This document shows, piece by piece, positions 1 through 64,000 of a stretch of 64,000 bases of DNA. The notes beneath the pieces were generated by a model. It saw only the letters and a list, made by a program, of their open reading frames with translations. It had not been told where the DNA came from and ran no database searches. Location: the NCBI GenBank assembly GCA_026702755.1, contig JAPPBX010000017.1:77743-141742 (forward strand). The letters run 5' to 3'. Position 1 is the first letter of the stretch. Each line of letters opens with the position of its first letter. The translations under genes were made by a program, and so were the position numbers. The stretch is from Candidatus Poribacteria bacterium (lineage in GTDB: Bacteria > Poribacteria > WGA-4E > WGA-3G).

Positions 1-2
1 GG

Positions 3-413
3 ACGCTCGTCAAGGAAGAAGAGCGGAGCTATGGGCACACCGCTCAGCAATTTATGACACTCGCATCGTTCATTGAGACGCTGCAGGAAAATGAGGAACT
101 TTCGCAGATTGCCCGTGAATTTTTAGCTTATGTTGAGGCATGCGGTGCAACACTTCGACCCCGTATCGCGAAACTCAGGATGACTTTCGGAGGACACTGG
201 TGGCTTGATACATACCCCTCAAGAAGGGCAACCCATTTCCGAGTCGATGTCCACGGCGACTTCACACCGCTCCATATTGTTGAGTGCAGAGCCAATTTAC
301 CTAACGTCACAGTCAAAAATTTTGGAATCTCTTTTAACATCGCTTCTAAAGCCCATCTTGACTATGCGATTGAGATTTTTGAACGCGTTCGGAATTCTAT
401 CCTATCTTTATAG
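3..413 (+). CDS. Hypothetical protein, 5' end cut by window edge
   Basis: The frame is open from the window edge, with no stop before the internal ATG at 54, so the true start probably lies outside the window. The visible 136 residues show no signal peptide or membrane segment. A middle part with a Trp-Trp pair (TFGGHWWLDTYPSRR) and several short hydrophobic strands is followed by a helical C-terminus (AIEIFERVRNSIL). I do not recognise the family. The next gene runs in the same direction after about 130 bases in which no convincing gene is seen. Confidence 0.5.
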   Translation, partial: TLVKEEERSYGHTAQQFMTLASFIETLQENEELSQIAREFLAYVEACGATLRPRIAKLRMTFGGHWWLDTYPSRRATHFRVDVHGDFTPLHIVECRANLPNVTVKNFGISFNIASKAHLDYAIEIFERVRNSILSL

Positions 414-544
414 TCCAAACACCGGAGGGCACCCACAGCGGATGCACCTACTTAAAAAGCGACATATCCTTAAGCGCGTTGGACCTCACGGAAAACCATC
501 GTGAAATGAAGTGGAACAATGCCCAGAAGCCACTAAATTAAAAT

Positions 545-1567
545 ATGCGTTTTGCCCACCCTGAATTTCTCCATTTTTTATGGGCAGTGCCGCTTGTGAT
601 ACTGTTGCTTCTCTTTGGATTGCAACAGAAACGGAAAGCATTGCTGCGATTCTACACTAATGTAAATCCCACACATCTACAGCGACACAAGGTACAAGCG
701 GGATTGTTACTGCTGGGGTATCTCCTGTTGACGCTCGCAATCGCGCGTCCGCAGTGGGGTGCTAAACCTGAGTCGGTCGCGGAAAGGCTGGATGTCATGT
801 TCGCATTAGATATTTCAACCAGTATGCTTGCGGAAAGTGAAGCATCGATTCGGCGACTGACACGCGCCAAAGAGGTTATGTTTTCACTGTTAGAGGAACT
901 CGAAGGTGATCGAGTTGGATTGCTCTACTTTGCTGAAGCGAGTTTCGTTGTGTGTCCCCTGACGAGCGATACTGCCACCCTCAGAGAATTCTTGGCGGCG
1001 GTAACTCCTGAAACACTTACCCATAGTGGAACCCGTATCGGCAACGCCATTGAGACAGCAACTGCCCGACTTGACGTAGATCAAAATGACACAACAGCAG
1101 TAGAATCCGATTTTGATGGGCAGAAGGTCCTGATTCTGTTTACAGACGGGGAGGACCACGGGGAAGATGTTATTGCTGCCGCAGCGGCGGCACCCCAAAA
1201 AGGTGTATATATCTATTGCGTGGGTGTTGGCAACGCTGTCCAATCTGTGCCTATTCCGCTTCAGATGGGGAACGCAGCGGAAACTACGCCCTACAAACGT
1301 GATGCTAACGGGCAGTTGGTACTAACGGTGTTGGATGAAACGCAGCTACAAGAAATTGCTGAGGCAGGAAAAGGCAAGTATTATCATGCAAGTATGGGTG
1401 TCGCCGAGTTAGCGACGGACTTGGCGCGACTCGAAAAGCAGAAATTCAGGATCCGTTCAGGTGGTGAATATCAAGAACGCTTTCAGTTGTTTGTGGCGGG
1501 TGCGTTGATTCTGCTTATCTGTGAATTGCTTCATTTTGCGGTATGGTCGCGTAAAATGCGTTCTTAA
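545..1567 (+). CDS. BatA-like von Willebrand factor A membrane protein
   Basis: 340-residue membrane-anchored VWA protein of the BatA/BatB type (aerotolerance-operon family). Hydrophobic segments at about 9-26 and 52-67 precede the VWA domain, and another lies near the C-terminus (about 313-331), so the domain should face the periplasm between membrane anchors. The metal-ion-dependent adhesion site is complete: DISTS at 89-93, a Thr in the THSGT region (about 159-163) and Asp201 in FTDGEDH. Family members are usually encoded with a MoxR ATPase and a DUF58 protein; neither lies downstream here, where the strand switches to a convergent ABC operon. The exact cellular role of the family is uncertain. 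Confidence 0.85.
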   Translation: MRFAHPEFLHFLWAVPLVILLLLFGLQQKRKALLRFYTNVNPTHLQRHKVQAGLLLLGYLLLTLAIARPQWGAKPESVAERLDVMFALDISTSMLAESEASIRRLTRAKEVMFSLLEELEGDRVGLLYFAEASFVVCPLTSDTATLREFLAAVTPETLTHSGTRIGNAIETATARLDVDQNDTTAVESDFDGQKVLILFTDGEDHGEDVIAAAAAAPQKGVYIYCVGVGNAVQSVPIPLQMGNAAETTPYKRDANGQLVLTVLDETQLQEIAEAGKGKYYHASMGVAELATDLARLEKQKFRIRSGGEYQERFQLFVAGALILLICELLHFAVWSRKMRS

Positions 1568-1610
1568 GAGACAGATGGGTAGGTTTATAGCGGTGCTCAG
1601 AGTGTAAGTC

Positions 1611-1634
1611 GCGATCAGGAGATCGCTCCTACAG
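1611..1634 (+). repeat. Dispersed palindrome with TCCTACAG tail, copy 1
   Basis: GCGATC, 4-nt loop, GATCGC, then TCCTACAG. It lies between two convergent genes. It belongs to a class of short intergenic elements also seen near 5.85, 29.3, 36.9, 47.5 and 54.3 kb, in which the stem differs but stays self-complementary while the tail is conserved. Confidence 0.6.
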
Positions 1635-1660
1635 AAGAGAGAATTTCTATGGCGGCGTTA

Positions 1661-2674
1661 TTACGCTTTTTTGAAAATTAGACCATCTGGGCGATAGCGC
1701 ATCAGTAAAACTAAGATGATGCCGAAGATCAGATAGCGTGCGCCGCTAAATTGAGGAAAGCCGGACAGGATTACGCGTAGGATTTCACTTAAGGAAGCGA
1801 TGATGACTGCGCCTACAACCGATCCCTTGATGCTGCCCTTGCCGCCCAGGATCACCATACAGAGGATGAGGATAGACTCCCAAAATTCAAAGGTTCGTGC
1901 GCTAATGCTTGACGAAAATGGTGCTAAAAAAGCCCCACCGAGGCCTCCAATAGCTGCACTGACAGCAAAGGCGAGCGCCTTGTATCGGCTGACGTTGATT
2001 CCCATAGATGCTGCGGCTTGTTCGTCTTCTCGGATAGCAACCCATGCCCTTCCTACACGGGAATGCTGCAACCGGTAGGTAACGAATATGACCAAAGCGA
2101 GTAAGATGAGAATATGGTAATAGTGGTGCCAATTCTGATTGAGTTTCATCCCAAAAAGCGTAACGTGTGGAATGTTTTTGACAAATCCATTGATGTCCCC
2201 AATCAGCCATATTTCATTTTTCACGATCCGGAAAAGCAATTCTGCAAACCCAAAGGTAACAATTGCGAAATAATCACCAGTAAGGCGTAAGGTAGGCGCG
2301 CCACGCAATAATCCCCAAAGTGCGCCGTTAAGGACCGCTAATGGCAAGACCATCCAATAACTAAACCCGAGTCGCACCATCAGAAGTCCCGCGGTGTATC
2401 CTCCGACGAGATAGAACCCAACGTAGCCGAGGTCTAACAACCCCGTAAATCCGCAAACGATATTTAGCCCGACCGCAAGAAGTGTGTAGAGACCAACTTG
2501 AACAACGATGAAAAGAATATAATCCCCGCTTGGTGTTGGAAGGAAGATGTCCCGATAGGACAGTAAGAGGTTAATGTAATCTATTCCGTACATGAGTAAT
2601 GGAAAGAAACAGATTAGAAGCCCAAAAATTATGTTTTTGGTTGTTAGTTGATCTCGAATGGTTTCAAGGTTCAT
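1661..2674 (-). CDS. livM: Branched-chain amino acid ABC transporter permease (LivM-type)
   Basis: 337-residue polytopic inner-membrane permease of the LivM family. The central block GFTGLLDLGYVGFYLVGGY and the EDEQAAASMGINV loop, which in this family contacts the ATPase, are both present. It is the last gene of a leftward run: binding protein, LivH-type permease, LivM-type permease, with 27 bases between the two permeases. The partner ATPases LivG and LivF, which normally follow livM, are not in the window; the next gene downstream is on the other strand. The substrate is inferred from family only; related systems also carry amides, urea or aromatic compounds. Confidence 0.9.
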   Translation of the reverse strand: MNLETIRDQLTTKNIIFGLLICFFPLLMYGIDYINLLLSYRDIFLPTPSGDYILFIVVQVGLYTLLAVGLNIVCGFTGLLDLGYVGFYLVGGYTAGLLMVRLGFSYWMVLPLAVLNGALWGLLRGAPTLRLTGDYFAIVTFGFAELLFRIVKNEIWLIGDINGFVKNIPHVTLFGMKLNQNWHHYYHILILLALVIFVTYRLQHSRVGRAWVAIREDEQAAASMGINVSRYKALAFAVSAAIGGLGGAFLAPFSSSISARTFEFWESILILCMVILGGKGSIKGSVVGAVIIASLSEILRVILSGFPQFSGARYLIFGIILVLLMRYRPDGLIFKKA

Positions 2675-2701
2675 AAACGTGGCTCCGCGCTGGACACTGG
2701 T

Positions 2702-3652
2702 TTAGGCACGGGTTGCAGTCGATTTCCCAAACAACCCTGAAGGACGGATTAAAATGACAGCAATCATGACAATATAGGCAATGGCTACCCGATACCCGGA
2801 ACCGTAGCCGCCGGGGATATAGCCCGCCCCAAATACTTCAGCGAATCCGATGAGGAGTCCTCCGACCATTGCACCGGTGATGTTTCCAATTCCGCCAAGG
2901 ACAGCAGCGGCAAACGCTGCGACACCCTTATAGTACCCCATCGTCGGTTCAATAATTTCTTTCACACCTACCATCACCCCCGCAACAGCCCCTAAAGCAG
3001 AGCCGATAGCGAATGTTATAACAATGACTCGGTTGGTATTGATACCCATCAAATTGGCAGCAACCCGATTTTGGGCACAAGCCCGCATTGCTTTCCCTAT
3101 CTTTGTTAAGGAGACCAACCGGTTTAAGGCAATCATTAGAGCAAAGGCAAGCAGAATGATACATAAGTCCCGATAGGGTAGAAAAGCACCGCCGGGAAGG
3201 GCAATCGCCGTCTCAGTCAAGGAAAATGCCGGTAGAGGTTCGCTTGGAGGAATACCTTGCTTTAAAAATGTCGGTAGAGATTCTGATGGGAAAGGACGTT
3301 GCCTTGCACCCCAGATAATTCGCGCGAGATTTTGCAGACCGATTGAAACACCGATCGCTGTGATTAATGCTGAGAGGCGTGCTGCGTTACGAAGCGGACG
3401 ATAAGCAACCAGATCCATTAACATTCCGATGCCAGCACAGAGGAGCATACTCATCGGGAGTGCTACCCAAAATGGTAGGTTAAAAACCGTGACCAGGGTG
3501 AATGCGAAGTAGGCACCGAACATGAAAATTTCGCCGTGGGCGAAGTTAATCAATTCAATAATGCCATAAACCATGGTGTAACCAACGGCAATAAGTGCAT
3601 AAATGCCGCCGAGCACAAGGGCATTAATCAGCTGCTCTGTAAATTGCTCCAT
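2702..3652 (-). CDS. livH: Branched-chain amino acid ABC transporter permease (LivH-type)
   Basis: 316-residue permease with the LivH signatures ALIAVGYTMVYGIIELINFAHGE at the N-terminus and ACAQNRVAANLMGINTNRV in the ATPase-coupling loop. It is very hydrophobic throughout. It forms the membrane channel together with the LivM-type subunit downstream and follows the binding-protein gene by 71 bases, so all three are probably one transcript. A loop of about 30 residues around FPSESLPTFLKQGIPPSEP may be a periplasmic insertion. Confidence 0.9.
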   Translation of the reverse strand: MEQFTEQLINALVLGGIYALIAVGYTMVYGIIELINFAHGEIFMFGAYFAFTLVTVFNLPFWVALPMSMLLCAGIGMLMDLVAYRPLRNAARLSALITAIGVSIGLQNLARIIWGARQRPFPSESLPTFLKQGIPPSEPLPAFSLTETAIALPGGAFLPYRDLCIILLAFALMIALNRLVSLTKIGKAMRACAQNRVAANLMGINTNRVIVITFAIGSALGAVAGVMVGVKEIIEPTMGYYKGVAAFAAAVLGGIGNITGAMVGGLLIGFAEVFGAGYIPGGYGSGYRVAIAYIVMIAVILIRPSGLFGKSTATRA

Positions 3653-3723
3653 AATTCTTACAGTCCTGTTGTTTATCCTTTAAAGGAATTTGCGAAAATC
3701 TCAGTGTTTCAATCTTGAGATTC

Positions 3724-4905
3724 TCAATCAAGCACTTGGTCAGGAGCAGTCGCGAATTGCCCATCTTTAACGATTTTGACATAAGCCGGTTTATTAACAG
3801 TGTCACCGTTTTTGTCAAAATAGGTTAGCCCGGTAATCCCTTTGTATCCTTCTTCCGGCGTATCGAGTGATGCCAAGTGGTCGCGGATGGCTTTCCGATT
3901 TTCAGCAAGGGTGGCCTCCCTATTATAGGTTTTTTCGATTGCTTCCGCAATCATACCTACCGCATCGTAAGTTAGTGCCGCCCACGTATCGGGTGGGACA
4001 CCATATTCACTCTCAAATGATGAAGCGACCTGTTTTGCTTGTTCGCCACCTAATTCAAACGTAAATGGGGTCGTTAGATATGTTCCCTCTGCGGCGGGGC
4101 CTGCGATTATGAGATAATCTGGAGAATCCACGCCATCAGCACCGAAAAATTGCGCTGTAATCCCAGCCTCACGCGCCTGTTTCGCGATGAGTCCCGCTTG
4201 ACCATAAAGACCGGAGATGAAGATAAGATCTGGATTCTTTGCCTTAATACTGGTGAGTTGCGCTTTAAAATCCGTATTGTCTCGGTCGTAGGCTTCAGAG
4301 GCAACAATCTCAATCCCAATTTCCTCTGCAGCGGCACTGAAACCGTCTCGAAGTCCACGCCCATAATCGTCATTATCAAACAGAATGGCGACGCTCTGAA
4401 ACTCCTTCATGTAATTCTTAATATAGTTGGCGATGAACTCTCCCTGAAAATCGTCTCGATATAAATTCCGAAATGTCCAATCACTTCCTTCACAGACGCT
4501 TACATTGGTTGAGCCTGGAGACAATTCAACGATCCCATTATCTGCGTAAATGGGTTTACCTGCTAAGGAACATGCACTGTTAAAGTGCCCAACAACCGCG
4601 AGAATGCGTCGGTCAGTGGCAAAGCGTGTAGCAACAGCTCTCGCTTCCTTTTCTGTCCCAGCGTCGTCTCCGGGAACGAGTGTTAGTTTCATACCGTTGA
4701 TGCCACCTGCGTCATTGATGTGTTTCGCTCTGAGTTCAGCACCGCGTTTAATCATCTCTCCAAATGCTGCTGCGTTGCCTGTAAAGGGCCCAGCGACTGC
4801 GACTCTTACTTCACCCTGAGTTGTCTGTGTGTCCCTACTTGCAGGCTGACATCCCCAAACAGACACAAGCCCTATTATTAATAATCCGACAAGCCAATCT
4901 CTCAT
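3724..4905 (-). CDS. ABC transporter substrate-binding lipoprotein (LivK family)
   Basis: 393 residues. The N-terminus (MRDWLVGLLIIGLVSVWGC) is a lipoprotein-type signal with Cys19 as probable lipid anchor; the Trp before Gly-Cys is unusual for a lipobox. The mature part has the type I periplasmic-binding fold of the LivK/leucine-binding family: VRVAVAGPFTGNAAAFG, then VVGHFNSACSLAG, then FDNDDYGRGL. It is first in the transport operon and presumably delivers substrate to the two permeases. The ligand cannot be assigned from sequence. Confidence 0.88.
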   Translation of the reverse strand: MRDWLVGLLIIGLVSVWGCQPASRDTQTTQGEVRVAVAGPFTGNAAAFGEMIKRGAELRAKHINDAGGINGMKLTLVPGDDAGTEKEARAVATRFATDRRILAVVGHFNSACSLAGKPIYADNGIVELSPGSTNVSVCEGSDWTFRNLYRDDFQGEFIANYIKNYMKEFQSVAILFDNDDYGRGLRDGFSAAAEEIGIEIVASEAYDRDNTDFKAQLTSIKAKNPDLIFISGLYGQAGLIAKQAREAGITAQFFGADGVDSPDYLIIAGPAAEGTYLTTPFTFELGGEQAKQVASSFESEYGVPPDTWAALTYDAVGMIAEAIEKTYNREATLAENRKAIRDHLASLDTPEEGYKGITGLTYFDKNGDTVNKPAYVKIVKDGQFATAPDQVLD

Positions 4906-4989
4906 TTTGCTATATACTCCCTTCGTTATGTAGCAGATCCCGTGTGTTATCAGTACGAATTAAGCTATTGAGGTTATCGTCATTCTATT

Positions 4990-5763
4990 TTACGGCAAAA
5001 CCTGCCTGAAATCAATTTTAAATTCCAGTTTATTCCGCTTACCGTCTTGAATTATCCAAACTTCAGGTAAAACGATTCTAAGATCCGTTGCACTACTCTC
5101 AAGCCGATCAAAAATTAAGAAACCGCTCCGTTTTGCACCGGAGAACAACTTTCCACCTTCAAAAATGCTGTCTTCTATTGCAATTCGCCCCCACTCCAAT
5201 GCTTCAGTGTCTACGTAGGACTGATGGTAGCCGTAGTAAGGATAGTAGCCGTAAGTAGTAGGTGTGTAAGGATAACCACCCGCCCAAGGACTACTTTGTG
5301 GACGATCTACGTTGTCATAGAGTGCGTCGAAGTAATCGGTGGATAGGTTAGCATACTGCACACCGTCCCCATCAAGGAGAATCGCTGCGTCCTCAACGAC
5401 AACGCGGCGATGCTTTCGGTTGTGGACTGTAACTTCAAATACCGTATAAATGGGTTCAACAGCACCGTTCTTCTCAACGAGAAGATACGGATTCAACCTC
5501 GGTTCCTCCGTGAGTGAGAACAGTTCTATCTCATCAAGCGGCTTAATAGTGACAGCAACGCCCTCTTTTAAAACAGTTGCTGCGCCCGTCTCTACGTCGA
5601 TATGGGCATTAAAGCGTCCTTCAATCGGTTCAAGGTATATATCAACCGAGGGTTGTGGGGCAACAGCACACCCCGTTAATAAAGCTCCCACTAAGAGGAG
5701 TATACCAATTCTATCCATAATCTGATGCCCGAAGTGGATGCGATCTTTTGTATTACCCATCAC
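4990..5763 (-). CDS. Putative lipoprotein with tyrosine-rich segment
   Basis: 257 residues. A lipobox (LLTGC) ends a hydrophobic stretch at about residues 21-32, after an unusually long N-terminal region. A start at an internal Met (about residue 16) would give a more typical signal, but the GGAGG eight bases before the first ATG favours the longer form. A Tyr/Pro/Gly-rich stretch in the middle (TTYGYYPYYGYHQ) may be an extended surface. The rest is strand-rich with no recognised catalytic motif. It runs in the same direction as the transporter operon, 84 bases ahead of it. Confidence 0.7.
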   Translation of the reverse strand: MMGNTKDRIHFGHQIMDRIGILLLVGALLTGCAVAPQPSVDIYLEPIEGRFNAHIDVETGAATVLKEGVAVTIKPLDEIELFSLTEEPRLNPYLLVEKNGAVEPIYTVFEVTVHNRKHRRVVVEDAAILLDGDGVQYANLSTDYFDALYDNVDRPQSSPWAGGYPYTPTTYGYYPYYGYHQSYVDTEALEWGRIAIEDSIFEGGKLFSGAKRSGFLIFDRLESSATDLRIVLPEVWIIQDGKRNKLEFKIDFRQVLP

Positions 5764-5829
5764 CTTGCCCTCCCCTATAATTATATTTTACGCATTGTGA
5801 AGTTTATTGTCAAGAGTTTTAATTTTCTG

Positions 5830-5920
5830 AGTCGGGAATTGGAGTTAGTCGGGAATCGGAGTTCCCTCCTACAAGGTTTATCGGTTGTTAGCAAGTCGGG
5901 AATCAGAGTTCCACCTACAA
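5830..5920 (+). repeat. Cluster of dispersed palindromes, copies 2 and 3
   Basis: Two and a half copies of the TCCTAC-tailed palindrome in tandem. The best is GGGAA, 6-nt loop, TTCCC, then TCCTACAAG (5851-5875). A second with one altered base (tail CACCTACAAA) is at about 5898-5920. A partial copy lacking the 3' half precedes them at about 5830-5850. Confidence 0.55.
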
Positions 5921-5924
5921 AGAA

Positions 5925-6635
5925 CTAAAATTCCCATTTTAACAGTGTTGCTCGGTTATGCCAGACGAGCATCCCCATTCCCGTGCCGATTGCTGCTCCA
6001 GTTAGCACGTCTGAGGTGTAGTGCCGTCCCAAATAGATACGAGAGAAACTGACGAGTCCCGCGCCAATATAGAGTGGGATGCGTAATTTCGGATACCGAT
6101 AGCCTAAGATCGTCGCAGCACTGAACACAATAGAGGCGTGCCCCGACGGTAAGGACGGATTCCCCAATGTTGCATCGAGCGGTCGCTTCCTGCCTATCAG
6201 TCTTTTCATGCCGTATGTTATAACCCCTGCTCCCATATACGCGGAAAATAAAAGTTTTCCGGTTTCTCGGTGTGAATCATTCCCGTACGCCATGAGCAGA
6301 GCCGATGCCCCCATTACTGCGCGATAATCTCCAAAATCTGAAATCGTTTCCATGAGTGTCCATGTCGGTTGCTGGCGTGGTGGTGCGTCATAGATACGAT
6401 CAAAGAGTTCCTGATCCCAGCGCGATACGAAGTTCTCGGCATCCGCTTCTAACCCCGTTATGAAAGCACAGAAAACCAGTGTGCATATCAGCCACGGTTT
6501 AAGAGATTTTGATAGTTTGCCCCACTGTCGCTGGCGAGGTTTGTAAACTCGCCCTTGCGTTAGTGTATAGATAATCACAGGTTTTACCATAAAAAATTTC
6601 GCTAATATGTAATTCAGACACCAATACTGCATCAT
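5925..6635 (-). CDS. PAP2-family phosphatase (lipid phosphatase type)
   Basis: 236 residues. All three PAP2 catalytic motifs are present: KRLIGRKRP (144-152), PSGH (163-166) and SRIYLGRHYTSD (198-209), with His166 and His205 as the expected catalytic histidines. Hydrophobic segments lie around 47-62, 107-117, 128-142 and 168-200, so an integral membrane enzyme is likely, dephosphorylating a lipid phosphate or undecaprenyl pyrophosphate. The first ATG has only a weak ribosome site; the basic N-terminal 40 residues might not all be translated. Confidence 0.85.
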   Translation of the reverse strand: MMQYWCLNYILAKFFMVKPVIIYTLTQGRVYKPRQRQWGKLSKSLKPWLICTLVFCAFITGLEADAENFVSRWDQELFDRIYDAPPRQQPTWTLMETISDFGDYRAVMGASALLMAYGNDSHRETGKLLFSAYMGAGVITYGMKRLIGRKRPLDATLGNPSLPSGHASIVFSAATILGYRYPKLRIPLYIGAGLVSFSRIYLGRHYTSDVLTGAAIGTGMGMLVWHNRATLLKWEF

Positions 6636-6740
6636 GCAACCTGACTCTGTTTATATCACTAAGTTAGCAACTTACAACTGTTGCAAGTTGTAAAAGTTAT
6701 CAGCAAATGTACAAATTTTCAGAAAATAAGAGAAACATTT

Positions 6741-7142
6741 TTATTTTTTTATAGGATGGATTTTCCCTGTTGGATATAGGGCGAAATCTTGATGGGAAAC
6801 ACGAAGTGCCCCAAACGCGTTCTCACCTCGAAAATGAATTCTTATCAGATAATAATATGTAATATGCGTTCCGGAGGGTCTCTTATTAGATTTTTCACGG
6901 AGAACAGACTCTGCTTTGATGAATTCAAACCTTTCAGGGTTATGCATAGACTTCCTTAAAGATTCAACCAACGCAGGAAACGTGCTGTTTTCTGATATTT
7001 TAGCAATGTGTTTTCGCAGTATGTCTATATCAGAACTATGTTTTATGACTACATTAGAAGTAGTATTTGAGATTGGTTGTGAAGAACACCCGAAAGAGAA
7101 AACGAGAATCGTGAAAATCAATGAGAAAGAAAAAAAATTCAT
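6741..7142 (-). CDS. Small putative lipoprotein
   Basis: 133 residues from the ATG chosen because GGAGG lies five bases upstream; a longer in-frame reading exists but has no such site. The N-terminus is a lipoprotein signal (MNFFSFSLIFTILVFSFGC) with Cys19 as likely anchor, followed by Ser/Asn/Thr-rich linker and a small alpha/beta domain. No family recognised. It is flanked by AT-rich DNA on both sides. Confidence 0.65.
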   Translation of the reverse strand: MNFFSFSLIFTILVFSFGCSSQPISNTTSNVVIKHSSDIDILRKHIAKISENSTFPALVESLRKSMHNPERFEFIKAESVLREKSNKRPSGTHITYYYLIRIHFRGENAFGALRVSHQDFALYPTGKIHPIKK

Positions 7143-7315
7143 AGTATCCTCCATAAAGGGTTGAGAGGAAGCAAATAACAAGAAAAATCAAATGACTGAT
7201 ATAAATGTTTGGTTCTAATATATTGTATTTTGTATGGTTTTATAGTAAAATTTATAATTACTCATACCTTATGGATAGGCGAGGTTAGGAACCTGACCGA
7301 AATGGAGGTGAGAAG

Positions 7316-7606
7316 ATGCGAATACGCCACGCCGTCGTTGAGTATGACTTGGAAGAGGCAGCAGCGATGTTGGATATCTCACCGGCAGATCTCAAGCAAG
7401 CAGTCAGTGCTGGGTACCTTCAGTGTTACTATAGACTCGGCGAAGGTGATTATCGTTTCCATGAAGCAAGTCTCCGTGCGAATAAAGATTTGCTTTCAGA
7501 GGACGATTATCTCGCCAAAGTGCTAAAGGCGGGTTCGCATTCAGAGACTACTACGGTGCCTGACGCGGCGGAAGAGGATCTACCGCCCACGCCATCCGAT
7601 CCATAA
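7316..7606 (+). CDS. Small helix-turn-helix protein (MerR/excisionase-like)
   Basis: 96 residues starting behind a very strong ribosome site (GGAGGTGAGAAG then ATG). The first 50 residues, EYDLEEAAAMLDISPADLKQAVSAGYLQ, read as an HTH of the excisionase/MerR-like type, where the second helix is normally followed by a basic wing; here the wing (YYRLGEGDYRFHEASL) is present. The C-terminal 25 residues are acidic, Pro-rich and probably disordered. Isolated between convergent genes; target unknown. Confidence 0.65.
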   Translation: MRIRHAVVEYDLEEAAAMLDISPADLKQAVSAGYLQCYYRLGEGDYRFHEASLRANKDLLSEDDYLAKVLKAGSHSETTTVPDAAEEDLPPTPSDP

Positions 7607-7650
7607 CCCGCTTTTGCATTTTCCTCTTCGGAGACTACGCGAATTTAATA

Positions 7651-7671
7651 GGCGCGCCGATGAAGCGCGCC
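7651..7671. terminator. GC-rich hairpin between convergent genes
   Basis: GGCGCGC, 7-nt loop, GCGCGCC. It sits between the stop of the HTH gene and the stop of the LamG gene. There is no clear T-run, so it may serve both strands as a partial terminator. Confidence 0.5.
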
Positions 7672-7705
7672 TACCAGAAAATGATTTGAACCTATTCCAT
7701 TTTCG

Positions 7706-8530
7706 TTAGTTCGCCTTGAGCTTGCCCCAAGTCGTTGCGAGCTTACCTTGTGCTTCTACTGCGGTAAGCGTCGGGCCAAGGCCATTGTTCATGATATCAT
7801 TGACCTCTTCCGCTGTCAAACCGCGTTTCCAGAGGTTAAATTCATCCATCAGTCCGGTGAAAGCACGTTGATTGTCGATGTTAAAACCGACACGTGCGCC
7901 CTGCCCCCAGTTGTCTGCGATGGGTGTGTCAAGGCGAGAACTTTCTTCACCCACCTTTTCACCGTTGATGTAGAGAACGGCTAATGCGTCTGCACGACTG
8001 TACGTGCCACCGTAATGTATCCACTTATTGGCTTCGTTTTTACCTGCTCGGATATCAAATATCGTCCTACCGGGGTTAGGCCCCCGATTGAGCCACCGAT
8101 AATTTCCGTCCCCACGTGCTTCGGGGTGTACAACCCACGTGCCATCCGTTGCGCGGGCGTTGAAAATTGCCATATCCGATACGGATGCAACGTTAATCCA
8201 CGCAAGAAGACTCATGCCTTCAATGGGAACGTCCTCAGACTTAACGTTGGGGCCATCTAAATCGAGGAAGCTGCCGGCTGCGAACTGACCGGCTTTGCCA
8301 AACTTTCCATCATCGGATTGTGTGACATTACCATTAATCTCGCCATCATAGCCACGTCCAGACTTTTCAAGGACGGTGTTTCCGTCGAAATCTTCGTAGT
8401 CGAAATACAGGACTAAATCCGGATCTAAAATCTGAGCGGATGCATCCTGAACTTCTGTCATAAGTATACAGAGAGTGCCTATCAGAAGTAAACATACTAA
8501 ATAAGGGGTTCGTGTAAGATTGCGTTTCAT
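7706..8530 (-). CDS. Secreted LamG-domain protein with C-terminal WG tag, paralogue 1
   Basis: 274 residues. Signal peptide at about 1-32, ending near ASA. The mature protein is one LamG/concanavalin-A-like jelly-roll: LVLYFDYEDFDGNTVLEKSG, GRGYDGEING, then SLLAWINV and MDEFNLWKRGLTAEEV, the usual last strand of LamG-3 domains. Such domains bind glycans or extracellular matrix. The last residues, KLATTWGKLKAN, match a tag shared by ten secreted proteins here. It is one of three tandem paralogues; each is preceded by a near-identical leader (CTAAAGGAGG) 10-20 bases before ATGAAACG. Confidence 0.85.
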   Translation of the reverse strand: MKRNLTRTPYLVCLLLIGTLCILMTEVQDASAQILDPDLVLYFDYEDFDGNTVLEKSGRGYDGEINGNVTQSDDGKFGKAGQFAAGSFLDLDGPNVKSEDVPIEGMSLLAWINVASVSDMAIFNARATDGTWVVHPEARGDGNYRWLNRGPNPGRTIFDIRAGKNEANKWIHYGGTYSRADALAVLYINGEKVGEESSRLDTPIADNWGQGARVGFNIDNQRAFTGLMDEFNLWKRGLTAEEVNDIMNNGLGPTLTAVEAQGKLATTWGKLKAN

Positions 8531-8576
8531 CTTTTGAAATCCTCCTTTAGATGAACCATTCTTTTACCTTTCTACG

Positions 8577-8772
8577 ACATATAACCCAAGTTGCCACCTA
8601 TGTATCAGAATCTGTTAGATAATCGGAGGTGTTGTAGCATAGACTGTTCGTCTGTGCCTCTGTGTCGGCAAACGAACATTTTACGCTACAAAATGCCGCA
8701 GATAATCAACATCGTTGCCTGAAAAACAGGGCTTTATATCTAAATCCTGTAAGTAGCAACTTGGGTAACATA
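8577..8772. mobile_element. MITE-like element with terminal inverted repeats
   Basis: ACCCAAGTTGC at 8584-8594 and its inverse GCAACTTGGGT at 8756-8766, with matching bases continuing outward and inward, bound about 190 bp of non-coding DNA. Inside is a second nested inverted repeat: TTGTAGC (8632-8638) with GCTACAA (8685-8691), and GTTCGT with ACGAAC. No reading frame is present. It fills the gap between LamG paralogues 1 and 2, a gap only 34 bases long between paralogues 2 and 3, which suggests insertion. Confidence 0.5.
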
Positions 8773-8800
8773 TAATATAGCCACTTTCACTGGTTTCGCC

Positions 8801-9625
8801 TTACTTTGATGCTTTAAGGCTTCCCCAAGTCGTTGCAAGCTTACCGTGTGCTTCCACAGCAAGAAACGTTTCAACACTATCGTTCATAATAGCATTGACT
8901 TCTTCCTCTGTCAAGCCACGTTTCCAGACGTTAAGCTCATCCATGAGTCCGGTGAAAGGACGTTTATTGTCGATGTTAAAGCCGACCCGTGCGCCCTGCC
9001 CCCAGTTGCCTGCGATAGGTGTGTCAAGGCGAGACGCTTCTTCACCGACCTTTTTACCATTAATGTAGAGAATGGCTTTTCCATCCGCGCGGCTGTACGT
9101 GCCGGCGTAATGCTGCCATTCTTTGGCTACGTTTTTACCTGCTCGGATATCAAATATCGTCCTACCGGGGTTAGGCCCCCGATTGAGCCACCGATAATTG
9201 CCATCGCCACGTGCTTCGGGGTGGACAAGCCATGTACCATCGCCTGCGCGAGCGTTGAAAATCGCCATATCCGATATGGCTTCAACGTTAATCCACGCGA
9301 CAACACTCATCCCTTCAGTGGGGATGTCATCAGGATCAACGTTGGGACCATCTAAATCGAGGAAGCTGCCGGCTGCGAACTGACCGGCTTTGCCAAACTT
9401 CCCATCATCGGATTGTGTGATCTTCCCATTAATCTCACCATCGTAACCGCGTCCGGACTTTTCAAGAACGGTCTTGCCTTCAAAGTCCTCATAATCAAAA
9501 TACAGAACCAAATCCGGATCTAAAGCCTCAGCGGATGTGTCTTGGATTTCTGCCATAAACATACAGAGAGTGCCTATCAGAAGTAAGCACATCAGATAAG
9601 GCGTTGGTATAAAGTTCCGTTTCAT
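8801..9625 (-). CDS. Secreted LamG-domain protein with C-terminal WG tag, paralogue 2
   Basis: 274 residues, closely similar to its neighbours over the full length (long shared blocks such as KAGQFAAGSFLDLDGPN and GNYRWLNRGPNPGRTIFDI). Signal peptide at 1-32, one LamG domain, then KLATTWGSLKASK at the C-terminus. It differs from paralogue 1 mainly in the loops that in jelly-roll lectins carry ligand contacts (for instance NVDPDDIPTEG against NVKSEDVPIEG). Confidence 0.85.
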   Translation of the reverse strand: MKRNFIPTPYLMCLLLIGTLCMFMAEIQDTSAEALDPDLVLYFDYEDFEGKTVLEKSGRGYDGEINGKITQSDDGKFGKAGQFAAGSFLDLDGPNVDPDDIPTEGMSVVAWINVEAISDMAIFNARAGDGTWLVHPEARGDGNYRWLNRGPNPGRTIFDIRAGKNVAKEWQHYAGTYSRADGKAILYINGKKVGEEASRLDTPIAGNWGQGARVGFNIDNKRPFTGLMDELNVWKRGLTEEEVNAIMNDSVETFLAVEAHGKLATTWGSLKASK

Positions 9626-9659
9626 CTTTTAAGGTCCTCCTTTAGATGAACTATTCCTT

Positions 9660-10469
9660 TTACTTTGATGCCTTAAGTTTTCCCCATGTAGTTGCCAATT
9701 TACCGTGCGCTTCCACAGCAAGAAATGCCTCAACGCCGTCGTTCATAATAGCATTGACTTCTTCCTCTGTCAAGCCACGTTTCCAGACGTTAAGCTCATC
9801 CATGAGTCCGGCGAAAGGACGGTTGTTGTCAATGTTATAGCCAACGCGGGCACCCTGTCCCCAGTTGTCTGCAATAGGCGTGCCGACACGGGCTTTTTCT
9901 TCACCCACATTTTTCCCGTTTATATATAGTATGGCTTTTCCATCCGCGCGGCTGAACGTGCCAGCGTAATGCTGCCATTCATTCGCCTCGTTATCTCCAG
10001 CGCGAATGTCAAAGATAGTCGCACCGCCAGGACTCCGGTTGAGCCAACGATACTTGCCACTCCCGCGTGCCTCTGGATGTACAAGCCACGTATTATCCTT
10101 CGCACGCGCATTGAAAATTGCCATATCTGCGATGGCTTCAACGTGAATCCACGCGACGATACTCATGCCTTCGGTAGGAATATCCTCAGGCTTGACATTG
10201 GGACCATCTAAGTCGAGAAAACTTCCGGTTACAAAATGGGCGGCTTTGCCAAACTTTCCATCATTGGATTGGGTAACCTTCCCATTAATCGCACCATCGT
10301 AACCGCGTCCAGACTTTTCAAGGACAGTATCGCCTTTGAAATCCTCATAGTCAAAATATAGTACCAAATCCGGATCTAAAACCTCAGCCGACGCGGTCTG
10401 AACTATACAGAGAGCACCTATCAGAAGTAAGCACGCCAGATAAGGGGTTAGTATAAGGTTCCGTTTCAT
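9660..10469 (-). CDS. Secreted LamG-domain protein with C-terminal WG tag, paralogue 3
   Basis: 269 residues; first gene of the three in transcription order. The signal peptide is a few residues shorter than in the other two. Within the LamG domain RGPNPGR is replaced by RSPGGA, and the C-terminus is KLATTWGKLKASK. With only 34 bases to the next paralogue, genes 3 and 2 are probably co-transcribed, while gene 1 is now separated by a repeat element. Confidence 0.85.
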   Translation of the reverse strand: MKRNLILTPYLACLLLIGALCIVQTASAEVLDPDLVLYFDYEDFKGDTVLEKSGRGYDGAINGKVTQSNDGKFGKAAHFVTGSFLDLDGPNVKPEDIPTEGMSIVAWIHVEAIADMAIFNARAKDNTWLVHPEARGSGKYRWLNRSPGGATIFDIRAGDNEANEWQHYAGTFSRADGKAILYINGKNVGEEKARVGTPIADNWGQGARVGYNIDNNRPFAGLMDELNVWKRGLTEEEVNAIMNDGVEAFLAVEAHGKLATTWGKLKASK

Positions 10470-10676
10470 CTTTTGAAATCCTCCTTTAGATGAACCATTT
10501 CTTTACGTTGTTATTTATTACATCTTGGCACTTGCATTTAGTGTACCATCTTTCCATTCGTATGTGCAAATGAAAATGGAAAAAATCTTGATTTTAACTT
10601 CGCTTTGCGTTAAACTGATTTAGGATGTGAATGGAAAAATATAAAAAGGTTTAGGGTTCTGTGAGGGGATGTAAGG

Positions 10677-11417
10677 TTGCGAAGTGTAGGAATTATCCCA
10701 GCCCGCTATGCATCAAGCCGTTTTGAGGGCAAGCCATTGGTGAATCTTCTCGGGAAACCGATGGTACAGCATGTTTACGAAAGCGCGTGCCGTGCAAAGA
10801 CGTTAGATGAAGTTATTGTCGCTACGGATGACACGCGCATTTACGATGCTGTAAAGCAATTTGGCGGGAACGTCCAGATGACAGGTGATTGTGCAACAGG
10901 TACTGAGCGGGTTGCCGTTGTTGCAGAGCGGTTGACGTGTGATATTGTTGCCAATATCCAAGGGGACGAACCCTTGCTCGACCCGGTACAGATAGACATG
11001 ATGCTGCAGCCTTTCATTGATAAACCGGATGTGCAGGTTTGCACGTTAAAGCAACGGGTTGAAACTGACGCGGATTATCGAGATGGTAACGTGGTTAAAG
11101 TCGTTACAAATCTTCAGGGCGACGCATTATACTTTTCACGCGCATCTATGCCCGGGAGTAGAGGCGAAATGATCTCGCCCCTACTGCACAAATTCCCTGT
11201 GTATCGGCATGTCGGTTTATACGCTTACCGCCGAGAGCAGCTCCTCGCTTTCACAAAGTGGGACAGCACACCTTATGAACTCGCGGAGGGGTTAGAACAA
11301 TTACGCTTTTTAGAACACGGTGTCCCGATTCACGTTGTTGAGACCGACATTCCACTTATTGGGGTTGATGTTCCTGCCGACTTGGAACGGGTAAAACAAA
11401 TTTTGGAGGCTTCATAA
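10677..11417 (+). CDS. kdsB: 3-deoxy-manno-octulosonate cytidylyltransferase
   Basis: 246 residues. Activates KDO with CTP to CMP-KDO for the lipopolysaccharide inner core, in the cytoplasm. The nucleotide-binding N-terminus IIPARYASSRFEGKPL matches the family except that Pro of the usual RFPGKPL is Glu. IQGDEPLLD carries the metal-binding Asp. TTG is the start codon, with GAGGGG eight bases upstream. It is followed after 9 bases by pyrG, whose product CTP is the co-substrate. Presence of kdsB indicates an outer membrane with LPS. Confidence 0.95.
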   Translation: MRSVGIIPARYASSRFEGKPLVNLLGKPMVQHVYESACRAKTLDEVIVATDDTRIYDAVKQFGGNVQMTGDCATGTERVAVVAERLTCDIVANIQGDEPLLDPVQIDMMLQPFIDKPDVQVCTLKQRVETDADYRDGNVVKVVTNLQGDALYFSRASMPGSRGEMISPLLHKFPVYRHVGLYAYRREQLLAFTKWDSTPYELAEGLEQLRFLEHGVPIHVVETDIPLIGVDVPADLERVKQILEAS

Positions 11418-11426
11418 AGAAATTTC

Positions 11427-13058
11427 ATGACAAAATACATTTTCGTAACGGGCGGGGTTATTTCAGGGATCGGCAAAGGTATCACAACTGCATCGTTAGG
11501 TAGATTGCTCATCAATCGCGGGTTTAAGGTGATTGTTGTCAAGATTGATCCATATCTCAACGTGGACGCGGGGGTGATGAACCCATTCCAACATGGTGAG
11601 GTTTTCGTCACCCATGATGGCGCGGAAACCGATCTGGACCTGGGAAATTATGAAAGGTTTCTTGGCATAGATCTGAACAAATACTCTAACTTTACGACGG
11701 GTTCCGTCTATAGTGAAGTGATTGCGAAGGAACGGCGGGGTGACTATCTCGGTGAAACCGTGCAGCTGATTCCACATATTACCGATGAAATCAAACGTCG
11801 TATCTATCAGATCGGGGAGGACAACGAAGCCGAAATCGTCATTACGGAGATAGGTGGAACCATCGGGGACTTTGAGATGCCACCGTTTGTCGAAGCCATC
11901 CGACAAATGGCTGTTGAGGTAGGACGCGAAGATACCATGTTTCTCCATGTGTCGCTTATTTACACCTTACCTAATGGCGAGAGCAAGAGCAAACCGACAC
12001 AACATAGCATCCGCAAACTCCAGGAATTGGGTGTCCAACCAGATGTGCTGCTTTGCCGCACCAGCCAAATGTTAGATGAAGCCTTCCGCCAGAAAATTGC
12101 CCTCCTTTGCGGTATTGCTGAAGAATGTATTTTTGAAGGATTGGACACAAAGTGCGTTGATGAAATCCCGCTTAATTTTGAACGACAAGGGATGGGACAT
12201 CTCGTTTCAAAGAAACTTGGACTTGAAACGCGCGTACCCATGGATGCTGAATGGGGCGCGATGGTCGAAAAACTAAAAAACCCAAAGCAGGAAGCCCGAA
12301 TTGCGATTGTTGGAAAATACACAACCGGCAATGATGCCTATATCAGTGTGCAGGAAGCACTTAAACACGGTGGAATTGCTAACGAAGTCTCTGTCGAAAT
12401 TGAGTGGATAGAAGCGGAGTCGCTCACAGAACATCCAGATCTTGATAGTGTTTTTGAAAATGCTGACGGGATATTGGTTCCAGGGGGGTTCGGTTATCGG
12501 GGCATTGAAGGAATGCTGGTTGCTGCACGATACGCCCGTGAAAATGACATTCCGTATTTCGGATTATGTCTCGGCATGCAGTGTCTCGTAATTGAGTTTG
12601 CCCGGCACGTCGCGAACCTAAAAAATGCAAATACCACAGAAGTAGACGAGAATACACCCTATCCGGTTATAGATTTAATGCATGAACAGCGTTCGATAGC
12701 TGACCTCGGTGCAACAATGCGACTCGGACATTATCCGTGCGTCCTCAAAGAAAATACCAAAAGTTATGATGCTTATCAACAACCTATTATTTTGGAGCGT
12801 CACCGTCATCGTTACGAGCTAAACAACCAATACCGTTCGCAATTGGAGGCAGCAGGTCTCCGTTTCAGCGGAATGTCGCCTGATGAGAGTCTCGTTGAGA
12901 TCGCTGAAGTGGCGGATCATCCATGGATGGTAGGTTCACAGTTTCATCCTGAATTCCAATCGAAACCCCTTGCACCACATCCACTTTTCCGGGAATTTAT
13001 CGCCGCGGTGCTTTCTCATCAGGGCGAGGATCAAGATATGGAAGGAGCAAATACGTAA
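11427..13058 (+). CDS. pyrG: CTP synthase
   Basis: 543 residues, normal length. Converts UTP, ATP and glutamine to CTP. The N-terminal synthetase domain has the P-loop region FVTGGVISGIGKGITTASLG; the C-terminal class I amidotransferase domain has the nucleophile in FGLCLGMQ (Cys381) and the His/Glu of FHPEFQSKP. It lies between kdsB and a larA-like gene whose ATG overlaps the pyrG stop (TAATG), so at least these three are translationally coupled. Confidence 0.97.
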   Translation: MTKYIFVTGGVISGIGKGITTASLGRLLINRGFKVIVVKIDPYLNVDAGVMNPFQHGEVFVTHDGAETDLDLGNYERFLGIDLNKYSNFTTGSVYSEVIAKERRGDYLGETVQLIPHITDEIKRRIYQIGEDNEAEIVITEIGGTIGDFEMPPFVEAIRQMAVEVGREDTMFLHVSLIYTLPNGESKSKPTQHSIRKLQELGVQPDVLLCRTSQMLDEAFRQKIALLCGIAEECIFEGLDTKCVDEIPLNFERQGMGHLVSKKLGLETRVPMDAEWGAMVEKLKNPKQEARIAIVGKYTTGNDAYISVQEALKHGGIANEVSVEIEWIEAESLTEHPDLDSVFENADGILVPGGFGYRGIEGMLVAARYARENDIPYFGLCLGMQCLVIEFARHVANLKNANTTEVDENTPYPVIDLMHEQRSIADLGATMRLGHYPCVLKENTKSYDAYQQPIILERHRHRYELNNQYRSQLEAAGLRFSGMSPDESLVEIAEVADHPWMVGSQFHPEFQSKPLAPHPLFREFIAAVLSHQGEDQDMEGANT

Positions 13059-14308
13059 TGAACAACATAGCTACAGTTCGCTCCGGTGCCTGGTACGGAG
13101 ATAAGGAACTGACGCTGAATTTTCCAACGGATTGGGAAGTAGAAATGTTGGATCCGAAAGACGCACCAACGCTTTCTGATACCCAAATTGAACAAGCATT
13201 TGCTGAACCGATCGGTACGCCTCGTATTTCGGAACTCGCGAAGGGGAAAAAGAGTGCTACCATCATCGTCGATGATCTGAGTCGTCCGACTCCCGCTTCA
13301 AGGATTATTCCATACATTTTACGTGAGCTAACCTCGGCGGGTGTTCCGAAATCAGAGATTCGGTTTGTTGCTGGTGTCGGTGCCCACCGACCTCTTACCG
13401 ACGAAGATATTGTGAAAAAGGTTGGCGCAGATATCGCTGCTGCGTACGAGGTAACTAATCATAACTTTATGAGTGGGGACCTGCGTGCGTTTGGCAACCT
13501 TGAGAACGGTATGCCGGTGTATCTCAACCCTGTCGTCGCGGACGCGGATTTTAAAATCTGTCTCGGCGGTATCTATCCGCATAGTTCCGTCGGTTTTAGC
13601 GGCGGTGCGAAACTCATTGTTCCCGGTATTGCAGGCTTTACCACAATGTTCTATTTCCATACTTTTCCGCCGGGGCGCGGACCCGCTGTGATTGAGGGAC
13701 AGAGTGATGAACCGGATCGTCGCGACAGTGCCGAACTGGCAGCAGGCGTTCTCGGTCTTGATGTGATCGCCAACGTTGTGCTCAATAGCCATCGTGAAAT
13801 CTGCGGACTGTTTGTCGGTGATTTTATCAAGGCACATCGTAAAGGCGCGCATTTCGCGATGGATACCTACGGAACAATGATACCAGAAACAACTCGAAAA
13901 GAGACTGATCTGGTGATAATTAATTGCTATCCACTTGATGCTGATGCAATTCAGCTGGATAAGGCACTGGCGGCTTTAAGCTATTTTGAAAACGCTTACA
14001 CGATAGCACTCTACCCTGCGAGCGATAGCAGTTGCTACCACGGGTTGTTCGACCGAATTGATTATCCACGTTACCTCCGACAACGCGCCGAACAGACGCC
14101 ACCCGAAGCCCCACCGCAGCAGATCGGACGGCGTGGACAACTCCATGTTTGGTCTGAGCATTTTTTTGCAGATGACTTCTATAAAGAATATCCAGCATCG
14201 CTTCTTTTTCGCGACTTAGAGGGACTAATTCAATTGTTCGTAGAGAAGCTGCCAGAGCAGGCAAAAGTTGCTGTTTTACCCGTAGGAGGAATTCAAGTTC
14301 TAACGTGA
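13058..14308 (+). CDS. larA: LarA-family nickel-pincer racemase/epimerase, paralogue 1
   Basis: 416 residues of the lactate racemase superfamily (DUF2088). These enzymes use a nickel-pincer nucleotide covalently bound to Lys to racemise 2-hydroxy acids. The key residues align almost position for position with those known from Lactobacillus plantarum LarA: His110 (GAHRPLT), His175 (YPHSSVGFSGGAKL), Lys185 and His201, after DDLSRPTP at 72-79. The cofactor genes larB, larC and larE are not in the window. The natural substrate is not deducible; neighbouring TRAP genes point to an imported organic acid. Confidence 0.85.
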   Translation: MNNIATVRSGAWYGDKELTLNFPTDWEVEMLDPKDAPTLSDTQIEQAFAEPIGTPRISELAKGKKSATIIVDDLSRPTPASRIIPYILRELTSAGVPKSEIRFVAGVGAHRPLTDEDIVKKVGADIAAAYEVTNHNFMSGDLRAFGNLENGMPVYLNPVVADADFKICLGGIYPHSSVGFSGGAKLIVPGIAGFTTMFYFHTFPPGRGPAVIEGQSDEPDRRDSAELAAGVLGLDVIANVVLNSHREICGLFVGDFIKAHRKGAHFAMDTYGTMIPETTRKETDLVIINCYPLDADAIQLDKALAALSYFENAYTIALYPASDSSCYHGLFDRIDYPRYLRQRAEQTPPEAPPQQIGRRGQLHVWSEHFFADDFYKEYPASLLFRDLEGLIQLFVEKLPEQAKVAVLPVGGIQVLT

Positions 14309-14362
14309 ACTCTCATTAGTCAGGTCCGTATACAGATACCATCCTGCTGGAAAAGTTTGAAA

Positions 14363-14420
14363 GTGTGCTAAAGTTGCGAATGCCTCGCAGTGAGAGTAAT
14401 TTTACGGACTTTAGAAACAC
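14363..14420. repeat. Imperfect inverted repeat with GTGTGCTAAAGT
   Basis: GTGTGCTAAAGT at 14363-14374 faces ACTTTAGAAACAC at 14408-14420. The same 12-mer heads a perfect inverted repeat at 22959-23037, so this is a small dispersed palindromic element in the gap between the two larA genes. Confidence 0.4.
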
Positions 14421-14505
14421 TTCGCGGACTTCTTTAACTAACAACCGATAACTGAAAACCATTCCCTCCGATAGCCAATCTGTGATTCACAAATGGAGGA
14501 CAATT

Positions 14506-15765
14506 ATGAACAATACCACTACAGTCTACTCCCGTGCTTGGTACGGAGATGAAGAACTCACACTGAATTTTCCAACCGGCTGGGAAGTAGAAATGTTGGG
14601 TCCGAAAGACGCGCCCGTGCTTTCTGATGCCCAAATTGAACGGTCATTCGCTGAACCGATTGGTGCCTCTCGTATTTCGGAACTCGCGAAGGGCAAAAAG
14701 AGTGCTGCCATCGTCGTTGATGACCTGAGCCGCCCAACGCCTGCTGCGAGAGTCATCCCGTTCCTCCTGCGCGAATTAGCGTCAGCAGGTGTCCCAAAAT
14801 CCGAGATTCGATTCGTTATCGGTGGTGGATCACACCGTCCTATCACCGATGAAGAAATCGCGAAAAAAATCGGGGCGGATATTGCCGCTGAATATGAGGC
14901 AACAAACCACGACTTTATGGGTGGTGATCTGCAAGCCTTGGGGAACCTTGATAACGGTATGCCTATCTATCTCGACCGTGTCGTTGCGGATGCAGATTTC
15001 AAAGTGTGTCTGGGTGGCATCTATCCACACGGTTCTGTCGGTTTCGGTGGTGGTGCGAAATTGGTGGTGCCGGGTATTGCTGGTTTCGCGACGATGTTCT
15101 ATTTCCATACCTTTTCACCCGGGCGTGGGCACGCTGTAATTGAAAGAAAAGGGAGTGAACCCGATCATCGCGATTTCTCTGAAGCGGTCGCTGGTGTCCT
15201 TGGACTCGATGTGATTGTCAACACTGTGCTCAATAGTCGGCGTGAAATTTGCGGGTTGTTTGTCGGTGATTTTGTGCAGGCGCACCGTAAAGGGGCACAC
15301 TTCGCTTTGAAAACCTACGGTACAGAGATACCGGAGACCAGCCGAAAAGAGACCGATCTGGTTGTGCTGAACTGTTACCCGCTTGATAGCGACCCGATTC
15401 AAACTGGAAAAGCGTTGTGGGCACTGTCCTATTTTGAGAAAGCACATAGCATGGCACTCAACCCAGCAAGCGATGGCATCTGCTACCACGGTCTGTTTGA
15501 ACAGATTGATTATGCTCGCTTCCGACAGCAGCAATCAGAAAGGACAGCGTCTGAACTGCCAGCACCCCAACTCGGAACCCAAGATCAACTGCACGTCTGG
15601 TCAGAACACTTTTTGGTAGACGACTTTTACAAGAAACATCCAAGCGCGCTACTCTTCCGAGACCTTGATGAATTGATCGCGTTGTTCGCAGAAAAACTGC
15701 CAGCACGCGCCAAAGTTGCTGTGTTCCCCGCTGCCGGGATTCAGGTGTTAGCACCGGAGAAGTAG
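14506..15765 (+). CDS. larA: LarA-family nickel-pincer racemase/epimerase, paralogue 2
   Basis: 419 residues, starting at the ATG six bases after GGAGG; an in-frame ATG 24 bases earlier lacks a ribosome site. It is very similar to paralogue 1 across the whole length and keeps the same catalytic residues at the same positions (His110, His175, Lys185, His201). Differences concentrate in the C-terminal third. Its stop abuts the ATG of the TRAP small subunit with no gap, so the enzyme and an organic-acid importer appear to be made together. Confidence 0.85.
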   Translation: MNNTTTVYSRAWYGDEELTLNFPTGWEVEMLGPKDAPVLSDAQIERSFAEPIGASRISELAKGKKSAAIVVDDLSRPTPAARVIPFLLRELASAGVPKSEIRFVIGGGSHRPITDEEIAKKIGADIAAEYEATNHDFMGGDLQALGNLDNGMPIYLDRVVADADFKVCLGGIYPHGSVGFGGGAKLVVPGIAGFATMFYFHTFSPGRGHAVIERKGSEPDHRDFSEAVAGVLGLDVIVNTVLNSRREICGLFVGDFVQAHRKGAHFALKTYGTEIPETSRKETDLVVLNCYPLDSDPIQTGKALWALSYFEKAHSMALNPASDGICYHGLFEQIDYARFRQQQSERTASELPAPQLGTQDQLHVWSEHFLVDDFYKKHPSALLFRDLDELIALFAEKLPARAKVAVFPAAGIQVLAPEK

Positions 15766-16323
15766 ATGCTGAAAGAACGTCCGACCGAAAACTCTTTTCT
15801 ACAAAGCGTTAATGCCTTCCTTGGTAAAATCGAAATCGGATTCCTCTGCTTGATCGTCGCAATGATGCTGGGGCTTGCGATACTCAAAATCGTTATGCGT
15901 TATGTATTCAATGCCAGCCTGTTGTGGAGCGATATGATGCTTCAGCACTTGACGCTATGGCTCTGCTTCTTCGGTGCTGCTCTTGCTACCTGCGAGAGAC
16001 GACACATCAGTATTGATGTACTCAGTCGGATACTACCCAAAAAGATTACACGATGGACAAATCTTGTTGTCGATTGCGTTGCTTTGATTGTCGTCGCGAT
16101 TTTAGCTTATTACGGCTTTATCTTCTTACAAGATGAAAAGTCAAGTGAGGCTGTATTAATTGGAAGTGTCCCTTTATGGTGGGCAAAGGCTATTATCCCC
16201 TACGGTTTTGTCCTCATCGGCATCCATTTTGCGCTTCAGATAGGTATCCATTTGGTAGGGACGAGGTCACCGCGAAGAAACACCCAAGCAAAAACCCCCT
16301 ACGTCGAAGGAGAATCGGAGTAA
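15766..16323 (+). CDS. dctQ: TRAP transporter small membrane subunit (DctQ family)
   Basis: 185 residues with four predicted membrane helices (about 27-45, 55-70, 93-115 and 138-160), the DctQ pattern. ALATCERRHISIDVL is the conserved loop after the second helix. It pairs with the large subunit encoded directly downstream, the last A of TAA being the first base of the next ATG. No periplasmic solute receptor gene (DctP) is present in the window, so the receptor must be encoded elsewhere. Confidence 0.88.
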   Translation: MLKERPTENSFLQSVNAFLGKIEIGFLCLIVAMMLGLAILKIVMRYVFNASLLWSDMMLQHLTLWLCFFGAALATCERRHISIDVLSRILPKKITRWTNLVVDCVALIVVAILAYYGFIFLQDEKSSEAVLIGSVPLWWAKAIIPYGFVLIGIHFALQIGIHLVGTRSPRRNTQAKTPYVEGESE

Positions 16324-17609
16324 TGGGATTAATAATCGGCATTGGATTAGTCGGTTTCGCGCTTCTCGGCGGTGCACTCTTTGTTTTACTCGGTGGTGCT
16401 TCAATTATCGGATACGCCACAGCGGGTGAACCAATTTCAACGATCCTGATTGATTTCAATCGACTCACCCGGAATTCAACAATTCTGATTATCCCACTTT
16501 TCACATTTGCGGGGTATATTATCGCTGAGGGGAAGGCACCACAACGCTTGGTTGCGTTCGCACGTGCGAGCGTGGGCTGGTTACCAGGCGGCATCGCAGT
16601 GGTCGTCCTCGTTACTTGTGCTTTCTTTACCACTTTCACTGGGGCATCCGGGGTAACGATTATTGCCCTCGGTGGATTGGTTTATCCGATTTTACGGCAG
16701 ACTTATAATGAGAAATTTTCACTCGGCTTGATAACGGCTTCTGGAAGTATCGGTCTCTTGTTTCCACCAAGCGTTCCTCTCATCCTGTACGCGATTATCG
16801 CTCAAGTCCCAATTGATACGATGTTCCTTGCGGGTATTTTGCCCGGTCTGCTGATTCTCGGTGTTCTGAGTTTCTACTGTTGTGGCTGGAGCTTCATCAA
16901 ACGCACGGAAACGACACCGTTTTATTGGGACGTTTTCCTGCAAACGTTCTGGGAAGCGAAGTGGGAACTGCTTCTACCTTTTATTGTGTTGGGGGGTATC
17001 CTCTCCGGGCTGGTTACGCTGGACGAAGCGGCTGCATTAACAGCGATCTATGCCTGTATCGTGGAGATGGTCATTCACCGTTCTATTTCATTGAAGGCGT
17101 TGCCACGCATTGTCAAAGAGAGCACGGTGCTCGTCGGCGCAATCCTCATTATTCTCGGTATCGCGTTAGGATTGACAAACTATCTCATCACACTTGACGT
17201 ACCTACAACTGTCCTTGACTGGATTCAGTCAACAACGGAAAGCCGCGTCATTACACTTATCGGACTCAATATTTTCCTGCTCATTGTTGGGTGTCTGATG
17301 GATATCTTTTCAGCAGTGATTATCGTGGTGCCGTTACTACTCCCTATCGCTGAAGAATTTGGTATTGACAAGGCGCATCTCGGCATTATTGTCTTGACGA
17401 ACCTTGAAATCGGTTATTTGACACCACCGGTCGGAATGAACCTGTTCATCTCAAGCATGAAGTTTGACCGGTCTGTCTTGCTGCTTTACCGTTCTGTGTT
17501 ATTGTTCATTGCATTATTGCTGGTGGCTCTCGTATTGGTGACGTATGTTCCAGAGTTCAGTCTGTGGCTACCGGAGTTTTTTGGGAAAACACCACAGTCG
17601 CTTCTTTGA
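16323..17609 (+). CDS. dctM: TRAP transporter large membrane subunit (DctM family)
   Basis: 428 residues, about twelve membrane helices, sodium-driven C4-dicarboxylate-type transporter channel. Family blocks include FTGASGVTIIALGG, ASGSIGLLFPPSVPLILYAI and GYLTPPVGMNLFI. The start is the ATG overlapping the dctQ stop; a longer in-frame extension upstream overlaps dctQ and is not used. The gene ends 95 bases before a convergent LamG gene, with a strong palindrome between them. Confidence 0.93.
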   Translation: MGLIIGIGLVGFALLGGALFVLLGGASIIGYATAGEPISTILIDFNRLTRNSTILIIPLFTFAGYIIAEGKAPQRLVAFARASVGWLPGGIAVVVLVTCAFFTTFTGASGVTIIALGGLVYPILRQTYNEKFSLGLITASGSIGLLFPPSVPLILYAIIAQVPIDTMFLAGILPGLLILGVLSFYCCGWSFIKRTETTPFYWDVFLQTFWEAKWELLLPFIVLGGILSGLVTLDEAAALTAIYACIVEMVIHRSISLKALPRIVKESTVLVGAILIILGIALGLTNYLITLDVPTTVLDWIQSTTESRVITLIGLNIFLLIVGCLMDIFSAVIIVVPLLLPIAEEFGIDKAHLGIIVLTNLEIGYLTPPVGMNLFISSMKFDRSVLLLYRSVLLFIALLLVALVLVTYVPEFSLWLPEFFGKTPQSLL

Positions 17610-17621
17610 ATGTACGCGAAA

Positions 17622-17650
17622 TAAGTCTGGTAATAGAATTACCAGACTTA
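17622..17650. terminator. 13-bp perfect palindrome between convergent genes
   Basis: TAAGTCTGGTAAT, loop AGA, ATTACCAGACTTA. It lies 13 bases after the dctM stop and 55 bases beyond the stop of the convergent LamG gene, so a bidirectional terminator is likely. The stem is AT-rich at both ends and T follows on either strand. Confidence 0.65.
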
Positions 17651-17704
17651 TCTAAGGTTGCGCTGTGAGAACAGGGTTCACAAAGCCGATATTCAAATCT
17701 GCTA

Positions 17705-18499
17705 TTACTGCTTTGCTTTCAACTCACCCCACGTAACAGCCAATTTTCCCGCCGCTTCAACATCCAAACTGACATCCATCATCTCACCAATTTCTTTTGC
17801 GGTGAGTGCACGTTCCCAAAACGAGATTTCGTCAATAATGCCTTCTGCGCCGTTGGTCAAAGCGATGTACTTAATCGTTTCCCATCCGAATCTCGGTTTT
17901 TCGTGAAGTGCTGGGAAACCACCACCAATTTTACGGCTCGTCGCCTGCTCTTTACCGTCAATATAAAGAAACGGCGGTTCACCGGTGAAATCCCACGTTG
18001 CAGCACAGTGGAACCACTCATCTTTTTTGATGATGCCTGTCGGATCGAATTCAACGTCTTGCCAATCGCCGTCGTCCGCTGCTTCAAAATAGAAACCAAA
18101 TTCTGCGGGTGTGATGTCTGGGTGCGCTGACCCTTTTCCTATGAAAAAGTAAATGGGACCGAAACTGGCATCAAAAAGCCGGTAGTCCTTGTCATCTTTG
18201 CCATCCCAATCCGGTTTGAACCAGAAGAGCACACTTCCTGCCTCGGTGACGACGTTGGGCACTTCAAGATAGGTTTCCTTGCCTCTGAGGGCAATACCGG
18301 CAGCATATTTGCCTTGACCAGCAACCCATTTCGCTGCGCCGCCAAATGTTCCATCGTTTCCATTGCCTGTACCATCAACGGCTTTGTTTCCACTACCTTC
18401 GCCAATCCACAAAAGCAAATCGTTGTCATTAGGGATTCCTGCAAACGAAGAAGCAATGACAAACATACTCATCAGTAAAACCAAATAAACCTGCCTCAT
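17705..18499 (-). CDS. Secreted LamG-domain protein with C-terminal WG tag
   Basis: 264 residues from the ATG preceded by GGGAGG; an upstream TTG in frame overlaps that ribosome site and is unlikely. Signal peptide MRQVYLVLLMSMFVIASSFAG. The LamG domain (LLLWIGEGSGNKAVDGTGNGNDG to IIDEISFWERALTAKEIGEMM) is only distantly related to the 7.7-10.5 kb paralogues. Yet the last residues, AGKLAVTWGELKAKQ, match their tag, which argues that the tag is selected independently of the domain. Confidence 0.82.
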   Translation of the reverse strand: MRQVYLVLLMSMFVIASSFAGIPNDNDLLLWIGEGSGNKAVDGTGNGNDGTFGGAAKWVAGQGKYAAGIALRGKETYLEVPNVVTEAGSVLFWFKPDWDGKDDKDYRLFDASFGPIYFFIGKGSAHPDITPAEFGFYFEAADDGDWQDVEFDPTGIIKKDEWFHCAATWDFTGEPPFLYIDGKEQATSRKIGGGFPALHEKPRFGWETIKYIALTNGAEGIIDEISFWERALTAKEIGEMMDVSLDVEAAGKLAVTWGELKAKQ

Positions 18500-18565
18500 A
18501 GTTTCTAATCCTCCCAATCGAATGTTTGAATTTTGAGAGGATTTTAGCAGAATTTGGAAATTAAG

Positions 18566-18811
18566 TCAACTGCTTTTCTTCGCGTCCGCAGCTTCTGACT
18601 TAGGAGGCACTTCTATTGAAGTGTTTTGCGCCAGTTTGACAGTTGCCGACGCGGGTGCTCGTTTCTTTGGAGCCAGTTGTGGCTGACCCAGTTTGGGACG
18701 TGTCCGAAACTGTGGCAGCGGTCCCGGTGGTTCGTAAGTCGTATGTATTGGACGTTGACCTATTGAATGTCCAATGACATGTTCCCTTGTTTCAATGGGT
18801 TGCTCTTTCAT
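18566..18811 (-). CDS. Small proline-rich basic protein, partner of the 2TM protein
   Basis: 81 residues, rich in Pro, Lys and Ala, without signal peptide or membrane helix, probably disordered. Its ATG overlaps the stop of the preceding gene (ATGA), with GGGAGAT eight bases upstream inside that gene, so the pair is translationally coupled. No family recognised. It is real rather than a shadow because of this coupling and the ribosome site. Confidence 0.55.
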   Translation of the reverse strand: MKEQPIETREHVIGHSIGQRPIHTTYEPPGPLPQFRTRPKLGQPQLAPKKRAPASATVKLAQNTSIEVPPKSEAADAKKSS

Positions 18812-19338
18812 ACGATCATATCTCCCATTTGCTGGTTCAGTTTTTCCTGAACCTTCTGCCGGTGTCGGCGCGTCAAAAGGAAATCATCCTTTAACATTTG
18901 CGAACCGACCAATAACCATTCTCGGTACTGTTCAAATGTGTCTTTGAATTGCTCCAACGGAAAATCTGGATTGACTTCCATATCATAGATGAACCGTTCG
19001 AGATTAAGGCGTAAACTCTTGAAATATTGAGCGTTATGACTCAAATCGGTTATACGGTCCGATATTTTAAGTATGACGTGCAAGAGTGCTAAGAACGCGG
19101 CACATCCGGCTATAATGAGCCATGCTGATTTTCCTGTTGGTGTCCCCCATGACATCCAACCTACCATAACTGAAGCGATGGTAGCAATAGTCATGATGCT
19201 TTTGATTGCACCATCTATAGGTTTCCATTTCTGGAGTACCGAAGTCATCAGACTTTCAGAATAAGCGACGCGATAGAAGGTTTCAAGTGCGGTCTGCCAG
19301 AGAAGGTCTTTCTGATAGTCTTCCGCTGTTCTGTCCAT
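18808..19338 (-). CDS. Two-helix membrane protein, SLATT-like
   Basis: 176 residues, starting at the ATG eight bases after GGAGAT; a longer in-frame form lacks a site. An N-terminal amphipathic segment (WQTALETFYRVAYSESLMTSVLQKW) is followed by two membrane helices at about 46-63 and 71-88, then a long, charged, helical C-terminal half. This order resembles SLATT-type membrane effectors, which in other bacteria act with nucleotide-sensing partners in defence systems. Resemblance is at the level of layout only. The downstream gene overlaps by four bases. Confidence 0.5.
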   Translation of the reverse strand: MDRTAEDYQKDLLWQTALETFYRVAYSESLMTSVLQKWKPIDGAIKSIMTIATIASVMVGWMSWGTPTGKSAWLIIAGCAAFLALLHVILKISDRITDLSHNAQYFKSLRLNLERFIYDMEVNPDFPLEQFKDTFEQYREWLLVGSQMLKDDFLLTRRHRQKVQEKLNQQMGDMIV

Positions 19339-19531
19339 TATTAGGATCTCCTTTTCGGAATGCATTCCATTACAATAGTAGGTACCCTTGTGTGCGATTA
19401 CATAGATTTGTTACAGTATTAAGTAACGAAAGAATTGAAGGATTGGTAACAGTTTTTTTAGGTAGGACTTACGGAAAATCAATCAATTCGCTTGCGGGGC
19501 TGGAAGTGGAAGATTAGAAGGATGGAGACGG

Positions 19532-20674
19532 TTACGCACGGTGATGCTTCAGCAGTTCCCAATTCGGAACGAAACCGATACCGGGTCGAGTCGGAACTGT
19601 GACATACCCGTCAGAATTCAAAACCATCGGTGGGAGGAACATTTCGCCGCGTAATGGGTCAACAGCGGGTGGATAATATTCTAACATCAAGCCGTTATCC
19701 CGGCTCGCGGCGATGTGGACCTGCAATTCTTGTGCGCCGTGCGGGGCAATTAATTTTTCGGCTTTCAACGCTTCCTCTACGACCTGGAGTGCTGGCTCAT
19801 AACCCGGAAGGATAGCGACATCGAGATTGAAGACATCCGCGCCTTCATAATCAATGAGCGTTTGGAAATAGTGTGCACCATATCCGTTTTCTCCCGTCGC
19901 GATTTGGATGCCATAATCTTGCGCCATCGCTCGCAATATCTTATGCCCTCTATAATCGTGGCTGTGAATCGGTTCTTCAAACCAAAAAATGTCGTTCGCC
20001 TGAAGCGCGGGAAGGCACTCGCTCGCCTTTTCGACCGAAAAAGCACAATTCGCATCTACCATTAGGGTTATACCGGGCCCAACCGTCTCCCGAACCACCT
20101 CAATTCGTTTGATGTCTGTTTCAAGTCCGGCATCCGGGTCTCCTATTTTCATCTTGACTGCGGTGGCGTTGAATTCATTGATGTTGCGCGCCATCTCTTC
20201 ACGGAGTTCGTCGAACCCTTTGTCTCTACCGTAGTAGCCACCAGCAATATAGGTGCGAATGCGTCGCTGTGTACCATCAAGTAAGGCATGAACCGATTTC
20301 CCTTCTATCTTCCCACGGATATCCCAGCAGGCTTGGTTTATCGCTGCCAAAACCTGTGTATGATACCCACCGGGTCCGTAGATTTTATAGTTCTCGGCTA
20401 ACCGTGAAACAAAGGTGGTATCCGTTACATCGTGTCCAATCAATACTGGACGAAACAGATCCACGAACGTTGGGAATAGGTGAAGAGGACGGGTCGCAGC
20501 GGTTCCGCCGTTGAATCCGTATCCGATAACCTCTTCTGTCCCATTTTTTGCGGTCACTTTTACGAGATGGAGCCTGCCCTTATCATAGACGTGCATGCCG
20601 TTCCAGATAGGTGGTTTATCCCATTCGTAGAGTTCACTTTCAATGGCAGTAATTTTGAACGGATGTGTAGGCAT
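19532..20674 (-). CDS. Enolase-superfamily enzyme (mandelate racemase type)
   Basis: 380 residues. The N-terminal capping domain is followed by a TIM barrel with the superfamily catalytic set: KMK at 174-176 (general base Lys), metal ligands Asp207 (MVDAN), Glu233 (FEEP) and Glu262 (ATGEN), and His312 (APHGAQ). This pattern fits the mandelate racemase/sugar-acid dehydratase branch, which abstracts the proton alpha to a carboxylate. Gluconate or galactonate-type sugar acids are plausible substrates; the exact one cannot be read from sequence. Confidence 0.9.
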   Translation of the reverse strand: MPTHPFKITAIESELYEWDKPPIWNGMHVYDKGRLHLVKVTAKNGTEEVIGYGFNGGTAATRPLHLFPTFVDLFRPVLIGHDVTDTTFVSRLAENYKIYGPGGYHTQVLAAINQACWDIRGKIEGKSVHALLDGTQRRIRTYIAGGYYGRDKGFDELREEMARNINEFNATAVKMKIGDPDAGLETDIKRIEVVRETVGPGITLMVDANCAFSVEKASECLPALQANDIFWFEEPIHSHDYRGHKILRAMAQDYGIQIATGENGYGAHYFQTLIDYEGADVFNLDVAILPGYEPALQVVEEALKAEKLIAPHGAQELQVHIAASRDNGLMLEYYPPAVDPLRGEMFLPPMVLNSDGYVTVPTRPGIGFVPNWELLKHHRA

Positions 20675-20682
20675 CGTTTTGT

Positions 20683-21456
20683 CTATTCCTCTACTATTGG
20701 CGGTGGTTTTGCTGCAAAAATTGTCAAACGCAATTCCTCGTCAAAAAGTTCATATACAGGTGTCTTTCCGCTCAGTGTTTCGCTTTCATTCAAGATGATA
20801 CCGACACCTTCCCCTCGGCGTTCTAAAAAATGCCGCCGCCGCACCTGTCTACTCATGTCATCATCCAAAGTGATTTCCGAGAGCAAGCGTGCAAGTAGTT
20901 CATTACGCGTGGCTTGGCTGTAGCGTAGATTATCCACTGTCACCGTGTTTGCCAATGCCCCCGGTGAATAGAGTTCCAGTCGGTCATCAAACATGAATAG
21001 CCGTATTTTTGATCCAGTTTTTGAATAATCTCTATGCACAACAGCATTGACTATCGCCTCAAATACGGCGCGCATACTGTATTCAGGGTAGTCTATCCTG
21101 CCAATGTCCTTCCGTGCTGCCACTGCGTTATATCTTTTAACAAATCTCATAGCGTGTATAATCTGTTGGTCAAGTGGTCCCTTAAAGTCCTGCGCATCAA
21201 GTTGGTGGTTTGCATCCTTTTTCTTACTGAGATAAAAAACGGCTTGAATGAAGCTGTTATAGAGGTAGTCATCAGGATTGTCATGACACATTAACACCCC
21301 AGCGACAGAGGCACGGTTCTGCTCACCGTCCTTAACCAGCAAACGCCTTTTGAGCAGTAAATCGACCACTTCCTCCTCAGTTGCGCCTTCTGTGATAAAT
21401 CGCTGATAGAGATCTTTTCTTACTGATTGCGGTTTTGCCGACTCTGTATCTACAAC
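20683..21456 (-). pseudogene. N-terminally truncated AlbA_2/RecG-like ATPase regulator
   Basis: The recognisable part is the middle and C-terminal region of Schlafen/AlbA_2-type putative regulators related to the RecG C-terminus: ASVAGVLMCHDNPDDYLYNSFIQAVFY, then FEAIVNAVVHRDYSKTGSKIRLFMFDDRLELYSPG (a GHKL-like ATP-binding block), then RRRHFLERRGEGVGIIL. The DNA-binding AlbA_2 domain that should precede it is missing. The frame runs back to a stop at 21457-21459 without it, and the only start-like codon (GTG at 21369) would leave a fragment. It abuts other broken genes, so decay or a deletion junction is likely. Confidence 0.65.
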
Positions 21457-21471
21457 CTAAAAGTTGTAGTT

Positions 21472-21669
21472 TTAGAGTCGGGATTTTTGATAAATGCCCT
21501 TGATACGGTTGGGATAGCGCGGAAGCAATGCTTTGAGGGCGTGCAGATTGTCGCTGCGGATGATCAGGTTATCGTCTGTATTGATCGGGTTGCAGGAGCG
21601 GGTTTTGTCAGGTTCAAGTGGGCGGTAAGAGACGGTGAGGTGGTGGGCATAAATGTGTTGTTTTCCTTT
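21472..21669 (-). pseudogene. Fragment of a site-specific DNA methyltransferase (Mod-type)
   Basis: Reading the minus strand in the frame ending at 21472 gives 65 residues including YAHHLTVSYRPLEP and NLIIRSDNLHALKALLPRY, which is the characteristic lead-in to the catalytic DPPY region of type III/Mod adenine methyltransferases (usually followed by IDPPYNT). Here the frame runs into KSRL and a stop just before that motif. The fragment is joined directly to the PIN-domain remnant upstream in a different frame. A short hairpin (CTACAAC/GTTGTAG, 21450-21469) lies at its 3' edge. Confidence 0.55.
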
Positions 21670-21674
21670 AAATC

Positions 21675-21866
21675 TGCCTTTTGCTGCAGATCTTCTCGTC
21701 TCTGTCCGACAGCGAGTCGACCAATTCCAAACAGAATTTCGCCCTTAACTATGGGGCAAGTAAAAATATAATCCGATTCAGTCAGAGAATTCAAACGCCC
21801 TTTAACTTCCAGAATATCTTTCATCAACAGACTCAATGTTGATGTTTCTAAGAGATACTTATTCAT
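21675..21866 (-). pseudogene. Truncated PIN-domain toxin (VapC-like)
   Basis: About 64 residues of a PIN-domain ribonuclease: MNKYLLETSTLSLLM replaces the usual LLDTNTLS, so the first acidic residue is Glu and the Asn is Ser, followed by CPIVKGEILFGIGRLA with the second conserved acidic residue. The C-terminal half with the remaining catalytic acids is absent because the frame passes into methyltransferase-derived sequence. The start overlaps the preceding gene (ATGA), the usual antitoxin-toxin layout. Confidence 0.6.
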
Positions 21867-22078
21867 TCTTTTTCATCTTCATCCAGATCAAAGGGTGAAT
21901 CGTACTTTATAGGTATTTTCCCTTCTTTGATTGATTGACGCAGTGCTTCAATGTCTTCATCAGTGAGGTATGGTGGTTTTTCCATCAACTTGATTAGGCA
22001 CTGGGCAGTAGGATTTTTTCTTGTTGGTGTTTTCTGATTCTGCTTTGGTTGCTGTTTGATTGAGTGTTTAGGTTTCAT
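21863..22078 (-). CDS. Probable antitoxin of a vapBC-like pair
   Basis: 71 residues, preceded by AAAGGAG. The N-terminus is Lys/Gln-rich, the C-terminal 40 residues acidic (EDIEALRQSIKEGKIPIKYDSPFDLDEDEKE). It overlaps the truncated PIN-domain gene by four bases. Small size, charge layout and position fit an antitoxin that has outlived its toxin; the DNA-binding fold is not recognisable. Confidence 0.5.
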   Translation of the reverse strand: MKPKHSIKQQPKQNQKTPTRKNPTAQCLIKLMEKPPYLTDEDIEALRQSIKEGKIPIKYDSPFDLDEDEKE

Positions 22079-22182
22079 AAAGTTTTGACTCCTTTCCCTT
22101 ATTGATATTTTAGCATAAGTATAACACTAATTTCCCAGAAATTTCAAGTAAAATTCAGAAGCGGGAAGTTGAGGAATCCGGT

Positions 22183-22207
22183 GCGGTTGGTAAACCGGAC
22201 CAACCGC
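22183..22207 (-). terminator. Strong hairpin after the alpha/beta-hydrolase gene
   Basis: GCGGTTGGT, 7-nt loop, ACCAACCGC. It is placed 23 bases beyond the stop of the leftward hydrolase gene. No T-run follows, so it could also be a dispersed palindromic repeat. Confidence 0.45.
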
Positions 22208-22229
22208 GGTGTGGTTTAGTGTGGGTTTG

Positions 22230-22907
22230 TCAACTCAGTGTTTCAGTCCATTCGCTGAGAACCCGCGCCATCTCGACAAAAACATCTTCTTCCGTTTTAC
22301 GGCGTTTGAGTACCTTAAATCCGTGATCCGCTGTATCCAGCAGATGCAAGATTGCCTTGGCACCGAGTTTCTCGCAGACGGGTTCTAACAGGTCAAGCAC
22401 TGCTAACTTGTCGCGGGTTCCAGAAAGGAATAACATCGGGATTGTGACATCAGCAAGGTGTTCTGCGCGCTCTGTGCCCTCTCTGCCGGAAGGATGCAAC
22501 GGAAATGCGAAAAACACAAGTCCTTTGACATGTTCAATCGGTTCTTTCGCTGCGGACATAGAAGACATGCGTCCACTATAGGAGTGTCCGCCGACGAGGA
22601 TGGATAAGTCGCTTGCGGCTTCATAAGCAGCAGCTGCAGCAGATCGGACAGTTTGGAGTGCCACCGCCTCCGATTCTCTACCACCGCCACCGCGTTCCAT
22701 GTAAGGGAACTGGTAACGGAACGTTGCGATACCGATATCCGCTAACCGTTCTGAGATCGTTTGGAGGGTTGAGGAGCGCATGTTTGTACTTGCCCCGTGT
22801 CCGAGCACAAGCAACCATTTCGCGTCGTCTGGACGCATCAAGATTGAGGAGACCTCACCTTTTTCTGGCGTTGCGATAAACTTTGACTCTATTGCTTCAT
22901 AACTCAT
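22230..22907 (-). CDS. Alpha/beta-hydrolase (KANL3/Tex30 or dienelactone-hydrolase type)
   Basis: 225 residues, cytoplasmic. The nucleophile elbow is GGHSYSG (Ser109), with Asp166 in SGTRD and His195 in TADHGF completing a catalytic triad; LGHGAST near residue 36 gives the oxyanion region. Length and the GHGAS/RYQFPYMERGGGGR blocks suit the small uncharacterised hydrolases related to KANL3/Tex30. Substrate unknown. Stand-alone gene with dispersed inverted repeats upstream. Confidence 0.8.
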   Translation of the reverse strand: MSYEAIESKFIATPEKGEVSSILMRPDDAKWLLVLGHGASTNMRSSTLQTISERLADIGIATFRYQFPYMERGGGGRESEAVALQTVRSAAAAAYEAASDLSILVGGHSYSGRMSSMSAAKEPIEHVKGLVFFAFPLHPSGREGTERAEHLADVTIPMLFLSGTRDKLAVLDLLEPVCEKLGAKAILHLLDTADHGFKVLKRRKTEEDVFVEMARVLSEWTETLS

Positions 22908-22958
22908 TTTCTACACCTTAGATTTTTTGTTGTGAAAGGTATTGGTGAAAGTTGTCAA

Positions 22959-23037
22959 GTGTGCTAAAGTCTGCAAAGTTGTGAAGTTGTCAAGAACTAT
23001 TTGATTGCCTCAAAATTTCTTCTCAACTTTAGCACAC
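22959..23037. repeat. Inverted repeat with GTGTGCTAAAGT ends
   Basis: GTGTGCTAAAGT at 22959-22970 and its perfect inverse at 23026-23037 enclose 55 bases. The same 12-mer occurs in an imperfect palindrome at 14363. It lies between two leftward genes and might also affect transcription between them. Confidence 0.5.
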
Positions 23038-23053
23038 GTGCAAATTTTCTTAA

Positions 23054-23653
23054 TTAGTGGATCACGCACTCTTGCACGATGTCTCGGTAGGTCTCTAACC
23101 CCGCAATTTTTAATCCTTTCACCTTTGCCAGATCGTCCCACCGCCGTAGGGTGAGTGCGTCCTGAAAATGAGGGATCTGTTCAAACGCCTCCCGTTCTTC
23201 ATCTGACATGACACCGCCTTGAACCTTGAGACTCCTTTTTGATGCCTCGGATAATCCATCATGATAAGAAGCATCGGTCGTACACAGATACCTTTTTGCC
23301 GGAACATGCAGGCGGATAGGTGTTGTGACCGCTTCTGAGAAAAACGGTTCCATATACTGCGCGCCGATCTCTTCATGATTCAGATCCGTGGCGAGAAAGG
23401 CTTTATCGGCATTGTGTTCGTCTAAGATAAAATGCCCGATATCGTGGAGTAATGCGCCCGTAATCAGTGTGTGGCTTGCATCGTTCTGCTGTGCGAGGGC
23501 AGCACATTGGAGCGCGTGTTCTAACTGCGTCACGACCTCATCGTAGAATGACTGTCCACGTTTTTCCATGTAGTTGAAGAGTGTATCAACCTTTTGTTGG
23601 GCAGTTGCACCCGTCATTTCTTGTGCGAGGCTTTGATCAATGCAATTTTGCAT
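23054..23653 (-). CDS. HD-domain oxygenase, PhnZ/TmpB-like (phosphonate C-P cleavage)
   Basis: 199 residues. The HD motif LLHDIGH and the upstream EHALQCA give the di-iron site; HEEIGAQYMEPFF, TTPIRLHVPAKRYLC and LKVQGGVMSDEEREAFEQ are hallmarks of the PhnZ-type subgroup. In that subgroup the di-iron centre oxidatively cleaves a 1-hydroxyphosphonate to release phosphate. The gene overlaps the end of the upstream PhyH oxygenase gene by 17 bases, so the two are coupled. PhnZ (2-aminoethylphosphonate) and TmpB (its trimethyl analogue) cannot be separated by eye. Confidence 0.75.
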   Translation of the reverse strand: MQNCIDQSLAQEMTGATAQQKVDTLFNYMEKRGQSFYDEVVTQLEHALQCAALAQQNDASHTLITGALLHDIGHFILDEHNADKAFLATDLNHEEIGAQYMEPFFSEAVTTPIRLHVPAKRYLCTTDASYHDGLSEASKRSLKVQGGVMSDEEREAFEQIPHFQDALTLRRWDDLAKVKGLKIAGLETYRDIVQECVIH

Positions 23654-24428
23654 GATTTACAGTTTTTCCTTGAAAATGTGCGATCTTGCTAATTTGTTTG
23701 TCTCGGTTTGAACTGTCTTTCGCGTATTCTGAAAAAGCTTGTCGCTTGTCAGCGTAGTACTGCTCACGCCAGTCGCCTTGCGAACTGGCGTTGTAGGTGA
23801 GATAGACAATCCGTCTCGGTTGTTCTGAACGGTTTGTTGGGCTTTTGTGTGGGATGTAAGAACCGAAAAGGAGAATATCTCCAGGATTTGTCGGCACGGC
23901 GACCCAATCCATCGTCGCTGCGGTTTCGGGAGCAACACATCCCTTTTCGTCCAGTGCGATGACCCCTTCTTGGTGTCTTCCAGATGCGAAATAGAGACAA
24001 CCACTTTCAGGAGTTGCGGAATCCACCGAGATCAAACAGGTAATATGGTAGTCGATAAACTCATAAGCGGGCGCGTCCTGATGCGCAGCATAACCACCAC
24101 CGCCGGGGTACTTGTAATTGATTTTTTCTTTGTAGAGGACTGCTGGTTCTGCCATCAACTCGGAAACGACATCTAACACTTTGCCACGCGTCACGGTGGC
24201 TTTCATACCGGTGTGATACGGCACAAAATTTTCTGAGCGAGAGAGTCTCGGTCCATCTGGCGTGGATTCGTAATGATGCATCCACTTATCGGGAGTCGGT
24301 TCCCAGTTCGAGATATCAGAGACCCACGCCTGTAGATTTTTTACCTCTTCGGTACCGAAAAAGCCGGGGATTTTCAGGTACCCGTTGGTTTTCCAGTTTC
24401 GATGGTCTTTTGGATTAAGGTGAGACAT
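23637..24428 (-). CDS. PhyH-family Fe(II)/2-oxoglutarate dioxygenase, PhnY*/TmpA-like
   Basis: 263 residues from the ATG preceded by GGAAGAGG; a 36-residue N-terminal extension in frame has no site. The blocks DKWMHHYE, LYKEKINYKYPGGGGY, AHQDAPAYEF (His and Asp iron ligands), YFASGRHQEGVI and IPHKSPTNRSEQPRR (third His, 2-oxoglutarate Arg) match phosphonate alpha-hydroxylases. Such enzymes produce the 1-hydroxyphosphonate used by the PhnZ-type partner encoded directly downstream. Together they would let the cell use an organophosphonate for phosphorus. Other PhyH substrates remain possible, but the pairing is specific. Confidence 0.75.
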   Translation of the reverse strand: MSHLNPKDHRNWKTNGYLKIPGFFGTEEVKNLQAWVSDISNWEPTPDKWMHHYESTPDGPRLSRSENFVPYHTGMKATVTRGKVLDVVSELMAEPAVLYKEKINYKYPGGGGYAAHQDAPAYEFIDYHITCLISVDSATPESGCLYFASGRHQEGVIALDEKGCVAPETAATMDWVAVPTNPGDILLFGSYIPHKSPTNRSEQPRRIVYLTYNASSQGDWREQYYADKRQAFSEYAKDSSNRDKQISKIAHFQGKTVNHAKLH

Positions 24429-24516
24429 AATCCTCTTCCTTGTGGATATTCTCTTAGATGTCAGTATAGCGTGCAAAGGCCTTTTTGTCAAATTTTGGAG
24501 AGCGGCTCCGGTCAAC

Positions 24517-26286
24517 CTATTGATTTTGGAGATCAACAGGTGTCATACTAAATTGCAACGTGTTCGTAGAGTTCGCAATTTCCATCCGATAATCCCATCC
24601 GCCTGTATAGTCTCCAGACTGGATTGTTAGGGTGTTCCAACCTGCCTTTAACGACAACTCAAAGTGTGCCCATCCTCGAAACAGAAGGGCACCCGGAACG
24701 GACGCTTCAGGCACCTCAACTCCGTTGAGAAATAGCCTGCCCAAGTGGCATCCCCATCCGATCTGCGCGAATACACGCTGCGCATTGGGGCTTTTGATAT
24801 GAGTCGTGCCATAGCCGAATGCCCAATCAGGGTTTCCGAAAGCACTGTCTAAGTTAATCCGTTCCGTTTCAGAGAGATGTTTTTGCCAAACGACTTCTCC
24901 ACTTTGTCCTTCGTAAGTTTTATCAACCCCGGACTCTGGGAGGGACACTGCGATGAAATCGGATGGAATATCGTTCGCGTTGGTGGGCACCTCTGTTACA
25001 CCAAGGTCAAAGGGACCGAGAAGCATCCAATCTTTGAGCACATGCATATTCGATCTATCAATAGGATGGAACAGATTCTTGCGACCAGTTAATTGTTCGC
25101 CTCCATACACGATTGAGTAATCATAGGTAGGCAACGGTGTTAAAGCATCAGATGCGACTGTAAGACCAACAGTGCCTTTTGTCAACTGTCCGGGTTTAAC
25201 TTGAAATGATAATCGGTGTGGTGAAATCTGCCAATTCTGATTTGGATGGAAAACTATTTCAACCTCTAACTGTTTTTCAAGCGTGTTTTCCAACGCAATT
25301 TCGAGTTTACCACTGGAAAAGGGTTGAGTTCTATCAATATTGAAATGAGAATTAAAGGTGAGTAGATTCGCTATCTTCTCTTTAATGGCTGCCGTTGAGA
25401 TGTCAGCGGGATGGACATTTCCCGGCTCTATAATCGCAACGTTAACCTCTTCGTCATCTACGGTTACAATGCTGTAATGATCGAAAGCCCCAGCCTCTGG
25501 TGCTTCTTGTGGTGTCAAGCCGCCCCCTGTTGCGCTAAGCACAAAGTAGCGACGGTCATTTCGGGTGTGCAAGGTCAAGTTGTGGTAGTGTCCAGCAAAA
25601 ACGGTGTACGCCCTGTCATTGAGTGCTGCTTCAACGTGCTCCCATCCCGAGTTTTCGTACAACCATATAGGTCTGTGCATCAAGACGAACGTGTGCCGTA
25701 CATTTGGATGTTGTGCTAATTCATCTTCCACGTATTTTATCTGTGCTTCTCCAAACCAGCCTTCTTTCTCCCAGTCCCACTCCGCGTGCCTTGAGTTGTG
25801 CCACTCCTCAGTATTCAGCATTATAAAGAGACAATTTTTATACGTAAATGCTGAATAGGTGCGTCCGAGGTGTTCCTTCCAGTAGTCGTACATCACTGGG
25901 TTCGTAATGTCGTGGTTACCGGGTAATGGCAGAAATGGAACGATTAAATCGGATTCATGTTGCCAGAATTCTTTCCATTCTGCCGCGAGTTGTTCAAGAT
26001 CTCTTGTACCTCCCTGTATTAAGTCACCGACCATAATGGCGAAGTCGGGTTTCAGTATATTGATCTCATCTATTGCTCGATCGAACACTGGCCACTTATC
26101 TAAGCCGCCACCAGTTTTATCACCTATGATAGCGAAACTGAATTTGTCAGGATCATCTGAAAACGGGCGTTCAATAATCGGTGTCCGTTCTGGAAATTTG
26201 GGTGTTTGAGCGGTGACTGTAGCAATTATTGCGAGGTATAAAGCAGGTAACACCACAATTTTCAGTAAGTGTGCGGACTTAGGCAT
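24517..26286 (-). CDS. Secreted metallophosphoesterase with C-terminal beta domains
   Basis: 589 residues. A signal peptide (about 1-26) is followed by a calcineurin-like catalytic domain: FAIIGDKTGGG (Asp56), MVGDLIQGG, LPGNHD (123-126) and AGHYHN supply the two-metal ligands. From about residue 290 the chain changes to strand-rich sequence, first a DUF-like Ig-type stretch (LEIALENTLEKQLEVEIVFHP), then a jelly-roll with HFELSLKAGWNTLTIQSGDYTGGWDYRMEI, likely carbohydrate binding. A role in periplasmic phosphoester or sugar-phosphate hydrolysis is inferred. It does not carry the WG tag. Confidence 0.85.
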   Translation of the reverse strand: MPKSAHLLKIVVLPALYLAIIATVTAQTPKFPERTPIIERPFSDDPDKFSFAIIGDKTGGGLDKWPVFDRAIDEINILKPDFAIMVGDLIQGGTRDLEQLAAEWKEFWQHESDLIVPFLPLPGNHDITNPVMYDYWKEHLGRTYSAFTYKNCLFIMLNTEEWHNSRHAEWDWEKEGWFGEAQIKYVEDELAQHPNVRHTFVLMHRPIWLYENSGWEHVEAALNDRAYTVFAGHYHNLTLHTRNDRRYFVLSATGGGLTPQEAPEAGAFDHYSIVTVDDEEVNVAIIEPGNVHPADISTAAIKEKIANLLTFNSHFNIDRTQPFSSGKLEIALENTLEKQLEVEIVFHPNQNWQISPHRLSFQVKPGQLTKGTVGLTVASDALTPLPTYDYSIVYGGEQLTGRKNLFHPIDRSNMHVLKDWMLLGPFDLGVTEVPTNANDIPSDFIAVSLPESGVDKTYEGQSGEVVWQKHLSETERINLDSAFGNPDWAFGYGTTHIKSPNAQRVFAQIGWGCHLGRLFLNGVEVPEASVPGALLFRGWAHFELSLKAGWNTLTIQSGDYTGGWDYRMEIANSTNTLQFSMTPVDLQNQ

Positions 26287-26513
26287 GTCATTCTCCTTGT
26301 GCTTATGAGTCGTGGAACTGTGTTTCTTGAAGATATTCTACATCCATGAGAGTATAGCATTAATAACACTGGTCGTCAACAACGAGACTGGGTATGTAAA
26401 TGTCCGGGGTGTTGGGCGGAGTGTGAGGTCTTGCCAAACGCGATTTACACCGGCGATTTGTTAAAGCAGACCCTGTTTGCTGATAGGAACGCCTGAATCT
26501 TCCATCTTCGCTT

Positions 26514-27371
26514 TCAATCGGATTCTGGGATCGGTAAAACGTCACAATAGACGGGTTCCATCTTCTCTGAGTATGTATCCCCCCGAACCCACATGACAGG
26601 ACGGATATTTTTTACCTGCTTTTTAGGTACGCGTTCTGCATTTCCGCTGATATAATGTGCTACATTACAACGTCGGAAACGGAGACTGTGGTTGTCGGTG
26701 CTTTTATGGAGGAGTTGGTTGTTGAACCAAACGACTGCTCCAGGTGGGACTTCAACAGCAACACCATCTTCGTCCCGGGCATCGCGTGCAATCTTAAATT
26801 CGTTCTGTTGTGAGCCTTCAAGGTCCTCATGCGTAAGAATGCCGTATTTGTGACTACCCGGAATAACGTATAGGCAACCGTTTTCTTTGTCCGCCTCATC
26901 AATAGCTGTCCACGTTCCAACCGTCATTTCGGCTTTATACTGATGGTTAAAATACCATTTATCTTGATGCCACGGAAAACCTAACCCAATCTTTGGTGCT
27001 TTCCAGATATAGAGATTGCCTTGACTCAGCAGATTTGGACCGAGTAGGTCAACGATAGGATCCGTTAGACGCGGATCACGTACACGGGCAAGGAATTCTG
27101 GGCAATAACAACTCACATGATGGATCTTGTGCATTGCATGGATACCCGATGCTGCAACTTTTCCATCTATTACCAATGCATTTTGATCAATATTGGCTGT
27201 CGGGAAAGATCGTTTTCCATCAACAATATCATCAGCGATTTGCCGTAGTATGTCGTTTTCTTCTTCTGTGAAAACGTTGTAACGGACAAAGTATCCGTTT
27301 TCTTCCCACGCGGATTGTTCTTCAGATGTCAGGCTAAACTTCCGTTTCTCGAATGTTGTGTTTGTGTCCAT
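26514..27371 (-). CDS. PhyH-family dioxygenase, paralogue A
   Basis: 285 residues from the ATG seven bases after GGGAG; the earlier in-frame ATG is poorly placed. Iron ligands are in LGFPWHQDKWYFN (HxD) and in the LLHKSTDNHSLRFRR region (distal His, and the Arg that holds 2-oxoglutarate). Cytoplasmic Fe(II)/2-oxoglutarate hydroxylase of unknown substrate. It is strongly similar to the gene directly upstream over its full length and differs clearly from the phosphonate-type PhyH at 23.6 kb. Confidence 0.85.
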   Translation of the reverse strand: MDTNTTFEKRKFSLTSEEQSAWEENGYFVRYNVFTEEENDILRQIADDIVDGKRSFPTANIDQNALVIDGKVAASGIHAMHKIHHVSCYCPEFLARVRDPRLTDPIVDLLGPNLLSQGNLYIWKAPKIGLGFPWHQDKWYFNHQYKAEMTVGTWTAIDEADKENGCLYVIPGSHKYGILTHEDLEGSQQNEFKIARDARDEDGVAVEVPPGAVVWFNNQLLHKSTDNHSLRFRRCNVAHYISGNAERVPKKQVKNIRPVMWVRGDTYSEKMEPVYCDVLPIPESD

Positions 27372-27412
27372 CAATGCTCCCATTCACAAATTTTATATTC
27401 TCCGACCACGAC

Positions 27413-28267
27413 CTACTCTTCTAAAATTGGTATAACATCACGTTGAACTTCATCCGCCATACCTGGATAGGTTTCACCACGAATCCACATGGGCGGTCGT
27501 TTTTTATTTACAGCCTCAGGACGTGTCCATTCTGTTTTTGCACTGATATAATGCGCTATGTTAGCACGTCGAAAACGATTACTGTGGTTATCCGTGCTTT
27601 TATGGAGGGTTTGACTATTGAACCAGATGACCGCGCCAGCAGGGATTTCTACTGCAACGCCATCTTCATCACGAGCACCCTCTGCCTGTTTAAACTCTCC
27701 TTGTTGTGAGCCTTCAAGTTCCTTGTGTTCACGAACACCATGCTTATGGCTGCCGGGGATAACGTATAAACAACCATTTCCTTTATCAGCGGCATCAATC
27801 GCAGTCCATGTCGCGACTGTCGTTCCGGTTTTGTACTGATGGTTAAAATACCATTTATCTTGATGCCACGGGAACCCTAAACCAATTTTTGGCGGCTTCC
27901 AAATATAGAGATTGTTGAGACCGAGGAGATCTGGGCCGAGGATGTCAACAGCCGGGTCAGTGAGACGGGGATCGCGCGTACGCGCAAGGAATTCTGAACA
28001 ATTGCAACTCACATATTGGATATTGTGCATTGCGTAGATCCCTTGTGCTTTGACTTTACCGTCTCTGACTAAAGCGTTTTCAAAGATATGATAGTCTGGA
28101 AAGGGACGTTTTCCATCAACAATGTCATCAGCGATTTGCGCTAAAAAATCATTCTCTTCTTTTCTAAAAACGTCGTACCGGACAAAGTATCCATTTTCGT
28201 CCCAAGAGGCTCGTTCTTTAGGTGTCAGGCTAAATTTCCGTTCTTCGGATGTTTTATTTTTGTTCAC
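27413..28267 (-). CDS. PhyH-family dioxygenase, paralogue B
   Basis: 284 residues, GTG start with GAGGAG six bases before it. It shares the motifs LGFPWHQDKWYFNHQYK and LHKSTDNHSNRFRRANIAHYIS with paralogue A, 41 bases downstream. The two form a tandem duplication, probably one transcript. Divergence is greatest in the C-terminal 30 residues (WTRPEAVNKKRPPMWIRGETY), close to where substrate specificity is often set in this family. Confidence 0.85.
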   Translation of the reverse strand: MNKNKTSEERKFSLTPKERASWDENGYFVRYDVFRKEENDFLAQIADDIVDGKRPFPDYHIFENALVRDGKVKAQGIYAMHNIQYVSCNCSEFLARTRDPRLTDPAVDILGPDLLGLNNLYIWKPPKIGLGFPWHQDKWYFNHQYKTGTTVATWTAIDAADKGNGCLYVIPGSHKHGVREHKELEGSQQGEFKQAEGARDEDGVAVEIPAGAVIWFNSQTLHKSTDNHSNRFRRANIAHYISAKTEWTRPEAVNKKRPPMWIRGETYPGMADEVQRDVIPILEE

Positions 28268-28405
28268 GCATTCTCCTCTTAATTTAATATTTTCATGGCA
28301 TTATTTTATTACGACGTAGTGTAAAAAATTGGACTCTGTTGGACTAAAACGGTAAGAAAAAATAGGAGGAAATCAACGAGGCAAACTAAAGAAGCGTGTA
28401 AGTAG

Positions 28406-28436
28406 TGTCTGTAGTTACCACAGGCAACTACAGACA
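28406..28436 (-). terminator. Hairpin after the DUF1326 gene
   Basis: TGTCTGTAGTT, 9-nt loop, AACTACAGACA: an 11-bp stem 8 bases beyond the stop codon of the leftward gene. No long T-run. Confidence 0.6.
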
Positions 28437-28444
28437 TCAATACT

Positions 28445-29098
28445 TTACATTGAAAAGCCGCCGACAAAGATGTTGTTCTCTGCGCTGCTTTGCTGCCACG
28501 TCACCGGGAGGTGAGTGTCTTTATAACGATAGACTTCAGATTTGCCGACGATCGCGTTCTGAATCGTTGTCAGGGGTTTATACCAGATCTGATGTGGCTG
28601 TGTGCATCCGGCGCACGGGTAGCGGTTCGCTGACAGTGCGAGGACCTTTCCGACTTTCACGTCATATTTAGTCCCTTCTTTCGAGAATTCGACAGAAGCG
28701 GTTTGGGTTGCAACAACTTTACCTAAAACGTCCGCGCGTTTCGTTGTTAACATGTCTTTGAGGGCAGCACGCTGTTCCGGCGTGGTGCTCGCATCCATAT
28801 ACAACACGCTCTTGCGCGTTTCGGTGTCAATTGCCAAGTTATTTTTCGCACTAATGACAGCGACAACGGTTAAGTTCTCCAGCGAAACATCGTTCCAACC
28901 TCCGCTCTGAATGTTCCAAACGGCGGTTGCCTCTCTGCCACCTTCCACAAATTCGGAACCAAAGTGGCACGCCCCAACGTAAACACTCGCGGAACGGGCT
29001 TCAATATATTCGCCTTGCACAGTCGGTGCTTCCGTAGCAAAAGCGAAACCCGCTATGAGGGTCAGCGCGAGTGTTGTTAAAACAAGAATACCTTTCAT
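28445..29098 (-). CDS. Exported DUF1326 protein
   Basis: 217 residues with a signal peptide (MKGILVLTTLALTLIAGFAFA). QGEYIEARSASVYVGACHFGSE, AVWNIQSGGWNDVSL and VLYMDASTTPEQRAALKDM follow the DUF1326 pattern, including the conserved Cys of the first block. A second Cys pair (YPCAGC) sits near residue 160 and might bind metal or form a disulfide. Function of the family is not established. Lone gene. Confidence 0.75.
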   Translation of the reverse strand: MKGILVLTTLALTLIAGFAFATEAPTVQGEYIEARSASVYVGACHFGSEFVEGGREATAVWNIQSGGWNDVSLENLTVVAVISAKNNLAIDTETRKSVLYMDASTTPEQRAALKDMLTTKRADVLGKVVATQTASVEFSKEGTKYDVKVGKVLALSANRYPCAGCTQPHQIWYKPLTTIQNAIVGKSEVYRYKDTHLPVTWQQSSAENNIFVGGFSM

Positions 29099-29281
29099 GA
29101 ACTATTCCTCCTTGCGCTATGCTTTAATCCAAGTGTAGCCTGCAAATCGAGTTCGCGTTACCGGTAGCGAACATGTTACTACACTATTTGATGTTATTAT
29201 ACTGTAACTCGTATGGAAATGTCAACTTTTTTGCAGCAGTATTCAGTTTTTGGTTTTCTGTTGATTCTATGGAAGAAGTCA

Positions 29282-29304
29282 CGAGTCGAAACTCGCTCCT
29301 ACAG
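29282..29304 (+). repeat. Dispersed palindrome with CTCCTACAG tail, copy 4
   Basis: CGAGT, short loop, ACTCG, then CTCCTACAG. Intergenic. The stem differs from the other copies but is self-complementary. Confidence 0.55.
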
Positions 29305-29333
29305 TGTTCGTTGGACGCGGGTTTTTCTGTTAT

Positions 29334-29768
29334 CTATTTCGTGCGTACGAGAATTAATATCACAATAACAACGCAGAGGATCAGGACCCAGAACATAGGC
29401 ACAGAGCCTTGGAAAAAGTCCATGATCGTGTTCTTTTTCGTCATCTTGAGCGGGACGTAGTGATCTCCGCCATTAACGATTGTAACAGGTTTGCCAAGCC
29501 GATCGCCGTATCCGTCTTTGTAAATACTGATGAGATAACGACCTGCGGGGATGCCCGACTTTCCATAATCACCATTCGCATCTGTCTTTGTTGTAAATTC
29601 TGTGCCGTCTTGGGCAACAATTATAACTTCAACACCCTCAATCGGGTTCTGTCTTTCGGTCGTATCAACAATCTGTCCGCGGACAGTGCCTCCCTGTTGT
29701 GCGAAAACAATCCCGACAGATATAATCGTATAGACGACGAACATTAGTGCTAAACGTAGACGAGTCAT
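29334..29768 (-). CDS. Membrane protein with carboxypeptidase-regulatory-like domain
   Basis: 144 residues. Signal peptide (about 1-22), then one Ig-like carboxypeptidase D regulatory domain (GTVRGQIVDTTERQNPIEGVEVIIVAQDGTEFTTKTDANGDYGKSGIPAGRYLISIYKDGY, recognised by the GxVxD..NPIxGVxV and TDxNGxY pattern), and a C-terminal membrane helix (about 124-142) with a short basic tail. Probably a periplasmic domain tethered to a membrane; partner unknown. Confidence 0.75.
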   Translation of the reverse strand: MTRLRLALMFVVYTIISVGIVFAQQGGTVRGQIVDTTERQNPIEGVEVIIVAQDGTEFTTKTDANGDYGKSGIPAGRYLISIYKDGYGDRLGKPVTIVNGGDHYVPLKMTKKNTIMDFFQGSVPMFWVLILCVVIVILILVRTK

Positions 29769-29805
29769 TGTTATATTTCTCCTGGGGTTGGAGATTCAGG
29801 AAGTG

Positions 29806-30654
29806 TTATTTCCCCGCTTTCATTAGCAGACGGTGAAGTGTTCCTCCTAAAATCTCTGCCTTGTCTATTTCTGGGATAAATGTACAGTGCGTTCGGAATG
29901 CCTCAAGTGCGTGTTGATATGTCATAAAGTTCCGAACAACCGGATAGTCCGATCCCCAACAGAGACGACCAGGACCGAAATGTTCATAGAGGGCGCGTAC
30001 AATCCAATGTGTGTCGGATTGTGGATAATCCCACGAGACCTGCGACACATAAGCGAATCCTGACATCTTGATATGAATATTTGGTAGATCTGCCGAGGCA
30101 AGCACTTGCTTTAGCTGCGGATAGGGGTGTGCTTCACCGGCGCGTGCGCCCCCCATGTGATGACACAGAAATGGAACTGTGGAGAACTGTGCGGCGAGTT
30201 TTCGGAGCGGTTCATGCTGATGACTTCCCATGGCGATGCTGGCAATGAGTCCCAATTCGGCTGTTGTTTGAAAGAAGCGTTGTCCCTCGTCTGAAAAGAA
30301 CCAGCTGCCGTCGTCATCGCCTTTGAGATAATGGGTGTAGCCTTTGAGGTTATATGCCTCTGCGGCTTCCTTTAGACGGTCAGCGGCACCCGGCGTGTGA
30401 TATGTTTCTGTCCATGAACAGTCAACATCAGCAAACTGAATCAGTCGTTCAGGGTAACGCTTTACACACGCTGCGACGTAATCGTTGTTTTCTGGATTTC
30501 TGTCGATGCGTGCACAGATAAGCACTGCTTGGTCAACATCGTGCAGATCCATTTCGTGGAGGAGTTGTTCGACTTTGCCACGACTCTCATCATCGGGAAC
30601 AGGGGGTTGATAGGGCCACCGGGGCCAGGCGTGCGTGTGGGAATCAATTATCAT
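29806..30654 (-). CDS. Amidohydrolase family 2 metal-dependent hydrolase
   Basis: 282-residue TIM-barrel enzyme. The N-terminal metal site DSHTHAW, a His in SHQHEPLRK, FLCHHMGG, and the C-terminal GSDYPV (Asp) fit amidohydrolase_2 decarboxylases and lactonases. AGGAG sits six bases before the start. It lies 50 bases downstream of the BMP-type transporter ATPase in the same direction, so it might act on the imported compound. Substrate unknown. Confidence 0.85.
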   Translation of the reverse strand: MIIDSHTHAWPRWPYQPPVPDDESRGKVEQLLHEMDLHDVDQAVLICARIDRNPENNDYVAACVKRYPERLIQFADVDCSWTETYHTPGAADRLKEAAEAYNLKGYTHYLKGDDDGSWFFSDEGQRFFQTTAELGLIASIAMGSHQHEPLRKLAAQFSTVPFLCHHMGGARAGEAHPYPQLKQVLASADLPNIHIKMSGFAYVSQVSWDYPQSDTHWIVRALYEHFGPGRLCWGSDYPVVRNFMTYQHALEAFRTHCTFIPEIDKAEILGGTLHRLLMKAGK

Positions 30655-30704
30655 TTTTTCTCCTGAGATCTTTTCCTCTTTGCTGGTGAAGTTTCTAATC
30701 CGGC

Positions 30705-32234
30705 TTAATTCAGCCCCAGCATCAAGGCACCTAATTCTTGCTTGTTCGTTTCTTCGGGTTTCACAATACCAACGATTTTTCCATTATACATTACCGCGAT
30801 TCTGTCGCTGAGGTGGAGCAGCTCGTCGAGTTCGGAGGAAACCAGTAAAACGGCTTTTGCGCGATTCCGTGCGTGAATAAGCCGTGTGTGGACGAATTCC
30901 GCTGCGTGAATGTCTAATCCTCGCGTCGGGTGTGCAGCGATAATCACTTCGGGGTTCGCCTCTAATTCACGAGCGACAACGACTTTCTGCTGATTTCCAC
31001 CGGAGAGTGTCCGTATCGGATGTGTGATGTCCCCAGCACGGATCTGGTATTTATCGAGTGCGTTTAGTGCAGAACGCTGAATCGATTCGCGCCGAAGTAT
31101 GCCGTGGCGACAGAAACGTCTGTTTTTATGATGTCCAATGATAAAATTGTCATCAATTCGGTCATTGAGGCTAATTCCGTGTCGGTGTCTATCGGCAGGG
31201 ACATGCGCAATCCGTTCGCTGTTTGACGTAAGCGTTCCGCTGTCAATGTGTCGTAAACCTGTCAGCACTTGAATCAGTTCTGTTTGTCCGTTCCCTTCTA
31301 CACCTGCGATGCCGACAATTTCACCAGGGAAAATCTCAAGATTAATTTCGTCGAGGTGTCGTTTGCTGGACTCTTTATTCCTTATTGTGTTTTTCCATTT
31401 ATGCCGCTTTGTAGTGTCTGAACCTCCAGAGAGCGTGACATTTTCTAAGTAGATTCGCGGTGTTGTCTTCTCAGTCTGCTCCCGCGGCACGGAGACAGGG
31501 ATAATAGGTTCGCCGAGAATCATTTCCGCCAACGTTGCAGGATCAGTATCGGCAATAGCGGAGGAGGCGACAGTCTGCCCACGTCTCATCACTGTGACGG
31601 TGTCAGCTATTGCCATGACTTCATCAAGTTTGTGTGTGATGATAATGAGACTCCTTCCTTCATTTCTAAGACTCCGCATACAGTTAAAAAGCCCTTCGAC
31701 TTCTTGTGGAGCAAGTACCGCTGTCGGTTCATCCATGATGAGGATGTCCGCGCCGTGGTAAAGGACTTTCAGGATTTCGGTGTGTTGCTGTGCCCCAATC
31801 GGCAGAGATTCAACAGGAACGTTCAGCGGCACATCGAAACCGAGCTGCGTCGCAAGTACCGTAATCCTTCCTTCTGCTTGTTGATAGTCAAGCAGGGCAC
31901 TGAATTTGCGGGGTTCTTTAGCAAGGATGATGTTTTGAAGAGCCGTGAAAACAGGGATAAGCGTGAAGTGTTGCTGCACCATTCCTAAACCAAGATGCAT
32001 CGCACGCCGCGGAGAAGAAATATTCACTCGATTGTCATTGACGAAGATCTCGCCTGCATCGGGTTGATACAGTCCGTAGAGAATCTTCATCAATGTGGAT
32101 TTACCGGCACCATTTTCACCGACGATGGCGTGTATCTGACCGCGTTGGAGCGTGAAATCCACTTCGTCATTTGCTTGTACGTGTCCAAATCGCTTGCTGA
32201 TGCCGCGCATCTCAATAATTGGTGCGTGTGTCAT
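30705..32234 (-). CDS. ABC transporter ATPase of BMP/nucleoside uptake type
   Basis: 509 residues with two fused ATPase domains. The first has Walker A GENGAGKS (39-46), a variant signature LPIGAQQHTEI and Walker B LIMDEPTAVL. The second has the degenerate P-loop GVEGNGQTEL, the signature LSGGNQQKV and the degenerate Walker B AAHPTRGLDI, as is normal in RbsA/YufO-type ATPases. The preceding gene, two bases away, encodes the matching BMP-family receptor. The two permeases expected downstream are missing, replaced by an amidohydrolase gene. A 25-residue Lys-rich insert lies between the domains. Confidence 0.9.
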   Translation of the reverse strand: MTHAPIIEMRGISKRFGHVQANDEVDFTLQRGQIHAIVGENGAGKSTLMKILYGLYQPDAGEIFVNDNRVNISSPRRAMHLGLGMVQQHFTLIPVFTALQNIILAKEPRKFSALLDYQQAEGRITVLATQLGFDVPLNVPVESLPIGAQQHTEILKVLYHGADILIMDEPTAVLAPQEVEGLFNCMRSLRNEGRSLIIITHKLDEVMAIADTVTVMRRGQTVASSAIADTDPATLAEMILGEPIIPVSVPREQTEKTTPRIYLENVTLSGGSDTTKRHKWKNTIRNKESSKRHLDEINLEIFPGEIVGIAGVEGNGQTELIQVLTGLRHIDSGTLTSNSERIAHVPADRHRHGISLNDRIDDNFIIGHHKNRRFCRHGILRRESIQRSALNALDKYQIRAGDITHPIRTLSGGNQQKVVVARELEANPEVIIAAHPTRGLDIHAAEFVHTRLIHARNRAKAVLLVSSELDELLHLSDRIAVMYNGKIVGIVKPEETNKQELGALMLGLN

Positions 32235-32236
32235 TT

Positions 32237-33214
32237 CTACTGCCGTTCGTGCGGAACAAGGATGTCGCCCGCGATAATTTTCGCCTTAAATGCTTCAACC
32301 TGTTTCAAAATCTCGTCCGAGAGAAGTTCGCGGTTAACGTCATCAACGATATACGCAACACCTCCCTCTTTAAGCCCATAATCTTTCAAGCCTCCGGAGA
32401 AATTCCCTTCTTGGACACTTTTTATCGTCTCATAAACCGATATTTCCACACCTTTGATGACGCTCGTAAGCACTAAACCGGGAGCAAGGTGGTTACCGTT
32501 AGAATCAACCCAGATGATCGATTTCTTTGTAGTTTTTGCGGCTTCAAGTACGCCAAGCCCACTGGCACCCGCGGCGGCAAGGATAATATCTATCCCGCGG
32601 TTGTATTGTGCGAGCGCGAGTTCTTTGGCTTTCGCTGGGTCGTTGAAGGCTTGCGGTGTGACACCGACGTAATCCGCCACGAATTCAATCTCTGGATTCG
32701 TCGCTTTAATGCCGGCACCGAAACCTATTTCAAACGCCTCAACCAGTGGCACCTTCATCCCGCCGATGAAACCGATCTGTTTTGTCTCTGTTTTCAATGC
32801 TGAGATGACCCCTGCAAGGAATGTGCCTTCGTGTGCCCGGTAGGTGAGCGATGCAACGTTCGGCTGTTCTATAACTGCGTCAATAAGTGCGAACTTGACA
32901 TTAGGAAAATCGCTTGCGACACGCTTCATCGGCTCCTGAAAGAGGAAGCCAACACCGATAATAAGATCATATTTCAGTTTTGCGAGTCTGCGAAGCGTCA
33001 GTTCGGTATCTGTACTGAGGCTTGGCGTAACCTCTGTGAGTTTAAATCCCCATTCATCCATCGCTTTTTTCGCGCCCGCGTAGGCGGCATCACAAAATGA
33101 GAGATCACCACGCCCTGTTACGTCATAAATAAGGCCAACTTTCAGTGCCGCAGGGGCTGTCTCTATCACAGCGAAACATGCGATGAAAAGTGTAATCAAA
33201 ATTTTTATACGCAA
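32237..33214 (-). CDS. BMP-family substrate-binding protein
   Basis: 325 residues. Signal peptide MRIKILITLFIACFAVIETAPA, without a proper lipobox, so probably soluble in the periplasm rather than lipidated as most relatives are. The BMP/Med fold is shown by KVGLIYDVTGRGDLSFCDAAYAGAKKA, IGVGFLFQEPMKRVASDFPNVKFALID and GTFLAGVISALKTETKQIGFIGGM. Family members bind nucleosides or related compounds. First gene of the transport run. Confidence 0.88.
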   Translation of the reverse strand: MRIKILITLFIACFAVIETAPAALKVGLIYDVTGRGDLSFCDAAYAGAKKAMDEWGFKLTEVTPSLSTDTELTLRRLAKLKYDLIIGVGFLFQEPMKRVASDFPNVKFALIDAVIEQPNVASLTYRAHEGTFLAGVISALKTETKQIGFIGGMKVPLVEAFEIGFGAGIKATNPEIEFVADYVGVTPQAFNDPAKAKELALAQYNRGIDIILAAAGASGLGVLEAAKTTKKSIIWVDSNGNHLAPGLVLTSVIKGVEISVYETIKSVQEGNFSGGLKDYGLKEGGVAYIVDDVNRELLSDEILKQVEAFKAKIIAGDILVPHERQ

Positions 33215-33562
33215 AATGTTTTCCTTTCAGTTCTGTTGTTTTTTGATAGATAGAGTGAAGTCTGTCTCAACACTCTTTAGGATACATCATAGTAGATTCA
33301 AATGCAAGATTTATTGTTGGAAAGTTAGAAGTTTGGAGGTGTTTTTACTTGGGTGTTTCCCTTAGAAGATGGCACACGCAGCGTTTCTATCAGTCTTCCT
33401 GTTTTCCAACCTTCCTGAAAACCTGAAATTTGTTTCTTAATATTGCCGTTGACTTTTTTGATTTTTAACGTTATTCTATTTACAGAATTCCCGCTGTTGT
33501 TGTAATAGTGAGGAATAGATTGGCGAATGTCTAAATTATATTGACAAAAATGGAGGAGAGTT
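33215..33562. other. Divergent intergenic region
   Basis: 348 bases between the leftward transporter operon and a rightward secreted-protein gene. It is AT-rich, holds the probable promoter at 33449-33477, and otherwise shows no gene or clear repeat. Confidence 0.5.
33449..33477 (+). promoter_or_regulatory. Probable sigma-70 promoter
   Basis: TTGACT, 17-bp spacer, TATTCT. About 85 bases upstream of the start of the first of two secreted beta-sandwich genes. Confidence 0.5.
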
Positions 33563-34243
33563 ATGAGAGTAACTATCACAGTGCCGAAGTTAGCGGCGTT
33601 AAGTTTCCTTGTGCTTTTCGGTTTGGTACTTTCGCTACCGACGTACGCGGGTACCCAATTGTGGGACTTTGAAGAAAAGCACGATGACTGGAAAGTTGCC
33701 AATGGAAAGTGGGAAATCGCAAAAGGAGTCTATCACGTTGACAAGGGTGGACAAGCGGAACACTCTCTCGTTGGTGAAGAGGACTGGGATGATTACACCA
33801 TTGAGGCGAAGGTTCGATTGGACAACCACCATTGGGCGGGTATCGTTTTTCGCGCCGAAAGCGAGATGGAGTATTACGTCTACTATCTCAATGTCCCAAA
33901 TAACAAAACGGAACTCTGGCGACACAAAGATGGTGCTTGGAATGCCCGCGACAACGTCGCCCAAATCCCAGCTGTTGAGAAGGTCCAAATAAAGAACGGC
34001 GAATGGATTGATATGAAGGTTGTCGTTGAGGGCAGTGAATTTCAGATTTATCTCAATGGTAAACTTCAGGGTGAACATAAAGATGATGTCTACAAAACCG
34101 GCCAAGTCGGTGTGTGGGCATGGGAAACCGAGGCGAGTTTTGATGATTTCACCGTTAGTGGTGATAATATCAAGGACACCCTCGCTATTGAACCGAATAA
34201 CAAACTCGCAACAACATGGGGACGGCTCAAACGGGTTTACTAA
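33563..34243 (+). CDS. Secreted DUF1080/LamG-like beta-sandwich protein with WG tag, paralogue 1
   Basis: 226 residues, ribosome site GGAGGAGAG. Signal peptide about 1-30, then a concanavalin-like sandwich: LWDFEEKHDDWKVANGKWEI, YTIEAKVRLDNHHWAGIVFRAESEMEYYVYYLN and FQIYLNGKLQGE with GQVGVWAWETEASFDDFTV as last strands. This is the 3-keto-disaccharide-hydrolase (DUF1080) type of fold, probably glycan binding; a catalytic role is not evident. The C-terminus is NNKLATTWGRLKRVY. A paralogue follows after 143 bases. Confidence 0.8.
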   Translation: MRVTITVPKLAALSFLVLFGLVLSLPTYAGTQLWDFEEKHDDWKVANGKWEIAKGVYHVDKGGQAEHSLVGEEDWDDYTIEAKVRLDNHHWAGIVFRAESEMEYYVYYLNVPNNKTELWRHKDGAWNARDNVAQIPAVEKVQIKNGEWIDMKVVVEGSEFQIYLNGKLQGEHKDDVYKTGQVGVWAWETEASFDDFTVSGDNIKDTLAIEPNNKLATTWGRLKRVY

Positions 34244-34386
34244 TTTTGCGGAAGGTTTAGCCTCAGAAGTTTTCTGCGTGAAACCCTGTCGAAGACTTTT
34301 GAGGCGACTTTAATTAATTTGTGACTGTAGATGCACTGGGATATTTTCAAAGCGTGCCTCCGGGCATAATTAAAAGGAGTGAAAAT

Positions 34387-35055
34387 ATGAAGTATTTGTT
34401 TTCAACTGTTGTGAGTTGCTGTTTTCTCGTACTCGTAGCCTCTTTCGCTTTTGCAGGCGAACAGACTTGGTCGTTTGAATCGGATGCGGACGATTGGAAA
34501 GTCGCTAACGGTGATTGGAGTGTTGAGGACGGCATTTATAAACTCGCTAAGGGCGGTAGAGCCGAGCACTCCCTCGTCGGGGATGCTGAATGGGATGATT
34601 ACACGGTTGAAGCGAAAGTTCGACTTGATGAAGGGAACTGGGCAGGCGTTGTCTTTCGTGCGCAAAGCGAGATGGAATACTATGTCTACTATCTCAACGT
34701 TCCAAATAACAAAACGGAGCTTTGGCGACATAAGGAAGGCGCATGGGACGCTCGCGATAAGATTGGTGAACTTCAAGGGAAGAACATCACTGTTGCGAAT
34801 GACGAGTGGTTTGACATGCGAGTTGTCGTGGAAGGCACGTCGATGAAACTCTGGATTAACGGTGAAGACCAAGGTGAACTTGCTGATGAAACCGGTGCCG
34901 GATACCCTGCTGGTCAAGCCGGGGTCTGGGCATGGGAAACCGCCGCGAGTTTTGATGATGTCAAAGTCTCTGGAGATGCTATCATCAATCTTACACCAGT
35001 GGAACCAATGGATAAATTGGCTACCACGTGGGGTCGCCTCAAGCAACGTTTTTAG
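34387..35055 (+). CDS. Secreted DUF1080/LamG-like beta-sandwich protein with WG tag, paralogue 2
   Basis: 222 residues from the ATG preceded by AAAAGGAGTG; a GTG 66 bases upstream in frame is not supported. Signal peptide MKYLFSTVVSCCFLVLVASFAFA. About two thirds of positions match paralogue 1, including SEMEYYVYYLNVPNNKTELWR. The C-terminus is DKLATTWGRLKQRF. The linker before the tag is variable between the two copies while the tag is constant. Confidence 0.8.
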   Translation: MKYLFSTVVSCCFLVLVASFAFAGEQTWSFESDADDWKVANGDWSVEDGIYKLAKGGRAEHSLVGDAEWDDYTVEAKVRLDEGNWAGVVFRAQSEMEYYVYYLNVPNNKTELWRHKEGAWDARDKIGELQGKNITVANDEWFDMRVVVEGTSMKLWINGEDQGELADETGAGYPAGQAGVWAWETAASFDDVKVSGDAIINLTPVEPMDKLATTWGRLKQRF

Positions 35056-35090
35056 GTAATAATATCGTTTCGCCGCTGGGAGAGTAACAA

Positions 35091-36926
35091 GTGTTACGGA
35101 AACTTTCCTATTACACAGTTGCCTGGGTGGCACTCGTCGGGTGCCATCTTACCCTCTCACAGGTTCCAGACGCGTTCTGTCAGGAAGCAGATGCTGCGGA
35201 CCCCACAGCGCAGATTCGTGCTTACAAAGCGCAGTTGACTGCCGATGGTACTCAGACCGAAGTTCGCTTGAAACTTGCGAAGGTGTACCTTCAAATTGAG
35301 GCATACACTAAAGCGATTACTGAATATCAACAGGTAATAGCGATTGTCGAAGCGAACGGAGTTTTGGGAACCACAACACCTCCACCCGATTCGGATATTC
35401 CGACAGTTTACTACGGTTTGGGGTTGGCATATACAGGGCTTGAAAGGTTTGAGGATGCCATAACCGCTTATGAACGCTCAATCGCGTATCAACCTGACTG
35501 GGCATACAGTCACGCGGCTTTGGCGAGTGCTTACGCGAACATGCACCGTTATGCTGAGGCACTTGATGCTTACAAAGTGGCGATTGGGTTAGACCCAAAC
35601 GATGAGATGATTCATCACCAACTCGGGAATGTCTATAGCAAGCGTGGCGAACATGCAGCAGCGGTTCGCCATCAATTACAAGCAATTGCTATTGCACCAG
35701 AATTTGCATCTGCCCACTACCAGTTAGGACTCCTCTACGCACAAGAAAAACGATGGACTGACGCGATTGCGTCGTATCAAGCCGCGTATGTACACGATGA
35801 GACGTTGGCTGAAGCACTCTATAATCTGGCGCAAGCATATCTCCGGATTGGAGATACATCTGCTGCACGCGAGCAGATGGCACTCTTTGAAAAACGAAAA
35901 TCAGTGCTCAGCCCCCTTCACCAACTACGTGGGGCACTACAGCGGACACAAGACACAACCGAACGCGCACAGATTCTCGCCAATATCGGTAGGTTCTATC
36001 TCAAAGACGGACGTTATGAGCAAGCCATCTCGGAATACCAAAAAGCAATCGGAATGAATCCACAACTGGTATCTGCTTATAACGGTCTTGGTCTTGCCTA
36101 TACGATGCTTGAGAGGTATTCGGAAGCCGTTATTGCCCAACAGAAAGCATTAGAACTTCAACCAGATCTCGCGAAGGCATACGCAGGACTCGGTTTGACA
36201 TATTTCAGGCAGAATGTGTTAGAATCCGCATTGGAACATTACCAGCACGCCGTCGCTCTGGATCCTGAATTTTTGGAGGCGCGTCTGAAGATTGGGATAA
36301 TTCTGTTGAATCAGGAACGCTATGCGGAAGCGATTGATACGTATCTGGCGATTCTTGATATTAAGCCGAACGATCCTGAGGTCTACTATAATTTGGGATT
36401 ATGCTACGCGCATCAAGCGAAAGCCGGTAGTGATGAATTGTCTATTGAGGATTTGACAATCTCAGCATTGACGACACTCGAAAAAGCGGTTGCGCTTTCG
36501 GTGTCTGATACGGGTGATTTAAGTGAGACAGAACAGCCCCCGTTTTTAGCGGAGACCTATTATCTTATCGGTGAACTTCAGGCGAGCAAAGCGGATTTTA
36601 ATGCAGCAGAGAAGGCTTACTTAGCATCCGGTTTACCGAAGGCATACCATGCGCTTGCCCAGTTAATCGCGAAGTTTGTGAGAAAAAATAGGGACAACGG
36701 CAAACAAGGTGTGAATTTAGAAACCGCTCGACATTATGCACAAGAGGCTGTCCGATTGGATCCGAACGTGGCGAGTTATTACAACACACTCGCACTTATT
36801 GACTTTCAGCGTGGCGATTACTCACAAGCGGAAGAAGCGATCCGAAAAGCGTTGGAACTTGAGCCGAAAAATCGCAACTACCAACAAGGACTGAAACAAA
36901 TTTCTGGTAAATTAGCTGCTGAGTAA
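35091..36926 (+). CDS. Exported TPR-repeat protein
   Basis: 611 residues, GTG start behind GGGAGAG. N-terminal signal region with a possible lipobox (VALVGC), then at least nine tetratricopeptide repeats covering most of the chain; clear copies are PTVYYGLGLAYTGLERFEDAITAYERSIAYQPD and AYNGLGLAYTMLERYSEAVIAQQKALELQPD-type units. A charged linker around 265-290 splits them into two arrays. TPR superhelices are protein-interaction scaffolds; the partner is unknown. Only 35 bases follow the WG-tagged gene, so a link to handling of tagged proteins is conceivable but untested. Confidence 0.85.
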   Translation: MLRKLSYYTVAWVALVGCHLTLSQVPDAFCQEADAADPTAQIRAYKAQLTADGTQTEVRLKLAKVYLQIEAYTKAITEYQQVIAIVEANGVLGTTTPPPDSDIPTVYYGLGLAYTGLERFEDAITAYERSIAYQPDWAYSHAALASAYANMHRYAEALDAYKVAIGLDPNDEMIHHQLGNVYSKRGEHAAAVRHQLQAIAIAPEFASAHYQLGLLYAQEKRWTDAIASYQAAYVHDETLAEALYNLAQAYLRIGDTSAAREQMALFEKRKSVLSPLHQLRGALQRTQDTTERAQILANIGRFYLKDGRYEQAISEYQKAIGMNPQLVSAYNGLGLAYTMLERYSEAVIAQQKALELQPDLAKAYAGLGLTYFRQNVLESALEHYQHAVALDPEFLEARLKIGIILLNQERYAEAIDTYLAILDIKPNDPEVYYNLGLCYAHQAKAGSDELSIEDLTISALTTLEKAVALSVSDTGDLSETEQPPFLAETYYLIGELQASKADFNAAEKAYLASGLPKAYHALAQLIAKFVRKNRDNGKQGVNLETARHYAQEAVRLDPNVASYYNTLALIDFQRGDYSQAEEAIRKALELEPKNRNYQQGLKQISGKLAAE

Positions 36927-36936
36927 GGGATATTGC

Positions 36937-36958
36937 GACCGGGAGGTCCCTGCTACAG
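36937..36958 (+). repeat. Dispersed palindrome with CTGCTACAG tail, copy 5
   Basis: GACC, loop GGGA, GGTC, then CCTGCTACAG. Lies in the 60-base gap before the UbiD-type gene. Confidence 0.45.
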
Positions 36959-36987
36959 CAAAGAGTTAAAGAATAGAGGGGATTGAT

Positions 36988-38433
36988 ATGGCATACGATA
37001 GCCTTGCGGAGTTTGTGAAAGCCTTGGATCGTGCAGGCGAACTCAAACGGATTAAAACGACTGTCTCACCGGACTTAGAAATCGCTGAAATCACCGATAG
37101 GGTGAGTAAAGCAGAGGGTCCCGCGCTTCTCTTTGAAAAGGTCGAAGGCAGCGAGATGCCGCTTCTCATCAACACTTACGGTTCTTATCAGCGGATGGCG
37201 ATGGCACTTGGTGTTGATGATCTCGGACAGGTTGCGTCCGAAATTGAGAGTATGATTAAATTGGACGCACCTGATACCCTCCTTGATAAAATGAAAATCT
37301 TGCGGATGCTGTCCCAACTCACAAACTTTCCACCGAAAACCGTCAAAAAAGGCGCGTGTCAAGATGTTGTCCTGACCGGTGAGGACGCGACCTTAGATGT
37401 CCTACCGCTTATCAAATGCTGGCCCCTTGATGCGGATAAATATATTACCTTACCGCAAGTTTTTACGCATAGCCTCAAAACGGGTCAACGAAATGTTGGA
37501 ACTTATCGTTTACAGAAGATAAACCCGCACGCTTTAGCGATGCATTGGCAAATTCACCATGATGGTGCTTCACATCATCGAGAATATCGGCAAGCAGGGG
37601 AACAGATGCCTGTGGCAATAGCACTCGGCGGCGATCCAGCGATGTCTTACATTGGTACGGCACCGCTGCCCTCCGGCATTGATGAACTCCTATTTGCAGG
37701 ATTTCTCCGCAAATCCAATGTGGAGATGGTCCCTGCCAAAACTATTGACATGCTTGTGCCTGCAGATGCGGATATCGTGATTGAAGGATATATTGAACCG
37801 GATGAGACCTGCATTGAGGGACCCTTCGGCGATCATACAGGTTTTTATTCCTTGGCGGATGAATACCCACTTCTTCACATTACGGCGATTACGCACCGTA
37901 AGAACCCCATCTACCAGACGATCATCGTTGGCAAACCGCCGATGGAGGATTGCTACATGGGCAAGGCGACTGAGCGAATTTTTATGCCGCTGATTAAGAC
38001 GCAGCTGCCAGAACTTGTGGATATGAATCTACCGCTGTTCGGCGTATTCCACAATTTTGCCTTGATTTCTATTGACAAACGCTATCCGTATCATGCCAAA
38101 AAGATTATGCACAGTTTCTGGGGACTCGGGCAGCTGATGTTCAGCAAAATCATCATCGTTGTTGATAAAGACGTTGATGTTCAGAACGTCGAAGAGGTGC
38201 TTTTCTACGTCGGAAGCAATGTCGATCCGAAACGGGATGTGACGATTGTTGAGGGACCTGTGGATGTGTTGGATCATGCTTCCCCGCTTATGGGTGCCGG
38301 TTCTAAGATGGGCATTGATGCGACGACGAAGTGGGCAGAGGAAGGATACGAACGCGAGTGGCCTCAGGAAATTCAGATGTCTGATGAGGTCGTTGCGTTG
38401 GTTGATGAGAAATGGAAAAAGTACGGCTTTTGA
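36988..38433 (+). CDS. ubiD: UbiD-family decarboxylase
   Basis: 481 residues, normal length for prenylated-FMN-dependent UbiD decarboxylases. Family blocks are LPLIKCWPLDADKYITLPQVFTHS, GTYRLQKINPHALAMHWQIHHDGASH (FMN and metal contacts), PVAIALGGDPAMSY and EGPFGDHTGFYS with the catalytic Glu. In bacteria that make menaquinone by the futalosine route, a UbiD homologue (MqnL) performs the decarboxylation. mqnE and mqnA lie 10 kb away, so that role is likely. The cofactor-making UbiX is not seen here. Confidence 0.9.
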   Translation: MAYDSLAEFVKALDRAGELKRIKTTVSPDLEIAEITDRVSKAEGPALLFEKVEGSEMPLLINTYGSYQRMAMALGVDDLGQVASEIESMIKLDAPDTLLDKMKILRMLSQLTNFPPKTVKKGACQDVVLTGEDATLDVLPLIKCWPLDADKYITLPQVFTHSLKTGQRNVGTYRLQKINPHALAMHWQIHHDGASHHREYRQAGEQMPVAIALGGDPAMSYIGTAPLPSGIDELLFAGFLRKSNVEMVPAKTIDMLVPADADIVIEGYIEPDETCIEGPFGDHTGFYSLADEYPLLHITAITHRKNPIYQTIIVGKPPMEDCYMGKATERIFMPLIKTQLPELVDMNLPLFGVFHNFALISIDKRYPYHAKKIMHSFWGLGQLMFSKIIIVVDKDVDVQNVEEVLFYVGSNVDPKRDVTIVEGPVDVLDHASPLMGAGSKMGIDATTKWAEEGYEREWPQEIQMSDEVVALVDEKWKKYGF

Positions 38434-38457
38434 GAGATAGAACTTAGATAGGTATCA

Positions 38458-38480
38458 GGGTTACAAACCCGTCCCACAAT
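38458..38480 (+). repeat. Short palindrome with GTCCCACA tail
   Basis: GGGTT, loop ACA, AACCC, then GTCCCACAAT. Possibly a divergent member of the TCCTAC-tailed palindrome class. Confidence 0.3.
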
Positions 38481-38500
38481 GAGAAGTTAGGAGAAAAACG

Positions 38501-39571
38501 ATGGCAGAAACGATTTACGATGTCGCAGTCATTGGTGCGGGACCTGCTGGCACGCAAGCCGCGGTCTCAGCAAGCCATCAAATGCGGCATGTGCTTGTGC
38601 TACATTCTGGAAAGGTGAGTTTTAGTCGAGGGCGCGCGTATTGGTCGAAGTCGGTGGAAATTGAGGATGCTCCGGTCTTTCCGGGTATCATCGGACCCCA
38701 TTTTGCAAAAGAACTCATGAAATGGATGGAAAGTCGTCCCGTTGTTGATTTCATGCTCGGATCGGAGAAACGGAAAACCGGAATTGACATACGCGATGGC
38801 TTGGTACAAAAACTCACGCGAAATGGCGACTACTTTGAACTCGAAGCGTCTACAAAAACACTTAAACAAAATACGTCTTTAGAGATAGCACATTTTAAAT
38901 CACGTACCGTTGTGGTTGCAGCTGGATTTGACGACAAGTGGCCCGATATTGAGTTTGATCCCGGTGAGGAACGGCTCTATAAGCAGTATGCTACGGTCTT
39001 TCGCTATGCGGGTAACAAAAAAGGATGGCACGTCTGTATCCGTTGCGATGGACATCTGCATGTGAATGAACATTTAGCACTTCTTGGTGTCGGTGACTAT
39101 ATCTATGAGGCAGCGATCGGTGCGCAAGACTTTACAGATAAAATTACAATCCTAACGAACGGTAGACCGCACGGTATGTCCCCACCTATATTGGAACAGG
39201 TGAAGGCACGTAAAATTAATATCATTGAGACAAAGATTAAACGGCACATTGGTGAAAAAACAGACCTTTTAGGATTTGAGATGGTTGATGGAAGCGAGTT
39301 GTTTTTCCACGGTTTCCTTGTTGATGAAGGGTTAATCCCAAATACGAAGTTTCTTGACGGATGGGACTACCAAAAAGATGAGGAAGGCTTGATTGTCGCA
39401 AACGAGGATATGCAGATGCTCGACAGCAACGGGGATCCGATTCCTGGACTGTTTGCTGCAGGAGACATCATATCAGGTGAGCGGAACCTGATCGCAACGG
39501 CGTTCGCACTTGGACAGGAAGCGGGTTTGTCGGCATCAGACTCCTTGCGTCGGTGGCACTTTCCGGATTAG
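38501..39571 (+). CDS. Thioredoxin-reductase-like FAD/NAD(P) oxidoreductase
   Basis: 356 residues. FAD-binding GAGPAGTQAA (12-21), redox pair CIRCDG (Cys179 and Cys182) in the position of the TrxB CATCDG motif, the NAD(P)-domain LGVGDYIYEAAIG, and GLFAAGDIISGERNLIATAFALGQEAG near the C-terminus. It is somewhat longer than typical TrxB (about 315) and has an extra stretch at about 115-135. Ribosome site AGGAG. The electron acceptor is unknown; the thiol-dependent selenoproteins 16 kb away are one candidate, without direct evidence. Confidence 0.82.
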   Translation: MAETIYDVAVIGAGPAGTQAAVSASHQMRHVLVLHSGKVSFSRGRAYWSKSVEIEDAPVFPGIIGPHFAKELMKWMESRPVVDFMLGSEKRKTGIDIRDGLVQKLTRNGDYFELEASTKTLKQNTSLEIAHFKSRTVVVAAGFDDKWPDIEFDPGEERLYKQYATVFRYAGNKKGWHVCIRCDGHLHVNEHLALLGVGDYIYEAAIGAQDFTDKITILTNGRPHGMSPPILEQVKARKINIIETKIKRHIGEKTDLLGFEMVDGSELFFHGFLVDEGLIPNTKFLDGWDYQKDEEGLIVANEDMQMLDSNGDPIPGLFAAGDIISGERNLIATAFALGQEAGLSASDSLRRWHFPD

Positions 39572-39589
39572 GAGGGATACATAGAGATA

Positions 39590-42475
39590 ATGCAGAACGG
39601 ACAAAAAGACACTGTCTACATTATTGATACACACGCTGAGATATTTCGGGCGTATTACGCGATTCGTAGTGGTTTGACAAGCAGTATCACCGGCGAAGCG
39701 ACACATGCTGTGTTCGGGTTTGCCGGGACACTGATTAGAATTTTAACCGAACTTCAGGCAAAGTATGTCGTCGCTGCGATTGATACGCCGGGCGATACAT
39801 TTCGCAATGAACTTTATTCGGAATACAAGGCGAATCGAGCTCCGGCACCTGACGATTTGGTGACGCAAATTCATCGCATTTTACAGTTGCTTGAGGCATT
39901 CGGTATCTTGACGCTCGGTAAACCTGAATTGGAAGCGGACGATATCATCGCCTCTGTTACACAGGCAATACTTGACAATTCAGAGACACAAGATGTCGAT
40001 GTCACTATCATTTCAAGGGACAAAGACCTTGAGCAGCTGCTGCTTGGTGATCGCGTAACGATGCTTGACCTTCATAATGACAAAATTATTGATGAGCGAT
40101 CGTTGAACGAAACGAAGGGCATAGAACCCTCTCAGGTCGTTGATGTGCTTGCGTTGATGGGTGATACTTCAGACAATGTACCCGGTGTTGAAAAAATCGG
40201 CTTGAAAACGGCAGCGCAATTGATTCAGCAGTACGGTTCCATTGATGGTATTTTTGAGAATATTGATGAGATTAAAGGGAAGCGTCGCGAGAATCTCGAA
40301 AAGGCGCGTTCGCAACTGGCACTCGCACAGCAGCTTGTAACCTTAAAGCGGGATGCTGTCCCGGATTTCTCTATAGAGCAGGCACGTGTCAAACCGCTGG
40401 ATCTCCAGAAAATCCTTCCGCTGTTTCGAGAATTAGAACTCAAGCGTTATGAACAGGTTGTAACGGAACTCGCGGATGGAGATTCTGCCTCCGCCGCACC
40501 AACACCGACAACACGCAAAGAGCGAGTTGCAGAATTGGCGCAGAAAACAGACTCAATTTTGGACAAGGGAGACTATGAGACAGCTGAAACTGGTGACTAT
40601 TCGGCAGTTGTTACGACCTCCCAACTGACAGAGCTCGTTGACACCCTTTCGGCACAGGAGATTATCAGTTTTGATACGGAAACGGATGGTTTGGAACGCG
40701 AGTCTACACTTTGCGGATTAAGTTTTTCGTGGAAACCGAACCATGGTGTTTATGTGCCAGTTCGTTCACCTCATCCTGAAGATCATTTGGATACGGAGAC
40801 TGTGCTTTCAGCACTCAAACCGATTCTGGAAGATCCCAATCTACCGAAATGTGGACATAACCTGAAGTTTGATGCGGGTATTCTCATCCGGAATGGGGTT
40901 AAACTCCAAGGAGTCGTTTTTGATACGCTGCTCGCAAGCCAGTTAGTTGACGCACGAACCCCCTCCCACAATCTTGATACGCTTGCATTGCTCCATTTGA
41001 ACCACAAGATGATCTCTTTTGAGGAACTCACATCGTTCCCCGACAGTGCAACCGATGTGGATGACACCGATAAAGAAGTTGAAGATCTCGGCGGGCTATT
41101 TGATACGGCAGGACAGAAAACAATTGACGAAGTTCCCTTGGAACAGGCTACAGTTTACGCTGCAGAAGATGCCGATGTCGCGCTACGACTCTATCATTTT
41201 CTTGTGCCGAAATTGGATGAGATGGGTATTACGGCATTGGTGCGCGATATAGAATCGCCGCTCGCACCTATTCTCGCTGAGATGGAGTATAATGGCATTG
41301 TTTGCGATAAGTCGGAGCTCAACCGTCAAAGCAGTGTGATTAGTGAACTCGTTGATGCTCGGCAAAAACAGATTCACGGAATCGTTGGTTATCCGTGTAA
41401 CATTGATTCTCCAAAGCAACTCGCGCAAGTATTGTTTGAGGATCTTGGTTTTAAACCAGTGAAACGGACGCGAGGTGGCAACGTTTCGACGGATGTGACC
41501 GTGTTGGAGGCACTCTCTCTGAGGGAGGATATCAACGACCCAAAGACGAGCGTGCCGCGCTTAATAATTGAATACCGTCAGTTCCGTAAGTTACAAAGCA
41601 CCTATCTGGCACAACTTCAGAGTGCTATCGACCCAGAGACGGAGCGTATCCACACACATCTTTATCAATTAACAACAGCGACAGGTCGTTTGAAATCCGA
41701 CGGTCCGAATCTACAGAACATTCCCGTCCGAACTGAGATTGGGAGGCAATTGCGGTGTGCATTCAGAGCACCGGAGGGGCATAAGTTAATCTGCGCGGAT
41801 TATTCACAAATTGAGCTGCGTATTCTTGCCCACTTTAGCGAAGATGCGCAACTAATCGAAACCTTCGCGCAGGATTTGGACATCCACACGGCAGTCGCTT
41901 CGCAGGTGTTTGAAATGCCGACGGCATCGGTTACTCGTGAACTTCGGGATAAGGCAAAGACTATTAATTTTGGCATCATTTACGGGGTATCCCCAACAGG
42001 GCTTTCACGTCGGATTAAAGGGATGAGTGTAAAGGAAGCGGCTGCTCTTATTGATGATTATAAAACACGTTTTCCAGGGATAGATCGTTTTCTGCAAGAG
42101 TGTGTCCAACAGGCATCGGATCACGGGTATGTGAGTACGCTCACTGGCAGACAGCGTGCGATTCCCGAAATATATGCCACCAACCGAAGTCGGCGCAGTC
42201 TGGGCGAACGGTTGGCAATCAATACTGTAGTGCAAGGTTCTGCTGCAGACCTGATGAAAGCGGCGATGGTACGTGTGCAGCACCGAATTGATGCGGACAG
42301 ATTACCCCTAAAAATGCTGTTACAGATTCATGACGAACTGGTGCTTGAAACGCCAGAGGCACTTGCGGAGGTGCACGCCGCCATTGTCTGTGAAGAGATG
42401 GAGAATGCGATGTCGCTTCAAGTACCGCTTCGGACAGAGGCAGGAATCGGTGATAATTGGATGGTTGCAAAGTAA
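39590..42475 (+). CDS. polA: DNA polymerase I
   Basis: 961 residues with all three domains. 5'-3' exonuclease at about 1-310 (VYIIDTHAEIFRAYYAI, ELEADDIIAS, LMGDTSDNVPGVEKIG). 3'-5' exonuclease at about 345-540, which keeps the catalytic acids (FDTETDG), so proofreading is probably active. Polymerase at about 570-961 (CADYSQIELRILAHFSED for motif A, INFGIIYGVSPTGLSRRI for the O helix, IHDELVLE for motif C). It functions in Okazaki fragment processing and repair. It follows the reductase gene after 18 bases. Confidence 0.97.
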   Translation: MQNGQKDTVYIIDTHAEIFRAYYAIRSGLTSSITGEATHAVFGFAGTLIRILTELQAKYVVAAIDTPGDTFRNELYSEYKANRAPAPDDLVTQIHRILQLLEAFGILTLGKPELEADDIIASVTQAILDNSETQDVDVTIISRDKDLEQLLLGDRVTMLDLHNDKIIDERSLNETKGIEPSQVVDVLALMGDTSDNVPGVEKIGLKTAAQLIQQYGSIDGIFENIDEIKGKRRENLEKARSQLALAQQLVTLKRDAVPDFSIEQARVKPLDLQKILPLFRELELKRYEQVVTELADGDSASAAPTPTTRKERVAELAQKTDSILDKGDYETAETGDYSAVVTTSQLTELVDTLSAQEIISFDTETDGLERESTLCGLSFSWKPNHGVYVPVRSPHPEDHLDTETVLSALKPILEDPNLPKCGHNLKFDAGILIRNGVKLQGVVFDTLLASQLVDARTPSHNLDTLALLHLNHKMISFEELTSFPDSATDVDDTDKEVEDLGGLFDTAGQKTIDEVPLEQATVYAAEDADVALRLYHFLVPKLDEMGITALVRDIESPLAPILAEMEYNGIVCDKSELNRQSSVISELVDARQKQIHGIVGYPCNIDSPKQLAQVLFEDLGFKPVKRTRGGNVSTDVTVLEALSLREDINDPKTSVPRLIIEYRQFRKLQSTYLAQLQSAIDPETERIHTHLYQLTTATGRLKSDGPNLQNIPVRTEIGRQLRCAFRAPEGHKLICADYSQIELRILAHFSEDAQLIETFAQDLDIHTAVASQVFEMPTASVTRELRDKAKTINFGIIYGVSPTGLSRRIKGMSVKEAAALIDDYKTRFPGIDRFLQECVQQASDHGYVSTLTGRQRAIPEIYATNRSRRSLGERLAINTVVQGSAADLMKAAMVRVQHRIDADRLPLKMLLQIHDELVLETPEALAEVHAAIVCEEMENAMSLQVPLRTEAGIGDNWMVAK

Positions 42476-42500
42476 AATTTTTCTATACAGAAAATTAAAA

Positions 42501-42529
42501 TTGACAAACAACAAAAGTTGTGATATAAT
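42501..42529 (+). promoter_or_regulatory. Consensus sigma-70 promoter
   Basis: TTGACA, 17-bp spacer, TATAAT: a perfect match in both boxes. It is 26 bases after the polA stop and directs transcription to the RRM gene, giving a leader of about 355 bases. Confidence 0.85.
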
Positions 42530-42892
42530 TTATTGTAAATTTTAAGGGAAATGTGATAGCGTCCGCTGGCAAAGTTACGAGTAGTGTTTTGACAGTTCTA
42601 CGGTTTGGGACCTGAAACGCTCTATTTATGAAGTGTGATGCGTCTTCCAACCAGAGATTGATGAGAGTTGATTTTTGCCAATCTTTGCAATATGGGCATT
42701 GCGTGCAATGTCCGCCTACGCTTGCTGCCAAATTTCTGCCTTTGAAAATGCTGACAGTGCTCAGTTTTCTCATTTTCCCGTATTTTTATTCCATATTCTG
42801 GTCTTTTGAAGGGTTACCGGTTCGTGTAGATGTACCGGTTGGCTTCATGATACTGGATTGGAATGTATATAATTTCCAAAAGGAGAAACGAG
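42530..42892 (+). other. Long untranslated leader of the RRM gene
   Basis: About 360 bases between the promoter and the RRM start. Reading frames across it have no ribosome site or recognisable protein. Cold-induced RNA-binding proteins in other bacteria often have such leaders; a regulatory structure is possible but I could not define one. Confidence 0.45.
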
Positions 42893-43183
42893 ATGAATAT
42901 CTACGTTGGCAACGTGCCTTATGCGGCCACGGAAACCGACCTCGAAGAACTCTTTGGTGAGTATGGTCCGGTTGCTACCGCTACCATTATCCGTGACCGA
43001 TACGATGGTCGCTCCAAAGGGTTTGGCTTCGTTGAGATGGAAAACCAAGAGGATGGCGAGCGAGCGATAGAGGCGTTGGATGGCCAAGAAATGATGGGAC
43101 GTCCGCTGAAAGTCAATCCTGCGCGTCCTCGCACAGAACGCCGCGAGCCACGTCGCTATGACGACGATGACGCGGGAATTTAG
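42893..43183 (+). CDS. RRM-type RNA-binding protein
   Basis: 96 residues, starting behind AAAAGGAGAAACG. A single RNA-recognition motif fills residues 1-80: RNP2 is IYVGNV (3-8), RNP1 is KGFGFVEM. The C-terminal 20 residues are Arg-rich then acidic (ARPRTERREPRRYDDDD). This is the small bacterial/cyanobacterial Rbp type that binds single-stranded RNA and is often cold-induced. Monocistronic between a strong promoter and a hairpin terminator. Confidence 0.93.
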   Translation: MNIYVGNVPYAATETDLEELFGEYGPVATATIIRDRYDGRSKGFGFVEMENQEDGERAIEALDGQEMMGRPLKVNPARPRTERREPRRYDDDDAGI

Positions 43184-43302
43184 CCTATTTCCTATCGGCT
43201 TCAATGTTGTTCGATCTACATGAACTGCTGGAAGTCGGATTGAGGAATGCCGCGATAGGATAACACATATTACTTTTTGTTCTGCTGCGGCTAACAAGTT
43301 TT

Positions 43303-43350
43303 ACCCCGGTTTTGGGATCTGTTTTATTTAAACGGGTCTTGAACCGGGGT
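43303..43350 (+). terminator. Hairpin after the RRM gene
   Basis: ACCCCGGTT and AACCGGGGT pair across a 30-nt loop, followed by TTACTTATTT. Lies between the RRM gene and a convergent LamG gene. Confidence 0.5.
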
Positions 43351-43436
43351 TTACTTATTTAAATTGATAGAAAACAGACTGGGGATACCGCAATCTGTGC
43401 CGTATCCCCAAGACTTCCGTTATGTACTGAAATGGC

Positions 43437-44213
43437 CTAATAGTCTTTCCGTTTGAGTGCTCCCCAAGTTACTGCGATTTTCCCAGCAGGTTCTACCGCG
43501 ACACCTAAGGCAGTCAGACCGTTATTCATAACGTCAGCAATATCGTTATCTGTCAAAGGAGCGTGGAAGAGAGCCACTTCGTCCATTGCCCCTGTGAACC
43601 AATTGCCGCTACCATCCCAAACACCGCATCCACCGATATTCACGTTGAAATCAGATCTGCCGTGGTTGGGCCAGTTTCCATTTACCGTTGTAGCATTTCC
43701 ATCAATGTAAACCTTCGTGAATTGTCGGGTCGCAACAGCAGCGACGTGGTGCCACTCACCCGCTGGGTGTTCGTATGCATTGTTATTACTACCCGCTGTG
43801 GGTGTCCATAGTGCAACGGTAGTGGGATTAATAAAACCGAATTCCGGTGAATCGTTCTGTCCTATCAACCCGACGCGATTAGAGGTAATATTCCCCGGCT
43901 TTACCCAAGCAACGACTGTGAATTCACGTACGCCGTTGAGAAGTTTTTGATTTGTATTCACACAGTTGCCTGTGCCATCAAATCCTAAGGCACCGCCGAA
44001 TCGTCCATCGACCCAAATAGGTGCGTTGACAATCGTTCCATGGTTATTGTTTCCTGAAGAGTCCATCGCTGTGGTTCCGCCGCCATCGTCGAACAACCAA
44101 ATACCGACAACACTACTCTGGTCAATTGCGGCACTACTGGTGTTCACAGCAACGAGACTGATTGCCATCAATCCAAGACCGAACAGGATAATTGTTAAAG
44201 CATTAAATTTCAT
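43437..44213 (-). CDS. Secreted LamG-domain protein with C-terminal WG tag
   Basis: 258 residues, ribosome site GAGAGG. Signal peptide about 1-28. The LamG-3 domain shows GIWLFDDGGGTTAMDSSGNNNHGTI, FTVVAWVKPGNITSNRVGLIGQND, GEWHHVAAVATRQFTKVYIDGN and MDEVALFHAPLTDNDIADVMNNG. The sequence resembles LamG domains of other phyla more than it resembles the 7.7-10.5 kb set, yet the chain ends in AGKIAVTWGALKRKDY, the shared tag. Confidence 0.85.
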   Translation of the reverse strand: MKFNALTIILFGLGLMAISLVAVNTSSAAIDQSSVVGIWLFDDGGGTTAMDSSGNNNHGTIVNAPIWVDGRFGGALGFDGTGNCVNTNQKLLNGVREFTVVAWVKPGNITSNRVGLIGQNDSPEFGFINPTTVALWTPTAGSNNNAYEHPAGEWHHVAAVATRQFTKVYIDGNATTVNGNWPNHGRSDFNVNIGGCGVWDGSGNWFTGAMDEVALFHAPLTDNDIADVMNNGLTALGVAVEPAGKIAVTWGALKRKDY

Positions 44214-44731
44214 TTGAATCCTCTCACTTTCTTTAAAGATTTGCCGCGCTGCAACGCGGGACTATTTCATGGGCTTACTCCGCTATCTGTAAAACTATCA
44301 GCACATGTTCCTCGCGCGATGTTCCTCGCAATGTCAGAATAGGAGATAAAAACATTATGACATATTTTGCATTAAAATGCAAATTTTTTTTCTGGCACTG
44401 CTATTTTATTATTATAGTATATATCCGTAGTGATTTTTAAATCAAATTAATTCTGGAGTGTCAAACGCAATTATATCCATCCCCTGAGAAAATTGATATC
44501 ATTCCACCTTTAAGATATACTTATACGGCATAAGACCTACGGTGCTTTTTTGTGGGTGCCACAGGATACAATTATAACGTGAATTTGATGTAAGAGATAC
44601 GAAGTTTTGTAATGAAATCTGCAGTTACTTGGACATTGTGAGGGCGAGGTTAAATGAAGATTGTGAATTTAATTGGGAAATGCTCCTATTAATTAATTGT
44701 CTGAGTCGGGATTCATCGGATTAGTTGATTG
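44214..44731. other. AT-rich intergenic region
   Basis: About 520 bases upstream of the leftward LamG gene. No gene is supported. It holds several near-promoter AT stretches (44400-44430) and GCAGTTACTTGGACA (44621), which recurs with one change at 51644 upstream of another tagged gene. Its function is unknown. Confidence 0.4.
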
Positions 44732-44765
44732 AAAAAAACGAGGGGCAAGGCATCGATGCCTCACC
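44732..44765 (-). terminator. Rho-independent terminator of trpS
   Basis: On the minus strand GGTGAGGC, 6-nt loop, GCCTTGCC, then seven T. Two pairs are G-U and exist only in minus-strand RNA; the plus-strand RNA would have two mismatches, so it acts for trpS. Confidence 0.8.
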
Positions 44766-44771
44766 TTCCGC

Positions 44772-45767
44772 TTAGAGGTTTACGCCAACGGCTTTACGTA
44801 CCTTCGCCAAAATCGGTCTGGCGATGTCGCGTGCTTTTTCCGCACCTGTTTCGAGTATTTTATCCAATTCATCAAGATTGTCCATCAAGGCATTATATCT
44901 GTCTCGCTTGTCGGAAAAAGTTGCCTCCAGTAACTCAAACAGTTCCTCTTTCATTGCCCCGTAGGCAAGTCCACCCTCAAGATAGAGTTTCCGCTTTGCA
45001 TCAACGGCATCTGCATCCGCGAGATGACGGTATATTGCGAAGATGTTGCACTCATCGGGGTCTTTCGGCTCTTCGGGTCGCTTGGAATCGGTTACAATAC
45101 GCTTGACGGGTTTAAGGACTTGGTCCGGTGGTGCGAAGATTGGGATGACATTGTTATAACTTTTGCTCATCTTTCTACCATCAATTCCAGGAATCGTCAT
45201 CACTTCTTTCCGAATTACGGCTTCTGGAATCGTCAAGACATCGCCATAATTTTTGTTGAAGGTAAGCGCGACATCTCGTGTAATTTCAAGATGTTGTTGT
45301 TGGTCAAGCCCAACCGGCACAAAATGTGTTCCGAAGAGTAAAATATCTGCCGCCATCAAAACGGGATAGGTAAAGAGTCCTACATTAATGTTCTTATCCT
45401 CTTCACGTCCGGCTGCAATGTTGTCGTCAACGATCGCTTTGTAGGCGTGCGAGCGGTTAAGTAAACCTTTTGTTGTGAAACAGGACAACGCCCACGCCAA
45501 CTCGAACACCTCTGGAATATCGGATTGGCGATAGATAATCCCGTCGTCTGGATTTAACCCAAGCGCCAACCACGTTGCTGCTGCTTGGTAGGTGAGATCC
45601 GCCAACTGTTTTCGGTCTCTGACTGTTGTGAGGGCGTGATAATCCGGTATGAAATAAAGTGCTTGAAATTTTTCAGCGAGTTCCAACGAGGGCTTAAGCA
45701 TGCCGAGATAGTTGCCGATATGCGGCGATCCTGACGGTTTAAGCCCAGTTAAAGCAATCTGTTTCAA
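44772..45767 (-). CDS. trpS: Tryptophanyl-tRNA synthetase
   Basis: 331 residues, class I synthetase of normal length. The HIGH-equivalent is GSPHIGNYLGML, the KMSKS loop is GRKMSKSYNN, and QQQHLEITRDVA is the Trp-specific helix. It is the last gene of a leftward run after the isomerase and the SAM hydroxide adenosyltransferase and ends at a Rho-independent terminator. Confidence 0.96.
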   Translation of the reverse strand: MKQIALTGLKPSGSPHIGNYLGMLKPSLELAEKFQALYFIPDYHALTTVRDRKQLADLTYQAAATWLALGLNPDDGIIYRQSDIPEVFELAWALSCFTTKGLLNRSHAYKAIVDDNIAAGREEDKNINVGLFTYPVLMAADILLFGTHFVPVGLDQQQHLEITRDVALTFNKNYGDVLTIPEAVIRKEVMTIPGIDGRKMSKSYNNVIPIFAPPDQVLKPVKRIVTDSKRPEEPKDPDECNIFAIYRHLADADAVDAKRKLYLEGGLAYGAMKEELFELLEATFSDKRDRYNALMDNLDELDKILETGAEKARDIARPILAKVRKAVGVNL

Positions 45768-45825
45768 TTTTTTCCATCCTCCTTTTTGTGTCCTGATTTT
45801 ATTATACCCATCTGAGGTCGGTATG

Positions 45826-46656
45826 TCAATTGAACTTCCGAATTACAACGGGATCTCCCCACTTTAATCCCAAACTTTCTTTGGCGTTCCCACTGTTTAT
45901 GGCAATTTCTAATAACCCAGAACTTCCAATAATTGCCAGAGGCTTACCGACTCCAGATTCTGCGTAAACACGGTTGAATCGGTTAAGTCTTATACTTCCA
46001 ATTCTGATTTCATAAGCGGAAATTTCTCCGGTAGACGCGCTTTCCAAACCGGCAATTGCGCTTTCTGAGATATTGGTTATCGCATTCCCAAATCTATCAA
46101 TTTTGACAATTTGCCCTGTCAGTGTATTACCGGATAGCTCCGGTGCTTGAATCGGTAGTTGAACAAGCGTTTGCACCGGTGGACCGATGTCCTCAAGCGG
46201 AATACCCAAGGAGAGGTGTGCGGCGATAGGTGCGAAAATATCCCTGCCGTGGAATGTGTTACTCACTTCTGGCAGATAGTACGCTTTGTTCTGAATCTCT
46301 ACTGCATTTACTGGTGGGCGTGCTTCGTTCTCAGTGCTTTGCAATAGGTAACTCAGCACGCCATTATCGGGACAGACGAAAAATGCGTTGTCCGTTTGGC
46401 AGACTATCGCACGTCGATCACTCCCGACACCCGGATCAACTACGATAACATGAATCGTTCCTCTTGGAAAGTAACTGTGGGCAGCATAAATTGAGAAAGC
46501 GGCTTCGTAGATATCTTGTGGTGGGATAGCGTGCGTGAGATCAACCACTTGCACATTCGGATTGATGCCGAGGATGACTCCCTTCATGATCCCGACATAA
46601 GTATCGCGTATACCGAAATCCGTTGTTAGCGTGATGATACGGGATGATTCGCTCAT
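45826..46656 (-). CDS. SAM hydroxide adenosyltransferase (DUF62)
   Basis: 276 residues starting at MSESSRIITLTTDFG, 4 bases after the stop of the upstream gene; a longer in-frame reading would overlap that gene. The DUF62 family splits S-adenosylmethionine with water into adenosine and methionine. Its conserved blocks are LTTDFGIRDTYVGIMKG, VVDPGVGSDRR, CPDNGVLS, FHGRDIFAPIAAHL and IDRFGNAITNI. The physiological purpose of the reaction is unclear. It belongs to the trpS run. Confidence 0.88.
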   Translation of the reverse strand: MSESSRIITLTTDFGIRDTYVGIMKGVILGINPNVQVVDLTHAIPPQDIYEAAFSIYAAHSYFPRGTIHVIVVDPGVGSDRRAIVCQTDNAFFVCPDNGVLSYLLQSTENEARPPVNAVEIQNKAYYLPEVSNTFHGRDIFAPIAAHLSLGIPLEDIGPPVQTLVQLPIQAPELSGNTLTGQIVKIDRFGNAITNISESAIAGLESASTGEISAYEIRIGSIRLNRFNRVYAESGVGKPLAIIGSSGLLEIAINSGNAKESLGLKWGDPVVIRKFN

Positions 46657-46660
46657 TTGA

Positions 46661-47461
46661 TTACAGGTTTGCCTGCATCCAAGCAAAACTTTTCCGTTGT
46701 CCTGTGCCGTCGTTTTCTCTACCCTCGTATTCACAGCACCAGACCCCGTCATAGCCTGCTTCTCTCAGACATCGGATTGCCTTTGCGAGATCTATTTCGC
46801 CTTCGCCAAGTGCTTCGCCTCGGTAATCTCCACGTGATCCTCTACCGTCTTTCAGATGTGTGTGCAATGTATAGGGCGCGACGATTTCATAGTATCTGCC
46901 AACTGTTTCTAAATCGTGTCCTGCCCATCGGTAGTTCATGGTGTCCATATTCGCACCGACATATTTGGAACCGACCCGTTCAAAGAGTTCTACCTGCAAA
47001 TCACCGTCGTTTGTAACGATGCCGTGGTTGTCCACTGCCAAGTAGACTTCGTCGCGTTCGGCAAATTCAAGGCATCGTTTTAGGCAGCCAGCCATCGCTT
47101 CCACCCATCGGCTTTCGGGGACAGCGTCCTTTGCAGCACCACCCTCCGTGCGAAGAACTGAGGTGCCGAGCAGTTTGGCAAGTCCTGCGATGCGCTCCAT
47201 CCGTGCAACTTGGGATTGGATAGCTTCCTCTTCCAGCACGACGAAATCGTTTCCTGCGGCGAGTGCGGAGACTTGCAGCCCGTAACCTTCTACCTGTGTT
47301 CTCACGGCTTCCGCGTTTTGTTCGGGATTAGTGGTTTCCGAGTTCCACACATCGCCGATCTGGAGTTCAACGTAGCGGAACCCCGTTTCACTTGTAAATT
47401 TTAGAAAATCGTCAAGCGATTTACTTGCGTAATTGTAATGAATCAATCCAAGTTTAGACAT
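46661..47461 (-). CDS. Sugar phosphate isomerase/epimerase (xylose-isomerase-like TIM barrel)
   Basis: 266 residues. The AP endonuclease family 2 barrel is evident: FRYVELQIGDVWN, VLRTEGGAAKDAVPESRWVEAMAGCLKRCLEFA, LAVDNHGIVTNDGDLQVELFERVGSKYVGANMDTMNYRWAG and HTHLKDGRG, with Glu, Asp and His metal ligands in these strands and a final CCEYEG. Substrate unknown. First gene of the leftward isomerase-DUF62-trpS run. Confidence 0.85.
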   Translation of the reverse strand: MSKLGLIHYNYASKSLDDFLKFTSETGFRYVELQIGDVWNSETTNPEQNAEAVRTQVEGYGLQVSALAAGNDFVVLEEEAIQSQVARMERIAGLAKLLGTSVLRTEGGAAKDAVPESRWVEAMAGCLKRCLEFAERDEVYLAVDNHGIVTNDGDLQVELFERVGSKYVGANMDTMNYRWAGHDLETVGRYYEIVAPYTLHTHLKDGRGSRGDYRGEALGEGEIDLAKAIRCLREAGYDGVWCCEYEGRENDGTGQRKSFAWMQANL

Positions 47462-47521
47462 AGATTTTATCTTTCCTTTGGCAGTCGGCCATCAGCAGTG
47501 AGTAAGTCAGAAGTCAGAATT

Positions 47522-47537
47522 CGGGGATCCCTCCTAC
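47522..47537 (+). repeat. Dispersed palindrome with TCCTACTG tail, copy 6
   Basis: GGGGATCCC followed by TCCTACTGG, preceded by AGTCAGAATTC. Divergent intergenic region. Confidence 0.45.
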
Positions 47538-47572
47538 TGGAAAACCATACGCATCTGCCGATATTAAAAAGA

Positions 47573-47603
47573 CTTGCATCTTTAAAAGTTGTTGTGCTAT
47601 AAT
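47573..47603 (+). promoter_or_regulatory. Probable sigma-70 promoter of mqnE
   Basis: TTGCAT, spacer of 18-19 bases, TATAAT at 47598-47603, about 100 bases upstream of mqnE. Confidence 0.5.
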
Positions 47604-47710
47604 ACCTTTGTTGTAAAACAAGTGTCAAGCATTTTTTCACTTTACTATAGCAAGTTCTTAACTTACAAACTTCGCAGAAAAATTGAGAACCGAATCAGGA
47701 TAAAGGGATA

Positions 47711-48847
47711 ATGGAGAATTATAGTCGCTTTACGGATCCGAAATTGCCCGCCATTTATGAAAAAGTCAAAGCAGAACAACGGCTTTCCTTTGAAGAGGGC
47801 ATCGCGCTTTACGAAAGCCCGGACATTACCGGTGTTGGGTTTATTGCAAATCATGCCCGTGAACGTTTAAATGGGAACGTTGCCTACTATAACATCAACC
47901 AACATATTGATTACTCGAATGTCTGTATTCTGCACGCCCGGTGCCACTTTTGTGCGTTTGCCCGAAAAAACATGCAAACGGAAGGCGCGTGGGAGATGAG
48001 TGTTGATGAATTTTTAGACAAGGCGATGTATTCTATAGAGAACGGATGTACTGAGATTCATAGTGTCGGTGGCTTGCACCCTAAACTACCTTTCGATTAT
48101 TACTTGGACATCATTCGTGGACTCAAAGAACGGATGCCACAGGTACACCTCAAATTCTTCACTGCTGTTGAGATTCACCACTTCTCACGTATCTTTAAAA
48201 TGTCAATAGAGGAAGTTCTAATAGCATTGCGGGAGGCGGGTTTGGATTCGTTGCCGGGCGGTGGTGCTGAGATATTTGCGGAAGAAACACGTGAAAAGAT
48301 TTGCCCAGGAAAATTGAGTGCAGAAGGTTGGTTAGAGGTTCACGATATTGCGCATCGCCTCGGTATTTCCACAAACGCAACAATGCTTTATGGACATCTT
48401 GAAACAAACGAGGATAGGGTAGACCATCTGATTCGGTTGCGGGAACAACAGGATAAATCCGGCGGTTTCGTGACGTTCATTCCGCTTGCGTTTCATCCTG
48501 CGAACACCCGCATGGCGTATCTGCCATCAACGACGGGCTTGACCGATCTTCGGAACATTGCCGTCGCACGCCTGATACTTGATAACCTGCCACATATTAA
48601 AGTTTACTGGATTATGACGGGCTTGAAAACTGCACAGGTCGCACTTCGTTTCGGAGCCGATGATATTGATGGGACTGTAACCGAGGAAAAAATCACACAC
48701 ATGGCGGGTGCGGACACACCAGAGGCAGTTTCTGTTTCATCACTGACGCACCTCATTGAGGAAGCCGGTTTCGTGCCTGTTGAGCGCGATACGCTTTACA
48801 ATGAAATTGTTCGAGAGGGGGACCGGTGGTACAGAAAAGCCGCTTAA
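47711..48847 (+). CDS. mqnE: Aminofutalosine synthase (radical SAM)
   Basis: 378 residues. Joins the chorismate-derived 3-enolpyruvoyl benzoate to SAM to form aminofutalosine, step two of the futalosine menaquinone pathway. Family blocks are GGLHPKLPFDYYLDIIRGLKE, GGGAEIFAEETREKICPGK and NATMLYGHLETNEDRVDHL. The radical-SAM cysteines are Cys72, Cys78 and Cys81 (VCILHARCHFCAF), a CX5CX2C spacing instead of the usual CX3CX2C. mqnA overlaps its last 22 bases in another frame. Confidence 0.9.
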   Translation: MENYSRFTDPKLPAIYEKVKAEQRLSFEEGIALYESPDITGVGFIANHARERLNGNVAYYNINQHIDYSNVCILHARCHFCAFARKNMQTEGAWEMSVDEFLDKAMYSIENGCTEIHSVGGLHPKLPFDYYLDIIRGLKERMPQVHLKFFTAVEIHHFSRIFKMSIEEVLIALREAGLDSLPGGGAEIFAEETREKICPGKLSAEGWLEVHDIAHRLGISTNATMLYGHLETNEDRVDHLIRLREQQDKSGGFVTFIPLAFHPANTRMAYLPSTTGLTDLRNIAVARLILDNLPHIKVYWIMTGLKTAQVALRFGADDIDGTVTEEKITHMAGADTPEAVSVSSLTHLIEEAGFVPVERDTLYNEIVREGDRWYRKAA

Positions 48848-49665
48848 GGGTTGGTGCGGTCTCATTTTTGAATACCAAACCGCTTATTTATCCCCTTTTG
48901 AACGAAGAAATCGAGACGGATATTGCGCTCAGTGTTGATGTACCAAGCCGCGTCGCAACATGCTTAAGTGAAGGTAAACTTGATGTCGGGTTAATCCCGA
49001 TTATCGAATATTTTCGTGCGAAGCCTTCGGGTACGAATTTCTGCATTCTACCAAATATATCAATTGCATCGCACGGAAGTGTCAAAAGTATCCAACTGTT
49101 CAGTCGCGTACCGATTCGCGAAATTCGACGCATCGCACTTGATACGAGTTCCCGTACCTCCGTTGCCTTACTAAAAATCTTACTCGCTGAAAAATATGGG
49201 GTTTCACCAGCGTTTACAACGTGCGCGCCGACAGTAATTCCAAGCACAGCACTTCAAAACCGTCAGTATCCGCCTTTTGAGGCGGTCCTCCTGATTGGGG
49301 ATCCAGCCCTCAGGCACCTCGGTTCAACAGAATATAGTGTTGACCTCGGCGAGGCGTGGTATAAGTTAACAGGATTGCCGTTCGTTTATGCGTGTTGGGT
49401 AGCAAGAAAAGAAGCACATCTTGGCAACTTACCGCAAGTACTCCTTCAATCGAAAACGTGTGGTATCGCACAAATCCCGGAAATCGCGCAAATTGAGGCA
49501 CAGAAACTCGGTCTACCTGAAACGCTCTGCCTCGACTATTTGCAAAATCGGATCAAATATGATCTTGACGAACCTGCAATCGCTGGCATTGAACTCTTTT
49601 ATAAGTATGCTGTGAAGAATAACCTCGCGCCGACATGCCGTTCATTAACTTTTGCATCCAGTTGA
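48826..49665 (+). CDS. mqnA: Chorismate dehydratase
   Basis: 279 residues, GTG start with GAGAGGGG six bases before it, inside the end of mqnE. Periplasmic-binding-like fold enzyme that dehydrates chorismate to 3-enolpyruvoyl benzoate, the first step of the futalosine pathway. Signatures: RVGAVSFLNTKPLIYPL, VDVPSRVATCLSEGKLDVGLIPIIEY, LDTSSRTSVALLKILL and LIGDPAL. mqnB, mqnC and mqnD are not in the window. Confidence 0.92.
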   Translation: MVQKSRLRVGAVSFLNTKPLIYPLLNEEIETDIALSVDVPSRVATCLSEGKLDVGLIPIIEYFRAKPSGTNFCILPNISIASHGSVKSIQLFSRVPIREIRRIALDTSSRTSVALLKILLAEKYGVSPAFTTCAPTVIPSTALQNRQYPPFEAVLLIGDPALRHLGSTEYSVDLGEAWYKLTGLPFVYACWVARKEAHLGNLPQVLLQSKTCGIAQIPEIAQIEAQKLGLPETLCLDYLQNRIKYDLDEPAIAGIELFYKYAVKNNLAPTCRSLTFASS

Positions 49666-49677
49666 AAGAGGCGGGAA

Positions 49678-50178
49678 ATGGAAACCGTTGAAAAATCCAC
49701 TAACGGTACTGAATTTGTAAAACAGTTTGAGGACTATCTCAAAAGTTGTGGACTTCGTCTGACCCAAAAACGATTGGATGTCTTAGACCAAGTTTTCGAT
49801 TATCCGGGTCATTTTCAAACGGAAGACCTTTTGGTTCAGATGCGCCGCAACGGTTACCGCGTGTCCCGCCCGACGATCTATCGGACCTTGCCGCTGCTGG
49901 TGAGAAGTGGGTTATTGACAGAATTTATTGATGCACAGAAGAACACTCGCTACGAGAGTATCCATTCGCTCCGAGAACATGCACATCTCATCTGTCTACG
50001 GTGTAATCAGATTGTTGAGTTTAAAGAGCCGGGGATTGATGCCTTACAAAAGGCGGTGTGTGAAGCACACGACTTTAAAGCCGTGCGCTTCCGTAATGAG
50101 ATCATCGGTTATTGTGCTGAGTGCCAAGCAGAATTAGAACCAAAAACACCTGATGAAAAGGACGAAACTACTGTTTAA
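49678..50178 (+). CDS. Fur-family metal-dependent repressor
   Basis: 166 residues. N-terminal winged helix (LRLTQKRLDVLDQVFDYPGHFQTEDLLVQMRRNGYRVSRPTIYRTLPLLVRSGLL) and C-terminal dimer domain with the structural zinc site CLRC (106-109) and CAEC (146-149), plus HAH at 101-103 before it. It could be Fur, Zur or PerR; position right after mqnA does not decide. It follows mqnA by 12 bases, so it may be co-transcribed. Its end overlaps the end of the convergent gene by 11 bases. Confidence 0.9.
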   Translation: METVEKSTNGTEFVKQFEDYLKSCGLRLTQKRLDVLDQVFDYPGHFQTEDLLVQMRRNGYRVSRPTIYRTLPLLVRSGLLTEFIDAQKNTRYESIHSLREHAHLICLRCNQIVEFKEPGIDALQKAVCEAHDFKAVRFRNEIIGYCAECQAELEPKTPDEKDETTV

Positions 50179-50860
50179 GCCGTGCCCACGTTGTGGTAAG
50201 CAGCCCTTCGGGATTAACGTCCGTAAGTCCGCTGGAAGCATTTTCGTAGTCTTCGTTTGTAGGCTCATAATCTAAGTCGCTTGACCAGCAGATAACGTCT
50301 AACTGGACCTGGTTTGAGCTCTGCCGTGTCCATATCATCATGACGTTTTCACCGTCTTGTAATTTGTTGACCGTGCCACCGTCACTTCCGAAATCACCCG
50401 TCCGTAACCATGTCCATTCAGGGGCGTTCTCTTCCATGATGATGTGATCAGGACGAACAAAAGCGGGTTTGTCCGTTGGAATTTCATCACCATCATCGCC
50501 CAAAACCCACAACCAATCCGAGTGGTTGCTCGGATTAATGACGCGCACGATAAACCGCCAGTCCCCTGCTTTTCCATCAGCGGCACTGATGTCGAACCTG
50601 TAGAGTATCCAACCTTGTCCACCGGCGTTGGTGATGATATCTCCGAAGGCACCTTCCGTGGGATCAAGTGCACCTTCACCCTTGCCTAATTTATAGACAT
50701 CCTCGGAGTCCCTTTCATCAAAGGCTTCTGCCTCAAACCAAATTTGTTCGCCACTCCCGTATTTAGAAACTCTAAAGTCTTCTACGGCAAAGCCCGTAAA
50801 CGGTTGTATCAATAGGAAACAGAAAACGAAGCCGAAGGTTAATTGACATCTTTGAAGCAT
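50168..50860 (-). CDS. Secreted CBM-like protein with C-terminal WG-type tag, paralogue 1
   Basis: 230 residues, ribosome site AAGGAG. Signal peptide about 1-25. IWFEAEAFDERDSEDVYKLG, GWILYRFDISAADGKAGDWRFIVRVINPSNHSDWLWVLGDD and GENVMMIWTRQSSNQVQLDVI suggest a carbohydrate-binding-module-6-like beta sandwich (EAE and Trp-rich strands). The C-terminus, PEGLLTTTWARLKQ, is a variant of the WG tag in which Gly becomes Ala. Second of two tandem paralogues. Confidence 0.75.
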   Translation of the reverse strand: MLQRCQLTFGFVFCFLLIQPFTGFAVEDFRVSKYGSGEQIWFEAEAFDERDSEDVYKLGKGEGALDPTEGAFGDIITNAGGQGWILYRFDISAADGKAGDWRFIVRVINPSNHSDWLWVLGDDGDEIPTDKPAFVRPDHIIMEENAPEWTWLRTGDFGSDGGTVNKLQDGENVMMIWTRQSSNQVQLDVICWSSDLDYEPTNEDYENASSGLTDVNPEGLLTTTWARLKQ

Positions 50861-50902
50861 AATAATTCTCCTTCATCGTATTTTTCTGCTATTTTGAAGC
50901 AG

Positions 50903-51601
50903 TTACTGCTTAAGCCGACTCCACGTTGTGGTTAGCAAACCATCCGGATGCACCGGTAAGGTTTTTTCCTCCGCTTTCTCGTAGTCTTCATCGGTAGGTT
51001 GATACTCTAAGTCACTGGACCAGCAGAAAACGTCGTACTGTACCTGAAGAGAACTTTGCCGTGTCCATATCATCATAACGTTCTCACCGTCTTGTAGTTC
51101 ATTAATCGTGCCAGCATCCTGTCCGAAATCTCCTGTTTTCTTCCATGTCCATTCGGGAACATTTTCTTCAAAGATAATATCAGCAGGACGAGCAAAGGCA
51201 GGTTCCGCATCTGGGATCTTATCACCATCGTCGCCCAAAACCCATAGCCAATCCGAATGGTTGCTTGGATTAATAACGCGCCCGATAAAACGCCATTCTC
51301 CGGCTTTCCCGCCAGCACGACTGATGTCGAACCTGTAAAGTATCCAACCTTTTTTCCCAGCACCGGCGTTGGTGATGATATCCCCAAACGCACCGTCGGC
51401 AGGGTCTACAGCCTTTTCGCCTTTGCCCAATTTATAAACATCCTCGGAATCCCTCTCATCAAAGGCTTCTGCCTCAAACCAAATTTGTTCACCTTTTCCG
51501 TTTTCCGAGACTTTGAATTCTTCCACGGCAAAGCCTGTAAACGGTTGGACCAGTAGAAGACCAAGGGCTAAACTGAGCGTTAATTGAACTCTCTGAAGCA
51601 T
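50903..51601 (-). CDS. Secreted CBM-like protein with C-terminal WG-type tag, paralogue 2
   Basis: 232 residues, same layout as its downstream paralogue 42 bases away, with GAAGGAGAATT leader shared. Signal peptide about 1-25, CBM6-like sandwich, then PDGLLTTTWSRLKQ. The two differ most in the loop TNAGAGKKGW and in the linker preceding the tag (EKAEEKTLPVHPDG). Probably co-transcribed. Confidence 0.75.
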   Translation of the reverse strand: MLQRVQLTLSLALGLLLVQPFTGFAVEEFKVSENGKGEQIWFEAEAFDERDSEDVYKLGKGEKAVDPADGAFGDIITNAGAGKKGWILYRFDISRAGGKAGEWRFIGRVINPSNHSDWLWVLGDDGDKIPDAEPAFARPADIIFEENVPEWTWKKTGDFGQDAGTINELQDGENVMMIWTRQSSLQVQYDVFCWSSDLEYQPTDEDYEKAEEKTLPVHPDGLLTTTWSRLKQ

Positions 51602-51704
51602 TGTGAATTCTCCTTCGCCTTAGTTTGAACTATAGCAGGTTTTGCAATTACTTGGACACTATAGAAGTGGCAAAGTTTCCTAATCTTGATAGGGGTAGAC
51701 GCGG

Positions 51705-51806
51705 ATGAAAGGTGAACTGCCCCACTACAAACTCGGAAACTTCATCTATCTTAAAAACAACTCGTGGTTCACCGAGATGTCTGCATATTTTGATAATTTA
51801 CCATAG
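51705..51806 (+). pseudogene. Remnant of an excisionase-like HTH protein
   Basis: 33 codons reading MKGELPHYKLGNFIYLKN. This matches the second helix and wing of small excisionase-type HTH proteins (GxLPHYKxGxRIxFKK), but the first helix is missing and a TAG stands just upstream. Probably a decayed gene end. Confidence 0.35.
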
Positions 51807-51843
51807 TTTAAACGAATTCGGTTAAAATTGTAAACTTAAAAAC

Positions 51844-51872
51844 TTGACAATCGTTTGGAAATATTGTATAAT
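51844..51872 (+). promoter_or_regulatory. Consensus sigma-70 promoter of the Fe-S genes
   Basis: TTGACA, 17-bp spacer, TATAAT, 41 bases before the IscU-like start. Confidence 0.85.
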
Positions 51873-51912
51873 TGCAAAAATAGGTTTTCTTCTGCAATGT
51901 GGGAAACGTCGG

Positions 51913-52293
51913 ATGTATACACCACAGGTAACCGAACATTATGAAAATCCGCGCAATGTCGGGTCTATCGTAGATGCTGATGGCTCTGCCACTGTCGGTT
52001 CTCCTGCCAGTGGCGAGATGCTTAAACTAACACTCAAGATAGCCGACGACACGATTGTTGCGGCGAAGTTTCGAGCATTCGGATGCCCTACCGCTATCGC
52101 GAGCGCATCTGTCCTCACTGAATTGGTTACGGGAATATATATCCCGGAAGCAGAAGAAATTACAGCGGCACAACTCTCTGAAGCGTTAGGAGGGCTGCCG
52201 CAAGATAAACAGCGTTACGCCAACGCTGCTGAAAAAGTCCTAAAAACGGCAATTGCTGATTTTCTGTCTAAGAAGGAGATGCAAGCACCATGA
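51913..52293 (+). CDS. IscU/NifU-N-like scaffold lacking two of three cysteines
   Basis: 126 residues, starting at MYTPQVTEHYENPRNVG, the canonical IscU N-terminus; longer in-frame readings overlap the promoter. IscU normally binds a nascent Fe-S cluster with three Cys and one Asp. Here only Cys58 (FGCPTAIAS) remains: the first site is SPASGE (Ser33, Glu35 for Asp) and the third, normally HCS, is RYA (Tyr102). The fold should be intact but cluster assembly in the usual way is doubtful. It is translationally coupled (ATGA) to an A-type carrier gene. Confidence 0.85.
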   Translation: MYTPQVTEHYENPRNVGSIVDADGSATVGSPASGEMLKLTLKIADDTIVAAKFRAFGCPTAIASASVLTELVTGIYIPEAEEITAAQLSEALGGLPQDKQRYANAAEKVLKTAIADFLSKKEMQAP

Positions 52294-52619
52294 TTAATGT
52301 CACAGAATCTGCCGCACAAAAAGCAATTACACTTATTAGTAATAGTGAAACCTCAGCTGAATCCGAACTCGGCTTGCGGATGCAGGTTGTCGGCGGTGGA
52401 TGCTCCGGGTTCCAATATAACCTCGAATTTGGTGCCGCGAAGGATACCGACAAAGTGTTTGATTTTCACGGCTTAAAGGTTTTCATTGATCCGCGCAGTA
52501 CGCTCTATCTTGCAGGTTCCGTACTCGACTATAACGACGGGTTGATGGATTCAGGTTTTAAAATAACAAACCCGAATGCTACAAACACGTGCGGTTGTGG
52601 TGAGTCGTTTAGCGTTTAA
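52290..52619 (+). CDS. A-type iron-sulfur carrier (IscA/ErpA/HesB family)
   Basis: 109 residues with the full Cys set: Cys38 in GGGCSGFQY and Cys101/Cys103 in TNTCGCGESF. Transfers Fe-S clusters to client proteins. Its ATG overlaps the stop of the IscU-like gene. A Rho-independent terminator follows, so the two form a complete bicistronic unit from the consensus promoter. Confidence 0.93.
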   Translation: MINVTESAAQKAITLISNSETSAESELGLRMQVVGGGCSGFQYNLEFGAAKDTDKVFDFHGLKVFIDPRSTLYLAGSVLDYNDGLMDSGFKITNPNATNTCGCGESFSV

Positions 52620-52700
52620 CAATTTCCGTCTGTTCGGTACGCTCACTTTGCAAGCACCTCTGTAAAAAAGATAACCGTTTTAAAACATAGAGTTTTATAT

Positions 52701-52727
52701 AAGCGCGCCCAGTGAGGCGCGCTTTTT
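52701..52727 (+). terminator. Rho-independent terminator of the Fe-S pair
   Basis: AAGCGCGCC, 6-nt loop, GGCGCGCTT, then T-run. Also sits before the end of the convergent GH32 gene. Confidence 0.88.
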
Positions 52728-52755
52728 GGTGAATTGGGTTTCCTTTCGTTGGATA

Positions 52756-54102
52756 CTACACCCACGAAGATTTTAACTCGTGTACTTTCAGTGATACTAA
52801 AGTCGCTGCGCTTCCCTCCGCGTAGATTCCGATGTCCGCATTGTCCAAATCTGGGAGGAAATAAGAAGTCATAGAGAGTTCCCCGTCGTTACCGAATGCC
52901 TCAATAGAGATACGGTCAACCAGAATTTGCAAACGGATTTTCCCATCTTGTGGCGCCAGGGGTCCACTTCTTTCTAAGAATGTCAATTGTTGCGATGCGA
53001 CATCGTAACGGATATCCTGCCCACGAATCTTGAAACCAACAGCGGCAGCATCATTCAGGGCTATTTCAGCTCGTATATCAAACAACTCACCTGTCAATCC
53101 TGCAAGCGGATCTTCATCTGGTTCAAGCGGCAGGTCGCTCCACGCATGCGTGTACGCGTGGATGTTTTCGATTTCTGCGACCGGTTCTCGATGTAGACGG
53201 ATGCCTTCCGAAGTTGTCCGAAGGGTTAGCTTGCACGGGAAACTCATCTGTTGGTTAAAGGGCATGTCCGGTGGGTTACTGCCGCTCATCCAAGCGATTT
53301 GAATACGTCTTCCATCGAATTCTGGTACATCACTCCATGTTTGCGCTGCATAGAAGTTGGCACCGTAGTCAGCTTGTTGTGCGTCCCCCTCCGGCGTAAA
53401 GGTCGTTCCATCAAAGTTACCGACGTAATATTTTCCCGCCGCGCCCCAGAAAACCCATTTGGTATTGTCGGGATCATCGTTAACGGGAAGCTCAAAGATG
53501 TCAGGGCATTCGGTGTCTGGAATCTGTAGGTCGGATAACCTTGTCCATTCCTTAAGGTTTGTTGAACCGAATAGCGCATAGTCATTTTGGTCGAGATAGA
53601 GAGCCATCACCCATTTCTGCGTAGGTTCATGCCAGATAACCTTGGGATCGCGGTTACTCCCGACGATATGCTCAATCACAGGGTTCCCCTCGTATTTTAT
53701 CCAACTCCGTCCACGGTCGTTGCTGTAGGCAATGCTTTGCGTAAACGGCACCTGCTCCGGTGCATGGCTGCCAGCAGATGTGTAGAAGTTGACGAGTACC
53801 GACTCGTCACTGGTCTGGAAACCACCGGTGTTTTTCCAGTCCACGACACCTGAACCGGAGAAGATGGTGCCGAGTTCATCTGGATGGATGGCGTGTGGAA
53901 GTTGCTTCCAGTGGACGAGGTCTGTGCTGACAGCGTGTCCCCAAGTCATGTTGCCCCAATTGATGCCCGATGGATTGTGTTGAAAGAAGAGATGAAACTC
54001 GCCTTTGTAATGGATTAAGCCGTTTGGGTCATTCGTCCAATTGGTTTTCGGCGTAAAGTGGAACTGTGGGCGGTATGATTCCTGATAAGCCGTTTGAATC
54101 AT
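52756..54102 (-). CDS. Glycoside hydrolase family 32 (beta-fructosidase)
   Basis: 448 residues starting at MIQTAYQESYRPQFHF behind AAAGGAAA; an in-frame ATG 42 bases earlier lacks a site. The five-bladed propeller contains the nucleophile in NWTNDPNG (Asp25), the stabiliser in RDP (Asp152) and the acid/base in ECPD (Glu198). The C-terminal beta sandwich ends with ISIEAFGNDGELSMTSYF. No signal peptide is visible, so the enzyme likely acts in the cytoplasm on sucrose or short fructans. No sugar transporter is adjacent. Confidence 0.93.
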   Translation of the reverse strand: MIQTAYQESYRPQFHFTPKTNWTNDPNGLIHYKGEFHLFFQHNPSGINWGNMTWGHAVSTDLVHWKQLPHAIHPDELGTIFSGSGVVDWKNTGGFQTSDESVLVNFYTSAGSHAPEQVPFTQSIAYSNDRGRSWIKYEGNPVIEHIVGSNRDPKVIWHEPTQKWVMALYLDQNDYALFGSTNLKEWTRLSDLQIPDTECPDIFELPVNDDPDNTKWVFWGAAGKYYVGNFDGTTFTPEGDAQQADYGANFYAAQTWSDVPEFDGRRIQIAWMSGSNPPDMPFNQQMSFPCKLTLRTTSEGIRLHREPVAEIENIHAYTHAWSDLPLEPDEDPLAGLTGELFDIRAEIALNDAAAVGFKIRGQDIRYDVASQQLTFLERSGPLAPQDGKIRLQILVDRISIEAFGNDGELSMTSYFLPDLDNADIGIYAEGSAATLVSLKVHELKSSWV

Positions 54103-54455
54103 TAAACTGTTTCCTTTCGATTTTATCGATTTTAAGCGTTGCAAAGAGATACACGCTATTGCTTCTATTTTGCTGACTATTCTATGTAGATTTTTTATTT
54201 TGTCAAGGTTGCGCTTTTATTCTTTAAGGCTATTTCGTTTTCAGTTTTTAGACATTTTAAGTGAGGGGTCGCTCCTACAGAAAGACAGCAACCAGTCAGC
54301 AGTCGGGAATCGGAATTCCCTCCTACTGCGGAGTTTGTTATCCTGTTGGCGAAGGTGCATCCGAAAATGTGTATAAACGGTAAAACAGGATACTCCTGTT
54401 TATTCAGCAATTTTCTGTAAATGCATGCTAAATTGAGCGTTTTAGGCAAAATTAC
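54103..54455. other. Intergenic region with repeats
   Basis: About 350 bases between the leftward GH32 gene and the ECF-type promoter of the selenoprotein cluster. It holds two TCCTAC-tailed palindromes (54261-54280 and 54305-54326). No gene is supported. Confidence 0.45.
54261..54326 (+). repeat. Dispersed palindromes with TCCTAC tail, copies 7 and 8
   Basis: A degenerate copy ends in GCTCCTACAG (54271-54280). A well-formed copy follows: GGGAAT, loop, ATTCCC, then TCCTACTG (54305-54327). Confidence 0.55.
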
Positions 54456-54482
54456 GCAACCGTTTTGACCGAAATACGCGTC
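54456..54482 (+). promoter_or_regulatory. ECF-type promoter of selN-1/selN-2
   Basis: GCAACC, 17-bp spacer, CGTC, with GTTTTG after the first box and a TATATA stretch after the second. The same arrangement with identical spacing occurs at 57890 and 59794, only ahead of the other selN-type transcripts. The boxes fit extracytoplasmic-function sigma promoters. Confidence 0.65.
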
Positions 54483-54529
54483 ATTATATATTGAGGTAAG
54501 GACTCAAATGTTAGTGAGGGAATTGAAAA

Positions 54530-56152
54530 ATGGAAACTCTTAATACCTATAAAGAATCAACAACTAAAAAAATCGCCCTCAATCTTGATGGCGACGCAGA
54601 AGTGTCTGTGAAAGGTTTCATCGCTCCGATTGAGAACACCCTATCCAATTTTCATGTCGAGTGGGAGGCGTTAGCGAATCTACGCGTCACTGAACCAGAA
54701 AAACGCTATCCAGTATCTGTTTTTCGAGCATTTCTTCCGAACAAGCCTGTTTCGGTAGGCGACCTTTGGCAGATAGAAGAAGCCAGCGTCCTTGAATTGC
54801 TCCAGCAACTTCATCCCAATCCGAATTTGGATATGCATATCAATTCCGGGGATTCTTGTGGATTGTGGGCATGTCTGCGCGCTTACAACGATCAGTTTGC
54901 CGAGATCGTTTTTCGGATTCATGCGGAGTTCAAGTTAGAAGGGGGTTGGTTTACACCGTCGCAGTTTACGGGTACTTTCGTTATTGATCGGATTGAACAA
55001 CGTGTTATGTTTTTTGAGATGTATGTTCCTAAAGGCACTGTGAATTTCGATCTCAACTGGACGAGTGCTGATGCTGGCTTCTGCTCGCAGATGGAACTCC
55101 GTGCTGGGACACAGGATATTATTCGAGAGATTGAATTCACAGAAGCCATCACCTATGAGGCAGCGAAGCACTCCTTAATACTGCGTTTCTACGAATTCGC
55201 GCGGATTAACTGGGTGCCACCGACTCAGGTGTTAGAGATGGCACAAGCACAACAGAAGCCAATTCATGCTATATCCATAGATGGACCCTTGGCAGATGAG
55301 TCGTGCTGAGGGAGCGGAAAAGGCTTGAGAGCAGTTGCTCTCTCTGATGAACAGAATATAGCGTTCTTGAACGAGAATTTTATCAACACTTGGGTATCGA
55401 ATGTTGAATTAAGGCGGACCCCAAGGAAGCAAGCCTTCATGACACGGCGGTTTCAAGATGAATCCAAGACTTTTGACAGAAGCTATCCCTTGGCACAGGC
55501 TATCATGAAGGGGTGGAATGAGCATTCACCCGTAGATTGTTTGATTCTCTCGCCGGAACTTGAGTTGATGGGCAGCATGCCTGTTAACGACTTCTTCGAT
55601 ACTGAATTGGAACGACTTGGGGACGAGGAGGCGTATCTTTTCTTTCTTGAAGCGTCGTTAGCAGGGAAACAGCCCGGATTGGATGGTAGCACTTTGGAGC
55701 CTCAGCCAACAACTGATTGGAATGTTTTTTTCAATTCAGGGACTGTTGTGAACAGTTTGAAAATTGCACTCACCCATGAGCGTCCTGAACAAGAGGTATT
55801 GAACATTTTCCGGACACCAGAATCTGGCTATCAAGATTATACTGTCATTGAAATTGATACAACGGCATTTAAAGATGGCGGCATGCTCATTATTGATATA
55901 TCAGTAGGAGGTGCTGAACCTGCGGGGTCGTTTGATTTATACAGTGGGGATAGCGAATTACCCACAGAAGGTGTGCCTCAGGACGCACTCGGTTCGGCAT
56001 GGGGTATTCCGCCCTGTAAAAAGGGAATTATCAGGTATCCTTTCGAGCGAGGTGGGTTCTTTAAGTTGGGTGCTACTGGTGATTGGTTCAGTGAGAAGGG
56101 GAGTATCAACGCTTTTCTCGCTAAAGTTTCCGTGAAATCTGAAACGGAATAG
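54530..56152 (+). CDS. selN: Selenoprotein N-like protein 1 (Sec at codon 260)
   Basis: Read through one in-frame TGA (55307-55309) the gene encodes 540 residues. Residues 1-258 match the core of SELENON, including VFRAFLPNKPVSVGDLWQI, QLHPNP, LWACLRAYNDQFAEIVFRIHAEF and FTPSQFTG. PIHAISIDGPLADESC then leads to Sec260 and GSGKGLRAVALSDEQNIAFLNENFINTWV, which corresponds to the SCUG thioredoxin-like active site of SELENON. After about residue 330 a C-terminal beta-rich domain follows (GYQDYTVIEIDTTAF, EPAGSFDLYSGD). There is no signal peptide: a stop lies two codons before the ATG. Function, by analogy, is thiol-disulfide exchange. A SECIS-like hairpin follows the TGA, and selN-2 starts 21 bases after the stop. 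Confidence 0.88.
55307..55342 (+). promoter_or_regulatory. Sec UGA codon and bacterial SECIS hairpin, selN-1
   Basis: TGA at 55307-55309, then 17 bases, then GAGAGC, loop AGTT, GCTCTC (55327-55342): a perfect 6-bp stem with G as second loop base. Confidence 0.8.
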
Positions 56153-56173
56153 CTGTGGATATGGAGGTAAAGA

Positions 56174-57715
56174 GTGATAAACCTTTGTAATGTACTAAAT
56201 AGTTCGGCGAGCCTACAGGTACACGCGCATTGGGATCCTATTGCGGATTCTACGTTTAATATGCACAAAGACTCACCAGAACTCACTGAGTTATTTGACC
56301 TGTCTCCAAATCAGCCTGTCAAGGAATACGGGATAGATGTTTTCAATGCGTTCCTTCCACCATCAACTGTAGCGGTAGGAGATGTCTGGGAACTTGATCC
56401 GAACAGGCTTATTTCCTTCCTTCATCAGTTTCATCTTGATGCAACCACAGCCGTATATCACGGAGCGGAAGGGGCGTTCGCATGCTTACGTGCGTTTTCA
56501 TCGGATTACGCTGAGGTCGCTTTCCGAATTCATGCTGATTTCACGCTGGAGAGTGCTGCCTATAAGGCGTGGCAAGACAAAAACTCGTCGGAGGACGATG
56601 ATAATAAATCCCGTTTTGTCCCTTCTCATTTTGTTGGACGGTTGTTAATCAATCTGAAAAAAGGGACGGTTCGGACATTTTCGCTCCATCTCCCTCCACG
56701 CAATAGTAACGTTATCATCAGTGCCTTCGGTGGTATTGACATGGTATTTGTGCCGCGTATGGAACTCCTCACTACGGACGAGACGGATCAGAACGGAATC
56801 GCGTGGGACGCTGCTATCACAATGGAAGAGGCACACCGCGCCTTGGAATTGAAATTCTACAAATTCTCGGAGATTAACTGGTTGCCGATTGATGCGGCAG
56901 TTACACAGGCGAAAGAAACCAATCGTCCGATCCATGCGATTCATGTCTGGGGGTGCTTAGACAATGAATCGTGCTGAGCGAACGGCAAGTATTTGAGGGT
57001 GGGTCCGCTCTCTGATCCAGAGGTGATAAGAACGCTCAACGAAAAGTTTGTCAATACGTGGGTACTCCTCCGAGAATTACCGGAACTGATAGGCGGTGCG
57101 AAAGGGGAGGCGGTCAGCCTTGTCGCTAAAGAGATGAAACGTCACTACACGGACTCTGTGGATATTCTGGTCCTGACTCCCGATGCGGAAGTTATCATGC
57201 ATCAGCCGGAGATGGCACTGCCTTACAAGAATCAGGCGCAAGCGTATCTATCGGTGTTACAGCATGCTGCAGATGTGTTTGAAGGGAGACGTATTCGTGT
57301 TGGGCAAGGGTCAAAATTAGATGGAAATCCAATCAGTTTGGGTACAGAATTGATGGAGGTGCTGCAGGTTTTTCGCGCTTCTGGCACCGATACTCCGGAT
57401 TACACGGTCGTTGAAATTGATACGACACCATTTGAACGCGGCGGGATACTCCACATTGAGATACAAGTCGGAACAGGTGAGGCAGCAGGGACGTTTGAGT
57501 TGTTTGATGCCGATACCGAAATTCCTACATCAAACGATGCGGATAAAGCACTGGAAGGTGCATGGGACGTTTCGCCCGGTGGTATAGGACATATCTTCCA
57601 TGATTTTAGCAGGGGTCGGCGTTTTAAGTTGGTCGCTACGGGTTCGGACAATCAGACAAACTGCACCAATGCTTTTCTGGCGCGTGTTTCTATCGTCCCT
57701 CCATTTGAAAAATAG
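56174..57715 (+). CDS. selN: Selenoprotein N-like protein 2 (Sec at codon 268), divergent
   Basis: 513 residues with one in-frame TGA (56975-56977); GTG start behind GGAGG. The most divergent of the four. It keeps the SELENON core (VFNAFLPPSTVAVGDVWEL, ACLRAFSSDYAEVAFRIHADF, FVPSHFVG) and the redox site HVWGCLDNESC-Sec-ANGKYLR, followed by LSDPEVIRTLNEKFVNTWV. The residues after Sec are Ala-Asn-Gly-Lys in place of Gly-Ser-Gly-Lys. A charged insert near residue 135-150 (KNSSEDDDNKSR) and the shorter N-terminus set it apart. No signal peptide. The C-terminal beta domain is present (DYTVVEIDTTPFERGG). Second gene of the selN-1 transcript. Confidence 0.85.
56975..57010 (+). promoter_or_regulatory. 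Sec UGA codon and bacterial SECIS hairpin, selN-2
   Basis: TGA, then 17 bases, then GAGGG, loop TGGGT, CCGCTC with one bulged G (56995-57010). Weaker stem than the other three, same placement. Confidence 0.6.
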
Positions 57716-58017
57716 AATATATTGTCTTAGCCTACCTGTCAACGTCGGACTGCCTATCCACGTTCTATTAAACAAGCATGAGTTCGACGTTGATTTTCAA
57801 CATTTACCTCCGTTTTTATTCTCAAACCCACAAAGTACATACCAAATTGGTAATTTTGTGTCCGATTTCTCCGATTTTTTGAAAATTAGGCAACCGTTTT
57901 GTCTGTCACCCGCGTCACTATATATCAAGATGAGAACCTACGCGAGCAGCAACTTTTTGTAGAGAAGATGTTTGCAAAGTGTATTCCAATAAATTTTTAT
58001 TGTAAGGAGATTTGAAA
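57716..58017. other. Intergenic region before selN-3
   Basis: About 300 AT-rich bases holding the ECF-type promoter at 57890 and a leader of about 95 bases with AAGGAG nine bases before the selN-3 ATG. No gene seen. Confidence 0.5.
57890..57916 (+). promoter_or_regulatory. ECF-type promoter of selN-3
   Basis: GCAACC, 17-bp spacer, CGTC. The surrounding bases, from ATTAG upstream to ACTATAT downstream, match the copy at 59794 at nearly every position. Confidence 0.65.
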
Positions 58018-59712
58018 ATGAAAATCTTAACGATTGGACTGGTCATTCTGGTAATAATGAGTGGACAACTAAACGCCGACGACCCCTCAACAACAAACAA
58101 CAAAATAACACTGAAACTTGATGACACTTCAGAGGTGTCTGTCAAAGGCTTCATTGCTCCGATCGGAGATACGATGTCCGATTCTTTCTTTAAGGAATGG
58201 AACAATTTGATGAACCTGCGGGTTGCTGAACCAGAGAAAAGGTACCCGACATCGATTTTTCGTGCTTTTCTTCCAGATAAATCGGTTTCAGTCGGTGACC
58301 TCTGGCAGATTGATAAGGAGGGTGCATTGAAATTGCTGAAGCAGCTGCACCCCAATCCAAGCCTGGACATGCACATCAATATGGGAGATTCTCGTGGTCT
58401 GTGGGCATGCCTACGCGCTTACAACGATGAATTTGCCGACATTGTATTTCGTATCCATGCAGAGTTTGTCTTAGAAGATGGTTGGTTCACACCTTCTCAG
58501 TTTGCTGGACATCTGATTATTGATCAAGTTAAAGAAAGCGTTGCATTTTTCAAGATGCACGTCCCCGAAGGTCCGGTAAATTATGATGTCAATTGGAAAA
58601 GGTTTGGCGAGCGCAGGATAACAGCAGCTGGTTTTTGCTCGCAAATGGAACTCCGTGCTGGGACGCAAGATTTGCTCGGAAACGTTAAATTCACGGAATC
58701 CATTACCCAAGAAGCTGCCGAAGACGCACTGATACGAAACTTTTACAAAGCGCAGCAAATCAATTGGGTGCCCCCGGATCAGGTGTTGGGAATGGTGCAA
58801 GCACAGCAGAAGCCGATTCATGTTATCTCCATAGATGGACCTTTGACCGATGAGTCGTGCTGAGGAAGCGGGAAAACTCTGAGGGCAGTTGTCCTCTCCG
58901 ACAATCGAAACATAGCATTCTTGAATGAAAATTTCATCAATACCTGGGTATCAAATGTGGAATTAGAGCGCACGCCGAATAAGCAAGCCTTCATGGCAAT
59001 GCGCCGTCAGCACGGGTTTAAGCCGTTTGACAAAACGCACCCGTTGGCACAGGCAATCATGAAAGGGTGGAAGAAACGTTCACCGGTGGATATTTTGGTT
59101 ATTTCACCGGAGCTTAAACTGATGGGTAAGCAACCTCTCAATGAACTTTTTTCGAGTGGTGATATCGTACAGAATTACTTGGCATTTCTCCAAGATTCCT
59201 TAGCAGGAAAGCTCCCTGGGTTCAGTGAAGACTCTTCCCAACCTTTATCAGAACCTGATTCAAAGGCTTTTTCTGAATTAGATGCTGCTATGTCAAAAGA
59301 TTTGAAAGTTATACTCACGAGTGAAAAACCTAAGCGGGAAGTTCTGAATATTTTTCGGACCCCAAAACGAGGTTATCAAGATTATACTGTTATTGAAATT
59401 GACACGACAGCGTTTGAAGAGGGTGGTCTGCTTGTTATTGATATATCAGTAGGAAGTGCTGAACCTGCGGGGTCGTTTGATCTTTATGATGGTGATGCTG
59501 AACTTCCCACAGAAGGTATGCCTCACGGGGTGCTTGCCTCTGCATGGGATGTGCCTCCCGATAAAAGAGGAACAATTAAGTATCGTTTCGACCGCGGCAA
59601 GGTTTTTAAGTTAGGGGGGACTGGCAGTTGGTCCAGTGAGGAAGGGAGTACCAACGCTTTTCTAGCTACAATTTCAGTAGAAGCTGAGGTTGGAAAAAAA
59701 GGATCAAATTGA
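58018..59712 (+). CDS. selN: Selenoprotein N-like protein 3 (Sec at codon 282), exported
   Basis: 564 residues with one in-frame TGA (58861-58863). The start is the ATG after TAAGGAGATTTGAAA; the TTG two codons earlier is not needed. Unlike copies 1 and 2 it has a signal peptide (MKILTIGLVILVIMSGQLNA), so it should act in the periplasm, analogous to ER-lumenal SELENON. Core blocks: SVKGFIAPIGD, LWACLRAYNDEFADIVFRIHAEF, FTPSQFAGHLIIDQ. The redox site is GPLTDESC-Sec-GSGKTLRAVVLSDNRNIAF and is followed by LNENFINTWVSNVELERTP. The C-terminal beta domain begins near FRTPKRGYQDYTVIEIDTT. The gene ends at an ordinary TGA, which shows that both uses of the codon occur in one gene. Confidence 0.9.
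58861..58896 (+). promoter_or_regulatory. Sec UGA codon and bacterial SECIS hairpin, selN-3
   Basis: TGA, then 17 bases, then GAGGGC, loop AGTT, GTCCTC (58881-58896). One G-U pair replaces the A-U pair of selN-1, a compensatory change; the loop is identical. Confidence 0.8.
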
Positions 59713-59793
59713 CACACAGGTTTTGTATATTCAATACAACCCTACTTTTAACCGCGTTCTTTCTCTATGCTACATTTTCTTTCGTGAAATTAG

Positions 59794-59820
59794 GCAACCG
59801 TTTTGTCTGCCACCCGCGTC
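59794..59820 (+). promoter_or_regulatory. ECF-type promoter of the propeller/selN-4 operon
   Basis: GCAACC, 17-bp spacer, CGTC, about 125 bases before the propeller gene. Confidence 0.65.
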
Positions 59821-59946
59821 ACTATATTAAGGTCAGAATCTAAGCGAACAGAGCTCTCTGTAGACGGATGTTTACGTAAAGTATTTTCTATAATTCAGTA
59901 TAGGGAAAATAAAAGATCAAAATTTATCCATAGTCGGGAGTATCCT

Positions 59947-60993
59947 ATGACGCGCAAGTCTATTTTTCTTTCTTCAATGAATTGGGGTTATACCAAGTTT
60001 ACAATATTAAGTTACGCTGTCACTGTGTTACTTGTGTTCAGTAGCAGTGCTATCGTATGGGCGGAAGCCCCAACAACAGCGAAAGTCGCGTTCATGTCAA
60101 AGCGGGATGGTAATCCCGAAATCTATATAATGAACCCTGATGGGAGTGACCAAGTCAATTTGACCCAGCATCCCGCAGCCGATTATCATCCAGCGTGGTC
60201 GCCAAACGGGAAACAGATTCTATTCAGTTCAGATCGAGACGGAATCTTCGATTTGTATCTTATGGATGCCGATGGCACAAATGTGCGGAAGGTGTTCGCA
60301 AGCAGCAAATATAGATGGGAGCCTGCTTGGGCACCCGATGGCAAACGAATTGCCTATGCCCAAGGAGATCCAGGAAAGGCAAAATTACAAGCTGGGATGC
60401 GATTTGTCCCTGCGGCTGACCTCACGCTCTGCGTCGCGCATTTAAACGGAGACTCTGTTGAAGAATTGACAGATGGATTTACGCCAAGTTGGTCTCCTGA
60501 TGGGCGCGAGATAGCCTTTGTGGTGGGTGGGCGTGAAAGCACACCATTGGGTATTTTTGATCTACAGAGACGCACCCGAAAGATACTCCCTTTAAAAGAG
60601 ATGCCGTGGATATTCCATCCAAGCTGGTCCCCACAAGGCGACAAGATTGTCTTTACGAAACCTGATGGAGCGGCGTTTAATGAACAGGGTTTTCTTGTGT
60701 CTAGGAAGGGGACAATCTACACTGTGGATAGCGATGACAAAGGACTTCATCAGATTACCGATGAACATTCCTCCTATAACCCTACTTGGTCTCCAGATGG
60801 CAACGAACTCATTTACAACGCTCGGGTGGGCGTTTTTTCACAACTCTTCAAAACGGACCTGAACGGCGGTACCCCAACGCAACTGACACACGAAGGCAGT
60901 AATTCAAGTCCAGATTGGTTTAATCCAACATTAAGCGTTTCACCTTCGGTACAATTATCAACGACGATGTGGGGAGAAATCAAAGCAGATTAA
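59947..60993 (+). CDS. Exported TolB-like beta-propeller protein with WG-type tag
   Basis: 348 residues from the ATG six bases after GGGAG; longer in-frame readings run through the promoter and are rejected. The signal peptide is long (about 40 residues, ending near VWAEA). The mature part is a six-bladed PD40/TolB-type propeller: blades carry [61 protein letters not shown] and [14 protein letters not shown]. The C-terminus is [13 protein letters not shown], the tag with one extra residue. It is first in an operon with selN-4 (22-base gap), linking the tagged exported proteins to the selenoprotein regulon. Confidence 0.85.
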
Positions 60994-61015
60994 GATAACT
61001 ATAAGGAGATTAAAA

Positions 61016-63013
61016 ATGAAAATCTTAACAATTGGACTGCTCATTCTGGTAGTGATCGGTGGACAACTGAATGCTGATGACCATTCGGCAGCTAACAAAA
61101 AAATTACACTTAGTCTTGATGGCACTTCAGAGGTGTCTGTCAAAGGGTTCATTGCCCCGATCGGAGATGCCGTTTCCAATTCTGGTAAGAACTGGGATGC
61201 CTTGACAAATATGCGAGTTGTTGAACCGGAAAAGCAATATCCGGTATTGGTCTTTCATGCTTTCCTGCCAGATAAACCGGTTTCAGTTGGTGAAATCTGG
61301 AAGGTCGAGCAAGATGGGGCACTGGAGTTGCTGCGGCAGCTGCACCCTAATCCAAGTTTAAATATGCATATTAACGTTGGAGATTCTTATGGGCTGTGGG
61401 CATGTTTACGTGCTTACAATGATGAATTTGCCGATATTGTGTTTCGCATCCATGCAGAATTTGTCTTTAAGGATGGCTGGTTCACACCCTCCCAGTTTGC
61501 CGGGCATCTTGTGATCAATCGCGTTAAAGAAAGCGTCGCATTTTTCGTGATGCGTGTCCCAGATGGTCCGGTAAACTTTGATTTTAATCGGACAACATCC
61601 CATGGACGCACAGCAGGTGCGGGCTTTTGTTCGCAAGTGGAACTCCGTTCTGGATTGCAAGATACGCTGGAAAATGTTGAATTTGGAACATCTATTACCC
61701 AAGAAGCTGCTGAACATACTTTAGCACTGCGCTTCTACAAATCGCAGGAAATTAATTGGGTGCCGCCGGACGAGGTCTTGGAAATCGTGCAAGCACAACA
61801 GAAACCGATTCACGCTATTTCTATAGACGGACCCTTGATGGATGAATCCTGCTGAGGGAGCGGCAAAACTATGAGGGCAGTTGTCCTCTCAAACGACCGT
61901 ATCATCAAATTCTTGAACGAAAATTTCATCAATACTTGGGTGTCGAATGTCGAATTAGAGCGCACACCTTTTAAGCAGGAATTCATGGCACTGAGACGGC
62001 AGCAAGGATTCAAGCCGTTTGACAAAACGCATCCTTTAGCACAGGCAATTATGAAAGGTTGGAAGAAGCATTCACCCTCGGATTCTTTGATTCTCTCACC
62101 GGATCTTGAGTTGATGGGCAGACAGCCCGTCAATGAGCTTTCTGGAGACTGGGCAGGGGGCTACCTTACATTTCTCAAGGAATCGTTAGCAGGAAAACTT
62201 GCAGGATTCGCGGAGGAGACCCCGGAACCACAATCAACGGGTAGTGGTGGGTCCCATAACTCAGATGCTGTTCCTATTGGTGGTTTGAATGTTGTACTCA
62301 CCCCCCAGAAGCTTGAACAGGAAAGCCTCAGCATTTTTCGGACCCCAAAACGAGGTTATCAAGATTATACTGTCGTTGAAATTGATACGACAGCGTTTAA
62401 AGATGGTGGTGTGCTTACGATTGATATATCAGTAGGGAGTGCTGAACCTGCGGGGTCATTTGATCTTTATGCTGGTGATACTGAACTCCCCACAGAAGGT
62501 ATGCCTCACGGGGCGCTTGCCTCTGCATGGGATGTGCCTTCCGGTGAAACGGGAACAATCAAGTATCGTTTCAACCGGGGGAAAGTTTTTAAGTTGGGCG
62601 GTACTGGCAGTTGGTTCAGTGAAGAAGGGAGTATCAACGCTTTTTTGGCAAAAATCTCTGTTGAACCGGATCAGAAACCAGAACCGAAAAAAGTGTCATC
62701 GGCGCGTTCAGAGCAATCTGCGGAAGATGTGATGAACACTTTCGTGGAAGCATTTAAGAATCTTGATTCGGAGATAATAAACTCAATGCTAACAGGGGAT
62801 GCCAGAGAAGAATTTGACATGGATACTGAAAACCTGACAGAGGATATGCGTACTCAGTTCAGTCAAATATTGCGTCACATGGAGATTTTGAGCAGCGAAT
62901 ATGTGGGTGATGAATTTCACTTCCGATTGAGAGTGCCTGGTTCAAATCCGCCAGAAGTATCTGTTAAGATGCGAAAAGTAGAGGGTATCTGGCTCATTTA
63001 TGATGCCAAGTGA
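61016..63013 (+). CDS. selN: Selenoprotein N-like protein 4 (Sec at codon 280) with extra C-terminal domain
   Basis: 665 residues with one in-frame TGA (61853-61855). Start ATG after TAAGGAGATTAAAA, a leader nearly identical to that of selN-3. Signal peptide MKILTIGLLILVVIGGQLNA. SELENON core (SVKGFIAPIGDAV, FHAFLPDKPVSVGEIWKV, RIHAEF) and redox site GPLMDESC-Sec-GSGKTMRAVVLS. The C-terminal beta domain is followed by about 110 further residues absent from the other copies: a Lys/Pro/Ser linker and then SAEDVMNTFVEAFKNLDSEIINSML to VSVKMRKVEGIWLIYDAK, the layout of an NTF2/DUF4878-like domain. The gene ends at TGA. Close to selN-3 in sequence, so a recent duplication with domain gain. Confidence 0.9.
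61853..61888 (+). promoter_or_regulatory. Sec UGA codon and bacterial SECIS hairpin, selN-4
   Basis: TGA, then 17 bases, then GAGGGC, loop AGTT, GTCCTC (61873-61888), identical to the selN-3 hairpin. Confidence 0.8.
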
Positions 63014-63145
63014 TTTAAATTGCGGTGCGTGGAACGATATGTATAAGCAGGTTGGACGTAAGGTCTATGGATTTTCGTCCAACCTTGCAGATCCACTATC
63101 ATTCTTAGGGATTCTCCAAGTTTAATTCTTCGGAGGTAAACGAGA

Positions 63146-63361
63146 CTGCGCAACTACCTCAAGGAAAATGACATCCACTGGCGGCAAATTTTCAGCGGAC
63201 AAAAATGGAAAAGTCCTCTCGTCCAACAGTATCATATTCGTTCCATTCCCGCACCGTGGCTTATTGATAGAGATGGCACACTCATCTCACGCGAAGCCAG
63301 AGGGATGAAGTTAGAACGACTTGTAATAGAAGCACTCAAGGATAAGACCGCGAATGAATAG
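63146..63361 (+). pseudogene. C-terminal fragment of a TlpA-type thioredoxin-like protein
   Basis: 71 codons without a start: LRNYLKENDIHWRQIF, then VQQYHIRSIPAPWLIDRDG (the cis-Pro strand and following hairpin of redoxins), then KLERLVIEALKD. The N-terminal half with the CxxC motif is missing and a TAA stands just upstream. It is probably the remains of a peroxiredoxin/TlpA gene adjoining the selenoprotein cluster. Confidence 0.6.
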
Positions 63362-63385
63362 CCGAAATTGACAAAGGGGAACAAA

Positions 63386-63898
63386 ATGAAACGGTTTTTG
63401 ATACTTTTTCTGGCAGTTAGCGTAATGCTAAGTTTCATAGCAATCTCATTAGAAAGCATACCTGTCCAAGAATTTCCAGAACATTCCGGGAACATCAAAA
63501 TCTTTCTTGACATTGCAGGGGACGAAGAACTTAAACCTTTAGTAGAGGAACATTTTCTTCAAGCCTTTAGTAGAGCCGAAAATATAAGTGTTGTTTTGGA
63601 GATTGAAAAAGGTGTATCCTATGTGGTATCCATCGTTCTCGTTGAAGCACGAGTTGGAGAAGATCGGCGAAAAACCGGTAATATTGTTGCCTGTGTTCAG
63701 TATATTGATTATTTTGATAACAGTATTCTCAAACCGGATGTTGCTGTGTCAAATTGGCAACGCGTTAACGATCTCACAGTAAACCTGATTGAACATTCTC
63801 AAGCAGGTTTGCACCTATTTCCTAAGAATGATTTAGGAAACGTGGCAAGCGGTGTCGTTGCTAAATTTCAGAAACTATTTTTGGAAGCGCGTGAATAG
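63386..63898 (+). CDS. Exported hypothetical protein
   Basis: 170 residues from the ATG after AAAGGGG; an upstream TTG would add six residues. Signal peptide MKRFLILFLAVSVMLSFIAISLES. The mature part is alpha/beta with SVVLEIEKGVSYVVSIVLVEARVGEDRRKTGNI and a helical C-terminus (AKFQKLFLEARE). No family recognised. No ECF-type element lies directly upstream. Confidence 0.65.
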   Translation: MKRFLILFLAVSVMLSFIAISLESIPVQEFPEHSGNIKIFLDIAGDEELKPLVEEHFLQAFSRAENISVVLEIEKGVSYVVSIVLVEARVGEDRRKTGNIVACVQYIDYFDNSILKPDVAVSNWQRVNDLTVNLIEHSQAGLHLFPKNDLGNVASGVVAKFQKLFLEARE

Positions 63899-63966
63899 TC
63901 AAGTCCCGTAGATGCGGGGAACGCTCAATACTATCTCATAAGAAATTTGAAAAGGAGAATACTGAA

Positions 63967-64000
63967 ATGAAAGTAATTTTGACTGTGGCGATGATCCTGA
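63967..64000 (+). CDS. Start of a further gene, cut by window edge
   Basis: AAAAGGAGAATACTGAA precedes ATG; the 11 visible residues (MKVILTVAMIL) look like a signal peptide. The rest lies outside the window. Confidence 0.45.
   Translation, partial: MKVILTVAMIL

Follow-up and report, generated by a model that had tools for sequence, protein, structure and literature searches.

A bacterial, multi-copy branch of the SELENON core selenoprotein family in Candidatus Poribacteria, with a candidate ECF sigma regulon

Four neighbouring genes of a Candidatus Poribacteria bacterium, a sponge symbiont, each carry an in-frame UGA that appears to be read as selenocysteine (Sec), a reading supported by recoding signals, selection and the presence of the decoding machinery, and their predicted products are homologous to the core of selenoprotein N (SELENON). 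We place a probability of about 0.88 on the explanation as a whole, namely that these are SELENON-core selenoproteins whose UGA would be decoded through SECIS and SelB, and which would act as Cys-Sec reductases within a sigma-driven regulon. The genes lie in a 64,000-nucleotide stretch of DNA, hereafter the window (contig JAPPBX010000017.1, positions 77,743 to 141,742), belonging to a metagenome-assembled genome (MAG) of 5.84 Mb in 126 contigs that is 96% complete.

Results

All four genes are on the + strand. Gene 1 (54530..56152, +) encodes 540 aa with Sec as residue 260 and no signal peptide seen, and gene 2 (56174..57715, +), which has a GTG start and belongs to a deep, separate subfamily, encodes 513 aa with Sec as residue 268. 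Gene 3 (58018..59712, +; 564 aa, Sec as residue 282) and gene 4 (61016..63013, +; 665 aa, Sec as residue 280) both have signal-peptide-like N-termini and a TGA as their true stop, and gene 4 carries an additional C-terminal segment of ~100 aa. Within the array, between genes 3 and 4, is a gene for a PD40/TolB-like beta-propeller protein (59803..60993, +; PF07676, 98.8 bits; start codon uncertain). Purine-rich stretches resembling ribosome sites lie 5' of the starts, with AAGGAG for genes 3 and 4.

The preliminary description of this DNA had proposed four tandem selenoprotein N genes, and its gene boundaries proved exact: with TGA translated as U, all four frames are open with one internal TGA apiece, at 55307..55309, 56975..56977, 58861..58863, and 61853..61855 (all +). 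As it had also stated, the TGA directly follows (D/N)ESC in all four. Under the standard code (table 11), without read-through, every gene becomes two ORFs with possible internal starts, as would be expected if the TGA were a real stop that left a short N-terminal protein and a 3' half that is either an independent gene or what is left of a decayed one. Of 241 family sequences from the fetched loci, however, 236 carry a TGA in the Sec column, which rules out sequencing error. The second half beyond the TGA, described earlier as conserved, indeed shows 38-72% identity among the four paralogs and is not a chance continuation (between genes 3 and 4, identity is 72% before the TGA and 72% after it), and in comparisons with nearest orthologs the post-TGA part equals the pre-TGA part in pN/pS. 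For gene 1 against its ortholog in the nearest genome, for example, pS is 0.17 and pN 0.03 before the TGA, and 0.19 and 0.03 after it. Together, the conserved TGA and purifying selection of equal strength before and after it exclude sequencing error, pseudogenes, and a pair of separate genes alike, and among the relatives fetched there was none in which the halves are split into genes with their own starts.

The remaining five of the 241 sequences represent four distinct genes in which Sec has been lost, three to Gly and one to Ser. In these copies the ORF runs through that column without a break, which shows that the unit is one protein and also that not every paralog strictly needs Sec. No sequence among the 241 has Cys at this column; Cys homologs are usual for selenoproteins, if not strictly defining. 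With synonymous-site constraint falling exactly over a SECIS-type hairpin (below), termination at the TGA is scarcely credible, and the earlier claim that the selenoproteins are functional gains support from selection and recoding signals.

The Gly found at the Sec position of Sec-lost paralogs could also be taken as a sign that UGA encodes an amino acid other than Sec (Trp or Gly, reassignments found in some candidate phyla) or that a suppressor tRNA decodes it. Yet UGA ends 10 of the 48 other window ORFs examined, as well as two of the four array genes, in agreement with the earlier view that it is an ordinary stop here, and the genome holds a bona fide tRNA-Sec (78 bits, above cut-off; assigned by ARAGORN as SeC with anticodon tca, that is UCA) directly 3' of selB on contig C86. 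Present too are selA (598 bits) and selD (356 bits), the latter with its own in-frame TGA, in KCAGU, so the Sec machinery is complete, comprising selA, selB, selD, and tRNA-Sec. Since the hairpin is likewise of the bacterial SECIS type, we regard decoding as another amino acid as highly improbable and favour decoding as Sec. Across the phylum, selA was matched in 57 of 65 family-positive genomes and in 15 family-negative ones, and the Sec trait is therefore broader than the SELENON-like family. A selA match is absent from eight of the 65 positive genomes, two of them ~95% complete (G062 and G035), which is most simply explained by MAG gaps. SelA and SelB have been reported as enriched in sponge symbionts (PMC5649159).

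A bacterial SECIS hairpin is found in all four genes, 21-38 nt 3' of the TGA. Its upper stem-loop lies at 55327..55342 in gene 1 (+; GAGAGC-AGUU-GCUCUC, -9.5 kcal/mol), at 56995..57012 in gene 2 (+; loop GGUC, -9.1 kcal/mol, with the pairing register shifted by two on the 3' side), and at 58881..58896 and 61873..61888 in genes 3 and 4 (both +; GAGGGC-AGUU-GUCCUC). Only 7, 3, 3, and 5 of 500 synonymous recodings, respectively, fold as well. Folding of the 48-nt segment against dinucleotide shuffles gave weak z-scores, in contrast to the strong result of synonymous recoding of the upper stem, which is the appropriate test. In 185 unique homologous segments the hairpin occupies nt 21-36 counted from the T of the TGA, and the apical loop, with its G/U, is AGGU or AGUU in 176 of them. 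As these segments come from related sequences, the following figures are to be read as effect sizes rather than independent counts: the Arg+7 codon is AGG or AGA in 185/185 (25% background), Gly+9 is GGT in 99% (36%), Val+10 is GTC in 95% (26%), and Leu+11 is CTC in 97% (18%), while the upper stem averages -8.9 kcal/mol against -2.8 for synonymous recodings, with 96% of sequences in the best 5%. In one sequence both sides of a stem pair are swapped (C-G for G-C). SelB with Sec-tRNA(UCA) would decode the UGA, guided by this hairpin within the coding sequence. Relaxation of the SECIS stem had been expected where Sec is lost; all four Sec-lost copies retain it, though the GU loop is gone in two Gly copies.

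For comparison with SELENON, we used a reconstructed human reference of 590 aa, not a database entry, which agrees with the published length of 590 and with 19 published residues (R5, Q8, R27, H52, S78, R262, R268, R291, G360, Y361, I362, P363, H389, S429, U462, G463, R466, R469, and Q509; PMC8967691, PMC8639696, PMC3541580, PMC5356628). Family profiles score 165-205 bits against this reconstructed sequence; the profile of 58 bacterial sequences reaches 205 bits, compared with 2 bits for the best of 2000 shuffles. One might suppose that this is a Sec thioredoxin-like family only superficially like SELENON, in which SCUG-GSGK-LR arose independently or the thioredoxin domain alone is common to both, and the marginal similarity of the first 60-80 residues (3 bits), the reconstructed nature of the SELENON sequence, the missing EF-hand, membrane anchor and glycosylated ER context, and the additional C-terminal domain all speak for such a view. 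Against it, two strong blocks align in order, FRIHAEF...QFTG at 94 bits and the Sec domain at 105 bits, and with SELENON as a single query the best genome matches are paralogs outside the array (C122, 148 bits; C63, 145 bits). Of the paralogs without the additional C-terminal domain, the one on C63, at 395 aa, comes closest to SELENON. Moreover, variant positions of the human protein are invariant in the bacterial set: R291, H293, G315, Sec462, and R469 are the same in all 58 sequences, and the positions of G273 and N340 are nearly so, with R466 replaced by Lys (G463, R466, and R469 are named in PMC3541580 and PMC8967691). The SCUG redox motif is followed by GSG(R/K)xLR, as in SELENON, and the gene 2 subfamily has retained, nine residues N-terminal to Sec, a Trp that matches human W453. 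A merely superficial likeness is thus unlikely, if less so than either alternative reading of the UGA, and common descent of the core is the reading we prefer.

The name selenoprotein N nevertheless needs qualification. The core and the Sec domain are common to SELENON, as the preliminary description implied, but no Pfam EF-hand match was obtained and human residues 60-110 are unmatched in the alignment. The type II membrane anchor of SELENON is also absent: on inspection, the N-termini encoded by genes 3 and 4 resemble signal peptides, and those of genes 1 and 2 do not. Most copies, furthermore, add a beta-sandwich. Because the EF-hand and anchor are missing, the proteins are SELENON-core homologues rather than SELENON in full, and 'SELENON core family' is the more exact term.

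In an AlphaFold2 model of the gene 3 product (pLDDT 88), a beta-rich domain at the N-terminus is followed by a thioredoxin-like domain, in which Cys281-Sec282 sits where a helix begins, and then by a beta-sandwich at the C-terminus. For the core modelled alone (pLDDT 92), the closest solved folds in Foldseek are DsbH, AGR3, AGR2, TXNDC12, and UAS domains. The C-terminal domain (59302..59682 in gene 3, +), whose model resembles collagen-binding-domain-like sandwiches, is added in most family copies, including all four window genes, and also ends an ECF sigma factor. Searches of Pfam and NCBIfam returned no family matching these proteins, and a PDB sequence search found no relative either of them or of SELENON. 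One paralog, that on C122, carries a fused AhpC/TSA domain. SELENON has been described as a reductase (PMC10298544), and the vicinal Cys-Sec pair on a modelled thioredoxin-like fold suggests that the four proteins are likely thiol-disulfide reductases, in which a client disulfide or oxidised thiol would be reduced through a Cys-Sec selenenylsulfide. Given their differing N-termini, the products of genes 3 and 4 probably function in the periplasm and those of genes 1 and 2 in the cytosol, so that the paralogs would serve both compartments.

The four-copy array reported earlier is real but understates the family, since the genome holds 14 copies on seven contigs: the four in the window, three on C104, three on C102, and singles on C12, C124, C63, and C122. 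Thirteen of the 14 have the TGA, and the Gly copy is one of the three on C102. Members occur in 65 of the 85 genomes of the phylum, including every genome of the GTDB family to which this one belongs, and are absent from the phylum's other classes. None was found in 302 sampled genomes outside the phylum, by which other phyla were tested; one contig profile scan covered the best 80 of 156 matches. The longest arrays comprise seven Sec genes in a row (L077 and L092). In the tree, the window genes are old paralogs, with gene 2 in a deep subfamily. Recent tandem amplification of the four was considered and rejected, as each gene has its nearest relatives in genomes other than this one.

The array also has a distinctive regulatory setting. 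A promoter-like element of ECF sigma type, GCAACCGTTTTG-N11-CGTCA, stands 5' of gene 1 (54456..54489, +; 0 expected by chance), 5' of gene 3 (57890..57923, +), and at the start of the PD40 ORF (59794..59827, +). The 5.84-Mb genome contains six exact matches (control, 0), five of them on this contig and three in the array. ECF promoters typically have such a two-part layout, in which CGTC stands at -10. Just beyond the window, at 64154-65482 in window numbering (L156:897-2225), is an ECF sigma factor gene whose product has sigma70 regions 2 and 4 (PF04542 and PF08281, both above cut-off), then a hydrophobic segment (mean hydropathy 2.1), and then the beta-sandwich domain of the selenoproteins.

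Such sigma-beta-sandwich genes adjoin arrays in 30 of 75 loci; a narrower first filter had given 18, and the co-occurrence test used the set of 30. All 41 motif sites in the 75 loci have one length and lie on the same strand as the array. Motif and sigma gene occur together in 22 loci, alone in 8 and 6, and neither in 39 (p = 1.6e-7, for loci from related genomes that are not independent). This co-occurrence suggests that the neighbouring ECF sigma factor probably switches the array on as a regulon: a membrane-tethered sigma factor, with the beta-sandwich as presumed sensor, would turn on the array via the candidate GCAACC-N17-CGTC sites.

Discussion

SELENON belongs to a family known chiefly from animals, and this family has, in addition, a large bacterial branch whose genes are apparently co-regulated. 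In the literature searched, from which subscription papers and preprints were outside the scope, there was no mention of bacterial SELENON or of Poribacteria selenoproteins. A 2012 survey counted six selenoprotein families common to prokaryotes and eukaryotes, SelN not being among them, and reported one SelN from the sponge Amphimedon (PMC3473315). What appears to be new, then, is that the SELENON core family has a Sec-obligate branch in bacteria, present in many copies and with a domain layout and, probably, a regulon of its own. The beta-sandwich common to the selenoproteins and the adjacent ECF sigma factor, together with the ECF-type motif 5' of the genes, suggests that this regulon is a dedicated one. 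In no selenoprotein family would it be usual for the genes to be Sec-obligate, present in many copies, and apparently co-regulated.

Mutations in SELENON cause congenital myopathies, and a bacterial branch without ER anchor and glycosylation offers a simpler system for the fold and the reaction. It also provides hundreds of natural variants against which human missense positions can be read, and it makes the origin of SELENON testable. A stem-loop, the SRE, stimulates UGA recoding in human SELENON. Perhaps SELENON did not originate in animals but descends from a more ancient family of Sec-obligate reductases, of which the poribacterial expansion is the other known branch, and genes passing between early animals and the symbionts of sponges would explain the distribution. 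In Poribacteria the family would form a redox stress regulon, consisting of an ECF sigma factor and target enzymes with a common beta-sandwich as sensor or targeting domain, and the human SRE may be what remains of the bacterial SECIS, which occupies the same position. We offer this joint reading as speculation, and taken together it is more doubtful than probable by a good distance.

Comparison with known systems

The closest known counterpart is metazoan SELENON. The two have in common SCUG with GSG(K/R)xLR, the FRIHAEF...F.P.QF.G block, the thioredoxin-like domain, and a Sec that is always or nearly always retained. Unlike the animal protein, bacterial copies are without EF-hand and N-terminal anchor and in most cases carry the C-terminal beta-sandwich, and their genes are many per genome, in tandem, and linked to an ECF sigma factor. 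The SECIS of metazoan SELENON is in the 3'UTR, whereas that of the bacterial genes is inside the coding sequence, and the glycosylation and ER context of the animal protein are absent for the bacterial ones.

Among other redox selenoproteins, the GCUG of thioredoxin reductase is similar to the SCUG of the bacterial proteins and SELENON. Bacterial Prx-like, Trx-like, and DsbA-like selenoproteins also place Sec in a redox motif and use an in-frame bacterial SECIS with SelA/B/D, but the window family differs from them in having no Pfam or NCBIfam match and no Cys form, and it has the vicinal CU and the N-terminal beta-domain of SELENON. DsbH, AGR2-AGR3, and TXNDC12, the closest solved folds to the Sec-domain model, showed no sequence relation in the PDB search, and their active site is of CxxC type in contrast to the vicinal CU pair of the window proteins.

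The literature searched contained no pairing of a sigma factor and selenoproteins through a common beta-sandwich. The neighbouring sigma factor resembles ECF sigma factors with C-terminal extensions in having sigma70 regions 2 and 4, a transmembrane segment, and an outer domain; it differs from them in that its outer domain is the very beta-sandwich that ends the SELENON-like proteins.

A 34-bp ECF-type promoter-like element occurs in three copies in the window, at 54456, 57890 and 59794, and these three, all in the SELENON-like array, are among just six pattern matches to the element genome-wide. In the arrays of relatives, the element is invariant in length and strand. Just past the window lies a gene encoding an ECF sigma factor joined via a TM segment to a C-terminal beta-sandwich (L156:897-2225; 64154-65482 in window numbering), the latter being the same domain as that of the SELENON-like proteins. 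Genes of this ECF sigma-TM-beta-sandwich type again adjoin SELENON-like arrays in other Poribacteria. The gene next to the one at L156:897-2225 (L156:2842-5868) encodes a second ECF sigma factor, which shares a 1008-aa protein with BNR/beta-propeller-like repeats.

Among the genes of the selenocysteine (Sec) machinery, selD too encodes a selenoprotein, its TGA lying in KCAGU (L163; contig C96:159939-160862). No selA match was found in genomes G062 and G035, both ~95% complete and both with TGA-bearing SELENON-like genes; assembly gaps probably account for its absence.

Some SELENON-like members have lost Sec (L148:3387-4982, L149:2574-4286, L150:2604-4340 and L158:5685-7025), and in these the replacement is Ser or Gly, never Cys. 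All four retain the stem of the bacterial SECIS hairpin, and the GU loop is gone in two Gly copies.

Gene 4, alone among the four window genes, has an additional C-terminal segment of ~100 aa (62675-63010), for which there was no Pfam match. On contig C122, a SELENON-like Sec core is fused to an AhpC/TSA-type domain (L162:3441-5354) that carries WNSFC where WCxxC is usual.
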